A DNA stretch of 64,000 nucleotides from Flavobacteriales bacterium (GTDB lineage Bacteria; Bacteroidota; Bacteroidia; Flavobacteriales_D; Crocinitomicaceae): positions 186,001 to 250,000 of the forward strand of contig CANMHB010000002.1 of the NCBI GenBank assembly GCA_947497485.1, given 5' to 3'. Position numbers and translations under genes: made by a program. Below, in pieces: positions 1 through 64,000 of this stretch. Every line of letters starts with the position of its first letter. The first letter of the stretch is position 1. The notes under the pieces are model-generated. The model ran no database searches. It worked only from the letters and a program-made list of their open reading frames with translations, and was not told the origin of the DNA.

Positions 1-1
1 G

Positions 2-1243
2 GCGAAAGGGGTTGTTTTGAAAGGGGTTTATGGTTACCAACGTTTATCCTTTCAACAAGGAAAGATTGTTCATGGCGCAGGAATAGTTCGTGGAATCGAT
101 GCTGAAATTCATTTAAACGAGACGTTCCAAAAACTGGATTCAATGCCGCTTGACATTGTAATCGGAGGTTCTTTTGTTAGCAAATATCAGAAAGATGATG
201 ACGAACAATATATTTTACCAGAAAATGTCGCGACATATGGCGGTCGTGCCAAAATAAGATACAAGGACGTCTTTTTTGATGCGGAGTATGTTATCAAAGA
301 ACAAGATCCTTCATCTGACAATAACAAAATATTCAACTATGGTCATGCCGCTGTTTTTAATCTTGGATACACCACAAAAGGACTTGGCGTCTTATTTTCT
401 GGAAAGTCAGTTGATAATATGAGTTATCGCTCGGATCGCAACAAAGATTTGCAGGATTTATTTATTAATTATTTGCCTTCTCTTAATAAAACGCACACAT
501 ACAATTTGGTGGCTACATTATATCCATACGCTACTCAACCGTTAGGGGAGGTGGCTTATCAAGCGGATATATTATATACCTTCAAAAAAGGATCACTTCT
601 TGGTGGAAAATACGGGTTGACCATTGGCGCAAATTACTCCACAACGTTTCGTCCTGTTCAACATACGAGTGGGGTCAATCTGTTAGATTCTACTCGTGTA
701 ACTTATCAAACAAATCCATTTGATAAAAGCGATTCGTTGTACTGGGAAGATATCAATTTCAATATTACCAAGAAGTTTTCGAAGAAGTTCAGCATGATCG
801 CAAGCTATTACAGCATAAAAATTAACAACGATGTTGCGAAAATCTCAAATGATGCAGTTGGTATAATTCATGCAAATATTGGTGTATTAGAGTTGGCCTA
901 CAAAGTAAATACCAAACATTCTTTGAGAATGGAGTTACAAGGTTTATTTGTTCAAAAGGAAAATGGAGCAATTAAAGATAAAGGAAATTGGGCAACAGCA
1001 CTCATTGAATATTCTATATCACCAAACTATTTCTTTAGTTTCATGAATCAATACAATTATGGAAATCCAGATACGGGCAAACGCGTTAATTATCCTATTT
1101 TTACTTGTGGATATATTCGCGATGCAACAAGATTTATGATTTCTTATGGTAGACAGCGTGCGGGATTGTTCTGTGTGGGCGGTGTTTGTCGTTTTGTTCC
1201 AGCTTCAAATGGTTTGACCTTAAGTTTTACGCAAAGTTTTTAA
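2..1243 (+). CDS. DUF6029 family protein, 5' end cut by the window
   Basis: The reading frame is open from the first bases, so the true start and any signal peptide lie outside the window. A TTG at 17 is the first start-like codon visible, but nothing marks it as the real start. The 413 or so residues are rich in alternating aromatic/polar strands and lack catalytic motifs, as expected of an outer-membrane beta-barrel. The pattern agrees with Bacteroidota DUF6029 proteins, whose function is unknown. The stop is 2 bp from the ATG of the Omp28-like lipoprotein, so the two are probably co-transcribed. The family call is from memory of the family and is moderately sure; the beta-barrel is inferred. 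Confidence 0.65.
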   Translation, partial: AKGVVLKGVYGYQRLSFQQGKIVHGAGIVRGIDAEIHLNETFQKLDSMPLDIVIGGSFVSKYQKDDDEQYILPENVATYGGRAKIRYKDVFFDAEYVIKEQDPSSDNNKIFNYGHAAVFNLGYTTKGLGVLFSGKSVDNMSYRSDRNKDLQDLFINYLPSLNKTHTYNLVATLYPYATQPLGEVAYQADILYTFKKGSLLGGKYGLTIGANYSTTFRPVQHTSGVNLLDSTRVTYQTNPFDKSDSLYWEDINFNITKKFSKKFSMIASYYSIKINNDVAKISNDAVGIIHANIGVLELAYKVNTKHSLRMELQGLFVQKENGAIKDKGNWATALIEYSISPNYFFSFMNQYNYGNPDTGKRVNYPIFTCGYIRDATRFMISYGRQRAGLFCVGGVCRFVPASNGLTLSFTQSF

Positions 1244-1245
1244 AT

Positions 1246-2178
1246 ATGAGGTATTTAGTTCTTTTTATCGTTGCTTTGTTTTTTGCGCTTGAGTTTACTT
1301 CATGTGATCATATTGAAAACCCGTATCCAAAAAAACAAGATTTTGACACTACTTTATATCCTGGTAATTGGGCTGATTACGTTGCAAATGAATGGCCCGT
1401 TTTTCAAGCAAACACCAATACCAATCGCAATGTATTGATTGAGGATTTTACAGGTCACAAGTGCATCGTTTGTCCCGCTGCGGCAGACTTAGCTCATCAG
1501 TTACATGAAAGTAATCCCGAACGCGTTTTTATAGCTTCAATCCATTCTAGCCCAACCGGAATAAGTGACTTTCAATCTGTTTCTCCACCTGAATATCCAA
1601 CTGATTTTACAAATGCGCAAGGTCTTGAAATAGGAACTTATTTTGGCCAAAACGATGGTGGGTTTGTTGGAAACCCGAGGGGAACAATTAACAGGATTAA
1701 TACAGGAACTATTTTCTTAGGTCCGTTGGCTTGGACAAATCTTACGAATACAACCTTAAGCAATAACAACTTACGTGTAAATATGCAATCCGCTTTAAAT
1801 TACTATGCTCAAACGAAAGGTGCATTTTTACATGTTGAGGTTGAAAAGCTCGACCAAACAATAACAAATGAATTAGCTGTTGTTACTTACCTCATCGAAG
1901 ATTCGTTGGTGGGTGACCAAAAAATGGGAGACAACACACATAACTCATCCTATATCCATCGCGATATCCATCGCGGTAATATTGACGGAAAGGCTTTTGG
2001 GCGAGTTTTAAAATCAACAGATTTGAAAAATGGAAAGTATTATGTCGATTACAGTTTTGTTGTTCCAAATCAATTGGATGGGAGCTTCAACCCCGAAAAT
2101 ATGCATGTTTTGATTTATGTCTATGATAAAGTTACTTGGGAAATTTATCAGGTAATTAAACAAAAAATTGTCAATTGA
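1246..2178 (+). CDS. Omp28-like outer-membrane lipoprotein with thioredoxin-like CxxC
   Basis: I chose the ATG at 1246 because it is followed at once by a lipoprotein signal (hydrophobic residues 2-16, then TSC with the lipid-accepting Cys20). The frame extends 20 codons upstream, but that part overlaps the DUF6029 gene and would bury the signal. After the leader, the segment VLIEDFTGHKC leads into a CIVC motif (Cys73 and Cys76), typical of the Omp28-related family and resembling a thioredoxin fold. The C-terminal half is beta-rich. Omp28 proteins are surface or periplasm-facing lipoproteins of poorly known role; redox activity is an inference from CxxC. The end overlaps the region just before rpoN. 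Confidence 0.8.
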   Translation: MRYLVLFIVALFFALEFTSCDHIENPYPKKQDFDTTLYPGNWADYVANEWPVFQANTNTNRNVLIEDFTGHKCIVCPAAADLAHQLHESNPERVFIASIHSSPTGISDFQSVSPPEYPTDFTNAQGLEIGTYFGQNDGGFVGNPRGTINRINTGTIFLGPLAWTNLTNTTLSNNNLRVNMQSALNYYAQTKGAFLHVEVEKLDQTITNELAVVTYLIEDSLVGDQKMGDNTHNSSYIHRDIHRGNIDGKAFGRVLKSTDLKNGKYYVDYSFVVPNQLDGSFNPENMHVLIYVYDKVTWEIYQVIKQKIVN

Positions 2179-2182
2179 TTCC

Positions 2183-3628
2183 ATGGCATTAAAACAACAA
2201 CTTACTCAAAAACTTGAACAGCGACTTTCTCCGCAACAAATTCAATTAATGAAGTTATTGCAGGTTCCGACAATGGAATTAGACCAACGCATAAAACAAG
2301 AAATTGAGGAGAATCCGGCGCTAGAAGAGGGAACAGATGAACAAGATGATGAATTCGACAATTCAGATGAATTTGAGGATGATAACGATGGAGAAGATGA
2401 ATTTGATTTGTCAGATTACCTCGATGACGATGTAGCAGACTATAAAACGCAAGCCAACAATAGTTCTAAAGATGATGAAGAACGAGTAATTCCTTTGTCT
2501 GGTGAGCAATCCTTTCAAGAAAAACTAACCGAACAGCTCCATTTATTAGATTTAGACGATAATGAATTTACCATTGCAGATATTCTTATTGGAAACCTTG
2601 ACGAATCTGGTTATTTGAATCGCGATTTAGAGGCAATCGTCGATGACCTGGCTTTTGCAATGAATATCGAAACGAATGAAAAAGAAGTTGAGGAAATTTT
2701 GATGTTAATTCAAGAATTAGATCCGGCTGGTGTTGGAGCAAGGAATCTTCAGGAATGCCTCCTTCTTCAAATTAATCGAAAGCAAGACGGTGATATCGTG
2801 CGATTTACAGCGAAAAAAATTTTAGAAAATCATTTTGAGGAATTTACCAAAAAGCATTACGATAAGATTGCCAAGAAACTGGAAATCGAAGATGAAGATT
2901 TGAAGGAAGCGATTGATGAAATCTTGAAACTCAATCCAAAACCGGGAGGTTCAATGCGCGAATCGGCGAAGAATTATCAGCAAATTATTCCTGATTTTAT
3001 GCTTTTTGAAAATGACGGACGACTTGAGTTATCAATCAATGGTAGAAATGCTCCCGAATTAAAAGTAAGTAAAGAATATGAAAGTATGTTGCGTTCCTAT
3101 GCAGAGGGAGCAAAAAGTTCAAAAGCAGATAAGGAAGCGCTGACATTTGTTCGTCAGAAACTCGATGGAGCAAAATGGTTTATTGATGCAATCAAACAGC
3201 GGCAGCAAACCTTGCTATTAACAATGGATGCCATTCGTCATTATCAGGAAGCGTATTTTTTAACAGGAGATGAAACCAAGTTGAAACCAATGATATTGAA
3301 AGATATCGCCGACATGGTTGGTTTGGATATTTCTACGATTTCTCGGGTAGCAAATAGTAAGTATGTGCAGACGAATTTTGGCATCTATCCACTAAAATAT
3401 TTCTTTTCAGAATCCCTTTCTACTGAAAGCGGCGAAGAGGTTTCAACGCGCGAAGTGAAAAAAATACTTTCTGATGCCATTGATGGCGAGGATAAAAGAA
3501 ATCCATTGACCGATGAGAAGCTAATGGAATTGTTAAATGAAAAAGGCTACAATATCGCACGCCGGACGGTTGCAAAATATCGTGAACAATTAAATTTGCC
3601 TGTTGCGCGAATGCGAAAAGAACTATAA
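2183..3628 (+). CDS. rpoN: RNA polymerase sigma-54 factor RpoN
   Basis: Alternative sigma factor that directs RNA polymerase to -24/-12 promoters and needs AAA+ activators. Seen here: glutamine/leucine-rich region I at the N-terminus (QKLEQRLSPQQIQLMKLLQ), an unusually acidic region II around residues 45-90, the core-binding domain, a helix-turn-helix (ISTISRVANSKY) and the RpoN box ARRTVAKYRE near the C-terminus. The 481-residue length is normal. I start at ATG 2183 because it begins directly with the conserved region I; a TTG at 2168 would overlap the upstream gene. The PAP2-like gene starts 1 bp after the stop, suggesting co-transcription. No sigma-54 activator is present in the window. 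Confidence 0.96.
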   Translation: MALKQQLTQKLEQRLSPQQIQLMKLLQVPTMELDQRIKQEIEENPALEEGTDEQDDEFDNSDEFEDDNDGEDEFDLSDYLDDDVADYKTQANNSSKDDEERVIPLSGEQSFQEKLTEQLHLLDLDDNEFTIADILIGNLDESGYLNRDLEAIVDDLAFAMNIETNEKEVEEILMLIQELDPAGVGARNLQECLLLQINRKQDGDIVRFTAKKILENHFEEFTKKHYDKIAKKLEIEDEDLKEAIDEILKLNPKPGGSMRESAKNYQQIIPDFMLFENDGRLELSINGRNAPELKVSKEYESMLRSYAEGAKSSKADKEALTFVRQKLDGAKWFIDAIKQRQQTLLLTMDAIRHYQEAYFLTGDETKLKPMILKDIADMVGLDISTISRVANSKYVQTNFGIYPLKYFFSESLSTESGEEVSTREVKKILSDAIDGEDKRNPLTDEKLMELLNEKGYNIARRTVAKYREQLNLPVARMRKEL

Positions 3629-3629
3629 C

Positions 3630-4289
3630 ATGATAAGAGCACTCTCTCACTTTTTCTCCTGGATCTTTTTACCGCTGTTGATGCCAACTTATGGCTTATT
3701 ACTGACGTTATATATTCCTTCTGAGCAAATAAATTTAGATAAAGACGCGCTGTTTTTGTTAAACCCAGATTTAAAAAAGACCTTACTTTATTTGTTTTTT
3801 ACGTTTAGTGCTTTGGCGCCAGGAATATCATTTTATGCCTTACACAAACGACAGATAATTTCCACCATTGATATGGAAAATCAAAAGGAACGAAACATTC
3901 CTTTAGTAATTATGTTCGCCTATTGCCTTATCTTGTATTTGATGTTTGTTTTTAAAGCTCCAGGCAACATTTTACCAAGATTTTTTTATGCGCTGCCACT
4001 TTCTGGCGCAATTGTAACAGGATCTTTTATGTTTATCAATCGCTGGATTAAAATCTCTATGCATGCAGGAGGGGCAGGTATTTTGGTTGGATACCTTTTG
4101 GCTTTTTACAGAGATCAGGCTCAATTCGAATTTTGGATATTAATTGCGGCAGTTCTTGCTTCAGGAGTAACAATCGCTTCTCGTTTATACTTGAATAAGC
4201 ACCGCCCGATTGAAGTTTATACCGGATGGTCGCTTGCGGTTCTGATTACGTTCCTTTGTAATGCGTATTATCCGTTTATCGCGAAATAA
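3630..4289 (+). CDS. PAP2-like integral membrane protein
   Basis: A 219-residue protein with about six hydrophobic segments. Late in the sequence, SMHAGG followed by SRLYLNKHRPIEVYTGW resembles the second and third motifs of PAP2 phosphatases (SGH and SRxxxxxHxxxD). The match is degenerate: SMH replaces SGH and the acidic partner is shifted, so phosphatase activity is doubtful. The start ATG 3630 is 1 bp after the rpoN stop; an in-frame upstream ATG lies inside rpoN. Convergent with xseA, with only 3 bp between the stops. Best described as a PAP2-superfamily-like membrane protein of unknown substrate. Confidence 0.6.
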   Translation: MIRALSHFFSWIFLPLLMPTYGLLLTLYIPSEQINLDKDALFLLNPDLKKTLLYLFFTFSALAPGISFYALHKRQIISTIDMENQKERNIPLVIMFAYCLILYLMFVFKAPGNILPRFFYALPLSGAIVTGSFMFINRWIKISMHAGGAGILVGYLLAFYRDQAQFEFWILIAAVLASGVTIASRLYLNKHRPIEVYTGWSLAVLITFLCNAYYPFIAK

Positions 4290-4292
4290 CTT

Positions 4293-5669
4293 CTACGCGC
4301 TGCGCCCTTCAACTTTCGAATTGATTTTCCCAACTGCTGTCTGGGTTTGAATCAAATCACCTTTTTCAGGAAGATTTCCCTCCTTAATTATTTTACCACC
4401 AAAAGTCGTCAAGCTAAATCCGCGTTTCAACACATTCATCGGGTCGAGCATTTGCACTTTGTTATCAAGAACGGTTAATTGATTAGCCGAACGTTCTGTC
4501 GTCTGACGAATTTGTTGTTGCAAATTATTGTTTAATTCGTGGAGCTTTAACTCTTGTCTTTGGTGATTGTTTTTTGCCAAATAACCAAACGTAACACGAA
4601 ACTGATTCAGGGTGTTTTCATGTTTTTTAATGTTGTATTGAACGCTTCGCTCAAAGCGATTTTGTTCGTTTGACAACTGTGCTAAATTCTGCTCAATTGT
4701 TGAAGATAAAATAGATTTAAACAAACGAATCAAAGCTGTAAAATTGTTTCGGGTAATTTGTAGGTTATTTTTGGCTATGCTGAACAGTTTTGTTTGCAAA
4801 TCCTTGACTTGAATGTCAAATTCTCGGTAAGTCTGAATCAGAAATTCGGCGAGTTTGGTAGGCGTAATGGCATTTCGGAAGCTAATCATTTCTACAACCG
4901 TTAAATTCGTAGAGTGACCGATTCCAGTTAAAATAGGAAGTGGAAATTCAGCAATCGCTTTACAAAGTTCAAAATGATTGTAACATGTCATACTCACTTC
5001 AGCGCCACCACCTCGCACAATCACCACAATGTCAAAATGATGTTTTAAGCGCTCAATTTTATGAAGTGTTTGAATGATTGAATCTACCGCAGCATCACCT
5101 TGCAAATAGGCCGGAAAAAGGTAGGTGAAAAATTTGTATCCGTTTTCGTTGGTGTCCAAAACTTCCATAAAATCTGAAAGTCCTTTGCTTGAGTCAGCGG
5201 AAATAACAGCAATTCTTTTTGGAATCAACGGGAAATCACGCAATTGGTTTTGGTTTAAAATCCCTAAAGCTGCCAATTTCTTGAGGGTTTCATCACGTTG
5301 TCTTTGAAGTTCACCAAGTGAAAAAGAAGGATCAATATCCAAAATCTGAAGACTAAGTCCATAGGTTTCGCTGAAATTAATTTTCACAAAAAGCAACAGC
5401 GACATGCCGTCCTTGATTGGTTCCTTCACAACTGAAATGAATCGCTGATTAATGCGCTCCAATTGCTGCTTCCAAATGGTTCCGCTCAATTGAGCAATGA
5501 TTTTATCTCCTTCCTTTTGAACCAGTTCTGGAAACGCGTGCCCACTAGGAAAACGATTTAATTTGTGCATTTCCGCCTTTACCCAATAGGTTTGGTTATA
5601 ACGTTGCTCGATGGTTTTCCGAATCGAACTCGCTACTTGCTGTAAAGTGAAAATTTGTTTTTCAGACAT
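4293..5669 (-). CDS. xseA: Exodeoxyribonuclease VII large subunit
   Basis: Large subunit of the bidirectional single-strand exonuclease ExoVII. The N-terminal OB-fold region (residues 5-100, with YWVKAEM and ISGxxW-like strands) is followed by the catalytic domain containing KRIAVIS, DIVVIVRGGG and TGIGHSTN, all family signatures, and a long coiled-coil C-terminal part ending in a second beta segment (LKRGFSLT). The start MSEKQIF at 5669 matches the usual N-terminus; a longer frame begins 15 codons earlier without family similarity. The small-subunit gene xseB is not adjacent, although the two are often linked. Confidence 0.95.
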   Translation of the reverse strand: MSEKQIFTLQQVASSIRKTIEQRYNQTYWVKAEMHKLNRFPSGHAFPELVQKEGDKIIAQLSGTIWKQQLERINQRFISVVKEPIKDGMSLLLFVKINFSETYGLSLQILDIDPSFSLGELQRQRDETLKKLAALGILNQNQLRDFPLIPKRIAVISADSSKGLSDFMEVLDTNENGYKFFTYLFPAYLQGDAAVDSIIQTLHKIERLKHHFDIVVIVRGGGAEVSMTCYNHFELCKAIAEFPLPILTGIGHSTNLTVVEMISFRNAITPTKLAEFLIQTYREFDIQVKDLQTKLFSIAKNNLQITRNNFTALIRLFKSILSSTIEQNLAQLSNEQNRFERSVQYNIKKHENTLNQFRVTFGYLAKNNHQRQELKLHELNNNLQQQIRQTTERSANQLTVLDNKVQMLDPMNVLKRGFSLTTFGGKIIKEGNLPEKGDLIQTQTAVGKINSKVEGRSA

Positions 5670-5797
5670 TTGTGTTTTGCTTGCTCTAAGATAAAAAAAA
5701 GGGCAGAAGTTCAATGTTGTTCTTCCACCCTAATTGGTTTTTTTGACAAATTACTTAATCTCAGAAATTTGTCTTCCTCAATATGTACTATGTTTTG

Positions 5798-5866
5798 TCA
5801 CCTCCCTTTATCCCTCCTCGAGGAGGGAAGTATGTTTCTCCCCTTGAGGGGAGACCAAGAGGGGTG
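5798..5866. repeat. Two adjacent GC-rich palindromes (REP-like element)
   Basis: In an AT-rich intergenic gap there is a perfect 18-bp palindrome at 5811-5828 (TCCCTCCTCGAGGAGGGA) and, 8 bp later, a near-perfect one at 5837-5854 (TCTCCCC..GGGGAGA), flanked by TCACCTCCCTT and AAGAGGGGTGAG. Composition differs sharply from the surroundings. It lies between the starts/ends of two minus-strand genes (LamG gene end at 5871, xseA start at 5669). It could form two hairpins and end transcription of the LamG gene, but the lack of a T-run argues for a dispersed REP-like repeat instead. Confidence 0.6.
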
Positions 5867-5870
5867 AGAA

Positions 5871-7235
5871 CTACTGCAACACAATCTTCCTAACCGTCAC
5901 CGTATTATTTTGTGGATCGATGAGGTGAACAAAATACAAACCGTTTCCAGACCAGGTGCTTAAATCAATGTAGAATTGAGGTTGATTGACGGCACTTTGA
6001 AAAACCTGTTGACCGGCATTGTTTTCAATTTTAATGGTGTAACCTGCCATTGCAAAATAATTGCCATTATCAATCGTGATGTGATCACTTGCCGGATTTG
6101 GATAAATCAAAATGGTGTTTTCATTATTTGGTGCTGGAAGACTCAAGGTTGTATTAATGATTAACGTATCTGTTACAGTAGTTAGAAGGGTGTCGTAAAT
6201 TGTAACATTTGTAATACATGTATCAGCGATTTGAATGGAAGCAACGTTGGAGGTGTCTCCACAAGCCAAAACTCGAAATGGTTGATTGTGATTGGATAAT
6301 TGAAGGTTAGAAACCACTAACGTGTCATTTGTAACACCGTTGTATTGCGTATTGTTTGCAAGGTTAACCCAACCCACATTTGAAGGATTACTTTGCCATT
6401 GTATGTTAGAAACTGAAGAATTAACTGTTAAAATAGCATTTGAACCAATTACAGCGTTTGTTGGATTTACTGTAACTGCTGTATTGGAAAAAGAACCCAA
6501 TTGGGCATTGTATAAATCTTGAATTTCGCATTCAGTTAAGGCTCGATTCCAAATACCTATGTCGTCTAGTTTTCCGTTAAACCATTGTAAATCTTGATCC
6601 CACCAAGGACCGCCCAACCTTAAAGATGAATTAATAGATGAACAAAAGTTATAACCTAAATTCGAGATCGAACTATCTTTTAATACGTTATCAACGAAAA
6701 TATATGTGTTCCCTAAATTATTGATAACACAAACCAAATTAACCCATCGACCAACTAAATTCATAGTATCTACACTTGATTCAGTTAATAAATCCACTCC
6801 AGGATTAGAACAATTTACAGCGTTGTGAGAAAAATTTATTCTTTGATTATAACCAAAATGACTTCCAAAATTTACATTTGTGCAATTTGAATTGTTATTT
6901 TGAATAATCATTTGTCCGCCGCCGTTACTTTCAACGAATACCCAAGATGAAATTGTAATTTCTTGAGCATTATTAATAGGTGAATATATTATATTGTCCG
7001 CATTCCCATCAAAACTATAAGCCTTATTAGCATTTCCAAACCTATCCGTTGTCAGCGTCGCCCCATTCACTGTTCCATTATTTCCATTTCCACTTTCATC
7101 ATTCGCATTTCCATTAAATGGCCACCAACCAACTAATCCGTTTGTTGGTACATAATTCGGCACAGTTTGCGCCGTTGTTGCAGCAGTCAATCCTAGCGTT
7201 GCTACTGCGGTTAAAAGTAAACTTTTTCTTTTCAT
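5871..7235 (-). CDS. Secreted LamG-domain protein with T9SS sorting domain
   Basis: Residues 1-22 form a signal peptide (MKRKSLLLTAVATLG..TTAQ). Residues 30-240 are a LamG/concanavalin-like jelly-roll: GLVGWWPFNGNANDESGN at the start and the GKLDDIGIWNRALT signature at the end are typical. An Ig-like stretch follows (about 250-340), and the last 80 residues are a T9SS type A sorting domain (ILIYPNPASDHITI, then GLYFVHL and a basic end). The protein is therefore predicted to cross the outer membrane through T9SS and stay at the surface or be released. Ligand unknown; LamG domains often bind glycans. It has an unusually structured upstream region (7287-7443). Confidence 0.88.
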   Translation of the reverse strand: MKRKSLLLTAVATLGLTAATTAQTVPNYVPTNGLVGWWPFNGNANDESGNGNNGTVNGATLTTDRFGNANKAYSFDGNADNIIYSPINNAQEITISSWVFVESNGGGQMIIQNNNSNCTNVNFGSHFGYNQRINFSHNAVNCSNPGVDLLTESSVDTMNLVGRWVNLVCVINNLGNTYIFVDNVLKDSSISNLGYNFCSSINSSLRLGGPWWDQDLQWFNGKLDDIGIWNRALTECEIQDLYNAQLGSFSNTAVTVNPTNAVIGSNAILTVNSSVSNIQWQSNPSNVGWVNLANNTQYNGVTNDTLVVSNLQLSNHNQPFRVLACGDTSNVASIQIADTCITNVTIYDTLLTTVTDTLIINTTLSLPAPNNENTILIYPNPASDHITIDNGNYFAMAGYTIKIENNAGQQVFQSAVNQPQFYIDLSTWSGNGLYFVHLIDPQNNTVTVRKIVLQ

Positions 7236-7286
7236 TTGTAAGTTTTTAGTTTCTACTCTGCCCCGCAGTAGAGTTCATATAAAAAA

Positions 7287-7443
7287 TCAGCGTGGGACAC
7301 CTAGAGAATCCGCCGCTGAGGTACTGGAATACCTGACAAACGAAATAAACTAAAGCCCACGCCTTGGCGCAAGCGTTAAAGCTTATTATTCGTTTGTCTT
7401 TTCAAAATTTCCAGTTTTCAGCGACGCGAATAAACTAACGCTA
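7287..7443. other. Nested inverted repeats in the 298-bp intergenic gap
   Basis: The gap between the LamG gene and cphA contains nested inverted repeats: AGCGT (7289) with ACGCT (7438), a 19-bp arm 7311-7329 with 7409-7426 (TTCCAGT and CAGCG blocks conserved), a perfect 10-bp arm GACAAACGAA 7335-7344 with 7389-7398, and a central CGCCTTGGCG near 7361. An alternative pairing GCGTGGG (7291) with CCCACGC (7356) is also possible. No open frame fits. It could be a 5' leader structure of the LamG mRNA, a small RNA or a relic of a mobile element; which is unknown. Confidence 0.55.
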
Positions 7444-7533
7444 ATATGTTATGTCAGTCATCTAGACTGTGTTTGTTTTATTTCATTTGTTTCAATTTTG
7501 TGTTTTCAAAATTCTTTTTCAATTGTATTTCAA

Positions 7534-10161
7534 TTAAGAAATTACTCCATTCTCAATCTCTGCATCCAAGTAATCTTGCACGATATCAATTGCATTGTCA
7601 ATTACATCACTTAATGCGGTAATGAATGTTCCTTCTTCTGCAATTGAAATGGCGTGCTTGATGGCTTCTGTCTCGAGTGTAACAACTTCATAAGTAACAT
7701 TCGTATTCGACTCGTTGATTCCTTCCAAAATCAAATCAATGATCTCCTGTTCGGTTCTACCTCTGAGGTGTTTTTCTTGTCTAATAACAATGTGATCAAA
7801 CATTCTGGCTGCAATGCGCGCACATTCCTTGATGTCTTCGTCTCTGCGATCTCCAACCCCGGAAATGATTCCAATCTTTCTTGTTGCTTCAACAGACTTC
7901 AAGAAATCTTCAATTCCACGGTAACCATTCGGGTTGTGTGCAAAATCGATCATCACCTTGAATTTCGAGAATTCAAAAATGTTCATTCTACCCGGCGTTT
8001 GAGCCGCTCCAGGAAGGAAAGTCGCTAATGAAAGTTTGATGTCTTCCGTTTTAAATCCGTACAAGTATGAAGCAAGGGTTGCGGCAAGAACATTGTAGAT
8101 CATAAACTTAGCCTTTCCGTTCATTGTAAGCGGAATATGCGTAGCGCGTTCAACTCGGAATTTCCAGTCACCTTTTTTGATGGTGATGAATCCGTTTTCA
8201 TAGATTGCAGCAATTCCACCTTTTTTGCAGTGTGCGATTATTGCCGGGCAATTTTCATCCATACTGAAAAGAGCAACATTGCATCTCAAATTTTCAGCTA
8301 TTTCGAGGCAGTTTTCGTCTTCGCCATTCAACACAGCCCAACCGTCTTTTTTGATGCTGTCTACAACAACTGATTTAACGCGAGATAAATCTTTCAAATT
8401 ATGAATATCACTTATCCCAAGGTGATCTTCTTGAATGTTAGTAATTACACCGATATCACAACGACTAAAGCCTAAGCCTGATCTTAGAATTCCACCACGG
8501 GCTGTTTCTAGAACTGCAAATTCAACATTTGGATCTTTCAATATATATTCTGCACTCATAGGTCCAGTGGTATCACCTTTTTCCATCATGTGATTTTGGA
8601 TGTAGATACCATCCGAAGTCGTGAATCCAACTCGGTAACCATTGTTTTTAACGATGTGTGAAATTAAGCGAGTAGTGGTAGTTTTTCCGTTTGTGCCTGT
8701 AATAGCAATAATTGGAATGCGTGACGGTTTCCCTGGAGGATAAAGCATATCAATTACTGGAGCAGCCACGTTACGCGGTAAACCTTCCGAAGGAGCCAAG
8801 TGCATTCTAAATCCAGGTGCAGCATTCACTTCCAAAATAACACCACCATTTTCTTTCAATGATTCGGTAAGATTCGCAGCCATGATGTCAATTCCACAAA
8901 TGTCCAAACCGATTACGCGAGAAATACGCTCGGCCATGAACACATTTTCAGGGTGCATTAAATCTGTAACATCGATGGAAGTACCTCCTGTGCTGAGGTT
9001 TGCAGTCGACTTCAGATAAACAATTTCTCCATGAGGGGGAACCGTTTCAAGTGTGTAATTCTTCTTTTCCAGTAGTTCCATTGTATCGCGATCAACCGTG
9101 ATTTCAGTCAATACGTTTTCGTGTCCGTAACCGCGTCTTGGATCTTTATTCGTTTCATCGATCAATGTTTGAATACTGTCTTTTCCATTTCCAACTATAT
9201 GAGCAGGAACGCGCTGAGCGGCTGCAATTACTTTATTGTCAATCACCAAAACGCGGAAATCGAATCCCGTAATGAAACGCTCAACGATCACTCTGCGAGA
9301 ATATTTTTTAGCGTATGCAAGTCCTTCGACAGCATCTTCCCAGTTTGTCACATTGATTGAAGCTCCTTTTCCATGGTTTCCATCTAGTGGTTTGATTACA
9401 ATCGGATATCCAATCGATTTGATTGTGTCTTCCAAATCTTCTTCATCGACACAAATGGATCCTTTCGCAACAGGAATTGAGGCGGCATCTAACATTTTTT
9501 TGGTTTGCTCCTTGTTACAAGCGATGTCAACGGCAATGTTACTCGTTTTACAAGTTATCGTTGCTTGAAAACGCATTTGATGAACACCATAGCCCAACTG
9601 AATCAAGGAATTTGTTCCAAGTCGGATCCAAGGGATATTTCTTGCAACAGCTTCGTCTACAATGCTTCCGGTACTTGGGCCAAGTCGAACATCCTCGCGG
9701 ATTTCTTTCATTTTTTGAATGTCGCGTTGTAAGTCATATTCGTCCCCTGCAATTAATGCCTCGGCAATTCGAACAGAGGCTTCCGCGGCATACAATCCAA
9801 CTTTTTCCTCCAAGTAGTTAAAAACAACGTTGTAAACACCCGGTGTTTTTGTCTCGCGCGTTCGACCGAATCCAACATCCATTCCAGCAAGTGTTTGAAT
9901 CTCTAAAGCAATATGTTCGATTACATGCCCCATCCATGTTCCGCGTTCGATGCGTTGAAAGAAACCTCCGCGACATCCTTCTGAACAACGGTGTTCAATA
10001 AGACTAGGAATCAATTGTTCAATTCGCTCTCTGAAACCAGCTATTTTGTTTGTCGGTTTTTCTTCCAGATCCTCTAGATCCAAGCGCATTTGAATTAATT
10101 TTTTTCTGGTAATACTCCAAATGTTTGGACCTCGTAAAGCTTGAATTTTAAGAATTTTCAT
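7534..10161 (-). CDS. cphA: Cyanophycin synthetase
   Basis: Makes the storage polymer multi-L-arginyl-poly-L-aspartate from Asp, Arg and ATP. The 875-residue length and order fit: an N-terminal domain with EHIALEIQ, an ATP-grasp domain (VIKPLDGNHGKGASI; EVNAAPGFRMHLAP), and a Mur-ligase-like C-terminal domain with the P-loop GTNGKTTTTRL and NIQEDHLG and FAHNPNGY motifs. The ATG is 10161. A TAAATTTG -10-type box lies upstream at 10225-10232 on the minus strand. No cyanophycinase or isoaspartyl dipeptidase gene is next to it, although these commonly accompany cphA. Confidence 0.96.
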   Translation of the reverse strand: MKILKIQALRGPNIWSITRKKLIQMRLDLEDLEEKPTNKIAGFRERIEQLIPSLIEHRCSEGCRGGFFQRIERGTWMGHVIEHIALEIQTLAGMDVGFGRTRETKTPGVYNVVFNYLEEKVGLYAAEASVRIAEALIAGDEYDLQRDIQKMKEIREDVRLGPSTGSIVDEAVARNIPWIRLGTNSLIQLGYGVHQMRFQATITCKTSNIAVDIACNKEQTKKMLDAASIPVAKGSICVDEEDLEDTIKSIGYPIVIKPLDGNHGKGASINVTNWEDAVEGLAYAKKYSRRVIVERFITGFDFRVLVIDNKVIAAAQRVPAHIVGNGKDSIQTLIDETNKDPRRGYGHENVLTEITVDRDTMELLEKKNYTLETVPPHGEIVYLKSTANLSTGGTSIDVTDLMHPENVFMAERISRVIGLDICGIDIMAANLTESLKENGGVILEVNAAPGFRMHLAPSEGLPRNVAAPVIDMLYPPGKPSRIPIIAITGTNGKTTTTRLISHIVKNNGYRVGFTTSDGIYIQNHMMEKGDTTGPMSAEYILKDPNVEFAVLETARGGILRSGLGFSRCDIGVITNIQEDHLGISDIHNLKDLSRVKSVVVDSIKKDGWAVLNGEDENCLEIAENLRCNVALFSMDENCPAIIAHCKKGGIAAIYENGFITIKKGDWKFRVERATHIPLTMNGKAKFMIYNVLAATLASYLYGFKTEDIKLSLATFLPGAAQTPGRMNIFEFSKFKVMIDFAHNPNGYRGIEDFLKSVEATRKIGIISGVGDRRDEDIKECARIAARMFDHIVIRQEKHLRGRTEQEIIDLILEGINESNTNVTYEVVTLETEAIKHAISIAEEGTFITALSDVIDNAIDIVQDYLDAEIENGVIS

Positions 10162-10245
10162 AGGTAATTATTGTATGATTTAGTTTTGGAAAGAATAAAA
10201 ATATAAAAAAGAATTTAGATTTTACAAATTTAGGGGGTTGTGAAC

Positions 10246-10486
10246 GGATTAATTGCGAATTGCGAACGTTGGTAGTTGCGAATGGAATAGTTTCGAGTTG
10301 CGAACGTTGGTAGTTGCGAATGGAATAGTTGCGAGTTTCGAACAGTGGTAATTGCGAATGGAGTAGTTTCGAGTTGCGAACAGTGGTAATTGCGAATGGA
10401 GTAGTTGCGAGTTGCGAACGTTGGGAGTTGCGAACGAGGCGTTCTGCATTAGCAATTTTAAGTTCGCAATTCAAGTACAGCAATTC
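10246..10486. repeat. Left 38-bp tandem repeat block with 60-bp tail
   Basis: Four contiguous units start at 10274, 10312, 10350 and 10388, exactly 38 bp apart; the core is AGTTGCGAATGGAATAGTTG followed by CGAGTTGCGAACGTTGGT. The block begins with GGATTAATTGCGA and ends with a 60-bp tail (10427-10486) that carries GTTCGCAATTC, the inverse of the GAATTGCGAAC near its left end. The same head, units and tail recur at 10953-11140. Open frames through the block only read the repeat and are not genes. Units are adjacent without spacers, so this is a minisatellite and not CRISPR. It fills most of the 403-bp gap between cphA and the next gene. Confidence 0.92.
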
Positions 10487-10517
10487 ATCTCGATTTGGCA
10501 TTAATATAGGCTCTTTA

Positions 10518-10549
10518 TTTGCATTTCTTCATCTTTTTCATTATCTTTA
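10518..10549 (+). promoter_or_regulatory. Putative Bacteroidota promoter of the four-helix-bundle gene
   Basis: TTTG at 10518-10521 and TATCTTTA at 10542-10549 are separated by 20 bp, close to the Bacteroidota consensus TTTG / TAnnTTTG (last base differs). It ends 15 bp before the ATG at 10565. Confidence 0.45.
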
Positions 10550-10564
10550 ATTAAAACCTTACAA

Positions 10565-10930
10565 ATGAATTCTAATAGCATCGTACAAACAAAAAGTTTT
10601 AATTTTTCCATTCAGATCATAAAAACCTATCAATATTTGGTTGAATCCAAAAGGGAATTTACGTTATCAAAACAATTACTTCGTTCCGGAACTTCTATTG
10701 GTGCGAATGTCACTGAAGCAGAACATGGTCAATCAACAAAAGATTTCATTCATAAATTATCCATTTCAAGAAAAGAGGCAAATGAAACGATTTATTGGTT
10801 GCGACTTTTGGGCGCTACTGGTTACTTGGAGGAGGATAATTCTCAAAAACTTATTAAAAATTGTGACGAACTGATGAAACTACTTACAAGTATTATTAAG
10901 ACTACTAAGTCGAGAAATAACCTTTTGTAA
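10565..10930 (+). CDS. Four-helix-bundle protein (S23 rRNA intervening-sequence type)
   Basis: The 121-residue protein shows the hallmarks of the family: FNFSIQIIKTYQYL near the start, LSKQLLRSGTSIGANVTEAEHG (residues about 38-59), KLSISRKEANETIYWLRLL, and a final helix with a basic tail. Such proteins were first seen inside intervening sequences of 23S rRNA genes, and a related fold serves as the accessory protein of diversity-generating retroelements. Neither an rRNA gene nor a reverse transcriptase is here. The gene sits alone between two directly repeated blocks (10246-10486 and 10953-11140), which suggests it moves or is maintained as a cassette. Molecular role unknown; nucleic-acid binding is plausible from its charge. 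Confidence 0.9.
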   Translation: MNSNSIVQTKSFNFSIQIIKTYQYLVESKREFTLSKQLLRSGTSIGANVTEAEHGQSTKDFIHKLSISRKEANETIYWLRLLGATGYLEEDNSQKLIKNCDELMKLLTSIIKTTKSRNNLL

Positions 10931-10952
10931 ACAGGCGTAAATAGTGGTAGAG

Positions 10953-11140
10953 GGATTAATTGCGAGTTGTGAACTTTTGGGAGTTGCGAATGGAGTAGTT
11001 GCGAGTTGCGAACGTTGGTAGTTGCGAATGAATTAGTTGCGAGTTGCGAACCATTGGAGTTGCGAATGGAATAGTTGCGAGTTGCGAACGAATCGTTCTG
11101 CGTTAGCAATTCTAAGTTCGCAATTCAGATACAACAATTC
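10953..11140. repeat. Right 38-bp tandem repeat block with 60-bp tail
   Basis: Same head (GGATTAATTGCGA at 10953), 38-bp units at 10982, 11020 and 11058, and the same 60-bp tail at 11081-11140, which matches the left tail 10427-10486 without gaps at 53 of 60 positions by my count. Orientation is the same as the left block. It begins 22 bp after the stop of the four-helix-bundle gene and ends 11 bp before the end of the histidine kinase gene. Confidence 0.92.
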
Positions 11141-11151
11141 TAAATTCTTAA

Positions 11152-12225
11152 TTATTTCAACGGGATTCCTCTTGAACTCACCGGACCGGAAATTTTGCTT
11201 TTTTCTAGGCTAAAACTGAATGTGCTTCCAACACCAATTGTACTTCGAACGTTTATCGCTTGACCATGTGAGTCTAGAATATGCTTCACTATTGACAATC
11301 CTAGTCCGGAACCTCCTTCATTGCGATTTCTACTTTTTTCTACGCGGTAAAATCGTTCAAAAAGACGCGGTAAATGTTTCGCTTCGATACCAGGTCCGTT
11401 GTCTGAAATTTCGATTGTCACTAAGTTTTCATATTGATTTAGAGAAATTTCAGTTTTCCCTCCTTCATTTCCGTAAGAAATAGAGTTATTAATCAAATTA
11501 GTTAATACTTGTCCAATTTTTGTTCGATCTGCACCTACCGAAATCTGATTATAATCTTTTGTCATTGAAACATTTATATTGCGTTGTTTCGAAGCGATTT
11601 CTAATGAGTCAATGATTTCTTTAATTAATTCGACAAGATCAAAGGAGCGAATTTCCAAGTTCAATTCATCTACCTCCAGTTTGGCGATTTGGTCAAGGTC
11701 TTCCAGAATATTCACCATTCGATCAGTTGCCTTGTTTGCTCGCTCTAAAAAAGAACGATTAACGGATTCATCTTCTAGTCCGCCATCCAAAAGCGTTAAT
11801 AGGTATCCTTGAATTGAAAAAATAGGGGTTTTGAGCTCATGCGCAAGGTTTCCTAAGAACTCTCGTCGAAATTGCTCTTGTTCTTTGAGTTTTGAAATTT
11901 CAAGATTTCGATCTTCTTTCCAAACTTCTACATCGCTTTCGGCGATTTCTATCATTTTATCTATGCCGGGAGATTTGTTTTTCATCTCATCTTCATTAAC
12001 TTGGATTGACCGATAGATTAAAAAAAGCCGATTATGAATGAATTTTTTTAAAAGAAAATAGAATATTATGTATGCAATTAAACCAGAGACAATCGGAATT
12101 GAAAATAACAGTGTGTTTGAGAAAGGAAGAATAAACAAATCAACTATCAAGGCAAGTATGAACCCCGTAACAGAGAAAATCAAACTTCCATATAAGATTA
12201 AAATGCTTGGTCTGGTGTTCTTCAC
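11152..12225 (-). CDS. Sensor histidine kinase, PhoR-like
   Basis: Two transmembrane helices (about residues 9-31 and 38-60) with almost no periplasmic loop, a linker, then a HisKA domain with phospho-acceptor His129 in NLAHELKTP and an HATPase domain with N box (NLINNSISYG), G1 DNGPGI, F box and G2 GGSGLGLSIV. Architecture and sequence resemble PhoR-type kinases of Bacteroidota. It overlaps the response regulator gene by 4 bp, so they are translated as a pair. The lack of a sensor domain means it probably senses through the membrane or a partner. That it responds to phosphate is an inference, supported by the TTAA arrays upstream of the two neighbouring genes. Confidence 0.92.
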   Translation of the reverse strand: MKNTRPSILILYGSLIFSVTGFILALIVDLFILPFSNTLLFSIPIVSGLIAYIIFYFLLKKFIHNRLFLIYRSIQVNEDEMKNKSPGIDKMIEIAESDVEVWKEDRNLEISKLKEQEQFRREFLGNLAHELKTPIFSIQGYLLTLLDGGLEDESVNRSFLERANKATDRMVNILEDLDQIAKLEVDELNLEIRSFDLVELIKEIIDSLEIASKQRNINVSMTKDYNQISVGADRTKIGQVLTNLINNSISYGNEGGKTEISLNQYENLVTIEISDNGPGIEAKHLPRLFERFYRVEKSRNRNEGGSGLGLSIVKHILDSHGQAINVRSTIGVGSTFSFSLEKSKISGPVSSRGIPLK

Positions 12226-12911
12226 TTATCGTTGAATGTATATCCGATTCCTTTTATGGTACGAATATAATCATCTCCTAGTTTTTCTCGTAACTTTCTA
12301 ATGTGAACATCAATGGTTCGTTCCCCGACAATTGTTTCATTTCCCCAAACGATTGTTAGAATTTGCTCTCGATTATAAACTTTTCCCGGTCTGCTCGCCA
12401 AAAGTTCGAGCAATTCAAATTCTTTTTTGGGAAGAAGCATTTCTTTGCCTTCGATTTCTACTGTGAATTTCTCACGGTCGATTTTAATTGCTTTTGCACC
12501 CTCTAATACTTCAAATCCACCTGATTTTTCTAGCCTTCTAAGCAATGACTCTATTTTGCTTAAAAGAAGTCGTGGTCGAATGGGTTTTGAAATGTAGTCA
12601 TCTGCCCCTGCTTCAAATCCGGCAATTTGCGCATAATCTTCTGCGCGGGCGGTAAGAAAGGCAATGATTGGTTGTGTTAAATTTAGATCCTTTCTAATCA
12701 CTTGACATGTTTCGATACCATCCATTTTTGGCATCATGACATCAAGTAAAATTAAAGATGGGTTTAGTTGCTGTGTCATTCGAACGGCTTCTTCGCCATT
12801 CGTAGCAGTAAAGACTTTATATCCTTCTTTTCGGATATTGTATGACAAAAACTCGAGGATATCCGGTTCATCATCGACAAGAAGTATGGTATGTCCTTTT
12901 AAGTTTTGCAT
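12222..12911 (-). CDS. Response regulator, PhoB/OmpR family
   Basis: Receiver domain with Asp13/Asp14, phospho-acceptor Asp57 (LLDVMMPKMDG), Thr87 and Lys109 (SKP), followed by a winged-helix DNA-binding domain (about 130-229; GEMLLPKKEFELLELL-like start, IDVHIRKLREKLG recognition region, IKGIGYTF end). The partner kinase overlaps its stop. OmpR/PhoB regulators bind tandem direct repeats about 11 bp apart, which is the spacing of the TTAA arrays at 16201-16268 and 19210-19277. Only 59 bp separate it from the T9SS gene upstream, and that gap holds a terminator, so its promoter probably overlaps the end of that gene. Confidence 0.94.
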   Translation of the reverse strand: MQNLKGHTILLVDDEPDILEFLSYNIRKEGYKVFTATNGEEAVRMTQQLNPSLILLDVMMPKMDGIETCQVIRKDLNLTQPIIAFLTARAEDYAQIAGFEAGADDYISKPIRPRLLLSKIESLLRRLEKSGGFEVLEGAKAIKIDREKFTVEIEGKEMLLPKKEFELLELLASRPGKVYNREQILTIVWGNETIVGERTIDVHIRKLREKLGDDYIRTIKGIGYTFNDK

Positions 12912-12924
12912 TTGCGTTTAGAAT

Positions 12925-12951
12925 AAAAAGGGCCGAAACTAAGTCCGGCCC
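12925..12951 (-). terminator. Rho-independent terminator after the T9SS surface protein gene
   Basis: Read on the minus strand: GGGGCCG, an 10-nt loop, CGGCCC and then five T residues. The stem is GC-rich in an AT-rich gap and starts 20 bp past the stop of the gene ending at 12971. It should separate that gene from the two-component system. Confidence 0.85.
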
Positions 12952-12970
12952 CTTTGGTTAGTTTAATTTA

Positions 12971-15900
12971 TTATTTTTTTACAATGATTCGTTTTGTAAT
13001 GGTATTATTCATCGAGTGAACAAGTACTGAATACATTCCATCTGAAACGTTAGCAAGATTCAATTCGATAGTGTTAAAACCTGTTGAGTTAAATTCATCA
13101 CTTGCATATATTACACGACCTAATTGATCCACTAATTCAATTGATATCGCGTTCCCATTTTGATTTTCGAAGTTAACGAAAACCTCATCGCTTGTTGGGT
13201 TAGGATATACAATAAGATTTGAAATTCCCATCAATTCTTCAACGCTTGCAGTAATTGCAACATTGAATGTTGTTGTATCTGTACAGTTACCGTTTATAGC
13301 TGTTAATACAACTTGGTAAGTTCCATTTACTGCGTAAGCATGCACTGGAGCTGAAGCTGAAGAGTTTGTGAAGTCTCCGAAATCCCATGAATAAGAAGTT
13401 GCACCGGTAGAACTATTTGAGAAGGTAACAACATTTCCATTTGTTGAGAACGAACCCGCAGCAGTTGGTGTAGCTGTAAATGTAACGTTAACTGAGTTTG
13501 ATGTTCCCACACCCGCACAAGCATCAGCATTCGTTGTGATAACTGTGTAGTTTCCAGAAGCTGTAACATTAATTGACTGAGTTGTTGCACCATTTGACCA
13601 AGTATACGAATCAGCAGCAGTAGATGTCAAAGTTACAACCTCACCCGAACAAGCTTGAGTAGCAGACGAAGTAACTGTCGGAGTTACAGTGTTGAAAGTT
13701 ACAGTAACTGGATTTGATATACCTACACCGTTACAAGCATCAGTATTTGCAGTTGTAACAGTATAAGAACCGCTAGCATTAACTGTAATTGATTGAGTTG
13801 TTGCACCATTCGACCAAGTGTATGAATCTGCTGTTGTAGAAGTTAAAGTGATAGTTTCTCCTGTGCATGCAGTTAAAGATGAAGCTGAAACAGAAGGAGC
13901 TGGAGCATTAGTAACGTTTACAGTAACTGGATCTGAAACATCAGAACAACCATTTGCATTTGTTACAGTAACGGTATAATTTCCTGATGCATTTACGGTT
14001 ATTGTTTGAGCTGATGAATTATTCGACCAAACATTACCAGATGCTGCAGACGACGTAAGATCAACACTTCCTCCTTGACAGAAATTCAAAGCTCCAGTGT
14101 ATGAAATAGTTGCAGTTGGATTTTGATTAACGGTAATTGTTAAATCAGTTGTAGTGGCACATTGACCAGTACTTGGTGTAAATGTATAAGTCGTTGTCTG
14201 TGTATTATCCAATGCAGGAGTCCAAGATCCAGTAATGTTATTCAATGAACTTGTTGGTAAAGCAGTTAAGTTAGCTCCTGAACAAATCGCCGAAACTTGA
14301 GAAAAGAATGGTGTTGCATTTGGCTGAGCCGTTACATTTGATGGAGCAGAAGTTGAAGAACAGTTGTTGTTGTCAGTAATTGTTACGGTATAGTTTCCTC
14401 CAGTTGTTACAATAATAGATTGTGTAGTTGCACCATTTGACCATGCATAACTTGCTGCTGATGGAGCTGAAAGCGTAACACCTGAACCTTCACAAAAAGT
14501 TAATGGACCATTAGCTGAAACCGTAGGTGTAGCAGGTGAAGGATTTACTAAAACTGTTATAGCAACCTTCGGACTTTCGTCTCCTGTTGCATTTTTTTGG
14601 CTAACATAATAGGTAAATGTGCCAGCTGTTGCTGTACTTGGTGATGGAGCACCAGATAGCGCTGTTCCTGTTGGAGAAGTGTACCAAAATAATGTATTTC
14701 CTGTTGATGCAGTTGCAGTTAACGTAGACGCGGTTTCTCCTTGACAATAGGTGTAAGAAGTGGTTGCTACTGAAGGAGCAGCTACACTGAAGAACTTTGA
14801 ATCAATAAAGTTAGCTCCTGTTGCAGCCACAGAACCATTAGCTAATCGAGCATCTGGAGCCGTAGCCATGGCTGTGAAAATATTCACCCAGTTAACTTGT
14901 GCTAACGTTGATGTTGAATCGTTGTTATCAGCTCCCCACCATGATTGGTACCAAGAAGTTGTTGCTGGAGAAAGAACTTGTGTATTAGTATTCGTTGAGG
15001 ACCATGAAGGTGTTGCAAAATTTGTTAGAATATTATTAGCAAATACCAAGGTATCCCCGTTTAAGTTGTTTACGCTTGCTGCTCCTTCAACATAAAGTCC
15101 TCTTTCAAAACCAGTAGCAATTGAATTAAAGACACTTGTTGCAGTATTTCTTCTTAAACGAAATGCACGTTCGTGTTTTTCACCTGCAGGAAGCGATACA
15201 GTGCCATTACCTTTGGCTCCAACTAACGTAATATTTGAAAATATTGGTCTTGTTTTAGGCTGAGCTGTTGTACCATTAGCATCATTATCCGATTCAAAGC
15301 CATTAGAATCACCAATAGCATCTGAAAGGTCTTTGTCTCTAATGATTAAACCAAACTGAACTTTTCCTCTATATCCGAAATCGGTATCAAAATCGTCATC
15401 AACAGTTCTGTAAGCGATAAGGTGTTTACAATTCACAGTACCACCAAACCATTCGAAAGCATCATCACCACTTAAGGTAACTTGAACATAATCAACCGTA
15501 GTTCCTGAACCAACTGAACCAAAAGTAATTCCGTTAATTTCTTTGTTTGGCTCAAGTGCAATACCAGCAAATTCAATACGCACATATTTAATGGTACCAG
15601 AGTTGTCTGTATCAAAGCTACCTCCATATTGTGTATCAGTTGTAGGAACAATACCTTCAATGTTTGCAACACCGCCTGGTTGGTTATTTTTTGCTAAACC
15701 TAATAAAACAACACCACCCCAATCACCTGGAGCTCTTAATCCTACTGCCTGATTTGAGGTAAACACAATCGGTTGAGAAACCGTTCCAATTGCATTTAAT
15801 TTAGCACCTCTTGTAACGATTAGTGAACCTTGAGTTACTTTATCACCTAAAATTACTGTCCCTGGCTGGATTGTAAGTGTCGCGTTGTTTTTTACATACA

Positions 15901-16156
15901 CTTTGTTTTGTAAAAATACCACACCAGACCAAGTTGTACTTGTTGTAATATCCGTTGAAACGGTTATTGTGGGTGTTGTAGGATAAGCCGTATTTTGTGG
16001 ATCAAAATTTGACCATCCAGCTGTCCAATCTGTTGCCGGTGTATTATCCGTAACAGGAAACGCTCCTTTGTAGGTAGTAGGAGTCCAAAAAGCATCTTGT
16101 GCATTGAGTCCAACCCCAAAGCATATAGAAGCAATTAACGTGTAAATCTTTTTCAT
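12971..16156 (-). CDS. Large T9SS surface protein with beta-helix-like N-terminal domain, Ig-like repeats and PKD domain
   Basis: The start MKKIYTL at 16156 gives a clean signal peptide (cleavage after LNAQ); the frame runs 9 codons further without a leader. Residues about 55-450 form a conserved beta-rich domain (LTIQPGTVILGDK, GDWGGVVLLG, DDAFEWFGGTVNCKHL, DDDFDTDFGYRGK) resembling a parallel beta-helix and rich in Asp, possibly Ca-binding. About 470-880 hold five or six Ig-like repeats (YTWSNGATTQSITVNASG is repeated nearly unchanged). A PKD domain follows (YSWDFGD), then a T9SS type A sorting domain (LIVYPNPTSDEVFV). It lies downstream of a TonB-dependent receptor and shares its operator pattern, so it is probably the surface partner of that receptor. 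Ligand unknown. Confidence 0.88.
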   Translation of the reverse strand: MKKIYTLIASICFGVGLNAQDAFWTPTTYKGAFPVTDNTPATDWTAGWSNFDPQNTAYPTTPTITVSTDITTSTTWSGVVFLQNKVYVKNNATLTIQPGTVILGDKVTQGSLIVTRGAKLNAIGTVSQPIVFTSNQAVGLRAPGDWGGVVLLGLAKNNQPGGVANIEGIVPTTDTQYGGSFDTDNSGTIKYVRIEFAGIALEPNKEINGITFGSVGSGTTVDYVQVTLSGDDAFEWFGGTVNCKHLIAYRTVDDDFDTDFGYRGKVQFGLIIRDKDLSDAIGDSNGFESDNDANGTTAQPKTRPIFSNITLVGAKGNGTVSLPAGEKHERAFRLRRNTATSVFNSIATGFERGLYVEGAASVNNLNGDTLVFANNILTNFATPSWSSTNTNTQVLSPATTSWYQSWWGADNNDSTSTLAQVNWVNIFTAMATAPDARLANGSVAATGANFIDSKFFSVAAPSVATTSYTYCQGETASTLTATASTGNTLFWYTSPTGTALSGAPSPSTATAGTFTYYVSQKNATGDESPKVAITVLVNPSPATPTVSANGPLTFCEGSGVTLSAPSAASYAWSNGATTQSIIVTTGGNYTVTITDNNNCSSTSAPSNVTAQPNATPFFSQVSAICSGANLTALPTSSLNNITGSWTPALDNTQTTTYTFTPSTGQCATTTDLTITVNQNPTATISYTGALNFCQGGSVDLTSSAASGNVWSNNSSAQTITVNASGNYTVTVTNANGCSDVSDPVTVNVTNAPAPSVSASSLTACTGETITLTSTTADSYTWSNGATTQSITVNASGSYTVTTANTDACNGVGISNPVTVTFNTVTPTVTSSATQACSGEVVTLTSTAADSYTWSNGATTQSINVTASGNYTVITTNADACAGVGTSNSVNVTFTATPTAAGSFSTNGNVVTFSNSSTGATSYSWDFGDFTNSSASAPVHAYAVNGTYQVVLTAINGNCTDTTTFNVAITASVEELMGISNLIVYPNPTSDEVFVNFENQNGNAISIELVDQLGRVIYASDEFNSTGFNTIELNLANVSDGMYSVLVHSMNNTITKRIIVKK

Positions 16157-16200
16157 TTTTTTATTTAATTTTAGTTGGCACAAATTTCCGTTGTTAAAGA

Positions 16201-16268
16201 TTAATGAGCGTTACATCCTTCTTAAGTCTTCGTTAATTGTTTGTTAAATAGAGAAAACAATTTGTTAA
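16201..16268. promoter_or_regulatory. TTAA half-site array (candidate Pho-box-like operator)
   Basis: TTAA occurs at 16201, 16222, 16233, 16244 and 16265 (spacings 21, 11, 11, 21), plus TTACAT at 16211. The three central sites form an exact 11-bp direct repeat, the spacing bound by PhoB/PhoP-type regulators (Bacillus PhoP boxes are TTAACA repeats). The array is 45-112 bp upstream of the T9SS gene start at 16156. The identical spacing recurs at 19210-19277. Confidence 0.6.
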
Positions 16269-16287
16269 TATTGGAACTTAAATACTT

Positions 16288-19134
16288 TTAGAAGTTATAT
16301 TTCAAAGAAAGTGAAACAGTTTGTCCGAAGGTTATTTCTTGCCAAGCACTATCAACACCAAGATCATATTTCTTATTCTTATTAATGTCTTGGAAATAAA
16401 CCAAATCTTGAGCAAGGATATCCTTGACATTTAATTTAATTTCAAGTTTTTTCTTAATTATTTTAGAAACTTGAAAGTCAATTACATTTCTACCATTTTC
16501 CCAAACGCTCGGTTCTTGAACGCTCCCTGCAATTGCAATACGTTGTCCAACAAGGTTGTATGAAAGATTGATATTGAAATCTTTCGGTCCAGCATAGAAG
16601 ATTCCGGCATTAATCAAATAAGGTGATTGACCTTGTAACGGTCTTCTAGCATCTGGATATTCCGCCTGCCCTGCAATTGCACTTAAATCCATAACTGATC
16701 GAATCAAGGCACCATTAAAATAAAGTGTAATATCCTTTAGGAAGGAAGAAGTATCTTTTTTATTTAAGGCACCAAGATTCATTCTATATTCGAATTCCGC
16801 CCCATAGTTTACAACATCTCCAACATTTTCGAAATACAATTCTGGGGTTCCTGATGTACCTGTTCTCAAGATTAACTCAATTGGATTAAAAAATTCTTTA
16901 TAGAATCCAGATAAGCTGATAATTTGTCCTGACCCTGGGAAAAACTCAAAACGTAAATCATAGTTATTGATTTTTGCCCTTTTTAAATAAGGGTCACCAG
17001 ATGTAAGGTTGTCGTTCACGAAATTGTAGAAAATAAACGGTGCTAATTCTCTGAATTCCGGTCTTGAAACAGTTTTGGAATAGCTTGCTCGAATATTGAT
17101 TTTTTGAATGGGTGAGTAAATTAAATTTACGGAAGGAAGTAAATCAACAACCGTTGTGTCAATATTCTGAGGAAGGTTAGATCCAAATTGAATATATTTA
17201 AATACTTGGTTGTATGATTCAAGGCGTGCACCTCCTACTAATCTTAACTTTTCACCTATTTTACTATCTAATTGAGCGAAGCCGGCATTTAAGAATGAAC
17301 TGGCTTGATAACTATCATCCACATTGGTTCCTTCTTCTAATTTATAGCCTCCTTGTCCGTTTGCCATCAAACCCAAATTTTCAGGGGCAAAGATTTTGTC
17401 AGGCTCTAATAGCAGTAAACTTGAATTGAATGATGCCGGTCCAGCAGGATCATACATTGAGAAACCTAAATTTCTTGCAGCAAATTCCCTCGTTCTATAT
17501 TGATGCATTCCACCAAGTTTAACCTCATTTTTTGTTTTTCCAAACGTGAAAACTTTTGAGATGTCATATTTGGCATTCGAATTTTTTTCATTCAGCGTAG
17601 ACCAAAACATGTTCCCTGCTCCTAGAGTTGTAATATCATTGTATTGAATAATTGCAAAATAGGGCTGTGTAGTATCTGTTTGCTGGTATACGGTTCTTCG
17701 CAAATTAGGAATATCGCGTTTGATGTTACTAAATCCTAAAACCCAATTGAATTTATATGCTGATTTGGACTCATGTGCTCCTAATAACTGTCCTGTATAT
17801 AGATTATTCTGTGTATACCACATATTTGTTGAACGCTCGTTGTAATTATTACCAAGAATATCGCGTTTTCCTTGACGAACGTTTACTTTATCCTCAGAGT
17901 TGACGGTATATAGATTTTTGAATTGAATGCTGTTTTTCTTTCCAAAAGAATACTTGAAATTTGCCATCGCATTACTAATTACTGAATTACTGAAGACTGA
18001 ATCTCTTAAATCATTAGTCATAATAATACCTGCAGCTTGCTCTTCAAATTCTCTTCTTATAATTCGATTAATGGAATTACTATTTTGATAGCTATATGCT
18101 AAAACATAACCCAGTTTACTTGAATCCTTAAAGCTTACAGTTCTCCCCAACGTATATTGCAAGCTCAAATTAGGCATAGCAACTCTGTTTTTTGTTGACC
18201 AAGAAGTGTTGATCAATTTAGCTTGTTCTGCTTTTTGAGCAGAAGACATAATATCAAAATCGGAAGTTGACGCAACCCCATCTGGTATGCTTCTACCCGC
18301 TGTGCCATAACCTAGGAAATCAGTTGAGGTACCATCGTAAGTCTTAAATGTTTTAAAAGTGCTTAATGTATTGTAGGAGGTTGAAATTTGTATATTCTGA
18401 AAATCTTTGTCCTTTGGTTCGGTTGTATTGATATTGATTACCCCACCCGCGAATTCACCTGGTAATTCAGGTGTAGCGGTTTTGGTAATTAAAAGATTAT
18501 CCAACATATTAGAAGGGAATAAGTCAAATGAAAATGCTTTTCGATCACTTTCAGAACTTGGTAACGACGCACCGTTTAATAAAGCAAAATTGTAGCGATC
18601 GCTTAATCCTCGGATGACAACGAATTTATTATCTTGAACACTCGCTCCGGAAATTCTTTTTAAAACATCAGAGGCTTTAGAGTCAGGAGTCTTTTTAAAT
18701 GTTTCAGCATTAATTCCATCAACTACGGTAGCGCTGTTTTTTTGCATGCGAATCAACTCGGTTGTTGACTCTTTATTTACTTTTTTTGTAATTGTAACAC
18801 CCTTTCGATCAACAACAAGTTTTTCCAAATCAATATTAATTTCTTTTGTTTCTCCGGTAGCCAAATCAAAAGCAGGTAGAACTTTTGTTTTATAGGTTTC
18901 AAAACGAATTTCAAGAACAATATTTCCAGGCTTCACATTTTCAATCGAATATTTCCCGTTGTCATCTGCAACGCCACCAACTCCTTGTTGACCTTTAACG
19001 ATAACTTTTGCACCTATTAAAAGTTCTGTTGAAGTAATGTCTTTTACAGTTCCAGTAATCTTAGCATTTTGAGCAAAGTCGAAAAAAGTAATCAGGATAA
19101 AAGAAACGAGGAATAGGTTTTTGAGTAAATTCAT
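16288..19134 (-). CDS. TonB-dependent outer-membrane receptor with CarboxypepD_reg domain
   Basis: Signal peptide (1-21), a carboxypeptidase-regulatory-like beta-sandwich (about 25-105: ITGTVKDITSTELLIGAKV), a plug domain (about 125-235: KASDVLKRISGASVQ, FVVIRGLSDRYN, ELPGEFAGGVININT) and a 22-strand barrel ending in aromatic Phe (SLSLKYNF). Imports a substrate across the outer membrane using TonB energy. There is no SusD-like gene, so it is not a glycan SusCD pair. The gene next downstream encodes a T9SS surface protein, separated by 131 bp with its own operator-like array. Given the PhoB/PhoR-like pair nearby, a phosphate-related substrate is possible, but this is inference. Confidence 0.93.
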   Translation of the reverse strand: MNLLKNLFLVSFILITFFDFAQNAKITGTVKDITSTELLIGAKVIVKGQQGVGGVADDNGKYSIENVKPGNIVLEIRFETYKTKVLPAFDLATGETKEINIDLEKLVVDRKGVTITKKVNKESTTELIRMQKNSATVVDGINAETFKKTPDSKASDVLKRISGASVQDNKFVVIRGLSDRYNFALLNGASLPSSESDRKAFSFDLFPSNMLDNLLITKTATPELPGEFAGGVININTTEPKDKDFQNIQISTSYNTLSTFKTFKTYDGTSTDFLGYGTAGRSIPDGVASTSDFDIMSSAQKAEQAKLINTSWSTKNRVAMPNLSLQYTLGRTVSFKDSSKLGYVLAYSYQNSNSINRIIRREFEEQAAGIIMTNDLRDSVFSNSVISNAMANFKYSFGKKNSIQFKNLYTVNSEDKVNVRQGKRDILGNNYNERSTNMWYTQNNLYTGQLLGAHESKSAYKFNWVLGFSNIKRDIPNLRRTVYQQTDTTQPYFAIIQYNDITTLGAGNMFWSTLNEKNSNAKYDISKVFTFGKTKNEVKLGGMHQYRTREFAARNLGFSMYDPAGPASFNSSLLLLEPDKIFAPENLGLMANGQGGYKLEEGTNVDDSYQASSFLNAGFAQLDSKIGEKLRLVGGARLESYNQVFKYIQFGSNLPQNIDTTVVDLLPSVNLIYSPIQKINIRASYSKTVSRPEFRELAPFIFYNFVNDNLTSGDPYLKRAKINNYDLRFEFFPGSGQIISLSGFYKEFFNPIELILRTGTSGTPELYFENVGDVVNYGAEFEYRMNLGALNKKDTSSFLKDITLYFNGALIRSVMDLSAIAGQAEYPDARRPLQGQSPYLINAGIFYAGPKDFNINLSYNLVGQRIAIAGSVQEPSVWENGRNVIDFQVSKIIKKKLEIKLNVKDILAQDLVYFQDINKNKKYDLGVDSAWQEITFGQTVSLSLKYNF

Positions 19135-19209
19135 TTTGCAAGCTTTAAAATCTCCTGCAAAGGAACGCTAGCTAATTAACCTTGAAATTAAACAAAGGTT
19201 AAGATTATA

Positions 19210-19277
19210 TTAAGCATTCAGACAATCTACTTAACAATACCTTAACATTGAGTTAAAGGGAGATTATTTATCGTTAA
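19210..19277. promoter_or_regulatory. TTAA half-site array (candidate Pho-box-like operator), second copy
   Basis: TTAA at 19210, 19231, 19242, 19253 and 19274: spacings 21, 11, 11, 21, the same as at 16201-16265. The central trio reads TTAACA, TTAACA, TTAAAG on the plus strand. Further TTAA at 19199 and 19188 continue the 11-bp phase towards the gene. The array is 76-143 bp upstream of the receptor start at 19134. Around the last two sites the two arrays also share TTAAA..GAGA and GTTAAT. Confidence 0.62.
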
Positions 19278-19285
19278 TGAAAAGC

Positions 19286-20740
19286 TTATTCAAAAACGAT
19301 TTTCATTTCAACACGTCTATTTTTCTTGCGCCCTTCAGGTGTGTTGTTATCGGCAATTGGTTTTGTCTCGCCGAAATAGGACACTATCAATCTTTCAGCA
19401 CTTACACCTTTGGAAATCAAATAGTTTTTTAGTGCCTCAGCTCTTCTTTTGGAAAGTAACAAATTAACGTTTTCATCTCCTACATTATCTGTGTGTCCTG
19501 AAATATCCAGTTTCCAAGTTTCTTTTTCAATTAATAGCTGAGCTAAATCATCTAATGCAAGCTTGGATGTTTCTAAAATAATGCCCTTATTTGTTTCGAA
19601 CTCCAAATTATTGTATGCAGTATTAATTACTTCTGCTTCTTGTTTTTCGATAACAGGGCACCCTTTGTTTTCTATCGGACCAGGAGTCATCGGGCATTCA
19701 TCATCTTTGTCAAATAATCCATCATTGTCAGCATCTCTGTATGGGCATCCTTTATTCTCAATTAATCCTGAATCTAAAGGACATTCATCATCTTTATCTG
19801 CAATTTTGTCCCCGTCTCTATCCATACAACCTTTGGATTCTTTCGACCCCTTTTCATTTGGACATAAATCTTGTATATCGGTTACGCCATCTCCATCAGA
19901 ATCTAAATTCTTCAAACTTATTCCTTTCCAATTCACAGAATCGTTTAATGGCGTATCGGTTTCTTGATCAACTAAATTTATAACACCATCCCCATCACTA
20001 TCGGCAAGTTGAAACTTTAGTTTATTGATCGTACTATCTTTTTTCTTAATCTCGTTTTCTAAAACTGCGACATCAGAATTACATGGAGAAAAAGCCCAAT
20101 CCATGTGACTCTCCTTTTTCTTTCCAATGTATATGCTTGCCCCGATACTCGCATTGCACAGAAAACCGTCAAATCCGCGATTATAAACGGGATTGTACAT
20201 ATCAAAAGTGTATTGCTGGTAAATATGCCATATGAAACTAAGGTCCGCGTTAAGTGAAACTCGCTCAGTAAGCTTATATTGAGGAGTAATACCAAATAGA
20301 AAATTCAACATTCTATCTGTTTTTGGGTTTACTTTACTGGTAAGAAAAGAAATCCCAGAGCCCGAATGAAAAAGAAGACTAAAGCGATCGGTAAAATTTT
20401 CAAACGCAAAAACTCTTCCAATATCTAAAACACCTTGAACAGAAGATCGAAAATAATGTGATTTGAATGGCAGACTTATCCCATTTTTTCCAAAACGGTC
20501 ATTGGAGATTAAATCATAACCTAAATCCAATTGGAGCCCAAACTTGTTGTTGAACATGTAACGCCCACCTCCTTTTGCATGAAATAAATCAACAGTATTC
20601 GACCAATACCCATCACTATATGGTTCAACAGCGTTGGTTGCACCTAACGAAAATTCTAAAGAAAATCTATTGTAGTTTTCAAATTGTGACCAAGAATTTG
20701 AAAAAATAAATGTAAAAAATATAATTAAAAGTAGTCTCAA
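19286..20740 (-). CDS. OmpA-family outer-membrane protein with thrombospondin type 3 repeats
   Basis: Signal peptide (1-18), an N-terminal beta-barrel (about 20-205), a short coiled segment (EIKKKDSTINKL), Ca-binding thrombospondin type 3 repeats (about 245-365; DSDGDGVTDIQDLCPNEKG and relatives) and a C-terminal OmpA peptidoglycan-binding domain (LDISGHTDNVGDENVN; RRAEALKNYL; KKNRRVEMKI). It anchors the outer membrane to the cell wall. The last 120 residues are nearly the same as in the next OmpA protein (20874-23537), showing recent duplication or gene conversion. It has its own promoter-like sequence at 20758-20791. Confidence 0.93.
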   Translation of the reverse strand: MRLLLIIFFTFIFSNSWSQFENYNRFSLEFSLGATNAVEPYSDGYWSNTVDLFHAKGGGRYMFNNKFGLQLDLGYDLISNDRFGKNGISLPFKSHYFRSSVQGVLDIGRVFAFENFTDRFSLLFHSGSGISFLTSKVNPKTDRMLNFLFGITPQYKLTERVSLNADLSFIWHIYQQYTFDMYNPVYNRGFDGFLCNASIGASIYIGKKKESHMDWAFSPCNSDVAVLENEIKKKDSTINKLKFQLADSDGDGVINLVDQETDTPLNDSVNWKGISLKNLDSDGDGVTDIQDLCPNEKGSKESKGCMDRDGDKIADKDDECPLDSGLIENKGCPYRDADNDGLFDKDDECPMTPGPIENKGCPVIEKQEAEVINTAYNNLEFETNKGIILETSKLALDDLAQLLIEKETWKLDISGHTDNVGDENVNLLLSKRRAEALKNYLISKGVSAERLIVSYFGETKPIADNNTPEGRKKNRRVEMKIVFE

Positions 20741-20757
20741 CTTGTTGTCATTGTCAT

Positions 20758-20791
20758 CAAATATACAACAATTAAAAAATTATGTTTCAAA
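20758..20791 (-). promoter_or_regulatory. Putative Bacteroidota promoter of the OmpA gene
   Basis: On the minus strand TTTG (20788-20791) and TATATTTG (20758-20765) are 22 bp apart, matching TTTG / TAnnTTTG. The box ends 17 bp before the ATG at 20740. Confidence 0.55.
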
Positions 20792-20873
20792 AACGGGTTG
20801 AAATAAGTTTTAATCTTTTGAAATTGAATCCCTTAATTTCAGCCGAATCAAAAATCACTTTAAAAAAGACCCA

Positions 20874-23537
20874 TTAATCAAATACAATTTTCATTTCAAC
20901 GCGTCTATTTTTCTTGCGTCCTTCAGCTGTGTTATTATCGGCAATTGGTCTTGTTTCTCCAAAATAGAATACATTCAATCGTTCACTAGTAATTCCTTTT
21001 GAAATTAAATAAGCTTTAAGTGCTTCAGCTCGTTTTTGAGAAAGAACCATATTCGCGTTATCATCTCCAACATTGTCAGTATGTCCTGAAATATCAAGTT
21101 TCCAACTTGGTTTTTTGCTCAAAACAACTGCTAATTCATCCAGTGAAGGTTTAGAAGATTTTAAAATAATGTCTTTATTTGTTTCGAATTCCAAATTATT
21201 GAAAGCGATTTTTAGAACTTCTTCAATTTCTTTTTCAATTACAGGACAACCTTTATTGTCAATAGGACCAGGCGTCATTGGACACGCATCATCTTTATCT
21301 AATAAGCCATCTCCATCAGAATCTTTATAAGGACAACCTTTGTTCTCTGCAGGTCCTTTAATACTTGGGCATTCATCATCCTTATCTAAAATACCATCAC
21401 CATCAGTATCTGGCCAAGGACATCCTTGATTTTCTTTAGGTCCAGCAAGTTCAGGACAAGAGTCTTCTTTGTCAATCAATCCATCTCCATCTTTGTCAGA
21501 AATAGTTTCAATTTTATTTTCAGTTGTTACATCCGGCTCGTTAGGCTTGTTTATTTTTACAGTGTCAATAATTTTGGCAGGGCATCCATTGAGCTCTTTC
21601 AAACCAGCAATTTCTGGACAATCATCATCTTTATCTGGAATTTTATCTCCGTCTTTATCTGGGCAGCCTTTAAATTCAGCAAGCCCTGCTAAATCAGGAC
21701 AATCATCATTTTTGTCAATGATTTTATCTCCGTCTTTGTCCGGGCAACCCTTAAATTCTTTCAAACCAGCAATTTCTGGGCAATCATCATCTTTATCTGG
21801 GATTTTATCACCGTCTTTATCTGGGCAGCCTTTGAATTCAGCTAGTCCTGGAATGGTTGCACAATCATCATCCATATCTTTGATACCATCACCGTCAGTA
21901 TCAGGACAACCCTTGAATGCCCAGGTTCCTGGTTCAGAAATACAATCATCAAGTTTGTCTGAAACTTTGTCATTATCAATATCCTCAATTGCATCGTATA
22001 AAACGGGGAGTCTTAAGCCGACAAAAAATTCGGCACCGCGAACTTTTCCCCTTGCTAACAGTGTTCTGAAATCGGTCATACCGATGGTAAGTGGTCCCAA
22101 TCTCGTCGCAACTCCAGCTTTAAAACCAGAATATTCGTTTACGGATACTGGCAAATGAATTCCGAACCATGCATAATCAAAACTAGGGGTAATGCTGATT
22201 TGATTTGCTGTCTTTACTTTCGCTTGTCTCTTTGGCGAAATTAGATTAAGCATACCTGTCGCATTTACATAGAAATATTTCCAAATGTGGTAGTCTACTT
22301 GAAGGCTAAGAGCTGATGGAGTTTGAACCCAAAATGTTGATTGTACATCCCGCTCTCCCGCCGTCCATTCTGTTGGATCCAACGATTCTTTAATTAGGGA
22401 ATCAATTATTTGGTCGAAGCCATAAAGGCTCGTTGCTGTTTCAAATTGATTTAGATCAAACTTTCGGTTAATGTCTACTGAAAAATCCCGACTAAGTCCT
22501 CCTTTAGTGAATCTCAAAGCCCCCAGATCTAATAAAGAGGCGCCTATTCTTAGGTCGTATTTATTCATGTTTTTCATCCAAATATTGGATTTGCCATCCA
22601 TATCGAATTTATACTTCTTGTTTTTAGGTCTCCATTCGTAGACTACTCCCAAATCAACTCCGAAACCAGATTTGCTGGATGGTTTTGGTAGGCCAAAACT
22701 ATTTTTTTCGATATTACCATCAATCAATTTGTCAAAATTATTGGAGTAACCATAAGCAAAATCGCCTTGTAAATAAAAGGAGGTGTCTTCATCAACTAGG
22801 CCATAGTTAAAGTTGTCGGTATAAACATATGCAGCGGTATAACCCTGCATGTATTTTAGATCACCACCAATCTTAAGAAAATGTTCCTCCTTATCCATGA
22901 CAACTTGACCATAATTCAATCCATACTCGGTCCAAGTCATGTGATTTAAATTCAGCAATTCTTCAGGTAATTTTCTTCCCCACAAATCACTTGTATCCAA
23001 ACCAGATTCTGCTAATACGGCTAGTTTAGGATCCATATTATCTACGTTTGTAATTGAACGAAGTTTAGCATTGAATCCAACTGAAATTTTAGGAGAAATA
23101 TGAAACGCAAAATTCAGTAAATCAAGTTGATAATTCATATAAATTCCCCGTGGACTTTTAGTTAAAGTGTCATATAAATGTTTAATAACCCCTTCGCTAA
23201 ATGGCTCTAAATTAAACTCTTCAAATGGTTTAGCTCCCCATTGATTGAAAATAGATGTATCACCAAATGATTTTATCCACCAATAGTCTTTACCAAATAG
23301 ATTCGTTTGCGTATTTCGCATAAAATCAGCGTCGAAATAGCCAAAGTTTTGATAGATATTTAAATTCGTGCTCACCAAGTTTAAATCAAACTTGAAACGC
23401 CCATCAACGAAGCTGGCAGGATTCAAATCATTCCCCATTACACCCGCATAGTTGCTATTAATTACTCCCAAGTAGCTTTGTGAAAACCCTTTAGAGAATA
23501 CTATTAGTAAACACAGGGAATAGAAATATTTTTTCAT
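20874..23537 (-). CDS. DUF5723-like barrel protein with thrombospondin type 3 repeats and OmpA domain
   Basis: Signal peptide (1-19) followed by about 490 residues like DUF5723 proteins (NSNYAGVMGNDLNPASFVD; LRSITNVDN; beta-barrel pattern), then eight or nine Ca-binding thrombospondin type 3 repeats (about 515-765) with the unit DKDGDKIPDKDDDCPEIAGL, and a C-terminal OmpA domain (LDISGHTDNVGDDNAN; KKNRRVEMKIVFD). The repeats are encoded by exact 81-bp DNA units at 21580-21984. The start at 23537 is 8 bp from the stop of the propeller-like gene upstream, so both are probably one operon. Predicted to link outer membrane and peptidoglycan through a stiff Ca-dependent stalk. Confidence 0.9.
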   Translation of the reverse strand: MKKYFYSLCLLIVFSKGFSQSYLGVINSNYAGVMGNDLNPASFVDGRFKFDLNLVSTNLNIYQNFGYFDADFMRNTQTNLFGKDYWWIKSFGDTSIFNQWGAKPFEEFNLEPFSEGVIKHLYDTLTKSPRGIYMNYQLDLLNFAFHISPKISVGFNAKLRSITNVDNMDPKLAVLAESGLDTSDLWGRKLPEELLNLNHMTWTEYGLNYGQVVMDKEEHFLKIGGDLKYMQGYTAAYVYTDNFNYGLVDEDTSFYLQGDFAYGYSNNFDKLIDGNIEKNSFGLPKPSSKSGFGVDLGVVYEWRPKNKKYKFDMDGKSNIWMKNMNKYDLRIGASLLDLGALRFTKGGLSRDFSVDINRKFDLNQFETATSLYGFDQIIDSLIKESLDPTEWTAGERDVQSTFWVQTPSALSLQVDYHIWKYFYVNATGMLNLISPKRQAKVKTANQISITPSFDYAWFGIHLPVSVNEYSGFKAGVATRLGPLTIGMTDFRTLLARGKVRGAEFFVGLRLPVLYDAIEDIDNDKVSDKLDDCISEPGTWAFKGCPDTDGDGIKDMDDDCATIPGLAEFKGCPDKDGDKIPDKDDDCPEIAGLKEFKGCPDKDGDKIIDKNDDCPDLAGLAEFKGCPDKDGDKIPDKDDDCPEIAGLKELNGCPAKIIDTVKINKPNEPDVTTENKIETISDKDGDGLIDKEDSCPELAGPKENQGCPWPDTDGDGILDKDDECPSIKGPAENKGCPYKDSDGDGLLDKDDACPMTPGPIDNKGCPVIEKEIEEVLKIAFNNLEFETNKDIILKSSKPSLDELAVVLSKKPSWKLDISGHTDNVGDDNANMVLSQKRAEALKAYLISKGITSERLNVFYFGETRPIADNNTAEGRKKNRRVEMKIVFD
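21580..21984. repeat. 81-bp in-frame tandem repeats encoding thrombospondin type 3 units
   Basis: Units begin at 21580, 21661, 21742, 21823 and 21904, exactly 81 bp (27 codons) apart, each marked on the plus strand by a GGGCARCC-like start. Units 1 and 3, and units 2 and 4, are most alike, as if a 162-bp pair had been duplicated. Such repeats can gain or lose units by slippage without breaking the frame. Confidence 0.85.
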
Positions 23538-23545
23538 AGAAATTA

Positions 23546-25690
23546 CTATTTATTGTATTGAATGAGGTAATTACCAAGATAAGTCGTAATGGAGAAACCA
23601 CGTGAACCAAATCCCGAAACATCAACTTTTTGTTCTCCGTGCTTTGATGAAACATCCATTAATTTACCATTCTGATTAAGCAAATATAGTTCATTTTCAA
23701 TACCATCGAGAATTATAAGTTGTATTTTACCCATTTCATTTTCATAGAAATAACTTTCTGTGATTTCGTTCAAGCTGAAATTTTGCATCCATTTACGTTT
23801 TCCTTTTAAGTTAAAGCAATAAAGCGATTTCTGTTTTTTAAATAAAATGGATATTCCTGAATTACTGCTGAAAATTTTGGGTTTGTCATTGAAATTTCCA
23901 ATGGATACAGTTGTTTTTATTCCAGACATATTTATAACATTCAATGCCCCATTGCTATGGCTTATGGCATAAATACCATTTTGATCTTTACCAAGTTGAT
24001 AAAGACTATCTACAGCCACTTTAATGGTGGTTTTTCGTTTTGTCAGGTCGAGCGTGTAGAGCATTGAGTTTGTCAAAACCACTGCAACAGGCCTCCCATT
24101 ATTTCCTTTATGAATAGCAATTTCCTTAATAGTTCCTGAGCATGAAAATTGTTTGATAAACGTTCCTTGATCGTTCAAAATGGAGAAATTATTTGATGAG
24201 TTGGCAACTAAAAATTCAGTTTTGGATTTAAGTTCATATTGTTCTGGGCAAATTCCTTGAACAGAGGTAAATCGAAAATTTATTTTCCCATACATATCCA
24301 ATACTTGACACTCATTATTTACAAAGAGACAAACATATTTTCTGTTACTGAGATAGGATTTCAGCATTATTTCACCCTTTATTGGTTTTTGCCATTTTTT
24401 TAAACCATTTATATAACCAATTAGGTTATTGTTTTCAGTTATTAGTGCAACATTTCCGCGCTCATTGAAAGTCGCAAAATCTAGCACTTTTTCTCCGGGG
24501 TTCATCGCAAAATACTCGCGATCTTTTTTGGCTTCTTTCTCAATAGGGGAATCTGTTTTTTTGAAAGTAACCTCGTAAGCACATCTACCTATTACACTTA
24601 TTGCTTTTGTATTTATTGAATCAACGAAACGGGCCGTAACTTTAGCGGGTAAATTACCATAAACTTCATTTAATTTTTGCTCATTTTTTGAAAGGGAATT
24701 CCCTAGTTTAATTTCAGTCAACACTTCATCAATGAGATCCTTGCTGTAAGAAACCAAACAAAACCCCTCACTTTCTGCGACAAAAAGTTCTTTTTTGGAG
24801 GCTTCATTTATTAAGGAAGAAAAACGAACGTTTAGATAACTTGCAAATTCTTCATTTAGTTCGGACTTATTTATTAATTCGTTTAAGTTTTGAATCGGAT
24901 TTTGTCCATCTTTGAAATCGAAAATACCCAAAGATTTATTTCCACTTCTTAAAATTACTATTCCTTCGTTGATCCATTTTTTAAAAGGACTTTTTTTGAA
25001 AGTCGGATCAGTGCTTGCGAGATATTCTTTATCAAAAAAGGAATATGATGAAAATTTATCTGGAAGAACGCTTGCAAACATTTTTTTATCATCATGCTTA
25101 AGGCCTAGGTTCTTGCCGATATAATTTTTCTTGTAGATGTAGGTACTATTTTGTTTTTTGAACACATCTTTAATTTCAAACCCACTTGACAAAAAGTTGA
25201 CTTCGCTGAATGAGGCTTTGCGATCGACTTTGAAGATTTTGCCAGATTGATTTTCTATATCACAAGCAAAAAGAATTAGTTGATTATTGAGGTATTCTCC
25301 TGAATATTTTCCAAAAGTAAAACTTCTATTATTTTTTCTTTTGAATGGAAAAATACCATTTTTAAATAGATTTTCTACGTTTGATTTATTCCATCTGTCT
25401 TTGCGTTCAATCACAATAATTGGCCTCGTAGTGCTAATGTAAAAACTAGCAGAAATGGCTTTTGATGCCAGCGAATTTATAACTGTTTCATTTGAGGGTG
25501 GCAACACAATATTATCTGTATTTCGATCGATTTCGAACCAATCATGAATGACAATAATTTTTACATCTTTTTTATTAAAGTAGGTTAAATAATTTTTTGA
25601 CGTATCCGTTTTTAAAAGATCTACAGAGATAAAAGCAATCCAGAAAAGACCTATAAAGCCCAAGACAAGCAAGGCAATACGATTCTTCAT
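23546..25690 (-). CDS. Membrane-anchored protein with propeller-like C-terminal half, function unknown
   Basis: I do not recognise a named family. One transmembrane helix at residues 6-26 is followed by about 340 residues without clear motifs (DUF3352-like in general look: FYISTTRPIIVIERKD, long beta/alpha region). From about 390 on, short beta repeats appear (EKVLDFATFNERGNVALITENN; GLKKWQKPIKGE; GKRKWMQNFSLNEI), like a PQQ/WD-type propeller. It precedes the DUF5723/OmpA gene by 8 bp and probably forms an operon with it, so a role at the cell envelope is likely. A TAAATTTG box lies just upstream at 25704-25711 (minus strand). Confidence 0.75.
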   Translation of the reverse strand: MKNRIALLVLGFIGLFWIAFISVDLLKTDTSKNYLTYFNKKDVKIIVIHDWFEIDRNTDNIVLPPSNETVINSLASKAISASFYISTTRPIIVIERKDRWNKSNVENLFKNGIFPFKRKNNRSFTFGKYSGEYLNNQLILFACDIENQSGKIFKVDRKASFSEVNFLSSGFEIKDVFKKQNSTYIYKKNYIGKNLGLKHDDKKMFASVLPDKFSSYSFFDKEYLASTDPTFKKSPFKKWINEGIVILRSGNKSLGIFDFKDGQNPIQNLNELINKSELNEEFASYLNVRFSSLINEASKKELFVAESEGFCLVSYSKDLIDEVLTEIKLGNSLSKNEQKLNEVYGNLPAKVTARFVDSINTKAISVIGRCAYEVTFKKTDSPIEKEAKKDREYFAMNPGEKVLDFATFNERGNVALITENNNLIGYINGLKKWQKPIKGEIMLKSYLSNRKYVCLFVNNECQVLDMYGKINFRFTSVQGICPEQYELKSKTEFLVANSSNNFSILNDQGTFIKQFSCSGTIKEIAIHKGNNGRPVAVVLTNSMLYTLDLTKRKTTIKVAVDSLYQLGKDQNGIYAISHSNGALNVINMSGIKTTVSIGNFNDKPKIFSSNSGISILFKKQKSLYCFNLKGKRKWMQNFSLNEITESYFYENEMGKIQLIILDGIENELYLLNQNGKLMDVSSKHGEQKVDVSGFGSRGFSITTYLGNYLIQYNK

Positions 25691-25767
25691 TTTTAAATTT
25701 TTTCAAATTTAGTTTTAAAGAAGCCTTCGTTTGTGATCAAGATGTTTTATAATCAACAAGTATTTGT

Positions 25768-26379
25768 TTAATCGAAGAGCTTGCCTTGAATTGGATCTTG
25801 TAATAATTTGAAAGATTGCCGATGATAGATTGTACTTCCGTGAATTTTTATTGCCTTCCTGTGCTCCATGGTTGGATAGCCCATGTTTTTTTTCCAATTA
25901 TAAATTGGGAACTCATTATGCAAGTTCATCATAATATCATCGCGATACGTTTTTGCAAGAATTGATGCAGCGGCTATCGATTGAAATTTTGCATCTCCTT
26001 TAATTACGCAGGTGTGACCAATATTTGCGAAAGCATGAAAGCGATTTCCATCGATTAATAGCCATTGAGGCTCTATTTGTAATTGTGCGACAGCTAAATG
26101 CATCGCATGAATACTGGCATTTAAGATGTTTATTTCATCTATTTTACGCTCATCGACAACAGCAACAGCAAAACTTAAGGCGTCCTTCTCTATTTGCTTG
26201 CAGAGTTCACGTCTTTTTTTTTCGTTTAATTGTTTTGAATCATTGAGCCCCTTAATTTCTTTATTTGAGTCAAGTATAACAGCAGCTGCAACAACAGGCC
26301 CAGCAAGACACCCCCTTCCCGCTTCATCACAACCGGCCTCAATTCTGTTTGCCTCCAGATATTTTCTTAGTTGGGTCAT
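25768..26379 (-). CDS. rnhB: Ribonuclease HII
   Basis: Cleaves the RNA strand of RNA/DNA hybrids and removes single ribonucleotides from DNA. Asp18 and Glu19 in CDEAGRGCLAGPVVAAAV, the GLNDSKQLNEKKR segment, Asp in WLLIDGNRF and the C-terminal YPTMEHRKAI are family signatures. Normal length (203). Divergent from a small secreted protein gene with 53 bp between the starts. Confidence 0.96.
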   Translation of the reverse strand: MTQLRKYLEANRIEAGCDEAGRGCLAGPVVAAAVILDSNKEIKGLNDSKQLNEKKRRELCKQIEKDALSFAVAVVDERKIDEINILNASIHAMHLAVAQLQIEPQWLLIDGNRFHAFANIGHTCVIKGDAKFQSIAAASILAKTYRDDIMMNLHNEFPIYNWKKNMGYPTMEHRKAIKIHGSTIYHRQSFKLLQDPIQGKLFD

Positions 26380-26432
26380 TGTGTGTAAAGTTCTGATTTT
26401 TTTCGTAGATTAGCGCTACTAAAATTACTCTT

Positions 26433-26801
26433 ATGAAAATATTGTTGTCTTCACTGTTTGTTTGTTTGACGCTAACTGTTTTAAATGCTCAGAATGCAAA
26501 TACTGCGATTTGCGGAACAAAAGAGAGCTTGATAAAAGGTGTTCAAAGTGGTTTGATTGAGTTGACTTTACCCGAAAACATTTCAAAATCGGATGTAGAA
26601 AAGTACGGCTCTTATTACAAGAATTCCTTCAGTATTTCTTTTGATGAAAAATCGCATTTAGCAACAATTAAAATGGTTGAGAATACAAGTAACAATCGCA
26701 GGGTTATTCTTCGATTTCTTTCTGCTAACCAAATTCAAAATGTGGTTGTCGAAGACAAGTCTTTTTTGGTTAACGACTTCTATGAAAATTTCCTTAAGTG
26801 A
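26433..26801 (+). CDS. Small secreted protein, unknown
   Basis: A 122-residue protein with a clear signal peptide (MKILLSSLFVCLTLTVLNAQ). The mature part begins with one Cys and is mixed alpha/beta (LTLPENISKSDVEKYGSYYKNSFSISFD), with no recognised domain. Its stop TGA overlaps the GTG start of the DUF4920 lipoprotein, so the two are translated together and probably work together in the periplasm or outer membrane. Confidence 0.78.
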   Translation: MKILLSSLFVCLTLTVLNAQNANTAICGTKESLIKGVQSGLIELTLPENISKSDVEKYGSYYKNSFSISFDEKSHLATIKMVENTSNNRRVILRFLSANQIQNVVVEDKSFLVNDFYENFLK

Positions 26802-27286
26802 TTCGGATTAACTTCATTCTTTTTGGAATTTTTTTCTTGGCTTTAGTCTCTTGTGGTCGAAAAACAAAAGAATACAAGAATTATGGCCCTGTATCAGTTG
26901 ATAGCCTAAAGTCAATAGAACTTCAGGACATGCTACTTCAACTTGAGCAAAACCCTGAAAAGGTAGATTTTACATTTACTGCGCCTATTGAAGAAGTTTG
27001 TCAAACTGCGGGCTGTTGGGTTTCTGTAAGAAAAGAAGATGGAGAATTGTTAAGGGTTCGATTTAAGGATCATTTTTTAATCCCAAAAAACACAAGGTTA
27101 GGATCAGTGGCTTATTTTCACGGAGTTGCTTATTGGGATACTATTTCCGTGGAATTACAAAAACATTTTGCAGAAGACGCTAAAATGAATGAAACTGAAA
27201 TCGATAAAATTAATAAGCCCAAGTTTGAATTAAGTTTTGAAGCAGACGGAGCACTCGTTGAAGAAATTATCGTCCCCGAAAAATAG
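26798..27286 (+). CDS. DUF4920 lipoprotein
   Basis: Starts with GTG in the overlap GTGA with the previous stop. The N-terminus is a lipoprotein signal (FFLALVSC, Cys19). The mature part carries VCQTAGCWVSV, the signature of DUF4920, whose two cysteines could bind a metal or form a disulfide, and FKDHFLIPK. Function unknown. The rare start and 4-bp overlap indicate translational coupling to the small secreted protein. Confidence 0.85.
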   Translation: MIRINFILFGIFFLALVSCGRKTKEYKNYGPVSVDSLKSIELQDMLLQLEQNPEKVDFTFTAPIEEVCQTAGCWVSVRKEDGELLRVRFKDHFLIPKNTRLGSVAYFHGVAYWDTISVELQKHFAEDAKMNETEIDKINKPKFELSFEADGALVEEIIVPEK

Positions 27287-27422
27287 TATAAATCAAAATT
27301 CCGGAAACAAGTAACGTTATTATTCCTGGCATCAAACTTTCAAATAAAAAGAAAGTCATGAAATTAATAGGAATTAGAAATATTGCTAGTAAATGGAATT
27401 TTCCTAAGGCCTGAGTTAACAA
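27267..27422 (-). CDS. Possible small two-helix membrane protein
   Basis: The minus strand of the 189-bp gap before rnr holds a 51-residue frame from TTG 27422 to the TAA at 27267 that reads as two hydrophobic helices (LLAIFLIPINFMTFFLFESL and GIITLLVSGILIYTIF) with a polar turn and a basic end FRGR. This is more protein-like than chance would suggest, but there is no good ATG at its start (an internal ATG is at 27359) and it overlaps the end of the DUF4920 gene by 20 bp. It could be a remnant. Low confidence. Confidence 0.25.
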   Translation of the reverse strand: MLTQALGKFHLLAIFLIPINFMTFFLFESLMPGIITLLVSGILIYTIFRGR

Positions 27423-27475
27423 TTTTTTATTTTAAATTGAAAGTTTAGACGAATAAGATTGTCTAACTTCGTCTT

Positions 27476-29611
27476 ATGTCTAAAAAGAAGAAAAGTACTC
27501 CTCAAGGGGGGAAAAAATCAAGTGTTACATCGATTGTAATGCGCGTTTTCGAACGAAATCCTGAGGCAGAATTAACCCATAAACAAGTTTGTTATTTAAT
27601 TGAAGCTAAAGACCCTGCATCGCGGCAATTAGTTTTCGATTGCTTAAATCACCTAGCTAACAAAGGGGCTTTAAAACGAATCAATCATTACACGTTCGGG
27701 ATTTCATCTTCCGAGGCATTAATTGAAGGAAAAATTGAAATTACACAACGAGGCGCAGCTTTTGTTGTTGTTGAAGGAAGAGAAAAAGATATTTACATTG
27801 CTCCACAGAATGTTGGACAAGCATTGAACGGAGATATTGTCAAAGTGCGTGTTTTCAAGCAAGGCCCAAGTCGAGATGAAGGGACGGTCGTTGAAATTAT
27901 ACAGCGCGAACGTTTTCAGTTTGTTGGAACTATAAAAATTACTGATAAATACGCAATTCTTGTTCCTGACAACAATAGAAACGGAGTGGAAATATATATT
28001 TCCAAAGAAAATTTAAATGGTGCTAGAAATGGTGAAAAAGCACTTGCAAAAATTACAGTATGGCCAAAATCATCTGAAACGCCATATGGCGAGGTAATCG
28101 CCGTTTTAGGTATGCCAGGCTCTAATGACACAGAAATGCTTTCCATTCTTTACAATCAGGGAATTAATCCGATTTTTCCTGCGGAAGTTATCGCTGAAGC
28201 TGAGTATGTTCCAATAGACTTAGACCCTAAAGAAATTGAAAATAGACGCGATTTTAGAGAGGTTTTAACATTTACGATCGATCCCTTTGATGCGAAGGAC
28301 TTTGATGATGCCATTTCTTATAAATTACTTGAAAATGGAAATCTTGAAGTAGGAGTCCACATCGCAGATGTAAGTCATTATGTTCGTCCCGGAACCGCGA
28401 TGGATGCCGAGGCGCTTTTGCGTTCTAATTCAGTTTATTTGGTCGACCGTGTTATTCCGATGTTACCCGAACAGTTGTCGAATATTGCTTGCTCATTAAG
28501 ACCTCACGAGGACAAATATAGTTTTTCAGCTGTGTTCGAAATGGATGAAAATGGTAAGATTTATAAGGAGTGGTATGGTAAAACCGTCATCCATTCTAAT
28601 CGTCGTTTCACCTATGAAGAAGCCCAAGAAATCTTGGAAGGGAAAACAGGAGATCATGAGGAAGAACTCCGGAAATTAGACAAAATCGCTAAAATATTGC
28701 GAAAAAGCAGGCTTAAAAAGGGTGCTTTGAATATTGAATCGGAAGAAACACGGTTCAAGTTAAATGAAAAAGGAATGCCGAATGAAGTCGTAATTAAAAC
28801 TTCAAAAGACGCTCACAAGCTGATAGAAGAATTCATGCTTTTGGCGAATCGATACGTAGCATCCTTTCTTTCAAAAACGGAAAAAGGCAAGGATCCGATT
28901 CCAATGATTTATAGAGTTCACGATGCACCGGATCCAGCCAAAATGGATGTTTTTGCTGTTTTCATTGAAAAGTTTGGACATAAAATAGATTTACACGATC
29001 CATCAAAAATCGCTGAAAAATTAAATACACTTTTTGAAGAACTTAAAGAGGAAAATGAATTTTCACTCATTCAATCCATGGCTATTCGATCAATGGCTAA
29101 GGCAAGTTATGAAACTGAAAATATTGGTCACTACGGATTAGCTTTTCATCATTATTCGCATTTTACTTCACCCATACGTCGTTATGCCGATTTAGTGGTT
29201 CACCGTATTTTACAGGAGGAGTTGACCGCCAAGAAGCATCGTTATGGTAATGAGTTAAATGATGTTTGTAAACGAATTTCTCGAAATGAACGCAAGGCTG
29301 CTGAAGCAGAACGTGAATCAACTAAATACTTCATGACTTTGTTTGTAAGTGAACACATTGGCGAAGTATTTAATGGGACTATATCTGGTATAGCAGATCA
29401 TGGAATGTTTGTCCGAATGGATGAAAACCACTGTGAGGGAATGGTTCCTATGAATGAAATTCCAGGAGACCGATTTTATTTTGATCAAGAAAAATTCAGA
29501 ATAATTGGTTCAAAAACCAAACGTGAGTTTAATTTTGGTGATCGCGTACAAGTTCGTATTTCAGAAGTTAGCCTTCGTAAAAGACAGATTGATTTGGAGT
29601 TGGTTGTATAA
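27476..29611 (+). CDS. rnr: Ribonuclease R
   Basis: 3'-5' exoribonuclease that degrades structured RNA. Order of parts: helix-turn-helix-like N-terminal region, cold-shock OB domains (about 70-230), the RNB catalytic domain with the Asp cluster FTIDPFDAKDFDDAIS, the YRVHDAPDP and HYSHFTSPIRRYADL motifs, and a C-terminal S1 domain (GTISGIADHGMFVRM). 711 residues, normal. It has a lysine-rich N-terminus (MSKKKKS). Confidence 0.97.
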   Translation: MSKKKKSTPQGGKKSSVTSIVMRVFERNPEAELTHKQVCYLIEAKDPASRQLVFDCLNHLANKGALKRINHYTFGISSSEALIEGKIEITQRGAAFVVVEGREKDIYIAPQNVGQALNGDIVKVRVFKQGPSRDEGTVVEIIQRERFQFVGTIKITDKYAILVPDNNRNGVEIYISKENLNGARNGEKALAKITVWPKSSETPYGEVIAVLGMPGSNDTEMLSILYNQGINPIFPAEVIAEAEYVPIDLDPKEIENRRDFREVLTFTIDPFDAKDFDDAISYKLLENGNLEVGVHIADVSHYVRPGTAMDAEALLRSNSVYLVDRVIPMLPEQLSNIACSLRPHEDKYSFSAVFEMDENGKIYKEWYGKTVIHSNRRFTYEEAQEILEGKTGDHEEELRKLDKIAKILRKSRLKKGALNIESEETRFKLNEKGMPNEVVIKTSKDAHKLIEEFMLLANRYVASFLSKTEKGKDPIPMIYRVHDAPDPAKMDVFAVFIEKFGHKIDLHDPSKIAEKLNTLFEELKEENEFSLIQSMAIRSMAKASYETENIGHYGLAFHHYSHFTSPIRRYADLVVHRILQEELTAKKHRYGNELNDVCKRISRNERKAAEAERESTKYFMTLFVSEHIGEVFNGTISGIADHGMFVRMDENHCEGMVPMNEIPGDRFYFDQEKFRIIGSKTKREFNFGDRVQVRISEVSLRKRQIDLELVV

Positions 29612-29654
29612 ACGGACAAACGATTAGATAACAAAAGAAATCGTAATCAAATTT

Positions 29655-31697
29655 TTACCCGTTCATCTTCTTCACCATCGTTAAAATAGTCGCCAATGCA
29701 ACTGTTTCTCCCGTTTCATCATAAACATCTACTAAAAACTTTACAATTCCTTTTGGAATATCATCTTCAGAACGTTTTTCTTGATCAATTTTTTCTTTTA
29801 CGGTGAATCTCACTCCGATTGTTGCGCCTGGATAAACAGGCTTCGTAAATCGCGCTTCGTCTAATCCATAGTTTAATAAAACTGGGCCTTTTTTCGGGTC
29901 CACGAATAATCCTGCCGCTTTGGAAAGGATGAAATATCCGTGTGCGACTCTGCGTTCGAAAATTGTACCTTCGAGCGACGTCGCATCCATGTGGGCGTAG
30001 AAATTATCTCCCGAAACATTAGCAAAATTCACTATGTCTGCATCCGTTACTGTATGCTTGTGGGTGAAGACCGTTTCTCCTACTTCTAATTCTTCAAAAT
30101 GTTTTCGGAACACATGTGGATTGGCTTCCGGCATTTCAGCTCCAACTTGAAATTGTTGTGTGATTTTGGTAATCGTTGTTGGATGTCCTTGAATGGCCGT
30201 GCGTTGTAAATAATGCAAAACACCACGTTTTCCTCCCATTTCTTCTCCACCGCCTGCGCGACCAGGACCACCATGTGTCAATAATGGCATTGGAGAACCG
30301 TGTCCTGTACTTTCTTTCGCACAGTCTTTATTAAGAACTAATATTCGTCCGTGCATACTTGCCGCACCAACAACATATTCCGTTGCTTCTCTGTCGTTTG
30401 GAGTCACAATCGAAGAAACTAAAGATCCTTTACCCATTTTTGCAAGTTCGATGGCTTCATCCAATGTTTTGTATGGCATGATTGTCGAAACCGGACCAAA
30501 TGCTTCAATTTCGTGAACATCGGTTTTTGTAAATGGATTGTCATTCAAAAATAAGATAGGTGAAAAGAAAGCGCCTGTATTTTTATCTGCGCCTGTTACT
30601 TCGAAATTATCCAAATCTCCAAAAACAATTTCCTGTGATTGTGCCAATTTTTCAACGTTTGCTCGGACACGTTCCACTTGTAAACGCGTTGCTAAAGCAC
30701 CCATACGAACTCCTTCCACGCTCGGGTCGCCAATTTTCGTTGATGCCAGACGTGCAGCGATTCCTTTTTGAACCTCTTCAATCAAGTTTTCTGGAACTAT
30801 AATTCGTCGCACAGCCGTACATTTTTGCCCAGCTTTAATGGTAATTTCCTTTACCGTTTCTTTAATGAATAAGTCAAATTCTTCAGTTCCTGGAGTTGCA
30901 TGTTGTCCCAAAATGGTTGCATTCAATGAATCAGCCTCTAAGTTAAATGGAACGCTCTCTGCTGCAATTTGTGGCAATGATTTTAACATTTTCCCTGTGG
31001 CCGCACTTCCAGTAAATGTCACAACATCACGACTATCAACAGAATCAATTAAACCACGACCGAGACCACAAACAAGTTGCAAGGAACCTTCTGGTAATAT
31101 TTTTGAATCGATGATATCGCGCACCATTACTTCCGTTAAAAAACTCGTAAACTCAGATGGTTTCACAACGGCAGGAACCCCAGCCATAAAGTTTACCGCA
31201 ATTTTCTCCAACATTCCCCAAATCGGAAAGTTGAATGCGTTAATATGCACCGCGACTCCTTCTTTCGGCACCATGATATGATGTCCGATAAAAGTTCCAT
31301 TTTTAGAAAGCGGAGCCGCAACTCCATCAACGTAATAAGGTAAATCAGGAAATTGTCGACGCAAAGAAGCGTTCGCGAATAAGTTACCAATGCCCCCCTC
31401 AATATCAATCCAAGAATCAACTTTGGTTGCACCTGTCCAAGCGCTCACTTCGTAATATTTTGCCTTACGTTCCATTAAAAACAAAGCAAGCGCTTTAAGC
31501 ATTCTCCCTCGTTCTTGAAACGTCATTTTTCGCAATGCGCGACCATGTTTTCTTCCATACTCTAAAACGTCTGAAAAATCAATTCCCGCAGAAGAAACTG
31601 TTCCGATTTGATTTCCATTAATGGCATTGTAAAGATTGGTTTCGGGACCTTGACCATCCACCCATTGACCTAAAACATAGTTTTGATAACGTTGCAT
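29655..31697 (-). CDS. paaZ: PaaZ: aldehyde dehydrogenase fused to MaoC-like hydratase
   Basis: In phenylacetate breakdown PaaZ hydrolyses the oxepin-CoA ring and oxidises the resulting semialdehyde. The N-terminal 520 residues are an aldehyde dehydrogenase (VTFTGSAATGK; Glu in NLEADSLNA; catalytic Cys in GQKCTAVRR), and the C-terminal 140 residues a MaoC hot-dog hydratase (VNFANVSGDNFYAHMD). Full 680-residue length. No paaABCDE, paaJ or paaK genes are in the window; a crotonase lies 31 kb away. In Bacteroidota this fusion also occurs outside full paa clusters, so the exact pathway is not certain. Confidence 0.93.
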   Translation of the reverse strand: MQRYQNYVLGQWVDGQGPETNLYNAINGNQIGTVSSAGIDFSDVLEYGRKHGRALRKMTFQERGRMLKALALFLMERKAKYYEVSAWTGATKVDSWIDIEGGIGNLFANASLRRQFPDLPYYVDGVAAPLSKNGTFIGHHIMVPKEGVAVHINAFNFPIWGMLEKIAVNFMAGVPAVVKPSEFTSFLTEVMVRDIIDSKILPEGSLQLVCGLGRGLIDSVDSRDVVTFTGSAATGKMLKSLPQIAAESVPFNLEADSLNATILGQHATPGTEEFDLFIKETVKEITIKAGQKCTAVRRIIVPENLIEEVQKGIAARLASTKIGDPSVEGVRMGALATRLQVERVRANVEKLAQSQEIVFGDLDNFEVTGADKNTGAFFSPILFLNDNPFTKTDVHEIEAFGPVSTIMPYKTLDEAIELAKMGKGSLVSSIVTPNDREATEYVVGAASMHGRILVLNKDCAKESTGHGSPMPLLTHGGPGRAGGGEEMGGKRGVLHYLQRTAIQGHPTTITKITQQFQVGAEMPEANPHVFRKHFEELEVGETVFTHKHTVTDADIVNFANVSGDNFYAHMDATSLEGTIFERRVAHGYFILSKAAGLFVDPKKGPVLLNYGLDEARFTKPVYPGATIGVRFTVKEKIDQEKRSEDDIPKGIVKFLVDVYDETGETVALATILTMVKKMNG

Positions 31698-31809
31698 AAA
31701 TTATGAAATTAACGAAGTAAAGATAGCGGATTATGATTTATGATGGGAATGTATTTCAATAAATGCCAACAGAATTTCCAATAATGATTTAGCTTTTTAC
31801 GAAACCCAT

Positions 31810-33033
31810 TTACTCGAACCAAACTTTATTGAAAAAATTTTGGGGCCTGTTTGAATGTATAAATTTGTTACCCCCATAAGCTTTAATAACAGCGAAATAA
31901 TTTAATCCGAATTGCACGCGAATCCAATTCAAGCCCTCCGGGTAAGTGTCAGAAAGTCCTTCATAAATTTCTGTTCCGTCGTCCAAAATGATTCTCTTGT
32001 ATGGTGAGTCAGGAGGACTTGCAATATAAATGGAAGCTATTTCCTCCAAGGATAAGGTGCTATCCATAGGTTGAATATCAATCTGGTAAGTATTCCCTTG
32101 CCCTAAATCCCTGTATTTTAATGTAACACTATTGTCCTCGTTTATTTTTTCGAACGGCTTTCCAGGAAACTTTGCAATTAAACCTGATTTTTCATGCTGA
32201 TAAACGAATTCGTTTTTTGATTTTACTTCTGATTTAGCTTTGACGGGCAATTCAGAAATAGTCCAAATAATCGGTCTCAAGCGATATCCCTTTGATCGAA
32301 GCATTCTTATCAACCCATCCGATCCAGCTAAATGCCCTGCGCCAACTGCGCAAAACAGGCTTTTTTTCGTTTTAAGAAGAGAATCTAATTTAGAGGTGAT
32401 TTTATAATTTCTTTTGACTATCAAGTTTTCGTATGCCGTTTCACTTACAGACAGGTTCGCCTCGACAAATCGATTCAACGCATCGATGTCGCCTTTTAGA
32501 TATAAATCCATTAGTTTTTCTTGCGCAAAATCAATCAAGCCGGAGTTAATACCGCCTCGTTTAATCGCTGGGAAATCCGAAACAAGTTCCAATTGATCTG
32601 ATATCGATTCAAGCGGGAAGAATTGTTTTTTTGAATTCCAGCAGTACTGCTCGAAATAAGCATCTAAAAATTGTGGCATACCGTTTTCGTTGCCATAATA
32701 GGTGCTTGATGCTTCATTGGTTGCCGTATATGGTTTACCATTTTTGTCGTATAAAGCAGAAGGAATTCCTTGTCGCGTGTCAAGGTTTTCAAATAATCCA
32801 AAAATATCTGTTTCTAAAACGATTGTTTCTGAATTATTCAATGCAATATAAACGGAATCTGAAAATGTGAAGACGCGCTTGTCATTCGAGTGAATTGTTC
32901 CAAACAAATAAGATTTAGGTCCTTTTGTGCTCGATGAAATTTCCCAAAGCAATTCTTTTTCTGGTTCAATGATTTGACTATTGACATTGATGCAGATCAA
33001 ACAAAAAGATATGAGTGAATACAGGCGATGCAT
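31810..33033 (-). CDS. TraB/GumN family protein
   Basis: Secreted (signal peptide 1-18). The two GxxH motifs of the family are present: SYLFGTIHS near residue 43 and AVGAGHLAG near residue 240, along with a conserved acidic residue in ETIVLETDIFG. These form a Tiki-like metallo-active site in related proteins. The last 130 residues are an extra beta-rich tail. A TAACTTTG box lies at 33039-33046 (minus strand), only a few bases before the ATG, implying a very short 5' leader. Substrate unknown. Confidence 0.88.
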   Translation of the reverse strand: MHRLYSLISFCLICINVNSQIIEPEKELLWEISSSTKGPKSYLFGTIHSNDKRVFTFSDSVYIALNNSETIVLETDIFGLFENLDTRQGIPSALYDKNGKPYTATNEASSTYYGNENGMPQFLDAYFEQYCWNSKKQFFPLESISDQLELVSDFPAIKRGGINSGLIDFAQEKLMDLYLKGDIDALNRFVEANLSVSETAYENLIVKRNYKITSKLDSLLKTKKSLFCAVGAGHLAGSDGLIRMLRSKGYRLRPIIWTISELPVKAKSEVKSKNEFVYQHEKSGLIAKFPGKPFEKINEDNSVTLKYRDLGQGNTYQIDIQPMDSTLSLEEIASIYIASPPDSPYKRIILDDGTEIYEGLSDTYPEGLNWIRVQFGLNYFAVIKAYGGNKFIHSNRPQNFFNKVWFE

Positions 33034-33132
33034 TGGGTCAAAGTTACTTAATAAAATTCATGTTTGAGTAAACAAACATTCGCTATAATTTACATCGATT
33101 TGTTGGCACATAAAAGCTTTTTGATTTGAAAT

Positions 33133-33163
33133 AAAAAAAGGTAAAATCAATGGATCTTACCTT
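33133..33163 (-). terminator. Rho-independent terminator after the SprB-like gene
   Basis: Minus strand: AAGGTAA, a 12-nt loop, TTACCTT and a T-run (seven T). It starts 23 bp past the stop of the gene ending at 33186. Confidence 0.8.
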
Positions 33164-33185
33164 CGCTAAATTCGAATCAACTGGT

Positions 33186-34766
33186 TTATTTTGTAAAACG
33201 CAATACTTGCTTTCTTCCTTCAATATCCAACTTAATTAAATAATATCCTTGTTGAAGTGTCGAAACATCTATAGAATGATCATATTCACCAAATAACACT
33301 TCTTTTCCGTTCAGATCAAAAATGCTGAATTTGCTTGAAATAGGAAGGTCATTAATTTGAATTTTATCATTGGAAGGATTTGGATAGATAAATAAATCTG
33401 CAGAGGTGTTTTCGATTAATTCGCTATATTCAAAATCAAAAGCCGAATTCACGATTAAATATTTTGGCGTTGATTTTTGCGGACAGAACACGAGTAAAGT
33501 TAAAAGATAAGTACCATTACCCGAATTCATATTATAAACTGCACTTATAATTACAGAATCTCCATTTATATAATTCAAAACCCAATCAACAATTACTGAG
33601 TCTGCAGAAATATTCGAGTAACCACTAATGTATCCATTGATAATTGAATCATAAAGAATCGCACAATTATATATCCACTCACTCGAATCAATTCCAACAA
33701 AGGATGAATCAATGGTAATGTTTCCATTAACGATTATTGTGTCACCCGGAAGAGAATTATTTGAACCGACACTACCGGTAACCACTGCATAACAACCATT
33801 TACATCTGTTACTGTAGCTGTGTATGTTCCGACACATAAATTTGTTGCGGTAGCAGTTGTTCCTGCATTTGCGAAACTATAAGTATAAGGGGCTGTGCCG
33901 CCATAAGGTACAATCGTCATAGATCCATCACAACTAATGGCATCGGTTGCATTTGTGGTCTGTGCAATCGCATTAAAACCTTGGCAAACATTGGAAGAAT
34001 CAGAAATGAAAACTGAATCACAAACTTGACAGCCGTTCATATCAGCAATGCAAACTGAGTAATTTCCAGCGCATAAGTTATAAGCATTGGAGCCTGTCAT
34101 TCCATTACTCCAGGAATAAACATAAGGAGCCGATCCTCCACTTACAACAGCACTGGCAGAACCATCACAAAGTGCTGGCGAAGAGGTATTCACAACATTT
34201 GAAAGACTTACAGCAAGTCCAGCACAAGTATCAACCCCAACTGTTGTTGACGCTGAAAAGCTACAGCCATTTGCATCCGAAACATTAATTGTATATGTGC
34301 CTGCACACAAATTAGATGGGTTATTTGAACCAAACGAAACCGTTCCATTGCTCACGCTGTAGTAATATGGAGAAACCCCTCCATAAGGAGAGACAAAAAG
34401 AGATCCATTACATATATTTAAACCTGTTGTTGGGGTTGTTGAAACCGTTGCTCCAAAGTTCGAGCAAGGGCTTACACCAATATTCCAGATAGCAGTTCCC
34501 ATGCACCCCGCTGTGTCCACAACAACAAGCGAACCACTTGCTCCTGCACAAAGCCCAGTTAAACTGGGAGAATTAACGCTTACACAACCATTGCAATTCC
34601 AAGAATAGGTTACGGGACCATTGTTTCCTATTGGAATCGCAGTTACTGAACCATTGCAACTCGAGGAGTCTGTGGAATTAACAATATTTAGATTAATACT
34701 GAGCGTGCATTGTGATATAGCCGCATAAGCATTTAAAAGGGTAATCAATAAAATAAATTTTTTCAT
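33186..34766 (-). CDS. Secreted SprB-repeat-like protein with T9SS sorting domain
   Basis: Signal peptide (1-18), then about five Cys-containing repeats of the SprB type over residues 20-335 (GGVSPYYYSVSNG, GGSAPYVYSWSNGM, GGTAPYTYSF; each closes with LCAGxYxVxVxDxxGC). A linker rich in DSS/IDSS follows, then a C-terminal T9SS type A sorting domain (LFIYPNPSNDKIQI; GYYLIKL). SprB itself is the gliding adhesin of Flavobacterium; this is a much shorter relative. It is followed on the same strand by the GldN-like/GldK-like pair upstream (34840-36583), separated by 73 bp, which may be a shared function or chance. Confidence 0.88.
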   Translation of the reverse strand: MKKFILLITLLNAYAAISQCTLSINLNIVNSTDSSSCNGSVTAIPIGNNGPVTYSWNCNGCVSVNSPSLTGLCAGASGSLVVVDTAGCMGTAIWNIGVSPCSNFGATVSTTPTTGLNICNGSLFVSPYGGVSPYYYSVSNGTVSFGSNNPSNLCAGTYTINVSDANGCSFSASTTVGVDTCAGLAVSLSNVVNTSSPALCDGSASAVVSGGSAPYVYSWSNGMTGSNAYNLCAGNYSVCIADMNGCQVCDSVFISDSSNVCQGFNAIAQTTNATDAISCDGSMTIVPYGGTAPYTYSFANAGTTATATNLCVGTYTATVTDVNGCYAVVTGSVGSNNSLPGDTIIVNGNITIDSSFVGIDSSEWIYNCAILYDSIINGYISGYSNISADSVIVDWVLNYINGDSVIISAVYNMNSGNGTYLLTLLVFCPQKSTPKYLIVNSAFDFEYSELIENTSADLFIYPNPSNDKIQINDLPISSKFSIFDLNGKEVLFGEYDHSIDVSTLQQGYYLIKLDIEGRKQVLRFTK

Positions 34767-34839
34767 AAGTTGTTTTGAATGAGTAGACGGCTAAATTACT
34801 CATTTGTTGCTTCTTATAGAAATTGACACAAAAGTTATT

Positions 34840-35820
34840 TTATTCTTTAATGCTTTCAAGGCCCGCGAAGATCAACCATAAATCATGCTCCGCTAATAAG
34901 GAGACAATGTCATCATGGTAAATTTCGCTGCTTACCGACTCTGTTTCCCGCTGATATAAATCGGTTATTTCATAGATTTTACCATAAAAATGTCTTTTCA
35001 CAAACAAATCATCAAGGTGCGTTCCGAGGTCGCTTTCGATTTTAATCTCCGCTAATAATGGTCTAATTTCAGGAAAGTAAAACCAAGGTGTTTCTTTTTC
35101 TTGATTAGTTAATTTGGAAACAATTATTGGAGAAATTCCTAGGATGCGTGATTCAGAAACCATCCGTTTTTTATCAAAAATGAAATCTTCTTTTATTTTA
35201 AATCCAATGAAGGAATCTTCCTTACTTAAGTCAGGGAAAGAATCCAATAATGTCGAAAATCGATTGTCCCCATAAATATGTATCTTGCCCGTCGAACTAT
35301 TTTCTAAAAGACTTTGATAAACTTTTTCATGTTTTAGCTGGCTATTCCCCTCCAAAAGAATTTTTCGAAAGAGCCTTTGTGAAAAAACTAAATCTTCCTT
35401 ATTGATGTACTCATAGGTGAGACAAGAGCTTGAGTCTCGAACTTGTTCGTCGAGAAAGTTGTCATGAATAAATTTAGTGAAGGGATTCTCATCTATTTTC
35501 GGGGTAATTTGTTTGAAACGAAAAGGAGATTGATACAACCGCTCAATTAAAACCTTATTCGAGTCAATCGTGTCAAAGATTTTCCAATTACCCGACCTGT
35601 AATTATTTTCCATAGTCCCCTGAACAATAAGTTTTTCTTTGCCATTTATCATCTTTAACACCTTGAAATCTCCTTCTAACCGGGAATCAGTTGTTTCGAA
35701 CTTCACTATCACATCCTCAATATTCAGCTCGTTACGAATCACTTTTTGTGAAAAAAAACTGTTTGTTCCGAAAAGAACGATGAGAAAAATAGAAAATCGA
35801 TTATTTAAGTTTAATATCAT
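34840..35820 (-). CDS. GldN-like protein (paralogue of T9SS component GldN/PorN)
   Basis: GldN/PorN forms, with GldK/PorK, the periplasmic ring of the T9SS. The C-terminal 130 residues match the GldN pattern: IKEDFIFDKKRMVSESRILGI, then WFYFPEIRPLLAE, LDDLFVKRHFYGKIY and AEHDLWLIF. The N-terminal half (residues 25-190) is not recognisable as GldN. I start at ATG 35820 because a signal peptide follows (FSIFLIVLFGTNSFFSQ); the frame extends 13 codons upstream. It overlaps the GldK-like stop by 20 bp, so the two are translationally coupled. It is probably not the main T9SS GldN, as gldL and gldM are missing. Confidence 0.72.
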   Translation of the reverse strand: MILNLNNRFSIFLIVLFGTNSFFSQKVIRNELNIEDVIVKFETTDSRLEGDFKVLKMINGKEKLIVQGTMENNYRSGNWKIFDTIDSNKVLIERLYQSPFRFKQITPKIDENPFTKFIHDNFLDEQVRDSSSCLTYEYINKEDLVFSQRLFRKILLEGNSQLKHEKVYQSLLENSSTGKIHIYGDNRFSTLLDSFPDLSKEDSFIGFKIKEDFIFDKKRMVSESRILGISPIIVSKLTNQEKETPWFYFPEIRPLLAEIKIESDLGTHLDDLFVKRHFYGKIYEITDLYQRETESVSSEIYHDDIVSLLAEHDLWLIFAGLESIKE

Positions 35821-36583
35821 TTTGAATAGTGTTCGTGTTTTTACGTTTGATAAAATCAATATCAGAATCTAGTTCAACAAGTCTAAAACCAATATCTGGA
35901 TATCCTTGATCGGCATAAAAGCCATAGCGACTGGAAACCTCTATTGGATCATTAAATTTCATCCGAAAAGAACTACCAATCACCGACTTTCGTTTATACA
36001 CTTTATGATCGGTAGACTTGTGTTGGTGAAAATATAAAAACGGAAATTCTTCAGGTTTTTGAAAGTAAAAGAGATTCTCCTCAAAAGCATTCAATGTCCA
36101 GTCAAAGAGAAAACCAGATTCAGTTTCATTTATTTTTTTCTTGGCTTTTTTATTCATTATTAACCATTCGTGAATTGCCGGCAATCGATAATATTTATTC
36201 TGTTTCCCTGAGGTTTTTCTGTACCAAATTCCATAATTCATTGCGTTGTCATACGAAACACCTATTACAGGATAATTATCAAATTCGTTGGAATTAAGGT
36301 ATTTTTCTTTCAAAGAATTTTGTTTGTCAAAATTTGGTAATTGACTTTCATAATATTCCTTGGTAGAGTCTTTCAGAATTGAGTGGAGGTATTCTTTATA
36401 CTGTTTGTAAGTAATTTGATCACTAATTCTAAAACCATACATAAATGTTTCTTTATCAGAGCTCCTGCCCACTAGCGCATGCATGTTAATTTTTTGAGGA
36501 CTGATTCTTACAAACTTAAGCTGCTGAGAAAGAGCGAACTGGCTAAAAACCAATAGTTTCAGAAAACAAAAAAGGTACCTCAT
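35801..36583 (-). CDS. GldK/GldJ-like protein with FGE-sulfatase fold
   Basis: Signal peptide (1-19) without a lipobox, in contrast to the lipoproteins GldK and GldJ. The rest looks like the formylglycine-generating-enzyme fold used by GldK/GldJ: FMYGFRISDQITYKQYKEYL at the start, NYPVIGVSYDNAMNYGIWYRK and YRLPAIHEW in the middle, and GFRLVELD at the end. The copper-binding cysteines of true FGE are absent, as in GldK. Coupled to the GldN-like gene by a 20-bp overlap, which supports a K-N pair. Divergent from pafA with 144 bp between the starts. Confidence 0.7.
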   Translation of the reverse strand: MRYLFCFLKLLVFSQFALSQQLKFVRISPQKINMHALVGRSSDKETFMYGFRISDQITYKQYKEYLHSILKDSTKEYYESQLPNFDKQNSLKEKYLNSNEFDNYPVIGVSYDNAMNYGIWYRKTSGKQNKYYRLPAIHEWLIMNKKAKKKINETESGFLFDWTLNAFEENLFYFQKPEEFPFLYFHQHKSTDHKVYKRKSVIGSSFRMKFNDPIEVSSRYGFYADQGYPDIGFRLVELDSDIDFIKRKNTNTIQNDIKLK

Positions 36584-36727
36584 TAGCTAATTATTGATTT
36601 GTTGTGGTTAAATGACCGAAACACAATAAGACATAATTGAAAAAATTAAATTCGTTACATGCTTTCAACTTCTCACTCAATTTTTTTACAACAGAAAATA
36701 ATTCATTGCATTTCTTAATTTTGAAAT

Positions 36728-38356
36728 ATGAAATTTTCGCTTATTCTATTGATTCATTGTTTGTCCTTGATCGCTTATTCTCAGCGCAATCCAAAACCGA
36801 AACTAATCGTCGGAATTGTGGTAGACCAAATGTGTTATGATTATTTATACCGATTTCAGCCGCACTTTTCAAATGGAGGGTTCAATAAATTCTTAAAAAA
36901 AGGGCTAAACTGCCGAAATGTTGTTTACAATTACGTTCCAACGTACACAGGGCCAGGGCACGCCTCCATTTATACGGGCACAACACCGAGTAATCATGGA
37001 ATCATTGGAAACGAGTGGTTTGACAAAGATTTATCAACTGTAGTAAATTGTGTTTCCGATCCCAAATATGCTTCAGTTGGAACCAACTCTTCAGAGGGAA
37101 GGTGTTCGCCAAAAAATTTAAAAACGTTTACTATTACCGATCAATTAAAGCTCACATATCCAAAATCCAAAGTTGTTTCCATGTCAATTAAGGATCGAAG
37201 TGCCATTCTACCCGGAGGGCATCTTAGCGATGGATCGTATTGGTTTGATTATTCATCAGGTAAATTTATTACAAGCGGATTTTTCGAAGAAAAACTACCG
37301 AGTTGGCTTGAAGATTTCAATCGTTTAAACAATGCTTCAACCTACACAAAAAAATGGGATTTACTTTTTGATGAATCTTTCTATTCTTCCGCTGATGACT
37401 CTCCCTATGAAATGGTGCTTACTGGAAAAGAAAAACCAACCTTCCCTTATGATTTTCCAAATCTCAATGGTGGGACTTCTTATTTTACTTTGTCGCCTTT
37501 TGCCAACACTTTATTGACTGATTTGGCAATATCTTCTTTAGATGGTGAAAATTTAGGAAAAAGAGAAACGTGCGATTTTTTGACAATATCCTATTCTACT
37601 CCAGATATTTTGGGGCATTCTTTTGGACCTTATTCAAGAGAAATAGAAGATATGTATTACCGGCTTGACCGCGAAATCGAACGGCTAATAAATACACTCG
37701 AAAAACGTTTTGGAAAAAAGAACATTGCTGTTTTTTTAACGGCAGATCACGCCGTTGTTCCCGTGCCTCAAATGCTTCAAGATTTATCACTTCCAGGCGG
37801 TTACATTTTCATGGATAATGTTTTAGCTTCCTTAAAAGACGCGTTGAGTTCTCATTACAAACATAAAAAGGAATGGATTTTAACTGAAGAAAATCAACAG
37901 TTGTATCTAGATATTGAAAATATAACTAATGAAGGATTTAGTTTAAACGAGGTTACTAAGTTTTTAAAGGAAAATCTTCTAAAAATGGATGGAATTAAAG
38001 CAGCATTTACCCAAGAAGAATTAATTTACAATGTAGGTTTCGAAGATGAATGGAAAGCAATGGTTAGAAAAGGATATAACTACAACCGATCAGGTGAGGT
38101 GGTTTTCATAGTAGAACCTGGATATCTAACAAAATCGACCGATTTACCGAAAGCTCATCAAGGAACTTCTCACGGATCTTCTTTTAATTATGATGCGCAC
38201 GTGCCATTACTTTGGTATGGTTTAAACTGGGGGAAAAAGGAAGTTTTTACACCCTATGAAATTATTGACATCGCGCCAACCTTGGTTCATTTACTCAATT
38301 TACAAAGACCTGGAGCCATGACCGGAAAACCCATTATTGAGGTGCTAAAAAAATAA
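36728..38356 (+). CDS. pafA: PafA-type alkaline phosphatase
   Basis: Phosphate-irrepressible alkaline phosphatase of flavobacteria, releasing phosphate from phosphomonoesters in the periplasm. Signal peptide (1-18). Nucleophile Thr74 in PTYTGPGHAS, Asn95 in IIGNEWF (21 residues later, as in the Elizabethkingia enzyme), and Lys155/Arg157 in SIKDRSA are the PafA-specific active-site residues. Metal ligands appear in VDQMCYDY, STPDILGHSFG, TADHAV and AHQGTSHG. 542 residues, normal. The promoter region has no phased TTAA array, in line with expression independent of phosphate. Confidence 0.9.
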   Translation: MKFSLILLIHCLSLIAYSQRNPKPKLIVGIVVDQMCYDYLYRFQPHFSNGGFNKFLKKGLNCRNVVYNYVPTYTGPGHASIYTGTTPSNHGIIGNEWFDKDLSTVVNCVSDPKYASVGTNSSEGRCSPKNLKTFTITDQLKLTYPKSKVVSMSIKDRSAILPGGHLSDGSYWFDYSSGKFITSGFFEEKLPSWLEDFNRLNNASTYTKKWDLLFDESFYSSADDSPYEMVLTGKEKPTFPYDFPNLNGGTSYFTLSPFANTLLTDLAISSLDGENLGKRETCDFLTISYSTPDILGHSFGPYSREIEDMYYRLDREIERLINTLEKRFGKKNIAVFLTADHAVVPVPQMLQDLSLPGGYIFMDNVLASLKDALSSHYKHKKEWILTEENQQLYLDIENITNEGFSLNEVTKFLKENLLKMDGIKAAFTQEELIYNVGFEDEWKAMVRKGYNYNRSGEVVFIVEPGYLTKSTDLPKAHQGTSHGSSFNYDAHVPLLWYGLNWGKKEVFTPYEIIDIAPTLVHLLNLQRPGAMTGKPIIEVLKK

Positions 38357-38359
38357 TTT

Positions 38360-39550
38360 ATGCTCGAGAAAACCTTCTTTTTGAATCACCTGGGGCAGAC
38401 GAATGAACATCCGTTTTTAATTGAGGTTGAAAGAGCTAACGGAATCTATATTTACGACAAATCGGGCAAAGCCTATATGGATATGATATCAGGTGTTTCA
38501 GTCAACAATATCGGACATCGACACCCGAAAGTTATTCAAGCCATTCAAATTCAATTGGAAAAGTACTTGCATGTGATGGTTTACGGTGAATTCGTTCAGG
38601 ATGCTCAAAATGAAATGGCAAAGGAACTTGTCGAAATTCTACCCGAAAAATTGAATTGTGTATACGCTGTTAATTCAGGAACCGAGGCCATAGAGGCCGC
38701 ACTTAAACTAGCTAAACGCTATACGGGCAGAACGGAACTCGTTTCTTTTCGTGGATCTTATCATGGAAGTACGCATGGATCGATGAGCGTTTCAGGGAAT
38801 GAAGTAAAAAAACAAGCGTATCGGCCGCTTATTCCAGACGTTCGTTTTCTTGGATTCAATGACGAGGAAATGTTGATTCAGATAACGGATAAAACAGCAG
38901 GAGTTATTATCGAAACTGTTCAAGGTGATGCAGGTGTTCGTATTCCAAATCTGAAATTCATGCAAGCTTTGAGGGACCGATGCAACAAAGTTGGAGCTCA
39001 ACTTATTTTTGATGAAATCCAATGTGGAATGGGAAGAACAGGGAAAATTTTCGCCTTTGAACATTTTGGAGTAGTTCCCGATATTTTAACTCTTGGCAAG
39101 GCTTTAGGCGGAGGTATGCCGATTGGCGCGCTTGTCTCTTCTAAAGAAAAAATGCATGTGTTTACCAATAATCCTATGTTGGGACACATCACAACTTTTG
39201 GCGGACATCCTGTTAATTGCGCTGCAGCTAGTGCATTTTTAAAAGTTCTGAAAACTGAAATTGATTGGGATGAAGTCGAACGATTGGGAGCACTTCTGGA
39301 AAAAATAATTTCTCAAAGCCAAGAAATCAAAGCTATTCGTAGAATTGGAATGATGTTCGCATTTGACATGGAATCGTCAGAACGTGTTGCTAAAGTTGTC
39401 GAAAAATGTTTGGAAAAAGGGTTGATTACCTTTTGGTTTTTATCACATCCATATAGTTTTCGCTTGTCTCCACCGCTGAATATTTCAGAGCAGGAGATTA
39501 TTCAGGCCGGAAAGTTGATCCTAGAAGCAATTCGTGAGACGCAAGCATAA
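38360..39550 (+). CDS. Class III PLP-dependent aminotransferase
   Basis: Ornithine/acetylornithine-type aminotransferase fold. Lys247 in TLGKALGGG binds PLP; Asp218 in LIFDEIQCGMGRTG contacts the ring nitrogen; VNSGTEAIEAALKLAKR and RGSYHGSTHGS are further family motifs. 396 residues. The substrate cannot be told from sequence; no arginine or lysine genes are nearby. It starts 3 bp after the pafA stop, so it is probably co-transcribed, though the link in function is unclear. Confidence 0.9.
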   Translation: MLEKTFFLNHLGQTNEHPFLIEVERANGIYIYDKSGKAYMDMISGVSVNNIGHRHPKVIQAIQIQLEKYLHVMVYGEFVQDAQNEMAKELVEILPEKLNCVYAVNSGTEAIEAALKLAKRYTGRTELVSFRGSYHGSTHGSMSVSGNEVKKQAYRPLIPDVRFLGFNDEEMLIQITDKTAGVIIETVQGDAGVRIPNLKFMQALRDRCNKVGAQLIFDEIQCGMGRTGKIFAFEHFGVVPDILTLGKALGGGMPIGALVSSKEKMHVFTNNPMLGHITTFGGHPVNCAAASAFLKVLKTEIDWDEVERLGALLEKIISQSQEIKAIRRIGMMFAFDMESSERVAKVVEKCLEKGLITFWFLSHPYSFRLSPPLNISEQEIIQAGKLILEAIRETQA

Positions 39551-39551
39551 T

Positions 39552-39583
39552 AAAAAAGGGTTGCATCAAAAGACACAACCCTT
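39552..39583 (-). terminator. Terminator between convergent genes
   Basis: AAGGGTTG (39556-39563) and CAACCCTT (39576-39583) form an 8-bp stem. On the minus strand it is followed by T6, so it ends the lipoprotein gene stopping at 39604; on the plus strand the tail has few T. Confidence 0.8.
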
Positions 39584-39603
39584 CCAACTTAACTTAATTA
39601 AGC

Positions 39604-40002
39604 TTACTTTTTAGAATATTTATTGATATCGCCATCCGCATCTTTAAACCAAAGATCCTTATTTGTTAAGCGATAAATTGGATCCGTGGTATTAACACTC
39701 CCATTTATTGTCGTTGTAATTGCAGTTTTGTCATCATTAAATTCCCAGGTTCCAGTCGATGAAAAACCAATGTAATTAGATGTATAAGCCCCATCTTTTT
39801 CAAAAGTTAGAACAATTGTTCCTGGATCAATTGTGATTACGTTTCCATTGGAATATTCAATAGATGATGCTTCCCAAGTTCCACTTAAACGACCTTTTTT
39901 AGTGGCAAGCGAAAAACCAGGACCTCCTTCATACTTCCCGCATGCACTGAATAGAAAAAGAGCACTAAGACTCCCTAAAATAAATTTACTAATTGCTTTC
40001 AT
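39604..40002 (-). CDS. Lipocalin-like lipoprotein
   Basis: Lipoprotein signal (ALFLFSAC, Cys21) and a 100-residue beta-rich domain (LSGTWEASSIEYSNG; IVLTFEKDGAYTSNYIG; GTWEFNDDKTAI) of the lipocalin-like type common in Bacteroidota lipoproteins. Ligand unknown. A TATATTTG box lies at 40026-40033 on the minus strand, 24 bp before the ATG. Confidence 0.78.
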   Translation of the reverse strand: MKAISKFILGSLSALFLFSACGKYEGGPGFSLATKKGRLSGTWEASSIEYSNGNVITIDPGTIVLTFEKDGAYTSNYIGFSSTGTWEFNDDKTAITTTINGSVNTTDPIYRLTNKDLWFKDADGDINKYSKK

Positions 40003-40051
40003 TCTTTTATAAATTTTAAGTTGGGCAAATATATTTAAAAAATCAATTTAC

Positions 40052-40084
40052 TTGAGATTAAAATAATCGAAAGAAGTATCTTTG
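40052..40084 (+). promoter_or_regulatory. Putative Bacteroidota promoter of metF
   Basis: TTG (40052-40054), 22 bp, then TATCTTTG (40077-40084), a full match to TAnnTTTG. It ends 18 bp before the ATG at 40103, which supports that start over the in-frame TTG at 40082. Confidence 0.6.
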
Positions 40085-40102
40085 TCATCCTCGAAAACTA
40101 AA

Positions 40103-41053
40103 ATGAAAGTTACTGAACATATTAAAGAAGCGAAGGAAACGCTTTTTTCATTCGAAATCCTACCTCCTTTGAAAGGAAAGAGTATTCAGTCAATCTATGA
40201 CGGAATAGACCCTTTAATGGAGTTCAAGCCAAAATTTGTGAATGTAACCTATCACCGTGAAGAGTTCATTTACAAAGAGCGTGAAAATGGTTTACTTGAA
40301 AAAATTGCCATCAGAAAACGACCGGGAACAGTCGGTATTTGTGCTGCAATTATGAACAAATATCAAGTTGACGCCGTTCCGCATCTGATTTGTGGAGGAT
40401 TTAGCAGAGAAGAAACTGAAAATGCATTAATTGACCTACAATTTTTAGGTATTGACAATGTTTTAGCACTTCGAGGAGATTCAATTAAAACGGAAAGTTC
40501 ATTTAGGCCTCATCCAGATGGACATGCCTTTGCAGAAAATTTGATTCACCAGATTTCTGATATGAATAAAGGCAACTATATGATGGATGATGTGCAACTT
40601 GAACCCACAGACTTCTGTATTGGTGCCGCTGGTTACCCAGAAAAGCATTTTGAAGCGATGAATTTAGCGTTTGATTTACAGAACCTTAAACGTAAGGTGG
40701 ATGCCGGTGCTGAATATATTGTTACCCAAATGTTTTTTGATAACAAAAAGTTTTTTTCATTTGTTGAAGAATGCAGAAAAATTGGAATCGCTGTTCCCAT
40801 TATTCCAGGTTTGAAACCGATTAAAAACCTAACTCATATTTCTTTCTTACCTAAATTTTTCCATATCGATTATCCAATTGAATTGTCAAGCGAACTTTTA
40901 AAATGCAAAGACAATAAATCAGTAGAACAGGTTGGAATTGAATGGGGAATTCAGCAATCCAAGGAGCTTAAGGCGGCAGGGGTTCCATGCATTCATTACT
41001 ACACAATGTCAAATTCTTCTTCGGTTAAAAAAATCGCGAAGCAAGTCTTTTAA
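40103..41053 (+). CDS. metF: Methylenetetrahydrofolate reductase
   Basis: Reduces 5,10-methylene- to 5-methyl-tetrahydrofolate using FAD, feeding methionine synthesis. Motifs: FSFEILPPLKGK at the N-terminus (catalytic Glu), FLGIDNVLALRGD, the IGAAGYPEKHFEA segment and QMFFDNKKFFSF. 316 residues, normal for bacterial MetF. The start 40103 is chosen from the promoter position and homology. The small secreted gene that follows begins 7 bp after the stop. No metH/metE in the window. Confidence 0.95.
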   Translation: MKVTEHIKEAKETLFSFEILPPLKGKSIQSIYDGIDPLMEFKPKFVNVTYHREEFIYKERENGLLEKIAIRKRPGTVGICAAIMNKYQVDAVPHLICGGFSREETENALIDLQFLGIDNVLALRGDSIKTESSFRPHPDGHAFAENLIHQISDMNKGNYMMDDVQLEPTDFCIGAAGYPEKHFEAMNLAFDLQNLKRKVDAGAEYIVTQMFFDNKKFFSFVEECRKIGIAVPIIPGLKPIKNLTHISFLPKFFHIDYPIELSSELLKCKDNKSVEQVGIEWGIQQSKELKAAGVPCIHYYTMSNSSSVKKIAKQVF

Positions 41054-41060
41054 AAGCAAT

Positions 41061-41597
41061 ATGAGAACTATTATCTTACTCTTTCTTTTATTTTCAATTT
41101 CAAATGTTGCTTTTTCTCAAGGATTGAAATTGAAAAACGCACTTGTTATTGGTCAATTCGATAAGCCAGAAGACCGCTATGCTATTGAGGTCAATGTTAC
41201 AGAATTACTTAATAATATGGGTATAAAAGCATCGCCTTCTTTAAATTTATTAAAGCAAGGTACGTCTGCTGTGAACCTAGTTACGGATTCAATTAAACAA
41301 GTGATTGCTGCGAAGGGTTTTGATACGTATTTAATCGTGAATGTCCGTGGTTATGACCGAAAATTCAAACCTTCGGTTACCAAATTAACCTTAGAGGAAG
41401 CGCTTAATATGGCGAGTATTTACCATATATACCGAGATGAAGCTACTTCGGTAAGTTTTGAGTTTACTTTTTTTAGAAATAACGAGGTGGTTTATCGTGA
41501 TGTATTGCGCTGCGGAAATGTTTCAAACCGCGATTCTGTTATCAAAAAATTTAGAAAAAAACTTCCCAAACAAGTTCAAAAGCACTGGATGAATTAA
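41061..41597 (+). CDS. Secreted protein of unknown function
   Basis: Starts at ATG 41061 with a signal peptide (MRTIILLFLLFSISNVAFSQ). The frame reaches into metF upstream, but that part has no leader. The mature 158 residues are mixed alpha/beta with a Rossmann-like rhythm (KNALVIGQF; FDTYLIVNVRGYDRKF) and no known motif. It probably shares the metF transcript by position. Its stop overlaps that of the convergent outer-membrane protein gene by 4 bp. Confidence 0.75.
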   Translation: MRTIILLFLLFSISNVAFSQGLKLKNALVIGQFDKPEDRYAIEVNVTELLNNMGIKASPSLNLLKQGTSAVNLVTDSIKQVIAAKGFDTYLIVNVRGYDRKFKPSVTKLTLEEALNMASIYHIYRDEATSVSFEFTFFRNNEVVYRDVLRCGNVSNRDSVIKKFRKKLPKQVQKHWMN

Positions 41598-42478
41598 TTT
41601 CCCATTCGGAATTTCTTGTCATACTCAGCGTCTTGAGAATCGCCATAAGCACCACATTTTGGCGTTCGCTCAAATAGTTTAATAAATTTAATTTGCGCCT
41701 GAACTGGCCAATATTGAGATGAGAACCAGTCCATTCGAGCATTTAATCCATTCCATTGATAAAGACCTAAAATTGGCAATTGAACTCCTGGAACCATCAT
41801 CCAAGCGCGATTCAATCGTATTCCAACGCCAAGTGAATAATGCAACTGGAGCATAAGTGGTTTTTGAAATTCTAAAGGTTGCTTGTAGTCTGTAAAACCA
41901 TTGGTGTAACTTGTATCGCCAGGAAATAGATTGTAGTCAAAATTCAAACCTAAACTTTGATCAATGAAGTATTTTCGGGCTTTATCAATTTTCTTTTTAC
42001 CAAAATAAACAAGCGTATGCGCGGAAATTCGGCCAAATAAATAACCGTTTTTAAATTCTCCAGTGCCTGTCTGGGTAGAAACAACATCGCCTAAAGCATT
42101 TTTAATGGTTATTGTAGTTGATTCCTCTCCAGAATATTGCCGATAACCCACACCCCAATCAACGTAATCCAAAATTCTACTTTTTTTCAAGAACCCTATT
42201 GGGATTCCTTTCCATTTTGGAAAATGTACCATTCCAAACTCTGCGAAAAAACCAAAATTACTTCTTGGAGTAATTTTATAGTCTCCTCTGACGCCATTAT
42301 TATCTGAAATTAAACCTGATATAGGTTTTGAAGTCAATAAATAAGTTGGGCCAAAAGCAAATTGAATTCCGTCGTTTGTTACCATAATGTAATCATTCCC
42401 TTTTGATCCCTTTTTGAAACCACCTTGTCCGAATGAAAATCCAGAAATCAATAGAAAAACAAATAAAATCCGATACAT
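41594..42478 (-). CDS. Predicted outer-membrane beta-barrel protein
   Basis: Signal peptide (1-17: FVFLLISGFSFGQ) followed by about 275 residues of alternating amphipathic strands with many aromatic residues (FGFFAEFGMVHFP; YVDWGVGYRQYSG; LQLHYSLGVGIRLN). No enzyme motif. It follows kmo by 2 bp (kmo stop 42481), so the two should be one transcript, although a functional link is not obvious. Confidence 0.75.
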   Translation of the reverse strand: MYRILFVFLLISGFSFGQGGFKKGSKGNDYIMVTNDGIQFAFGPTYLLTSKPISGLISDNNGVRGDYKITPRSNFGFFAEFGMVHFPKWKGIPIGFLKKSRILDYVDWGVGYRQYSGEESTTITIKNALGDVVSTQTGTGEFKNGYLFGRISAHTLVYFGKKKIDKARKYFIDQSLGLNFDYNLFPGDTSYTNGFTDYKQPLEFQKPLMLQLHYSLGVGIRLNRAWMMVPGVQLPILGLYQWNGLNARMDWFSSQYWPVQAQIKFIKLFERTPKCGAYGDSQDAEYDKKFRMGN

Positions 42479-42480
42479 AA

Positions 42481-43842
42481 TTAAAAATTAAAATCCTGAC
42501 TTAATTCCAACATTCGATTCATCACTTGTTCATTGTCCCAATTTTTTTCAATTTCAGGCATTTCCATAATCTGATCCATGATTTCATTCTGCAACTGCCC
42601 TTGTTTGTAAGCAACGCTGTAGCGAATATTACTAAAAGTCACTTGAGAATATAACGGCAACCATTTATTTGGGTACAATTCACTGAATTTTGCTTCGATT
42701 TTCTTTCTTAATAAAAAGTCAGGATCAGCCACATAATCGCGCATTACATAATAATTATCAAGAGATAAATCCTGAAGTGCATCGCCATCCGGTTTTCGCG
42801 TGAGGCTATATTCAGCAAAAATTTTATCCCAATCTTCATTGTGTTTTTGCATCAATCCCCATAGAACAGTGCAATCTTCAAACCCAGCATTCATTCCCTG
42901 GCCATAAAACGGAACGGTAGCATGAGCAGCATCTCCCATTAGCGCGACTTTTCCTTTAGTCCACGGATAACAACGAATAATTGCAAGATTTGAAAGCGGA
43001 TGGTCTTCCCATGCATCAGCGATGTTTGGCATCATTTCGTAGAAATCAGGAAAAATCGTTTTGAAAAAGTTGTTAACTGCTTCTTTGGAATTTAATTTAT
43101 CGAACGAAAATTCATCATTTTCATGCGGCATAAACAGAGTACATGTAAATGATCCGTCTTCATTTGCTAATGCGATGAGCATAAAACGTCCGCGAGGCCA
43201 TATATGTAAGGCGTTTTTGTCCATTGGATATGACCCATCTGGATTTGCTGGTAGGAGCAATTCGCGGTATCCATCAGCAATGTAATTTTGACTGTATTGA
43301 AAGCGATCTAATTTCTGCATTGCATTGTAGCGCACAGCTGAAAAAGCACCATCTGCAGCAAAAATCAAGTTGGCTTGGACTTTAAACTCTTCGCCCGTAA
43401 TTGAATTTTTAAGAAAAGCTATTCCATTCTTCAAATCAACGTTTTTACATTCGGTATTGTAATGTATGGTTGCATTTCCGTGTTTCTCAGCAATGTCCAT
43501 CATTTTGGCATTTATCTTTCCTCTGGAAACCGAAAAAATGGCTTGATCCTCTTTTCCGTATTGCTGATACGTTAGTTTTCCCTCTATGTCATGCATCATA
43601 CGACCATACATTGGAATGGCGATTTCGCGAATTTCATCACCAACACCCACCGCATCTAAAGCTGTCCATCCTCTTACAGAAAGTGCAAGATTTATCGATT
43701 TTCCAGCTGAAATCTCGGCTTTGCGAATATCTGGTCGACGCTCGTAGATGGTGACACTATAACCTGCTTTCGATAAGTAAACGGCCCACAAGGAACCAAC
43801 TAAACCAGCTCCGATAATAATTACTTCTTTGTTTTTTTCCAT
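42481..43842 (-). CDS. kmo: Kynurenine 3-monooxygenase
   Basis: FAD-dependent hydroxylation of kynurenine in the tryptophan-to-NAD/anthranilate route. FAD motif GAGLVGSLWAVYLSKAGY, the family-specific AGKSINLALSVRG and MYGRMMHD stretches, and GDAAHATVPFYGQGMNAGFED around the second FAD site. 453 residues. A TACATTTG box is at 43873-43880 on the minus strand. No other kynurenine genes are in the window. Confidence 0.95.
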   Translation of the reverse strand: MEKNKEVIIIGAGLVGSLWAVYLSKAGYSVTIYERRPDIRKAEISAGKSINLALSVRGWTALDAVGVGDEIREIAIPMYGRMMHDIEGKLTYQQYGKEDQAIFSVSRGKINAKMMDIAEKHGNATIHYNTECKNVDLKNGIAFLKNSITGEEFKVQANLIFAADGAFSAVRYNAMQKLDRFQYSQNYIADGYRELLLPANPDGSYPMDKNALHIWPRGRFMLIALANEDGSFTCTLFMPHENDEFSFDKLNSKEAVNNFFKTIFPDFYEMMPNIADAWEDHPLSNLAIIRCYPWTKGKVALMGDAAHATVPFYGQGMNAGFEDCTVLWGLMQKHNEDWDKIFAEYSLTRKPDGDALQDLSLDNYYVMRDYVADPDFLLRKKIEAKFSELYPNKWLPLYSQVTFSNIRYSVAYKQGQLQNEIMDQIMEMPEIEKNWDNEQVMNRMLELSQDFNF

Positions 43843-44004
43843 GGAATCGATGTATCAATAAAATGATAACAACAAATGTAAATAGAAAGTTTTAAATCGA
43901 TTTTTTATAACTCAGCCAATTTTTCGGGAACAACCAAAATAGATGAAATCGATTTTTAACAACTCGAAATTTGTGTATATTTGTTGTAAATCAAATCTTA
44001 AACC

Positions 44005-44472
44005 ATGAATTATTCACAGATTTTAATTGCGTTATCATTTTTTATAATTTTTTCATGTCAAGAAAAGAAGGCAGAGGATAGCGGTGCAGCGGACCTTAAT
44101 AAACAAAAAGAAGAACTTTTAAGACAAAAAGAAGAGTTATTAGAGGAAAAAGCTAAAATGCTAGAGGAAGCAGAAAAATCGTCAGAAAAACCCAAAAAAG
44201 AAGAAAAAATTGCAAAACCCAAGTTTACTGACATGCGAGGCAACGCTTGTTTAATTGGAGAATGGTACTTTGCTCAAATAAATGACCAAGACGGATACAC
44301 GAATCTTCGTAAATCTCCTTCTGCTTCATCAGCAATTGTAGCACAAATAAATGATGGCGAAGAATTTCAAGTATTAATTACCAATGAAAACTGGCTCCGA
44401 GCAGTAGCACCAGATGGAACAGAGGGTTATATTTCTGCCAATCGGGTAAATCCTATGTATATTGGGCAATAA
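44005..44472 (+). CDS. SH3-domain lipoprotein with coiled coil
   Basis: Lipoprotein signal (FFIIFSC, Cys18), a charged coiled coil (residues 28-72, KEELLRQKEELLEEKAKM) and a C-terminal bacterial SH3 domain (YTNLRKSPSASSAIVAQI; GEEFQVL; GYISANRVN). It probably binds cell-wall or protein ligands from the outer membrane. A TATATTTG box at 43976-43983 suggests its own promoter. Directly repeated sequence lies further upstream (43894-43965). Confidence 0.85.
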   Translation: MNYSQILIALSFFIIFSCQEKKAEDSGAADLNKQKEELLRQKEELLEEKAKMLEEAEKSSEKPKKEEKIAKPKFTDMRGNACLIGEWYFAQINDQDGYTNLRKSPSASSAIVAQINDGEEFQVLITNENWLRAVAPDGTEGYISANRVNPMYIGQ

Positions 44473-44499
44473 TAATTTCGGGGAATTTCTTATCTTACT

Positions 44500-45180
44500 T
44501 TAATTATAAAGCGTCTCTCTAATTATTTTTATTGAATTATCAATATTGAAATTAGGGAAGTGAAGTTTACAATAGTCCAATAAAATTAAAAGTGCTTTTT
44601 GAGCGGTGGATTTGTCAAACAAATATTCTTGACCAACGAATGAGAAATAAATCAACTTAACAGCCTGCTCATCGTATTGGGTTTTTTGGTGAGTAAAGCG
44701 GCCGGATTTTAAATCAAAACCACTCGGTTCGTTTTGTTCATTTAGCGGCGAAAAGCCAAGTTGTTTAATCAAGTCTGTAAGAAAAGTAATTGGAAACAAG
44801 ATTAATTCATCAAGGCTTTCAAGAAGTAAAATGCGGTCTCTAATAAAAGTAAATAGTTCTGTATCTGGCTGCTCCGTTTTCAACGTTTGACTCAATGTGT
44901 CAACCACAAAAAAACTTAAAATCAACTTTTGAGGATTCGAATAAATATCCGTTAAAGTGACCGCCATTTCTAACGAATTAATGATTCCAAGATTTGATTC
45001 CGGGCGTTTGAAATAAACTATTTCATAGATTCCCAATTGAAAAATTGCCAATTTTTTCTTCTTTGCGCCTTTGAAAATGAAAGATATTAAGCCGTTTTCC
45101 TCCGTGTAAAATGAGAGAATCAAACTACTTTCTGAATAGTTCTTTTTACCAATCAATATCCCGAGCGACTTTTGTTTCAT
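44500..45180 (-). CDS. recO: DNA repair protein RecO
   Basis: RecF-pathway mediator loading RecA on SSB-coated DNA. N-terminal OB fold (KSLGILIGKKNYSESSLILSFYTEENGLISFIFKGAKK), followed by the helical domain. The zinc-finger cysteines of some RecO proteins are absent, as in many Bacteroidota. 226 residues, normal. A TACATTTG box is at 45192-45199 (minus strand). Confidence 0.9.
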   Translation of the reverse strand: MKQKSLGILIGKKNYSESSLILSFYTEENGLISFIFKGAKKKKLAIFQLGIYEIVYFKRPESNLGIINSLEMAVTLTDIYSNPQKLILSFFVVDTLSQTLKTEQPDTELFTFIRDRILLLESLDELILFPITFLTDLIKQLGFSPLNEQNEPSGFDLKSGRFTHQKTQYDEQAVKLIYFSFVGQEYLFDKSTAQKALLILLDYCKLHFPNFNIDNSIKIIRETLYN

Positions 45181-45322
45181 TCTTAATCAGTCAAATGTAT
45201 TTATTATTTCTTCAAACTAAATTTCTTCTGTTTCACTTTCGTTAAAGACGATTCACATATAGTTTTATTAACATAAAGATTCTAAGATTTTGTTGTAAAA
45301 TTTATAACTTTAGAAAACATTT

Positions 45323-46123
45323 ATGACAAAGACTAAATTATTTGACGGAACAGAGGTCTATTGCTTGCGAAAGCCAGAAGCCAAAATGCTCGATCATCAT
45401 GTGGAAGGCTATCTTCAAAATGGAATTGAAATAAAAGACGGGGATGTTGTATTTGACGTAGGTGCAAATATTGGTGTTTTTGGCGTTCGTGCTATTCAAA
45501 AAGGACCGAATGTAAAAGCATATTGTTTTGAGCCGATTCCAGATATAGCGGATGTGCTTCAAAAAAATGCAACTGAAATAGCCAATGATCGAATCAAAGT
45601 TTTAAGATGTGGCGTTTCAGATAAACCGAGTCGAGCAACGTTTACTTATTTTCCGAATACTCCTGCGCTATCTACGCTCCATCCGGAACAATGGGATGAA
45701 AATCCAACGGCTTTTCGCGATGCGGTTAAAGGAACCATGAAGAATCCGCCTGAAGGAATGAAATGGATGAAGTTGATTCCTCCGATTTTCGCCGGAATTA
45801 TTGCCAAACAATTGGTTAAAGGAAGTAAACAAGTTGATTGTGAACTAAAACCGCTTTCGGAGATTATAGATTCAGAAAAATTAGATCGTATTGACTTGTT
45901 GAAAATTGATTGTGAGGGCGCTGAATGGGCTGTTCTTCAAGGAATAGAAGAAAGACATTGGCCAATCATCAAATCCATGGTCATTGAAGTGCACGACATC
46001 GATAATCGCTTGAATAAAACGAAAGAATTACTTACGTCCAAAGGTTTCACCCGTCTTCATGCAGAAAGAGAAGTTGGACTCGAACATACATATATGTATA
46101 ACCTCTTTGCATTAAGATCATGA
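45323..46123 (+). CDS. FkbM-family methyltransferase
   Basis: SAM-dependent methyltransferase with motif I VVFDVGANIGVFGVRA, the acidic FEPIPD segment and LLKIDCEGAEWAVLQGI, all FkbM signatures. 266 residues. It overlaps the sterol-desaturase-type gene by 4 bp (ATGA), so the pair is translationally coupled and may act on the same lipid or glycan substrate. Substrate unknown. Confidence 0.9.
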   Translation: MTKTKLFDGTEVYCLRKPEAKMLDHHVEGYLQNGIEIKDGDVVFDVGANIGVFGVRAIQKGPNVKAYCFEPIPDIADVLQKNATEIANDRIKVLRCGVSDKPSRATFTYFPNTPALSTLHPEQWDENPTAFRDAVKGTMKNPPEGMKWMKLIPPIFAGIIAKQLVKGSKQVDCELKPLSEIIDSEKLDRIDLLKIDCEGAEWAVLQGIEERHWPIIKSMVIEVHDIDNRLNKTKELLTSKGFTRLHAEREVGLEHTYMYNLFALRS

Positions 46124-46809
46124 CCGCATCAACAGCAGCGTGGGGAACAGCCTTGTTATTGATTGCATCCAATGCATTTGGGTTTATTTACAGCTACTTG
46201 GTTTTGAATACAAAACTGTTCGCGAAGTACCGTATTCAATCTAAACCTTATAAATCTGGTTTATTTTGGAGCCGAATGCCACTTTTTCTGTTCAATCTGG
46301 CGACCTTAATTGGACTTTCTGCTTTTGGTGCCTACACGCTTTTTGATTATTTTGATACTGCTTGGCCTGCTTGGTGGGTAATTCCTATTCAGGTAATCGC
46401 CGCTTTTGTGCTCGATGATCTTTGGTTTTATGCCTACCATCGTTACTTGCACGAAAATAAGTTTTTATTGAAGCATGTACATTCGATTCATCACCGTGCT
46501 ACAACCCCTTTTCCGCTTGAATACCTTTATGCGCATCCACTTGAATGGATGATCGGTGCAATTGGCCCAGTAATTGGTTTTGGTGCAATTATGCTCGTTA
46601 TGCCCATTAATATTTATGCATTTTGGATTTTCGGTCTTTTGAGGAATCTGCATGAAATTCACATTCACAGTGATTTAGAATTGCCGATTTTAAGTAAGCT
46701 ACCACTCATCAGTAAAACGAAGCATCATGATGATCATCATTCTAAATTGACAGGAAACTATTCTTCTACGTTTAGTTGGATGGATAAGATTTTTAAAACC
46801 GACTTTTAA
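46120..46809 (+). CDS. Sterol desaturase / fatty acid hydroxylase family membrane protein
   Basis: Integral membrane di-iron oxygenase with the three His boxes: HRYLHE, HSIHH and HHDDHH, in the usual order, and four to five hydrophobic helices. Relatives hydroxylate or desaturate lipids, including carotenoids and sphingolipid-like compounds. Coupled by overlap to the FkbM methyltransferase. The real substrate cannot be told from sequence. Confidence 0.9.
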   Translation: MTASTAAWGTALLLIASNAFGFIYSYLVLNTKLFAKYRIQSKPYKSGLFWSRMPLFLFNLATLIGLSAFGAYTLFDYFDTAWPAWWVIPIQVIAAFVLDDLWFYAYHRYLHENKFLLKHVHSIHHRATTPFPLEYLYAHPLEWMIGAIGPVIGFGAIMLVMPINIYAFWIFGLLRNLHEIHIHSDLELPILSKLPLISKTKHHDDHHSKLTGNYSSTFSWMDKIFKTDF

Positions 46810-46815
46810 GTTCAG

Positions 46816-47238
46816 ATGCGATTATTTTTCTTTTTATTTCTATTGGTTTTCAGTTCTATTGGTTTGGCACAAAAGCAATATTCCCTTACGGTGAAGCTTA
46901 CTGGCATTGAAAATCACAAAGGGGAAATTGAAATAGCTCTTTATAAAGATCCAAAGAAATTTGCAAAGGTCGGACAGACATATCGCTTGGCACGAATTAA
47001 ACCGGATGATGCGAGCCTAACCTATGAATTTAAAAACTTAGAGCAGGGAAAATATGCTGTTTGCTTATTTCACGATGAAAACAACAATAAAGTTTGTGAT
47101 AAAAATTTATTTGGAATCCCAACTGAAGCATATGCATTTTCAAATAACATTCGTCCGCGATTTTCCGTTCCAACGTTTGAAGAATGCTCTACTTATTTGG
47201 ATAAAAATAAGACCTTTTCGATTAAATTGGTTTATTAG
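46816..47238 (+). CDS. DUF2141 secreted protein
   Basis: Signal peptide (1-18) and a DUF2141 domain (LTGIENHKGEIEIALYKDP; FKNLEQGKYAVCLFHDENNNKVCDKNLFGIPTE). Found in Bacteroidota and Proteobacteria next to carotenoid or lipid genes; function unknown. It starts 6 bp after the hydroxylase gene, extending the operon to three genes. Confidence 0.88.
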   Translation: MRLFFFLFLLVFSSIGLAQKQYSLTVKLTGIENHKGEIEIALYKDPKKFAKVGQTYRLARIKPDDASLTYEFKNLEQGKYAVCLFHDENNNKVCDKNLFGIPTEAYAFSNNIRPRFSVPTFEECSTYLDKNKTFSIKLVY

Positions 47239-47310
47239 CGATAAAATTGAATCAAATAATTTAACCTTTGTGATCAAAGTAAAGCTTGAACTCGTCGAAC
47301 CTTTTATTGC

Positions 47311-47562
47311 CTACCAACCACTTTCGTTGGTAACACAGAAAGACTCTCCAGGATTTGCATCCATCCAAACGTCTTGATCAAAACAAAAAGTTTTTTTATT
47401 GTCTGTGCATGAATTTCTTATTTCAAGCCAATAGCAAGAAGTTCCATCTGAATTAGTGCTAATTCCATCGTTCGCAATCGTTCCACAATTGCAATCTTCA
47501 ATGTCTTTTTTACAACTAAATAATATAAAAACTACCGATGAGCAAAAGATTATTTTTTTCAT
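47311..47562 (-). CDS. Small Cys-rich lipoprotein
   Basis: 83 residues with a lipoprotein signal (VFILFSC, Cys17) and five further cysteines in the mature part (CNC, CYW, NSC, FCF, SFC), plus the conserved-looking CYWLEIRNSC. No family recognised. A TATATTTG box at 47591-47598 (minus strand) supports transcription. Confidence 0.6.
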   Translation of the reverse strand: MKKIIFCSSVVFILFSCKKDIEDCNCGTIANDGISTNSDGTSCYWLEIRNSCTDNKKTFCFDQDVWMDANPGESFCVTNESGW

Positions 47563-47639
47563 AACACCTTATTATGTTAAATTATATTACACAAATATAT
47601 ATAATATTTTTAACAATATGATCGGGTTGATTTTTGTTT

Positions 47640-48218
47640 TCAGACTAATAACTCATTAATAACCGCTTCCAACTGAATTAGAACTGGGGTTTCATCGTCA
47701 TTCAGAATTGAATAGTCTGCTAGTTTGAGTTTCTCGTCGTCCGACCATTGATTGTTCATCCTTACCAAAACGGCTTCTCTTGAGCAATTTTCACGTTTCA
47801 TCACTCGCTCAATTTTTAATTCTGTTGGAGCGCATAACAATACGGTAGCATCAAAGTTCCGATACGACCCAGTCTCAAAAAGAATAGCGGCCTCATTAAA
47901 AACCAATGCTGAATGCTGATTTAAAACCCATTTTTCAAAGTCAGCTCGAACGATTGGATGTATGAGTTCATTGACTTTTGTTCGGAGCTCATCATTATGG
48001 AAAATTTTAGAAGAAATAAGTTCGGCGTTTAGTTGATTTCCTTCAAATACTTCTTCACCAAAAAGCGAAATCAAACCCATTTTAATTGTTGGATTTGATT
48101 TCGTTAATTCTTTAGCACGTGCATCGGAATAATAAACCGGATAACCCATATGTTCAATGATTTGAGCAATAAAACTCTTTCCTGAACCAATGCCTCCCGT
48201 TAATCCGATTCGCTTCAT
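47640..48218 (-). CDS. coaE: Dephospho-CoA kinase
   Basis: Last step of coenzyme A synthesis. P-loop GLTGGIGSGKS at residues 5-15, the DARAKEL and HP (LIHPIV) segments and the MKRENCSREAV/RMNNQW lid region are typical. 192 residues. Confidence 0.95.
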   Translation of the reverse strand: MKRIGLTGGIGSGKSFIAQIIEHMGYPVYYSDARAKELTKSNPTIKMGLISLFGEEVFEGNQLNAELISSKIFHNDELRTKVNELIHPIVRADFEKWVLNQHSALVFNEAAILFETGSYRNFDATVLLCAPTELKIERVMKRENCSREAVLVRMNNQWSDDEKLKLADYSILNDDETPVLIQLEAVINELLV

Positions 48219-48246
48219 GGAGACTAAATTAGTATTTTATGGAAAA

Positions 48247-48957
48247 TTATTCAGCGTTTTCGGCTTGCCATTGACGGTATAAGTCAAAATAACTTTTCGT
48301 TTCCAGAATTACAGCTCCTCCTAGTGTATCACCATATTTGGCTGGTAAACCTCCGGTATAAACCATCATTCTAGCAATTGAACAGCTTGGTACATTGAAA
48401 ACTTCATTTGATTTAATCCCATCCAAAACGTAAATCATATCGCCTTTTCGGGCGCCGCGAAACATTAATTCGCCATCCTCAGATAATTTCACTTCAGAAC
48501 TCATCGTGGTTACAAGTGCCTTCACATCAAACTTCACCGGACTTCGCTTGATTTCCATTGCTGTAAGCTCCTCTACAGGAATTTCACCAAATTTGATAGT
48601 TGCTTTCGGTGTAATCTTAACCCCTCTTTGTGCCACAACCTTTGGATCAAATTCAATTTTTCCCAGATTGCAATAAGCTTCAATTGGAACATCAACTGCA
48701 ATATTGCTCATGGTGTCTCCGAGAAAATAGATTTTCATGGTGTATTTTCCAGCAGGGATTGCTGTCATACGAAAACGACCGTTTTCATCTGTTAGCGCTT
48801 GATAGCGTCTACCATTATCTTCAATAAGGGTTTTAGCACCGATGATCGGCTGGTTGTTTTTTAAGCTTACTAATTCACCAACAATATCACCTGAGGCGGT
48901 TTGAGCAAATGTGCTTCCAGCAAAAATGAGCATCCACACTGTAACTAGTTTTTTCAT
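48247..48957 (-). CDS. CarboxypepD_reg plus TonB plug domain protein without a barrel
   Basis: Signal peptide (1-18), a carboxypeptidase-regulatory-like domain (residues 23-95: GDIVGELVSLKNNQPIIGAKT) and a plug-like domain (about 150-225: MFRGARKGDMIYVLDGIKS; MVYTGGLPAKYGDTLGGAVILETK). These are the first two parts of a TonB-dependent receptor, but the protein ends right after the plug, at 236 residues, with a normal stop and no barrel frame downstream. It could be a stand-alone plug protein or a remnant. The intact reading frame favours a working protein. Confidence 0.8.
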   Translation of the reverse strand: MKKLVTVWMLIFAGSTFAQTASGDIVGELVSLKNNQPIIGAKTLIEDNGRRYQALTDENGRFRMTAIPAGKYTMKIYFLGDTMSNIAVDVPIEAYCNLGKIEFDPKVVAQRGVKITPKATIKFGEIPVEELTAMEIKRSPVKFDVKALVTTMSSEVKLSEDGELMFRGARKGDMIYVLDGIKSNEVFNVPSCSIARMMVYTGGLPAKYGDTLGGAVILETKSYFDLYRQWQAENAE

Positions 48958-49011
48958 GGTTTAAATTTTAAGGTTTACACTAAGATGCATCCTTATTTCA
49001 TTTTCCATAAA

Positions 49012-49896
49012 CTAATTCAACGTTGCGCTCGAAGTAGGTAATTCGCGATTCACTTTTTTGAATAATCCCTGAAGAACTTTGCCGGGTCCGACCTCAATAA
49101 CTTCTGTACAACCGTCACCGAGCATATTGTTCATAATTTGTGTCCATTTTACAGGTCCAGTTAATTGTAAAACAAGGTTTTTCTTGATTTCTTCTGGATC
49201 TGAAACAGCTTTCGCATTTACGTTTTGATAAACAGGACATGTTGGATTAGAAAACTGGGTTGCTTCAATTGCTGCTGCTAGTTTTTCTCTTGCCGGTTCC
49301 ATTAATGGGGAATGAAAAGCTCCACCAACTTGCAAGATCATCGCACGTTTAGCTCCTGCTTCAGATAATTTCGCACAAGCCGCTTCTACAGCAGGGAACG
49401 AACCAGAAATCACCAATTGCCCTGGACAGTTGTAATTAGCAGGAACAACAACGCCATCTATTTCGGAACAGATTTTTTCAACTACGTCATCTTCTAAACC
49501 AAGAATTGCTGCCATTGTTGAAGGCTCAACCTCACAAGCCTCTTGCATAGCGAGTGCACGCTGAGAAACCAATCTCAATCCGTCTTCAAAACTCAAGGTT
49601 TTGTTAGCTACAAGTGCAGAAAATTCTCCAAGCGAATGCCCGGCAACCATATCCGGTTGAAATGAATCACCAAGACAAGCCGCTAAAATAGTAGAATGAA
49701 GAAAAATCGCTGGTTGCGTGACTTTTGTTTGTTTTAATTCTTCTTCTGTTCCTTCGAACATAATTTTTTGGATGTCGAAACCAAGAATTTCATTGGCTTT
49801 TGCAAACATTGATTTCGCTAAATCAGAATTATCATATAAGTCTTTACCCATTCCGGTGAATTGAGCTCCTTGACCTGGAAAAACGTATGCTTTCAT
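49012..49896 (-). CDS. fabD: Malonyl-CoA:ACP transacylase
   Basis: Loads malonyl groups on acyl carrier protein for fatty acid synthesis. Catalytic Ser88 in AGHSLGEFSAL, PGQGAQ at the N-terminus, the AFHSPLMEP His motif and VIEVGPGKVLQGL at the end. 294 residues. No other fab genes adjoin it. Confidence 0.96.
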   Translation of the reverse strand: MKAYVFPGQGAQFTGMGKDLYDNSDLAKSMFAKANEILGFDIQKIMFEGTEEELKQTKVTQPAIFLHSTILAACLGDSFQPDMVAGHSLGEFSALVANKTLSFEDGLRLVSQRALAMQEACEVEPSTMAAILGLEDDVVEKICSEIDGVVVPANYNCPGQLVISGSFPAVEAACAKLSEAGAKRAMILQVGGAFHSPLMEPAREKLAAAIEATQFSNPTCPVYQNVNAKAVSDPEEIKKNLVLQLTGPVKWTQIMNNMLGDGCTEVIEVGPGKVLQGLFKKVNRELPTSSATLN

Positions 49897-49913
49897 AATT
49901 TTTAAATTTTATT

Positions 49914-49945
49914 CAAAATTAAAAATCATTCAACTGTTAACGCAA
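49914..49945 (-). promoter_or_regulatory. Putative Bacteroidota promoter of fabD
   Basis: Minus strand TTG (49943-49945), 21 bp, TAATTTTG (49914-49921), matching TTG / TAnnTTTG; 17 bp before the ATG. Confidence 0.5.
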
Positions 49946-50027
49946 TCAATAAGTTGAATTTGTAACGTTTTTTTCGAACAGAGTTTATTTCAATATGAAT
50001 TTAGCCATGAAAACAAATTATTTACAT

Positions 50028-50606
50028 ATGAAAAAATCACTTTTTAGCTTTGTTTTCTTGTCCTTATCAGTTGGCGTTTTTGGACAAGTCCTTGTAGAAG
50101 AAATCACGATTGCATGTGGTAATAAATTCTTTTCAGAATGCGAACATCAAAATGCTTTGATCGTTCGGGGAATTTGGTGTGGAAATAGTTTTTTCTGGAC
50201 ACCCATTGGAATCGGAGATACAATTACTGAGGAAGCATATCGAAATGATGAACTTTTCACGGGCGATTGCATTGATATCGATGCTGAGGGCAATGTGATT
50301 GGTGAGTATTCGTTTGAAAATGGAAAAATTAAATCTTTAAAGCATTTTCAAGAGGACGGATCTCCGAGAGAAGCATTCAATTACAAAAACGGGATTCCTG
50401 ATGGTTTAAACATTGATTATTTCTCTAATGGCGAAATTCGTTTGCAGCACACTTTCAAAAATGGAATTTTAGACGGCCCTTTTATAGAAAACGTAGATTT
50501 AGTAGATTATGGTCGGGGCTATTGTTTACAAGAAGGAATTTATGTTAAAGGAGTAAGAAAACTAACTTCTAGTCCATGTGATTATTCGTTTAATAAAGGA
50601 GAATAA
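50028..50606 (+). CDS. Secreted YwqK-like (MORN-type) repeat protein
   Basis: I start at ATG 50028, which gives a signal peptide (MKKSLFSFVFLSLSVGVFGQ); ATGs at 49995 and 50007 are in frame but would lengthen the leader. The C-terminal half has short repeats of the YwqK/MORN type (GEYSFENGKIKSLKHFQEDG; EAFNYKNGIPDGLNIDYFSNG; FKNGILDGPFIENVD). The N-terminal part has paired cysteines. Such proteins have been called antitoxins by similarity, but no toxin is adjacent. The 171 bp after it hold a GGGAGG-rich, partly self-complementary stretch (50654-50745) and no gene. Confidence 0.7.
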   Translation: MKKSLFSFVFLSLSVGVFGQVLVEEITIACGNKFFSECEHQNALIVRGIWCGNSFFWTPIGIGDTITEEAYRNDELFTGDCIDIDAEGNVIGEYSFENGKIKSLKHFQEDGSPREAFNYKNGIPDGLNIDYFSNGEIRLQHTFKNGILDGPFIENVDLVDYGRGYCLQEGIYVKGVRKLTSSPCDYSFNKGE

Positions 50607-50777
50607 TCAGGGAAACCGATTAATTTTCCTTTTTTCTTCTAATTGGAGTGACTAAGGGAGGTGAATAGAAAAAATTCGTACGTTGCGCAAGCCGGAGTTT
50701 TCACCCTCCGCGATCCTGCCTCATAGGGAGGAAGATATATAATTCGCTTTTAAGAGTTAAATATTGCGGAAAATCTA

Positions 50778-51074
50778 TTATTTTCCTTTCAAATCACGAA
50801 GTAACTTATTGTAATCTTTCAGCAGTTTGTTTTCTTCCTGCAATTTTTGAACTTCTTCTTGAAGCACATAATTACTTCCACTATAAAGTTTAAAAAAATC
50901 ATAATCCAACACACGGGAAATAGAAAGTAAGAGACCCGTATCGATTGTTTTTCTCGAAAAGATGGAATAAATATTTTCTCGTGACTTGTTGATGCGTTTT
51001 GCGAACTCTGTCACAGAAATCCCTTTCGTTTCAAAAACCTGTTTGATTTGCTGACCGATATTGATTTCTTGCAT
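50778..51074 (-). CDS. XRE-like transcriptional regulator with C-terminal coiled coil
   Basis: Residues 5-62 form a helix-turn-helix (IGQQIKQVFETKGISVTEFAKRINKSRENIYSIFSRK), and 70-96 a coiled coil (LQEEVQKLQEENKLLKDYNK), probably for dimerisation. 98 residues. Divergent from a PD-(D/E)XK protein gene with a 122-bp shared region, so it may control it. Confidence 0.82.
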   Translation of the reverse strand: MQEINIGQQIKQVFETKGISVTEFAKRINKSRENIYSIFSRKTIDTGLLLSISRVLDYDFFKLYSGSNYVLQEEVQKLQEENKLLKDYNKLLRDLKGK

Positions 51075-51141
51075 TCAGCAAAATTCCTGAATAGGATGTA
51101 AAATTCTTAATTATTATCGTATATATAATTGCATATATTCG

Positions 51142-51172
51142 TTTGTATTTTTAAACATATTTTGTAGATTTG
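51142..51172 (+). promoter_or_regulatory. Putative Bacteroidota promoter of the PD-(D/E)XK gene
   Basis: TTTG (51142-51145), 19 bp, TAGATTTG (51165-51172): a full match to TTTG / TAnnTTTG. The only good match of both boxes in the window. It covers the in-frame TTG at 51170, so the ATG at 51197 is the real start. Confidence 0.72.
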
Positions 51173-51196
51173 AAGCACTTATATGACAAATTTAAC

Positions 51197-52234
51197 ATGA
51201 CAGTAGATAAAAAAATAGTCGCCGTAGTAAAAAAATCATTTTCCAAGTTTGATTTTTCGAACTTAGAAGAAAGATGTACAAATGAAGCTCAAACTCGCAT
51301 GTATTTAATTGAACCATTACTCGAGATTTTAGGATATAGTCGTATGGATAGCCGTGATATGTTAACGGAGATCAATGCTGGATGGGGACAAAAAAACAAT
51401 AAAGCTGATTTAGGGCTAATAGTTAAAGGGAAAAAACCTGAAATTATTGTTGAATGCAAAACGCTCGGAAAGAAACTAACGGATAAAGAAGCATCACAAT
51501 TAAATGGTTATTTTGGGAGTACGGAAGGATCTAAAATTGGTATTCTGACAAATGGATTGGAGTGGCGTTTTTATGCTGAATATCAAGAAAAAAACATTCT
51601 TCATCATAATCCTTTTCTGACTATAGATTTCACGGAAATTGATGATATGAAAATCGAACAATTCGCTCAATTTCACAAGAATAACCCAGATAATTTTATC
51701 AAGCAAATTTTAGAAGACGCGCACGATTGTTTTTTCTTAGAAGGTTTTAGTGATGCTCTTTGTGAAGAATTATTGAACCCATCGGATGATTTAATTAAAG
51801 CGGTTTTTGCGCGAATGCCTGGTAAACGAATGAATGATGCAATAAAAGATAAATTAAGAACATTAATTAATTCAAATTCCATTCAACAGGTATTGCCTAA
51901 ATTAATTGAAGAAGAATCAAAAAGTGGTAATGTCATTATTACTACTGGTGAAGAATTAAAAATTTATCATGCAGTCAAAACAATTATCATCAATAGCCTC
52001 AAAAAAATCGATTATTCAAGAATTTCTTATCGTGATCAAAAGAACAGCTTCAATATTTTAGTGGATGACAACCAACGTAAAATGATTGCTAAAATCACAT
52101 CAAACAGAGGAAAACACTTTATTGAAATCACAGGCAACGGGGATCAAAAAATTCAAATTGATGGGTTAGAAAGTGTTGTTGCACACAGTAAATCTATCGT
52201 TGAGGCAGCAAAGAGTTTTTTATTGGAGAAGTAA
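51197..52234 (+). CDS. Stand-alone HsdR_N-type PD-(D/E)XK protein
   Basis: Residues about 20-135 match the N-terminal nuclease domain of type I restriction subunit R: RMYLIEPLLEILGY, Asp71 in NKADLGL, Glu86 and Lys88 in IIVECK, and a helix with KEASQLNGYF. The ATP-dependent helicase part of HsdR is missing and no hsdM or hsdS is nearby. Residues about 265-345 form a second alpha/beta domain (ISYRDQKNSFNILVDDNQRKMIAKI) seen in similar single proteins of unknown role. Nuclease activity is inferred from conserved catalytic residues. Confidence 0.8.
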   Translation: MTVDKKIVAVVKKSFSKFDFSNLEERCTNEAQTRMYLIEPLLEILGYSRMDSRDMLTEINAGWGQKNNKADLGLIVKGKKPEIIVECKTLGKKLTDKEASQLNGYFGSTEGSKIGILTNGLEWRFYAEYQEKNILHHNPFLTIDFTEIDDMKIEQFAQFHKNNPDNFIKQILEDAHDCFFLEGFSDALCEELLNPSDDLIKAVFARMPGKRMNDAIKDKLRTLINSNSIQQVLPKLIEEESKSGNVIITTGEELKIYHAVKTIIINSLKKIDYSRISYRDQKNSFNILVDDNQRKMIAKITSNRGKHFIEITGNGDQKIQIDGLESVVAHSKSIVEAAKSFLLEK

Positions 52235-52516
52235 GTCTTGGATTGAGAACTAAAAGGCCGTTACACTTCCAAAAACAAAAAATTATAGACTTACATCAAT
52301 TTTATTAGTTGACAGTACTCCCCTTTTTTCTCGAGATATTACTCACTTTTAACACAATAATATAATATTTAGCATAAATTTACCCTTTAAAGAACTTTTA
52401 TATGAAATAAGCCATGAGCAAAATGCTCACAAACACGAATGAATATATTATATGGCGATTCACTTCGTGGCTGCTTACGCGGTCCATATGAACATTAAAA
52501 AATTAATTATATACAT

Positions 52517-55315
52517 ATGAAACATCTTATACTTTTTGCGACCACTATATTGTCCTATTCCATAATAAATGCACAAACATTAACAACTACTTTAAGCGGA
52601 ACTTTCGTCGAAGGAATCGTTGGTGTGTATAATTTAATAAGTGTCGACACAGAAGCCCAAGGAACAACCTCTGTGACATTTTATTCAACAGATCCCACTT
52701 ATTCAACCGTTTATGATTCACATACGGATACAGATAATTCTGATGGCTACAGCTGGGATGCTGATATGGGAAATATGTTTCCTGGTTGTATCATTTGGGC
52801 AGAATTTAATGATGCATCAAACAATCTTATTGATTACTCTCCCGATTATCCATTAAACATTATTGCAAAACCTCATTGGTTAGTTAATGGTGGAAGTGTT
52901 GCTAATGTTTTTGTTGACCCAAGTTCATCCACAATTTCTTTTGATGGTATTTATCCAATTTTTGAATATAATTATATAATCAATCCATCAATAAAAGGAA
53001 TTGGAAACAGACCGCTCGATGTGGTGGGTAAATTCGTTTTTACTGCTTCTTACAATTATTCCAATTTATCAAACATCAGTGTATCTTCCTCCAACGCAAA
53101 TCTTGACTTCAATCTATTAAACCAAAGAGACTATTCAGAAAGTCTCGATTTAAGTGATTCCCCATGTAGCCTTGATAATAACTTCAATTTATCAATAGTC
53201 GCATCGCAAACTTTTGAATCACCAGAAATGTCATTTAAAACACCAAAATTTAAGTTTCCTCTCGGTGCAACTGGAGTAAAAGTTAGTATTGATGCTGGCT
53301 TAACATTATATGCAACATTAACTGGACAAATTGTTATAGGAGAATCCAACGGAGAATGGGGCTTTATAGACAACGGAACGCAAACTACAAAAATTGTAGG
53401 AATATTAAACGGAAAAGCCTTTATTCGTGGTGAAATGTCTGCTTTAGCTGGTGCAGTTAAGGTTTCTGGATCTATTGAAGGTGAAGCAAGATTGGGAATA
53501 GGTTTTGAATATCAAAATATCCCTTCAGTAGTTTCAACTGGCAAATATGGTGGTGACATACGATTATATGGTAGGGCATGTTACAAAACCCTTTGGGGCG
53601 TAGGGCCTAGCAAGTGTGTACAGTCAGACGATTGGTATTCGGGAAGTTTTGGTGATTTATCAATTTTTAATAAAACTGGTGGGGACAACCTTTTCCAAAA
53701 TTATGAATCATTCACATTTAAAGATACTGGAACTTTAGTTTTACCTGATTTTCATCCACAGCCAAGCTTTGGGACTCGAGGTGATACGCTTTATGCTGTT
53801 TGGTTGGAGCATATTGATAATACTGGATTCATGTTGTTTTCTAGACTTGACAATTCAATAAATGAGTTTACAGATGAAAAAATTGTTATTACTAATTCAA
53901 ATTCCATTTCCAATCCAAAAGTGGCTATTCTACCAAGTGGATCGGCAATTATTACATGGTCGCAAAACAGATATGATGAAAATTCATTGCCAATTGATTC
54001 AGATGAGTTTGACCTTGTGCAAGCTCAAGATGTTTGGTTTGCAATATATGATAATGATTTAGACAGCATTGTTTATGTTCAAAAATTAGACGACGATGAA
54101 AGTACTGCTCAAAGTGGAAGAGCAGAGGGTGAAGCATTAGTAACGGTTGGAGATAATAATGATGCAATGATTACATGGGTAGTAACAGATGCTACGGCAG
54201 CTACAAGTGATATTTATTACACTCATTTAACGGAAACCGCTGATGCTTGGAGCATCACCACTCCGGATATTCTTTCTGATTTACCGGGAACAAACTCAAA
54301 TGTTGGTGTAGTTTACACAGATAGTGCCGCTGTATTAACGGTTTGGATTAATGACCTGGACGGAGATGAAGATACCTACAACAGCAATATGATGTATGCA
54401 GAATGGGATGGAAATACTTGGACTCCTGCTCAAACCTTAGCTACAAATGATGGTGCAACAAAGTTGAATGAGTTATCCTTAGCTTCCAATGATGGCTATG
54501 TAGCATTTGCTTGGACAAGTTCGCAATTCGGATCAAACAATGAGTTTCAAAACCGTTTGGATATGTTGGTTTACGATGCGGTAACAGACAATTGGGATAT
54601 GAACAGTGTATTCAGTGACACTGATTCAAATTACTATTTCCAACTTCCAGTAGCTTCAATCAGTAAAACTGGAAAAGCAACCATTTGTTATCAAGTTATT
54701 GATATGTATGCAGATACGAATTACATTCCAAACGGAGAATTATATTTGTATGTTAAAGATTTGAATACAGGAGGAGATTGGCAGGAAATTACTGAAAACG
54801 CTTACTTGTGTGATACAAACACTTTTATTTGGGACTTGACTGCAGGCTTTGCTGCAAACGACAAATACTATGTAATCACGCAAGAATACAATGATGACGG
54901 AGTTGTAACGAATCCTTACCACGGAGTAAAGTTTGGAGATCCAGATTTGAGTTTAGTACTTAGAGGAATTCAATTGAATTCAGACAACACAGTTGGAGAT
55001 ATCGAAGAACCTGGTAATGTTTCATCAGGAATCAAGGAGTTGGATAATAGAAGTGATTTCAGATTCTTAAATGCATATCCAAATCCTTTCAGCGATGTAA
55101 CGGTTATTGAATACCAAATTGAAAACAGCGGTAACGTAAAAATGGAGGTGTTTGATTTTATGGGAAATAAAGTAGCTAATTTAGTTGATGCTAATCTTGG
55201 AGCTGGAATTTACAAAACTATTTTCAAAGCAGGCGATTTGCCAGGAGGCGTTTACTTTAATCGATTAACAGTAAACGGAAGATCTCAAACCAGAAAATTA
55301 GTATTGGTTAAATAA
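52517..55315 (+). CDS. Large secreted protein with T9SS sorting domain
   Basis: Signal peptide (1-19). The first 400 residues are beta-rich without a recognised family. About 410-800 show repeated propeller-like strands (DTLYAVWLEHIDN; SGSAIITWSQN; NDAMITWVVTDATA; DGYVAFAWTSSQ). The last 80 residues are a T9SS type A sorting domain (FLNAYPNPFSDVTVIEYQI; GIYKTIFKAGDLPGGVYF). The 282-bp gap before it carries two hairpins (52415-52429 and 52450-52489) and a possible 25-codon frame at 52414-52491. Ligand unknown. Confidence 0.85.
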   Translation: MKHLILFATTILSYSIINAQTLTTTLSGTFVEGIVGVYNLISVDTEAQGTTSVTFYSTDPTYSTVYDSHTDTDNSDGYSWDADMGNMFPGCIIWAEFNDASNNLIDYSPDYPLNIIAKPHWLVNGGSVANVFVDPSSSTISFDGIYPIFEYNYIINPSIKGIGNRPLDVVGKFVFTASYNYSNLSNISVSSSNANLDFNLLNQRDYSESLDLSDSPCSLDNNFNLSIVASQTFESPEMSFKTPKFKFPLGATGVKVSIDAGLTLYATLTGQIVIGESNGEWGFIDNGTQTTKIVGILNGKAFIRGEMSALAGAVKVSGSIEGEARLGIGFEYQNIPSVVSTGKYGGDIRLYGRACYKTLWGVGPSKCVQSDDWYSGSFGDLSIFNKTGGDNLFQNYESFTFKDTGTLVLPDFHPQPSFGTRGDTLYAVWLEHIDNTGFMLFSRLDNSINEFTDEKIVITNSNSISNPKVAILPSGSAIITWSQNRYDENSLPIDSDEFDLVQAQDVWFAIYDNDLDSIVYVQKLDDDESTAQSGRAEGEALVTVGDNNDAMITWVVTDATAATSDIYYTHLTETADAWSITTPDILSDLPGTNSNVGVVYTDSAAVLTVWINDLDGDEDTYNSNMMYAEWDGNTWTPAQTLATNDGATKLNELSLASNDGYVAFAWTSSQFGSNNEFQNRLDMLVYDAVTDNWDMNSVFSDTDSNYYFQLPVASISKTGKATICYQVIDMYADTNYIPNGELYLYVKDLNTGGDWQEITENAYLCDTNTFIWDLTAGFAANDKYYVITQEYNDDGVVTNPYHGVKFGDPDLSLVLRGIQLNSDNTVGDIEEPGNVSSGIKELDNRSDFRFLNAYPNPFSDVTVIEYQIENSGNVKMEVFDFMGNKVANLVDANLGAGIYKTIFKAGDLPGGVYFNRLTVNGRSQTRKLVLVK

Positions 55316-55448
55316 GCTCAGACTTTCAATTTCAACCTGGATTTAAATTATTAATTCCGGTTCTAAATACGCAGATTTTAAGAAAATATATGATTATAAA
55401 CCATATATTCCATATGTTATGTAGGGAAATTCGTGGATATTCAAACTA

Positions 55449-57032
55449 TTATTTCAACCGCTTCAACGCCTCCTGAAACTCGTTGTCAAATGGATTGAAA
55501 ACACGGTAAAAACCTTCTTCTGTCCAAATTTGTCGACCGATTTCAGATTTTAAATAGTTGACAATTAATTTTTTGCTTTGATTAAACTCATTTGCAACAA
55601 ACGAAACTTTAAAATACTTTTCGCTAAACACACAAAAACGCTTTAAAAGAGCATCATTCACATCAAATTCTTGTGTAAACTGTTTTGCTGAACTCCACTG
55701 ATTGCGTTTATCTTTAACAAAATCGAATGCAAACGCACTGAATGCGCCGCTCCACTGAAGCTCTGTTAAGTAAAAGGTTCTTCCTGTTGAATCAAGCGGA
55801 ACAAAGAAATCAGGATAAATTCCTCCACCACCATAGACGATTCGACCCTTACGCGTTTTAAATTTCAAGGTATCCGGTATTTTCTGTTTGTCCTGTTCAT
55901 ACAGCTCTCCATTGCTGAGGCGCTCTTCATCTTTCATATACTCCTCGTAGTCACCAGTGTATGGGCGCTGAATGCATCTTCCAGAAGGTGTATAGTAACG
56001 AGCAATTGTGATTCGCAGGTTGCTTCCGTCGCGTAAGCCGCGGTCTTCCTGAACCAAACCTTTACCAAAAGACCTTCTTCCGACAATTGTTCCACGATCA
56101 TTGTCTTGAATTGCACCAGCTAAAATTTCACTTGCGGAGGCAGAATTGGAATTTATTAAAACAACAACTTTCGTTTTTTCCAGCATTCCCCCACCTTTCG
56201 ACTTATAGGTTTGTTCACCTGTTTTACGGCCTTTTGTTTTTACAATCGTTAACCCATCTGGTAAAAACTCATCTGCAATTTCTGTTGCTGCAGAAAGCAC
56301 CCCACCTGGATTGTTACGTAAATCCAAGATCAATTTTGTCATTCCTTTAGCCTTTAAGCCTAACGCAGCCTGTTTAAACTCAGCTGCAGTAGGAACTGAA
56401 AACTGATCTATTAAAATATATCCCGTATTACTATCAACCATATAGGCGCAGGAAACCGTTTTAATTGGAATCATGTCACGTGTGATCGTAAATGATTTTT
56501 TTGACTTGCCTCTTAAAACTTTAATAGTCACATCGGTGCCTGGCTCTCCCTTTAGTTGCGCCATGACATCGTCTGTTTCAATTTTTTTCTTGCTGAGGTT
56601 TTTACCGTTGATTTCTATAATCTTATCACCAGCTTTTACTCCAACCAAATCTGATGGTGCGCCTTCAATGACATTTGAAATACAAATTGTGTCTCTCAAA
56701 AGCAAAAATCGAACGCCGATGCCACCAAATTTACCCTCAATTGATTCACTCACCGACTTCATATCCTTTGCAGAAATATAATTGCTGTGAGGGTCGAGGC
56801 GATGTAACATCTCCGAAATTGTCTTCTCAAAAATACTGTCTTTATTTACCTTATCGACATACCGTTGATCAAGCAAATTAAGAATGTCCTCTAGTTTTTG
56901 AACATCAGATGAACCAGAGGTTGTTCCACTTGAAACGTTCAATCCTCGACCAATCAACAATCCAACACATAGAACCAGCGCCAGAATTAGTGGAAGTTTA
57001 TAATTTGATTTTGGTTCTTCAGACATCGTCAA
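55449..57032 (-). CDS. S41 family C-terminal processing peptidase
   Basis: Membrane-anchored periplasmic protease: one helix at 13-32, a helical cap, a PDZ domain (about 95-180, GIGVRFLLLRDTICISN..GDKIIEINGK) and the catalytic domain with Ser299 in NSASASE and Lys324 in RRSFGKGLVQ, the 25-residue spacing of CtpB. An extra C-terminal 100 residues are typical of Bacteroidota. The start overlaps the dCMP deaminase stop by 14 bp, so they are coupled. Substrates unknown. Confidence 0.93.
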   Translation of the reverse strand: MTMSEEPKSNYKLPLILALVLCVGLLIGRGLNVSSGTTSGSSDVQKLEDILNLLDQRYVDKVNKDSIFEKTISEMLHRLDPHSNYISAKDMKSVSESIEGKFGGIGVRFLLLRDTICISNVIEGAPSDLVGVKAGDKIIEINGKNLSKKKIETDDVMAQLKGEPGTDVTIKVLRGKSKKSFTITRDMIPIKTVSCAYMVDSNTGYILIDQFSVPTAAEFKQAALGLKAKGMTKLILDLRNNPGGVLSAATEIADEFLPDGLTIVKTKGRKTGEQTYKSKGGGMLEKTKVVVLINSNSASASEILAGAIQDNDRGTIVGRRSFGKGLVQEDRGLRDGSNLRITIARYYTPSGRCIQRPYTGDYEEYMKDEERLSNGELYEQDKQKIPDTLKFKTRKGRIVYGGGGIYPDFFVPLDSTGRTFYLTELQWSGAFSAFAFDFVKDKRNQWSSAKQFTQEFDVNDALLKRFCVFSEKYFKVSFVANEFNQSKKLIVNYLKSEIGRQIWTEEGFYRVFNPFDNEFQEALKRLK

Positions 57033-57462
57033 TGTTTACAATTTTTAGTACTTCCAACCCCGCGCTTTCAAGAAAATCAATACCTGAAGTGTCTTTGTAT
57101 GCCTCCTGATAAACTAAACGGGAAATCCCAGATTGTAAAACCAGTTTACTGCAATCTTTGCAGGGGGAGTGTGTTAAATACAATGTTGCGCCCTTGCAAT
57201 TATTCGTAGAGCGAGCCACCTTCAAAATAGCATTTGCTTCCGCATGTAAAACATACCAATGCGTTTCGCCGGCTTCGTTTTCACAACAATTATCAAAACC
57301 TGCAGGAGTGCCATTGTATCCATCAGAAATTATGATTGCATCTTTAACGATGATTGCTCCTACTTGTTTGCGCTTGCAATAGGATAATGAAGCCCAACTT
57401 TTTGCTAGTCTCAAATAAGCCTTATCGTAACGTAATTGTTTTTCTGTGGGTGAAACTTCCAT
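57019..57462 (-). CDS. dCMP deaminase
   Basis: Zinc-dependent deaminase: His73 and Glu75 in LHAEANAIL, Cys101 and Cys104 in HSPCKDCSK. 147 residues. Similar to ComEB, making dUMP for thymidylate synthesis. Coupled to the CtpA gene. A TACCTTTG box at 57469-57476 (minus strand) suggests a start of transcription between the oxidase block and this gene. Confidence 0.93.
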   Translation of the reverse strand: MEVSPTEKQLRYDKAYLRLAKSWASLSYCKRKQVGAIIVKDAIIISDGYNGTPAGFDNCCENEAGETHWYVLHAEANAILKVARSTNNCKGATLYLTHSPCKDCSKLVLQSGISRLVYQEAYKDTSGIDFLESAGLEVLKIVNIDDV

Positions 57463-57503
57463 TTACCACAAAGGTAAAAATTTGAGGGGAAGTTAGCGGT
57501 TAT

Positions 57504-58034
57504 TTACTTGTAAAAAGGTGAAATCATCCAATAAACGATTACGCCTGTCACGGCAACATAAAGCCAAATTGGAAAAGCGAAGCGCGTCCATTTTTTATGT
57601 TTATCAAATTTACCCTCCCAAGCAAAAAGATAAGTAAACAAAACAACGGGAATCACTGCAACACTTAACAAAATATGAGATATTAGGATAAAATAATAAA
57701 CCCCTTTCATATTTCCGCCATAAACAGTTGAATCCGAAGTCATATGATAAGCCACATAACACAATAAAAACAAAAGGGAAAGCATTAAACAGACTTGAAT
57801 CAAACGCTGATGTAATACCATGTTTTTACTTTTAATTGCCAACAAAGCTGAAATTAATAGAATTGCTGTTAATCCATTGATGCCAGCGTAAAACGGGGGA
57901 AGAAAAGAGAAATCTACACCGTCAATTCGTATTCCGAATAAAGCCGCAACTGCAATTGGAATTACAATCGATACCCCAATAATTAATTTTCTAAATTTTG
58001 CTATTTGGGCTTCACTTTTCAATGTTGTACTCAT
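57504..58034 (-). CDS. DUF420 membrane protein
   Basis: About five hydrophobic helices with the DUF420 pattern (FSFLPPFYAGINGLTAILL; LHQRLIQVCLMLSLLFLLCYVAYH; HILLSVAVIPVVLFTYLFAW). DUF420 proteins (related to CtaG/YozB) are encoded with cytochrome oxidase genes and thought to help its assembly. It overlaps the SCO gene by 23 bp. Confidence 0.88.
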   Translation of the reverse strand: MSTTLKSEAQIAKFRKLIIGVSIVIPIAVAALFGIRIDGVDFSFLPPFYAGINGLTAILLISALLAIKSKNMVLHQRLIQVCLMLSLLFLLCYVAYHMTSDSTVYGGNMKGVYYFILISHILLSVAVIPVVLFTYLFAWEGKFDKHKKWTRFAFPIWLYVAVTGVIVYWMISPFYK

Positions 58035-58689
58035 ATTTCAGTAGTTCAATTAATTCTTTCTTTAACCTTTTATATTCGTTTTTGTTCACTGTTCCATCAA
58101 AATTCGTAACGGCATAAACACCACGAACATATCCTGATTTATCGATTAAACTAAACGCACCCGAGTGCGCATACCCACCAGCAGCTTCGTCGTCTCGTCC
58201 AGCGAAAATCTGAAAATTTTCTATTCCCAAACGATGTGTTGCGGCTTCATCCCCTGTTAAAAAGGCCCAGTTTTTAGCTTCTATCCCATGTGTCTTACGG
58301 TAATTTTTCAAGATTGAAGGCTTGTCATTACTTGGATTAATCGTAAATGAAAGATATTGAATGTGCTCGGCATATTGCTTTGTTTCACGGTTTAAATTTT
58401 TCAATTGCGTGTTCATGATTGGACAAATAGTCGGACACGTGGCAAAAAAGAATTCAGCAACCCAAACCTTATTTTTATACGTTTTGTTTGTGACAATAAC
58501 AGAATCCTCATTCAAATATGAAAAATTCGGAATGGTAGGATAAACTGTATCAACGATGGTTTTACCATCTACCTTTTTGTATTCTAAATCAAAGTTCCCG
58601 ATAAATGGCAATCTTTTTGGTTTTTCTGAACACGCCGTTAAAAGGAAAATGAAGATTAAAGCCGGAATGATCAACCCTTTATTTCGCAT
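58012..58689 (-). CDS. SCO1/SenC-type copper chaperone lipoprotein
   Basis: Thioredoxin-fold copper chaperone for the CuA site of cytochrome oxidase. Start at ATG 58689 gives a lipoprotein signal (IFIFLLTAC, Cys20). Copper ligands are present: Cys85 and Cys89 in CPTIC and the His of GGYAHSGAFSLID. It overlaps the second SCO-like gene by 11 bp and DUF420 by 23 bp. Confidence 0.92.
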   Translation of the reverse strand: MRNKGLIIPALIFIFLLTACSEKPKRLPFIGNFDLEYKKVDGKTIVDTVYPTIPNFSYLNEDSVIVTNKTYKNKVWVAEFFFATCPTICPIMNTQLKNLNRETKQYAEHIQYLSFTINPSNDKPSILKNYRKTHGIEAKNWAFLTGDEAATHRLGIENFQIFAGRDDEAAGGYAHSGAFSLIDKSGYVRGVYAVTNFDGTVNKNEYKRLKKELIELLKYEYNIEK

Positions 58690-59377
58690 TTCTCTTTCGT
58701 TCTTTATCATATTGTTTTTGCAATAATGCTAAATGTTCCTTCATTCTTCTAACCAAACCCTCTTGGTTGCCTTTTAGGACCATCCGTAAATGACTTTTCT
58801 TGTCGATTAAAAGAATTAATTCTTGAAAGCTTTCGCCCCCATAGAATTCTTTTCCCGTTTGAAGCAATTTATGTCCTTTATATTCAAAGTCAAAAGTTCG
58901 TTTTGGGTTTCCAGATGCTAACATCCAAAGTTTTGGATCATAACCCTCAACATTATCCTTTAATGACTGCGTAACGGTTTCCAACTCGTTTTCTGAAAGC
59001 GGATTTCCTTTTCCATCCGTTGCAAAAGAAATAATTCGAACTTGCTTGAGTTTTTTACGCTTATTTTTTCGAATGTGCTGATAGAGCATTTGATCAACAT
59101 GCCACATCGAAATAGCACAATCTGTTGGACATGTTTTTTGAATGGTTGTTACCAAAACGATATTCCCCTTAAAATTAGAAAAGTCAGATGGAGCTAACTT
59201 TCCGTTGGAATAAATCTCAAATTTGGAGTAAGGAACCGCGCCGTAGTCTTCAAGAACTTTGAATTTATGTTCACAGCCTCGTGTTCCAATAAAGACCAAT
59301 AAAAAAGCCGGTCCAAAAACTAGTAGAAATGCAATAGCTACTTTTATTCGACCGGCAAAATTTCTTTTAGTTTCCAT
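58679..59377 (-). CDS. SCO-like thioredoxin-fold membrane protein lacking the copper His
   Basis: Start at ATG 59377 (10 codons after an upstream in-frame ATG that overlaps the subunit IV gene). One helix at 11-31, then a SCO-like domain with Cys83 and Cys87 in CPTDC. At the place of the conserved His the sequence reads FYGGESFQELILLID, without His, so copper binding as in Sco1 is doubtful; thiol-disulfide exchange on oxidase subunit II is an alternative. It lies in the oxidase operon next to the canonical SCO gene. Confidence 0.85.
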   Translation of the reverse strand: METKRNFAGRIKVAIAFLLVFGPAFLLVFIGTRGCEHKFKVLEDYGAVPYSKFEIYSNGKLAPSDFSNFKGNIVLVTTIQKTCPTDCAISMWHVDQMLYQHIRKNKRKKLKQVRIISFATDGKGNPLSENELETVTQSLKDNVEGYDPKLWMLASGNPKRTFDFEYKGHKLLQTGKEFYGGESFQELILLIDKKSHLRMVLKGNQEGLVRRMKEHLALLQKQYDKERKRNAK

Positions 59378-59382
59378 TTTTG

Positions 59383-59754
59383 TTAAGCGGCTCCATAAGT
59401 GGACCATGCGTGTCCAACCTCAAGCGCTTCCCATAGAGCAATGAAAATTAAATAAAGCATAAATAAGATATATGGAATAAGAATAACATTTCTCAATGTT
59501 TTTTTCTCGTCTCCAAGGTGCATGAAAACCATCACGATGTAACCAGCTTTCAACAAAGTCATAGCAACAAACGACCACTTTACAAATGGCCAAGCACTTG
59601 AACTTTGTTTAATGTAAGCGCCCAAAGCTACCTCAACAACTGTAATTACAGTTAAAAGGATGGTTACAAAGTATATTTTTTTACGAACTGCTTTTCCGTG
59701 CTCTTCATTGTGGTGAGCATGTAACGAATATTCTATTAAATCATCTCTTTCCAT
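59383..59754 (-). CDS. Cytochrome c oxidase subunit IV family protein
   Basis: 123 residues with three hydrophobic helices (IYFVTILLTVITVVEVALGAYI; WSFVAMTLLKAGYIVMVFMHLGDE; ILIPYILFMLYLIFIALWE). The MVFMHLGDEKK turn is typical of prokaryotic subunit IV. It lies between subunit III and SCO genes. Confidence 0.9.
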   Translation of the reverse strand: MERDDLIEYSLHAHHNEEHGKAVRKKIYFVTILLTVITVVEVALGAYIKQSSSAWPFVKWSFVAMTLLKAGYIVMVFMHLGDEKKTLRNVILIPYILFMLYLIFIALWEALEVGHAWSTYGAA

Positions 59755-59779
59755 GAGAAAATAAATTAAAGTTTCTAAA

Positions 59780-60805
59780 TCAAATTAAGTAGAAGAAGGT
59801 AAATACGAATACCCAAACTAAATCTACAAAGTGCCAATACAAACCTGTTTTTTCAACCATTTCGTAATGACCTCTTTTGTGGTATGTTCCGGCAACTACA
59901 CCTAACATGATAATAATGTTAATTACAACACCAGAAAATACGTGGAACCCGTGGAATCCAGTAATGAAGAAAAAGAATTGCGCATATTGTTGTGGACCAT
60001 ATTCGTTTTGCTTCAAATTAGCTCCATAAATTACATGGTTTGGCTCTCCAGCATAAAGAGACTCGTAATACATCTTTTCAGCATCTTTCCCATGAATTGG
60101 AGCATCTCCTACTTTATGCTTCTTTCCATCTTTTTTAATGATCAATTGCATGTGGCTATCTGCCTCCTTATTAATTTTAGCGATAGAACCATCATGTAAA
60201 AGAATTTTTCCATCTTTCAATCTTCCCTTTTCAGCAGCATGTTGAAATTCATGCATCAAATCTTCCTTAATTACCGCTCCTTTTTTATGGTGTTTACCAG
60301 CTACTTCAACTGTGAAATTTTTGATTTCTCCAAAGTGACCTTTAACAACCGCTTGTGAACCGTCAGCTAATTCAATTTTTCCAAATTCAGAACCGTGAAT
60401 AAAGTGACTCCACTCCCAAGCTTGAGAACCAACGAAGAAAAACCCACCAATAATCGTAGCAATCATCCACTTAACCACACCTTTCTTATCCATTCTATGT
60501 CCGGCTTCAACTGCTAAAACCATTGTTACCGAAGAAACAATTAGAATAAACGTCATCAATGCTACATAAAGCAAAGGATAACCATGACCAAGAAAAGGCA
60601 TTGAGTTAAAGGTTTCTTCACCAATTGGCCATGCTCCCTGAAAATCATGTCTTGTAAAGCCATAAGCGACTAATAACCCTCCAAACGTCAAAGCGTCTGA
60701 TACAAGGAAAAACCACATCATTAATTTACCATAACTTGTTTGGAATGGTGATTCTTTTCCTCCCCATAAAGTTTTGGCATCAAGTTGAGTTGCGTGTCCT
60801 GCCAT
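59780..60805 (-). CDS. Cytochrome c oxidase subunit III with large soluble insertion
   Basis: Five helices of subunit III (about 29-49, 75-98, 110-130, 272-300, 318-341) with QAWEWSHFI and FFFITGFHGFHVFSG at the usual places. Between these two motifs, normally 20-30 residues apart, lies a charged insertion of about 130 residues (lysine- and histidine-rich, with LADGSQAVVKGH and LHDGSIAKIN), predicted outside the membrane. Encoded just after another subunit III with an insertion at the same place. Confidence 0.92.
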   Translation of the reverse strand: MAGHATQLDAKTLWGGKESPFQTSYGKLMMWFFLVSDALTFGGLLVAYGFTRHDFQGAWPIGEETFNSMPFLGHGYPLLYVALMTFILIVSSVTMVLAVEAGHRMDKKGVVKWMIATIIGGFFFVGSQAWEWSHFIHGSEFGKIELADGSQAVVKGHFGEIKNFTVEVAGKHHKKGAVIKEDLMHEFQHAAEKGRLKDGKILLHDGSIAKINKEADSHMQLIIKKDGKKHKVGDAPIHGKDAEKMYYESLYAGEPNHVIYGANLKQNEYGPQQYAQFFFFITGFHGFHVFSGVVINIIIMLGVVAGTYHKRGHYEMVEKTGLYWHFVDLVWVFVFTFFYLI

Positions 60806-60826
60806 TTTTAAGATTTTTTTGCAAGT

Positions 60827-61879
60827 TTAATGAATAAAAATCAAAAATAATAATAAATACGCCCACAAAAGACCTAAAAAGTGCCAGAATATTCCACCGA
60901 CTCTTAGTGATAAGTTTTCTGAAGCGGTGAATCTTCCTGAAAATGAACCAATTGTAAGTCGAATTAAATAGATGAGCGCAATAGCGACATGGAGAATGTG
61001 TAAGAACGAAATAATGTATAAAAAGCTCGATGCGGTGTCAGCGGTCTCCATTGCTTTTATTTGCAAGTAAGGTTCTAATATTTTTCCGTTGTGATATAAG
61101 TTTCGGGTTTTATATTGTAATTCTTTACCTTTAAAAAACAAGTGAAAGTCTTTTCCAAATTCTCCTCGAACAAAAAAATCGCCGCGCTTGTCGCGAGCAT
61201 GAAATGCCATAAAATTGAGGCGAATTTCATCAACATAATCTAGTTTTGTTGAGTCATTCTTGTAAAGCTCTCTATTTTTGATAAGCACCGGCTCTGATTG
61301 AAAAACCAACTCAAAATCAGGGTTCAAGCTCATCATTTTGATTGGTTTATTTTGTTTAACCTTCTCAAATTGCTTCATGAATTTTTGATAGTCTTGAAAT
61401 TCTGATTCTGTCATTTCACGACCTTTAATCAAATATTTGTTGCCATCTACTTGAATTAAATTTCCTTTGTAGCGAACTTCAAAATAATCTCCGTATCGGC
61501 CATCTGTAACCAATATATGATTGTTGACCGGGTTTATTCCTTTTTCAATAAGTTGATTGTATCCCTTGAATTGAAAATAAACAAAGAGAAGCCCAAAAAC
61601 AACGGTTGAACTCATGAATAATTTCAAACCGGATTGACTGCCTTTTTTAATGGCATTTATTGCCAGAATGAAGGTTAAACTACTTAACGCTATTGAAGCT
61701 GTACTTAACCAAAATCCTGTTGGCATAGGATATTTCAACCAAAAGGAATCGCCCATCATAACAATGTAGGCGGAGGTTAAACCAGCAAAAAACATAACTA
61801 TCGAGAAAATACCTACATAAACAAGGTTTTTCTTCATTTTTTCTCGAATTTCTGGACTTAGTTCTTTTTCGTAGTTCAT
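60827..61879 (-). CDS. Second cytochrome c oxidase subunit III-like protein with large insertion
   Basis: Five helices (about 18-42, 56-78, 86-106, 284-308, 326-349) of the subunit III type (LYIISFLHILHVAIALIYLI; GIFWHFLGLLWAYLLLFL). A soluble insertion of about 165 residues follows the third helix (FQFKGYNQL), the same position as in the neighbouring subunit III. Two tandem subunit III genes are usual in Bacteroidota oxidase clusters; the first, like CyoC/CtaE-like proteins, may act in assembly or as part of the enzyme. Confidence 0.88.
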   Translation of the reverse strand: MNYEKELSPEIREKMKKNLVYVGIFSIVMFFAGLTSAYIVMMGDSFWLKYPMPTGFWLSTASIALSSLTFILAINAIKKGSQSGLKLFMSSTVVFGLLFVYFQFKGYNQLIEKGINPVNNHILVTDGRYGDYFEVRYKGNLIQVDGNKYLIKGREMTESEFQDYQKFMKQFEKVKQNKPIKMMSLNPDFELVFQSEPVLIKNRELYKNDSTKLDYVDEIRLNFMAFHARDKRGDFFVRGEFGKDFHLFFKGKELQYKTRNLYHNGKILEPYLQIKAMETADTASSFLYIISFLHILHVAIALIYLIRLTIGSFSGRFTASENLSLRVGGIFWHFLGLLWAYLLLFLIFIH

Positions 61880-61887
61880 AACTTAAA

Positions 61888-62784
61888 TTATTTCATTAAT
61901 TCATTTATAACTTCCGTATTTCTATCAAACACATACACAAATTGTATGATTGGTAGATAAACAAATGAAGCGAACATAAGTTTACGAGCATCTGCAGTTT
62001 CACAACTCGTAAATAATCGATAAGCATAGACGAAGAAACCTATTCCAAGAATTGACGCTACGATTAAGGTTATTTCTCCCGCCCAACCTAGCAACCAAGG
62101 AACCAAGCTGAAAGGGATTAACGCCAAAGAATAGAGCATGATCTGAAAAGCAGATTGTTTCGATTTTCCTGTTTTTGAGGGGAGAAGTGAAAAACCCGCA
62201 GATTTGTAATCATCATACAAAACCCAAGCGATAGCCCAAAAGTGAGGGAATTGCCAGGTAAATTGGACGAAAAACAAAATGCCTGGAAGAAAACCAAACT
62301 TATCTGTGGCAGCTATTGCGCCCAAAAAAGGAGGAATTGCACCAGGAAAAGCACCAACAAAAACAGCCCAAGGGCTTACGCGCTTCATTGGGGTGTATAT
62401 AAAAACATACGAGACAAATGCTAAAAGCCCAAGTGCGGCACTTTGCCAATTTATCAAATAGAGTAAAATGCTTCCAACGACTAGAGAAAAAGCGCAAACG
62501 AGGTATGCTTCCCTTAATGACATCCAGCCTCTTGGTAAAGGCCTATTTTGTGTGCGCTTCATAATGATATCCAAGTCTTTCTCCCAAATTTGATTGGCGC
62601 CATTTGATGCAGCGGTAACAAGCGTTCCGCCCACCATTAAATAAAATATTTCAAGAAGATTTGATCCTCCGGCAAAAAGATAACCAGAGAGCGCTGAAAG
62701 AATTACCAAAAATGACAAGCGAAACTTGGTAAAAACCAAATATATTTTAAACTTGGTTGGTTTTTGAATTTCAGCGTCTGACAT
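61888..62784 (-). CDS. ctaB: Protoheme IX farnesyltransferase (heme O synthase)
   Basis: Attaches the farnesyl tail to heme for the oxidase. UbiA-type prenyltransferase with about eight helices; NGANQIWEKDLDIIMKRTQNRP is the first Asp-rich motif region. Start MSDAEIQ at 62784; a TAAATTTG box at 62791-62798 (minus strand) lies between it and a longer in-frame ATG at 62811, favouring the shorter form. First gene of the oxidase operon. Confidence 0.94.
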   Translation of the reverse strand: MSDAEIQKPTKFKIYLVFTKFRLSFLVILSALSGYLFAGGSNLLEIFYLMVGGTLVTAASNGANQIWEKDLDIIMKRTQNRPLPRGWMSLREAYLVCAFSLVVGSILLYLINWQSAALGLLAFVSYVFIYTPMKRVSPWAVFVGAFPGAIPPFLGAIAATDKFGFLPGILFFVQFTWQFPHFWAIAWVLYDDYKSAGFSLLPSKTGKSKQSAFQIMLYSLALIPFSLVPWLLGWAGEITLIVASILGIGFFVYAYRLFTSCETADARKLMFASFVYLPIIQFVYVFDRNTEVINELMK

Positions 62785-62897
62785 TATTCGCAAATTTACA
62801 AAGAAATACAAGTTTATGGGTGTTCACCTTTAATTTTGAACATAAAATTCCGACAACTGCTTCAATCTAATTATCTTTATCAACCAAAATTAATTTT

Positions 62898-63674
62898 ATG
62901 TACGACAATTTAATCGTTGAGAAAAAAGAGCACATTGCTTATATCATTATTAATCGGCCAAATCAATTGAATGCGCTGAATAAGGCTACAATTCTAGAAT
63001 TGCATAATGCACTTAGTGATGCCGATGAGGACAAAAATATAGGTGTAATTATCTTAACTGGTAGCGGAGAAAAATCTTTTGTTGCTGGCGCGGACATTAA
63101 AGAATTTGCTGATTTTTCAATTTCGCAAGGAGGAGAGCTGGCTATGAATGGACAGAAAACCCTGTTTACTTTTTTAGAAAACCTTGGCACCCCAGTAATA
63201 GCCGCTGTAAACGGTTTTGCTCTCGGCGGAGGGCTAGAGCTTGCAATGTCAGCTCACATTCGTGTTGCGTCTAGTAATGCAAGAATGGGATTACCTGAAG
63301 TTTCACTCGGTGTAATTCCCGGTTATGGAGGAACACAGCGTTTACCTCAGCTTGTAGGAAAAGGAAAAGCGAACGAACTTATTTTCACAGCAGGAATGAT
63401 TAAAGCAGACGAAGCATTGCAATGGGGTTTGGTGAATTACGTTGTCGAGCCAACAGAACTTATGTCAAAGTGTGAGGAAATTGCCAATAAAATTCTTCCA
63501 AATTCCCCAATGGCTATTCGGTCTGCAATTGCAGCAGTGAATGCCGGATTTGAAAACGGAGTAAATGGTTTTGAAAAGGAAATTGAAGAATTTGGTAAAT
63601 GTTTTGGAACTTCTGAATTTAAAGAGGGTACAACGGCTTTTTTAGAAAAAAGAAAACCAAATTTTAGGGGATAA
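62898..63674 (+). CDS. Enoyl-CoA hydratase/isomerase (crotonase) family protein
   Basis: 258 residues with the crotonase fold: AGADIKEFADF, the oxyanion-hole GFALGGGLELAMSA and the catalytic region LPEVSLGVIPGYGGTQRLPQLVG, which has the hydratase Glu. Likely in fatty acid breakdown; in phenylacetate breakdown by analogy with paaZ, but that is speculative. The flippase gene starts immediately after its stop. Confidence 0.93.
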   Translation: MYDNLIVEKKEHIAYIIINRPNQLNALNKATILELHNALSDADEDKNIGVIILTGSGEKSFVAGADIKEFADFSISQGGELAMNGQKTLFTFLENLGTPVIAAVNGFALGGGLELAMSAHIRVASSNARMGLPEVSLGVIPGYGGTQRLPQLVGKGKANELIFTAGMIKADEALQWGLVNYVVEPTELMSKCEEIANKILPNSPMAIRSAIAAVNAGFENGVNGFEKEIEEFGKCFGTSEFKEGTTAFLEKRKPNFRG

Positions 63675-64000
63675 ATGTCAAATCCCATTAAGCGATTATT
63701 AGGTCAAACCGCCATCTATGGACTTTCTTCCATTATAGGAAGATTGTTGAACTACTTATTAGTTCCACTTTACACCTATGTTTTTGCTGATCCAGCGGAT
63801 TATGGAGTTGTTTCAGAGCTTTATGCTTGGGTGGCTTTCCTGATTGTATTGCTAACCTTTGGAATGGAAACCGCTTATTTTCGTTTTTTACAAGAAACGG
63901 ATGACAAAGAAACGACGTTTTCAACAGCTTTTTTCACTGTCGGTGGTGTTTGTGTCCTGTTTTTCGCGTCATTGATGTGGTTTAACAACGACATTGAACG
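63675..64000 (+). CDS. Polysaccharide flippase / Wzx-like membrane protein, 3' end cut by the window
   Basis: The ATG at 63675 directly follows the crotonase stop (TAAATG). The 108 visible residues are hydrophobic (LLGQTAIYGLSSIIGRLLNYLLVPLYTY; VAFLIVLLTFGMETAYFRFL) and match the start of Wzx/MATE-like oligosaccharide flippases (polysaccharide biosynthesis protein). Beyond the window end nothing is known. Coupling to the crotonase is probably by position only. Confidence 0.85.
   Translation, partial: MSNPIKRLLGQTAIYGLSSIIGRLLNYLLVPLYTYVFADPADYGVVSELYAWVAFLIVLLTFGMETAYFRFLQETDDKETTFSTAFFTVGGVCVLFFASLMWFNNDIE

Follow-up and report, generated by a model that had tools for sequence, protein, structure and literature searches.

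Two promoters in the window, by which we mean the whole 64,000-nucleotide stretch of DNA that was analysed, carry arrays of short direct repeats that we interpret as Pho boxes of a Flavobacteriales type, most likely bound by a PhoB-like regulator in place of the -33 promoter element. We give this reading, in which binding and induction are deduced, a probability of about 0.85. It builds on direct observations: the repeats exist and are conserved, they recur with a definite period and keep a constant phase relative to the -7 box, and in relatives they are associated with phosphorus genes. Since repeats of the same type precede phosphate-starvation genes in relatives, the arrays are most likely a switch for phosphorus scavenging that acts through the neighbouring PhoB-like regulator.

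The locus and its two arrays

The locus comprises four genes, all on the minus strand. The first target gene (16288..19134) encodes a TonB-dependent receptor of 948 aa with Pfam plug, barrel and CarboxypepD_reg domains, which resembles TIGR01782 (198.9 bits, under the cut-off of 310) and has homologues in 39 of the 40 relative regions fetched. Next to it, the second target gene (12971..16156) encodes an ElpS/FI/FII-like beta-helix surface protein of 1061 aa with PKD_4 and Ig_7 domains and a T9SS sorting tail (Por_Secre_tail). The predicted structure of its N-terminal domain is a right-handed beta-helix (pLDDT 81), and this model gave weak matches to pectate-lyase/polygalacturonase-like folds, none with E < 0.001. 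The protein is about 30-45% identical to FI/FII-type homologues in two Flavobacterium genomes, in which we assigned the label FII by gene order and FI by likeness. The lipoprotein anchoring of the ElpS/FI/FII family was not found in the window protein, which has the Por_Secre_tail instead and would be held at the cell surface by an anchor other than lipid.

The presumed array binder is a response regulator (12222..12911) whose best models are NCBIfam NF053854 (207.5 bits against a cut-off of 270) and TIGR02154 (205 against 296.2); because it falls under these curated PhoB cut-offs, we call it PhoB-like. The regulator of the Flavobacterium phoBR cluster (L211) likewise stays below them, at 205.8 and 217.2. 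A PhoR/PnpS-like histidine kinase (11152..12225) with HisKA and HATPase_c domains scores 250 bits for PnpS and 237 bits for PhoR, both below cut-off. The initial annotation placed this pair two genes away, which is correct for the receptor, but the regulator directly adjoins the beta-helix gene. Between these two genes lies a GC-rich hairpin followed by a T run (12930..12951, minus strand), identified by eye and not listed by a hairpin scan with a loop limit of 8, which is likely an intrinsic terminator. No array lies upstream of the start of the phoB-like gene itself, which this terminator-like hairpin precedes.

TTAA begins at 16201, 16222, 16233, 16244 and 16265 before the beta-helix gene and at 19210, 19231, 19242, 19253 and 19274 before the receptor gene, exactly as first described, with a spacing of 21-11-11-21 that is common to both gaps and has no third occurrence within 64 kb. 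The excess of TTAA claimed for these gaps also stands: they hold 8 and 9, together 17 of the 574 in the window, against 2.5 expected. When stretches of the same composition were simulated with a Markov-1 model, the array arose in 0 of 20000 single stretches, and any shared five-TTAA spacing pattern in 0 of 3000 pairs.

Because both target genes lie on the minus strand, the repeats are read on that strand, and those of the beta-helix gene then read TTAAC, TTAAC, TTAAG and GTAAC. We define d as the distance in bp upstream of the TTTG core of the -7 box. For the beta-helix gene (TTTG at 16181..16184), conserved peaks correspond to the units at d=30 (GTAAC, 16210..16214), d=41 (TTAAG, 16221..16225) and d=63 (TTAAC, 16243..16247), and a lesser peak of 8 to that at d=52 (TTAAC, 16232..16236); a further unit at d=84 (TTAAC, 16264..16268) was also seen by eye in several orthologous promoters. 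The receptor promoter (TTTG at 19158..19161) has seven units in all. Those at d=30 (TTAAT, 19187..19191), d=41 (TTAAC, 19198..19202) and d=52 (TTAAT, 19209..19213) fall on conserved peaks and that at d=73 (TTAAG, 19230..19234) on a lesser one, while the window's sequence offers candidate units at d=84 (TTAAG, 19241..19245), d=95 (TTAAC, 19252..19256) and d=116 (TTAAC, 19273..19277).

This alignment changes how the arrays are delimited. The receptor array extends to the TTAA at 19199 and 19188, which were overlooked at first and are its best-conserved units, and the TTAA at 16201, 20 bp before the -7 box, does not fall on the 11-bp grid, on which the conserved unit in that region is GTAAC at 16210-16214. 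Relative to the -7 box, the five-site arrays stand at 20/41/52/63/84 for the beta-helix gene and at 52/73/84/95/116 for the receptor, and given this 32-bp shift in register the identical five-site pattern is partly fortuitous; the 11-bp repeat itself is not. We rejected the exact 21-11-11-21 spacing as the operator: of 30 beta-helix genes only 6, our own genome's among them, have at least four of the five TTAA upstream at that spacing, the last 21 of the beta-helix array departs from the conserved grid, and the arrays of the two window promoters do not share a register. What is conserved is a direct repeat of xTAA(C/T/G), read on the gene strand, 30, 41, 52 (63, 73) bp before the TTTG of the -7 box.

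Conservation and distribution in relatives

The initial annotation asked whether the arrays are conserved in orthologous promoters or scattered over random sites. The idea survives this test: orthologous promoters of different genera keep the 11-bp repeat, and in relatives sites of this kind lie before phosphorus genes. Four TTAAC-like units at period 11 reach at least 15 of 20 positions in 23/39 beta-helix and 23/38 receptor promoters (window included), whereas the nine other periods from 7 to 16 do so in 0-2 and 0-3, respectively; promoters with less than 250 bp before the start had been dropped, leaving sets of 39, 38 and 23. In 14 of 18 genera for the beta-helix gene and 13 of 19 for the receptor, period 11 alone gives the best result, and any other period does so in at most one. 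Distant relatives' promoters often fail this test (for example L191-L194, L196 and L197). Six regulator promoters pass it; each is oriented divergently to a neighbouring receptor or beta-helix gene, whose array it may share.

The repeat is also fixed in position. Among beta-helix promoters, where the mean per distance is 1.49, TAA(C/T) units number 25, 18, 8 and 25 at d=30, 41, 52 and 63, and among receptor promoters, with a mean of 2.05, they number 28, 25 and 22 at d=30, 41 and 52; small peaks (8, 12 and 7 at 30, 41 and 52, against 2.72) are present in 244 control upstream regions too. The copies in the two Flavobacterium genomes have units at matching distances. In beta-helix promoters TAAC recurs in phase more often than GTTA does (9 against 2 at lag 11, 16 against 0 at lag 33), whereas the receptor promoters show almost no difference at lag 11 (12 against 11).

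We searched other genomes with a strict pattern, P3, of three units plus a phased TTTG, written once the family promoters had been viewed and two FII promoters of Flavobacterium inspected by eye. P3 excludes A directly after TAA and in the last unit allows just C or T there; a preference at this base is consequently not independent evidence. It matched 25 times, against 0 for the reversed pattern, in the 40 relative regions, 147 against 56 times in 150 family genomes (0-4 per genome) and 49 against 23 times in 133 genomes of other families, the last two pairs of totals being summed by hand. For inspection we fetched 39 of the 147 family sites, with preference for recurrent ones, and a single Flavobacterium site, in all 40 regions (of which L312 holds no site and L286 two), and 20 regions with 21 of the 49 other-family sites.

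Because fetching was selective, the proportions of genes that follow are not those of a random sample. The 40 sites precede 10 phoB-like regulators (48-70% identical to the window regulator), 3 receptors, 1 beta-helix protein, 1 PstS and 1 PPK2; the other 24 stand before no gene of known phosphorus role (4 MarC, 3 without an ORF and 17 others). Among the 21 other-family sites we found 4 regulators, 2 beta-helix proteins, 3 Porin_O_P-type genes (2 of them checked by Pfam) and 1 PlcP-like phosphoesterase, with 11 sites before no gene of known phosphorus role. Pho-type targets, including receptor and beta-helix genes, thus account for 16/40 family and 10/21 other-family sites. Arrays before known phosphate genes had been named as the support to look for, and in relatives sites do precede PstS, PPK2, Porin_O_P, PlcP-like and phoB-like genes. 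A membrane protein (L350) that looked Pit-like by eye had no Pfam match and was not counted as a phosphorus gene; its site was nonetheless kept in the collected set and in the model described below.

The collected set comprised 47 sites, or 43 after removal of near-duplicates, and gave the unit consensus (T/A/G)TAA(C/T). All 43 have A or T 3 bp before TTTG, a position that P3 does not fix, in agreement with the -7 consensus; binomial values for this set include the FII sites and were not used as evidence. A model, R1, was trained on 41 of the 43 (2 MarC sites omitted), among them both window and both Flavobacterium FII sites, which therefore match R1 by construction. It scored 150 of 2306 first-look candidates in this genome and 150 of 4268 and 4625 in the other two, with rough E-values. 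F. johnsoniae UW101 was absent among the 80 of 468 loci kept, so F. defluvii and Flavobacterium sp. SLB02 were used in its place. The sole exact P3 match in F. defluvii is the FII promoter, and in both Flavobacterium genomes the R1 matches listed also include the phoBR cluster's TBDT, OprP and Agt promoters.

Comparison with known systems and alternative readings

The Pho boxes of E. coli PhoB and B. subtilis PhoP are tandem direct repeats with an 11-bp period that overlap the upstream promoter element and activate phosphate-starvation genes. Both proteins bind as head-to-tail dimers, one subunit per 11-bp unit, with the unit TTAACA for PhoP and CTGTCAT for PhoB. The likeness to PhoB/PhoP operator geometry that was suggested at the outset is borne out: the window arrays are head-to-tail repeats of period 11, and the peaks at d=30, 41 and 52 place them at a fixed position over the upstream promoter element. 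Their unit is close to TTAACA. It differs from CTGTCAT, which makes the element a lineage-specific variant and not the enterobacterial box. Unlike the E. coli and B. subtilis boxes, the arrays have 21-bp offsets and are anchored 30 bp before the Bacteroidota -7 TTTG, not to a sigma-70 -10 box. Judged from the published Bacteroidota consensus of a -33 element and a -7 box (PMC7366714), the d=30 unit would sit at the -33 position.

Nearer relatives offer two comparisons. In Riemerella anatipestifer, the most conserved bases of the PhoP DAP-seq motif are TTTAACA, which contains the TTAAC unit of the window arrays, and PhoP, a possible orthologue of the window regulator, bound upstream of its own phoPR operon (PMC9603813). 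That motif was described as ArcA-like, accompanied 579 of 583 peaks and was considered in connection with virulence; the portion of the article available to us ties it to neither phosphate starvation, 11-bp arrays nor a -7 box (PMC9603813). In F. johnsoniae, the PhoBR operon/PUSIV (Fjoh_0541-0549) likewise sets a receptor and a beta-helix FII protein beside phoB-phoR, and the syntenic Fjoh_0545/0546 show FC values of 8.02 and 9.91 on phosphate depletion, which we read as log2 because the column takes negative values (PMC8115612). OprP was not induced there, though it is an R1 match, and FII is called a lipoprotein, whereas its window counterpart carries a T9SS tail; the main text uses none of the terms 'promoter', 'Pho box' and 'operator' (PMC8115612). 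In the PUSIV copies of our two Flavobacterium genomes phoB is divergent from the receptor, unlike the one-strand arrangement of the window.

FI and FII are reported to be related to ElpS of Caulobacter crescentus (PMC8115612), where elpS-cc0171, a possible counterpart of the window pair, similarly joins a phosphate-starvation-induced surface protein with a TonB-dependent receptor (PMC2996285). ElpS differs in being a lipoprotein released by the T2SS, and cc0171 is reported to be expressed in rich and poor media (PMC2996285).

An unlikely alternative is that the arrays are a genuine operator of another OmpR/PhoB-family regulator or signal, such as envelope or redox stress (compare Riemerella PhoP), with a cue other than phosphate. 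The regulator and kinase do fall under the curated PhoB/PhoR cut-offs, the Riemerella motif was compared by its describers with the ArcA motif (PMC9603813), and many sites precede MarC, Band 7, T9SS and other genes without an assigned role; against this stand the sites before PstS, PPK2, Porin_O_P, PlcP-like and phoB-like genes in relatives and the strong phosphate response of the syntenic Flavobacterium cluster (PMC8115612). The AT-rich composition, the phasing near the helical repeat and the closeness to the -7 box would also suit a structural element of strong promoters, UP-element-like and made of flexible or bent DNA, with no dedicated regulator. This is less probable again, as the family search found the strict pattern so rarely in any one genome, many phosphorus and phoB-like genes follow its sites, and the beta-helix promoters favour TAAC over GTTA in phase, though the receptor promoters hardly do at lag 11. 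We give least credence to a recent promoter duplication, or chance, without function. It would explain the identical five-site spacing, but the inter-site sequences differ between the arrays, the registers are 32 bp apart, no simulated pair shared a pattern, and the units of each promoter are conserved separately in orthologues, a cross-genus conservation that contradicts it.

Proposed mechanism and reach of the operator

If the arrays are Pho boxes read by the PhoB-like regulator, the neighbouring PhoR-like kinase would phosphorylate this regulator on phosphate starvation. By analogy with E. coli PhoB and B. subtilis PhoP, PhoB dimers would align head to tail on one DNA face, one subunit per 11-bp unit of (T/A/G)TAA(C/T, sometimes G) on the gene strand, with extra units offset by 21 bp. 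The last well-conserved unit starts exactly 30 bp before the -7 TTTG, at the presumptive site of the Bacteroidota -33 element, and the promoter-proximal dimer may recruit sigma and RNA polymerase there, replacing a -33 element that is weak or missing. This would co-induce the TonB-dependent receptor and the T9SS-exported beta-helix protein as a surface pair for phosphorus scavenging.

Bacteroidota play an important part in mobilising organic phosphorus, and for Flavobacterium proteomes under phosphate depletion are available. Their Pho boxes had been called poorly described, and the portions of the literature that our searches reached indeed offer no Pho-box consensus beyond the Riemerella TTTAACA. 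We see roughly even odds that the element represents a distinct type of Pho operator, shared across the order and possibly the whole phylum Bacteroidota, with PhoB units phase-locked 30, 41 and 52 bp before TAnnTTTG, replacing the -33 element in a class II-like manner, readable from sequence alone and adding unsuspected genes to the regulon. If so, MarC, SPFH/Band 7, choice-of-anchor I and other surface proteins would join the phosphate regulon. A box at a fixed distance from the -7 element would make the regulon predictable in unstudied Bacteroidota, and it opens a direct test of how PhoB-family activators act in Bacteroidota, whose promoters have a weak -33 element or none.

Within this genome, the initial annotation's proposal of one regulon that perhaps includes other genes is supported for the two window promoters, which score convincingly, but no further member was established. 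P3 found the window's two promoters only (the reversed control also gave 2), and R1 yielded no further convincing site among the 150 of 2306 first-look candidates that it scored. A loose pattern of TTAAC at 11 bp with 3 mismatches was useless here (257 matches against 884 for the reversed control). Two arrays that were promising by function were rejected, since period 11 was found near background level in their orthologous promoters: one before a VTC-domain gene (C3:31427-31477; 2 of 30) and one between plcP-like and ppx genes (C5:12353-12618; 2 of 8). One PlcP-like gene in another family does bear an exact site.

Position of the arrays relative to the -7 box

The genes studied here all lie on the minus strand, in the order OmpA-type proteins, TonB-dependent receptor (16288-19134), beta-helix protein with a T9SS tail (12971-16156), PhoB-like regulator (12222-12911) and PhoR-like kinase (11152-12225). 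For the beta-helix protein, modelling predicts a right-handed beta-helix in the N-terminal domain (pLDDT 81). The fold matches of this model are polygalacturonases, pectate lyases, and tailspikes, none with E < 0.001, and sequence search returned no solved relative. ORFs of repeated RNSQL/ATTNVRNS-type peptides at 10148-10501 and 10843-11109, flanking a small ORF (10565-10930), are probably not genes but repetitive intergenic sequence.

The TTAA sites that the initial annotation placed before the beta-helix gene (16201, 16222, 16233, 16244, 16265) and the receptor gene (19210, 19231, 19242, 19253, 19274) are real, as are their common 21-11-11-21 spacing and the TTAA excess. The claim that both promoters carry the same five-site array holds for spacing but not for register, as different members of the series had been picked in each. 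Measured as the distance d (in bp) from the start of each unit to the TTTG of the -7 box downstream, the units stand at d = 30 (GTAAC), 41, 52, 63, and 84 in the beta-helix promoter and at d = 30, 41, 52, 73, 84, 95, and 116 in the receptor promoter.

In the organism's own genome (3.10 Mb, 34 contigs; the window is contig C2 186001-250000), TTAAC-N6-TTAAS-N6-TTAAS matches twice, in these two promoters, and its reversed control matches once forward and twice in reverse. Because the reversed pattern is about as frequent, the case for an operator rests on position, not number. TAA(C/T)-to-TTTG distances peak, far above the mean, at exactly 30, 41, 52, and 63 in beta-helix promoters and at exactly 30, 41, 52, and 73 in receptor promoters. 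The receptor peak at 73 places the 21-bp step to the next run in relatives as well, and by eye a TTAA also precedes the d = 63 unit by 21 bp in several of their beta-helix promoters. According to PMC7366714, the Bacteroidota promoter combines TAnnTTTG at -7 with a TTTG motif near -33, the latter not identifiable in F. johnsoniae. Given this layout and the exact d = 30 peak, the d = 30 unit would occupy the place of a -33 element. Weak peaks at 30, 41, and 52 in 244 control upstream regions (8, 12, and 7 counts versus 2.72) reflect either other regulated genes among the controls or alternative starts of the same genes.

Conservation in orthologous promoters

The whole beta-helix protein has a relative in 114/120 family genomes (E up to 1e-20), some through repeat domains only, and its N-terminal domain in 125/150 order genomes (E up to 1e-12). 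A receptor homologue adjoins the beta-helix gene in 39 of 40 fetched regions, and a regulator homologue is present in 22. The exact five-TTAA array (at least four sites) lies upstream of 6 of the 30 best family matches, own genome included. We searched the 300 bp before each gene for TTAAC-like units in runs of four, letting the period vary from 7 to 16 (threshold 15/20). Period 11 reaches at least 15/20 in 23/39 beta-helix promoters (other periods, 0-2) and 23/38 receptor promoters (0-3), the window included in both; by genus, it does so in 10/18 and 10/19, and any other period passes in at most two. Upstream of the regulator it passes in 6/23, versus 0-1 at other periods; each of these six regulator genes diverges from a receptor or beta-helix gene, with which it may have the array in common. 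In the same scan, a recognisable array is often absent from distant relatives' promoters.

Genes behind the genome-wide sites

The strict pattern P3 (TAAB-N7-TAAB-N7-TAAY-N25-TTTG, zero mismatches) matches only the window's two promoters in the own genome, where its reverse also matches twice. By hand-summed totals, it has 147 matches in 100 of 150 family genomes versus 56 reversed, and 49 versus 23 in 133 genomes from the order's other families. Of the 147, 39 were fetched, together with the site before a peptidase gene of Flavobacterium sp. SLB02; among these 40 sites, 10 precede phoB-like regulators (48-70% identity), three receptors, one a beta-helix protein, one PstS (TIGR02136, above cut-off), and one PPK2 (Pfam above cut-off, TIGR03707 below). 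The other 24 lack a gene of known phosphorus role (four MarC, three without an ORF, and 17 others, many of the latter T9SS-tailed or without a Pfam match). The 21 sites from other families precede four regulators, two beta-helix proteins, three Porin_O_P-type proteins (Pfam run on two), one PlcP-like phosphoesterase, two Band 7 proteins, one carbonic anhydrase, one LytB, and four others, with three lacking an ORF.

We kept 43 of 47 sites, from receptor, beta-helix, regulator, PstS, PPK2, PlcP, porin, MarC, and L350 (a fetched region) promoters. At positions left free in P3, A or T stands 3 bp before TTTG in every site, and T precedes the individual TAA motifs in 63-77%. Apart from the downstream gene identities and the Flavobacterium clusters, the site list comes from the families on which it is tested.

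The initial annotation named arrays before phosphate genes such as pstS/phoU as support; PstS in relatives bears this out, but further own-genome candidates do not. Two of these, at plcP/ppx and VTC, were rejected because orthologous promoters do not conserve them. At C5:10459-12352 of this genome, a PlcP-like metallophosphoesterase, found in 8/60 family genomes (E up to 1e-40, own included), precedes a family 1 glycosyltransferase, much as in the lipid-remodelling pair known from other bacteria.

A probable Flavobacteriales form of the Pho box

The array is most likely a Flavobacteriales form of the Pho box; for this organism, we infer PhoB binding, phosphorylation, and activation. The Riemerella PhoP motif TTTAACA (PMC9603813) directly supports binding of such a unit by a PhoB-family protein. 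B. fragilis PhoB binds the pstC promoter, as described in PMC3547664, which nowhere uses the term 'consensus'. Sites preceding phoB-like genes in the gene's own direction suggest phoB autoregulation in relatives. The own-genome phoB has no array and a hairpin ahead, so autoregulation is not suggested here. The hairpin, at 12930-12951 in the gap separating phoB from the beta-helix gene, resembles a terminator, so transcription of phoBR may require read-through or a promoter of its own.

The phoBR clusters of F. defluvii and SLB02 contain Agt-like, OprP, PhoR-like, PhoB-like, TonB receptor, and FII-like (beta-helix-type) genes, arranged as in Fjoh_0541-0546 (PMC8115612). By eye, units lie at d = 30/41/52 in their FII promoters and at d = 30, 41, 63, and 74 in their receptor promoters. 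P3 matches once in F. defluvii, at the FII promoter; SLB02 has two matches, one again at FII and one before a peptidase S66 gene. In both genomes the matches to R1, a box model trained on 41 sites including both FII sites, include the cluster's promoters for the receptor, OprP, and Agt, each of low significance by itself (E 0.01-6). Each genome also has one FI-type promoter on the list (E 0.13 and 1.7). Scores are better for the PhoU_div (E 0.006, 0.008) and choice-of-anchor I (E 0.001, 0.002) genes, one of either kind being listed per genome; Pfam was run on one member of each pair.

In PMC8115612, fold changes on phosphate depletion in F. johnsoniae, which we read as log2, are 8.02 for the receptor, 9.91 for FII, 5.42 for Agt, 3.06 for PhoB, and 8.59 for PlcP. 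PhoR (0.76) and OprP (-1.3) did not change significantly, which counts against every R1 match meaning activation.

Exact operators also precede MarC-family genes in four fetched regions (L276, L289, L309, L313; PF01914 tested for the first two, the others by likeness), and the L276 site string recurs almost unchanged in several further genomes of that genus. The phosphate regulon may thus include MarC. Others precede Band 7/SPFH genes in two different families (L334, L339) and a carbonic anhydrase gene (L334). Choice-of-anchor I proteins (assigned by Pfam in L287 and L358 and by likeness in L359) lie behind operator-like sites in the own family and Flavobacterium.
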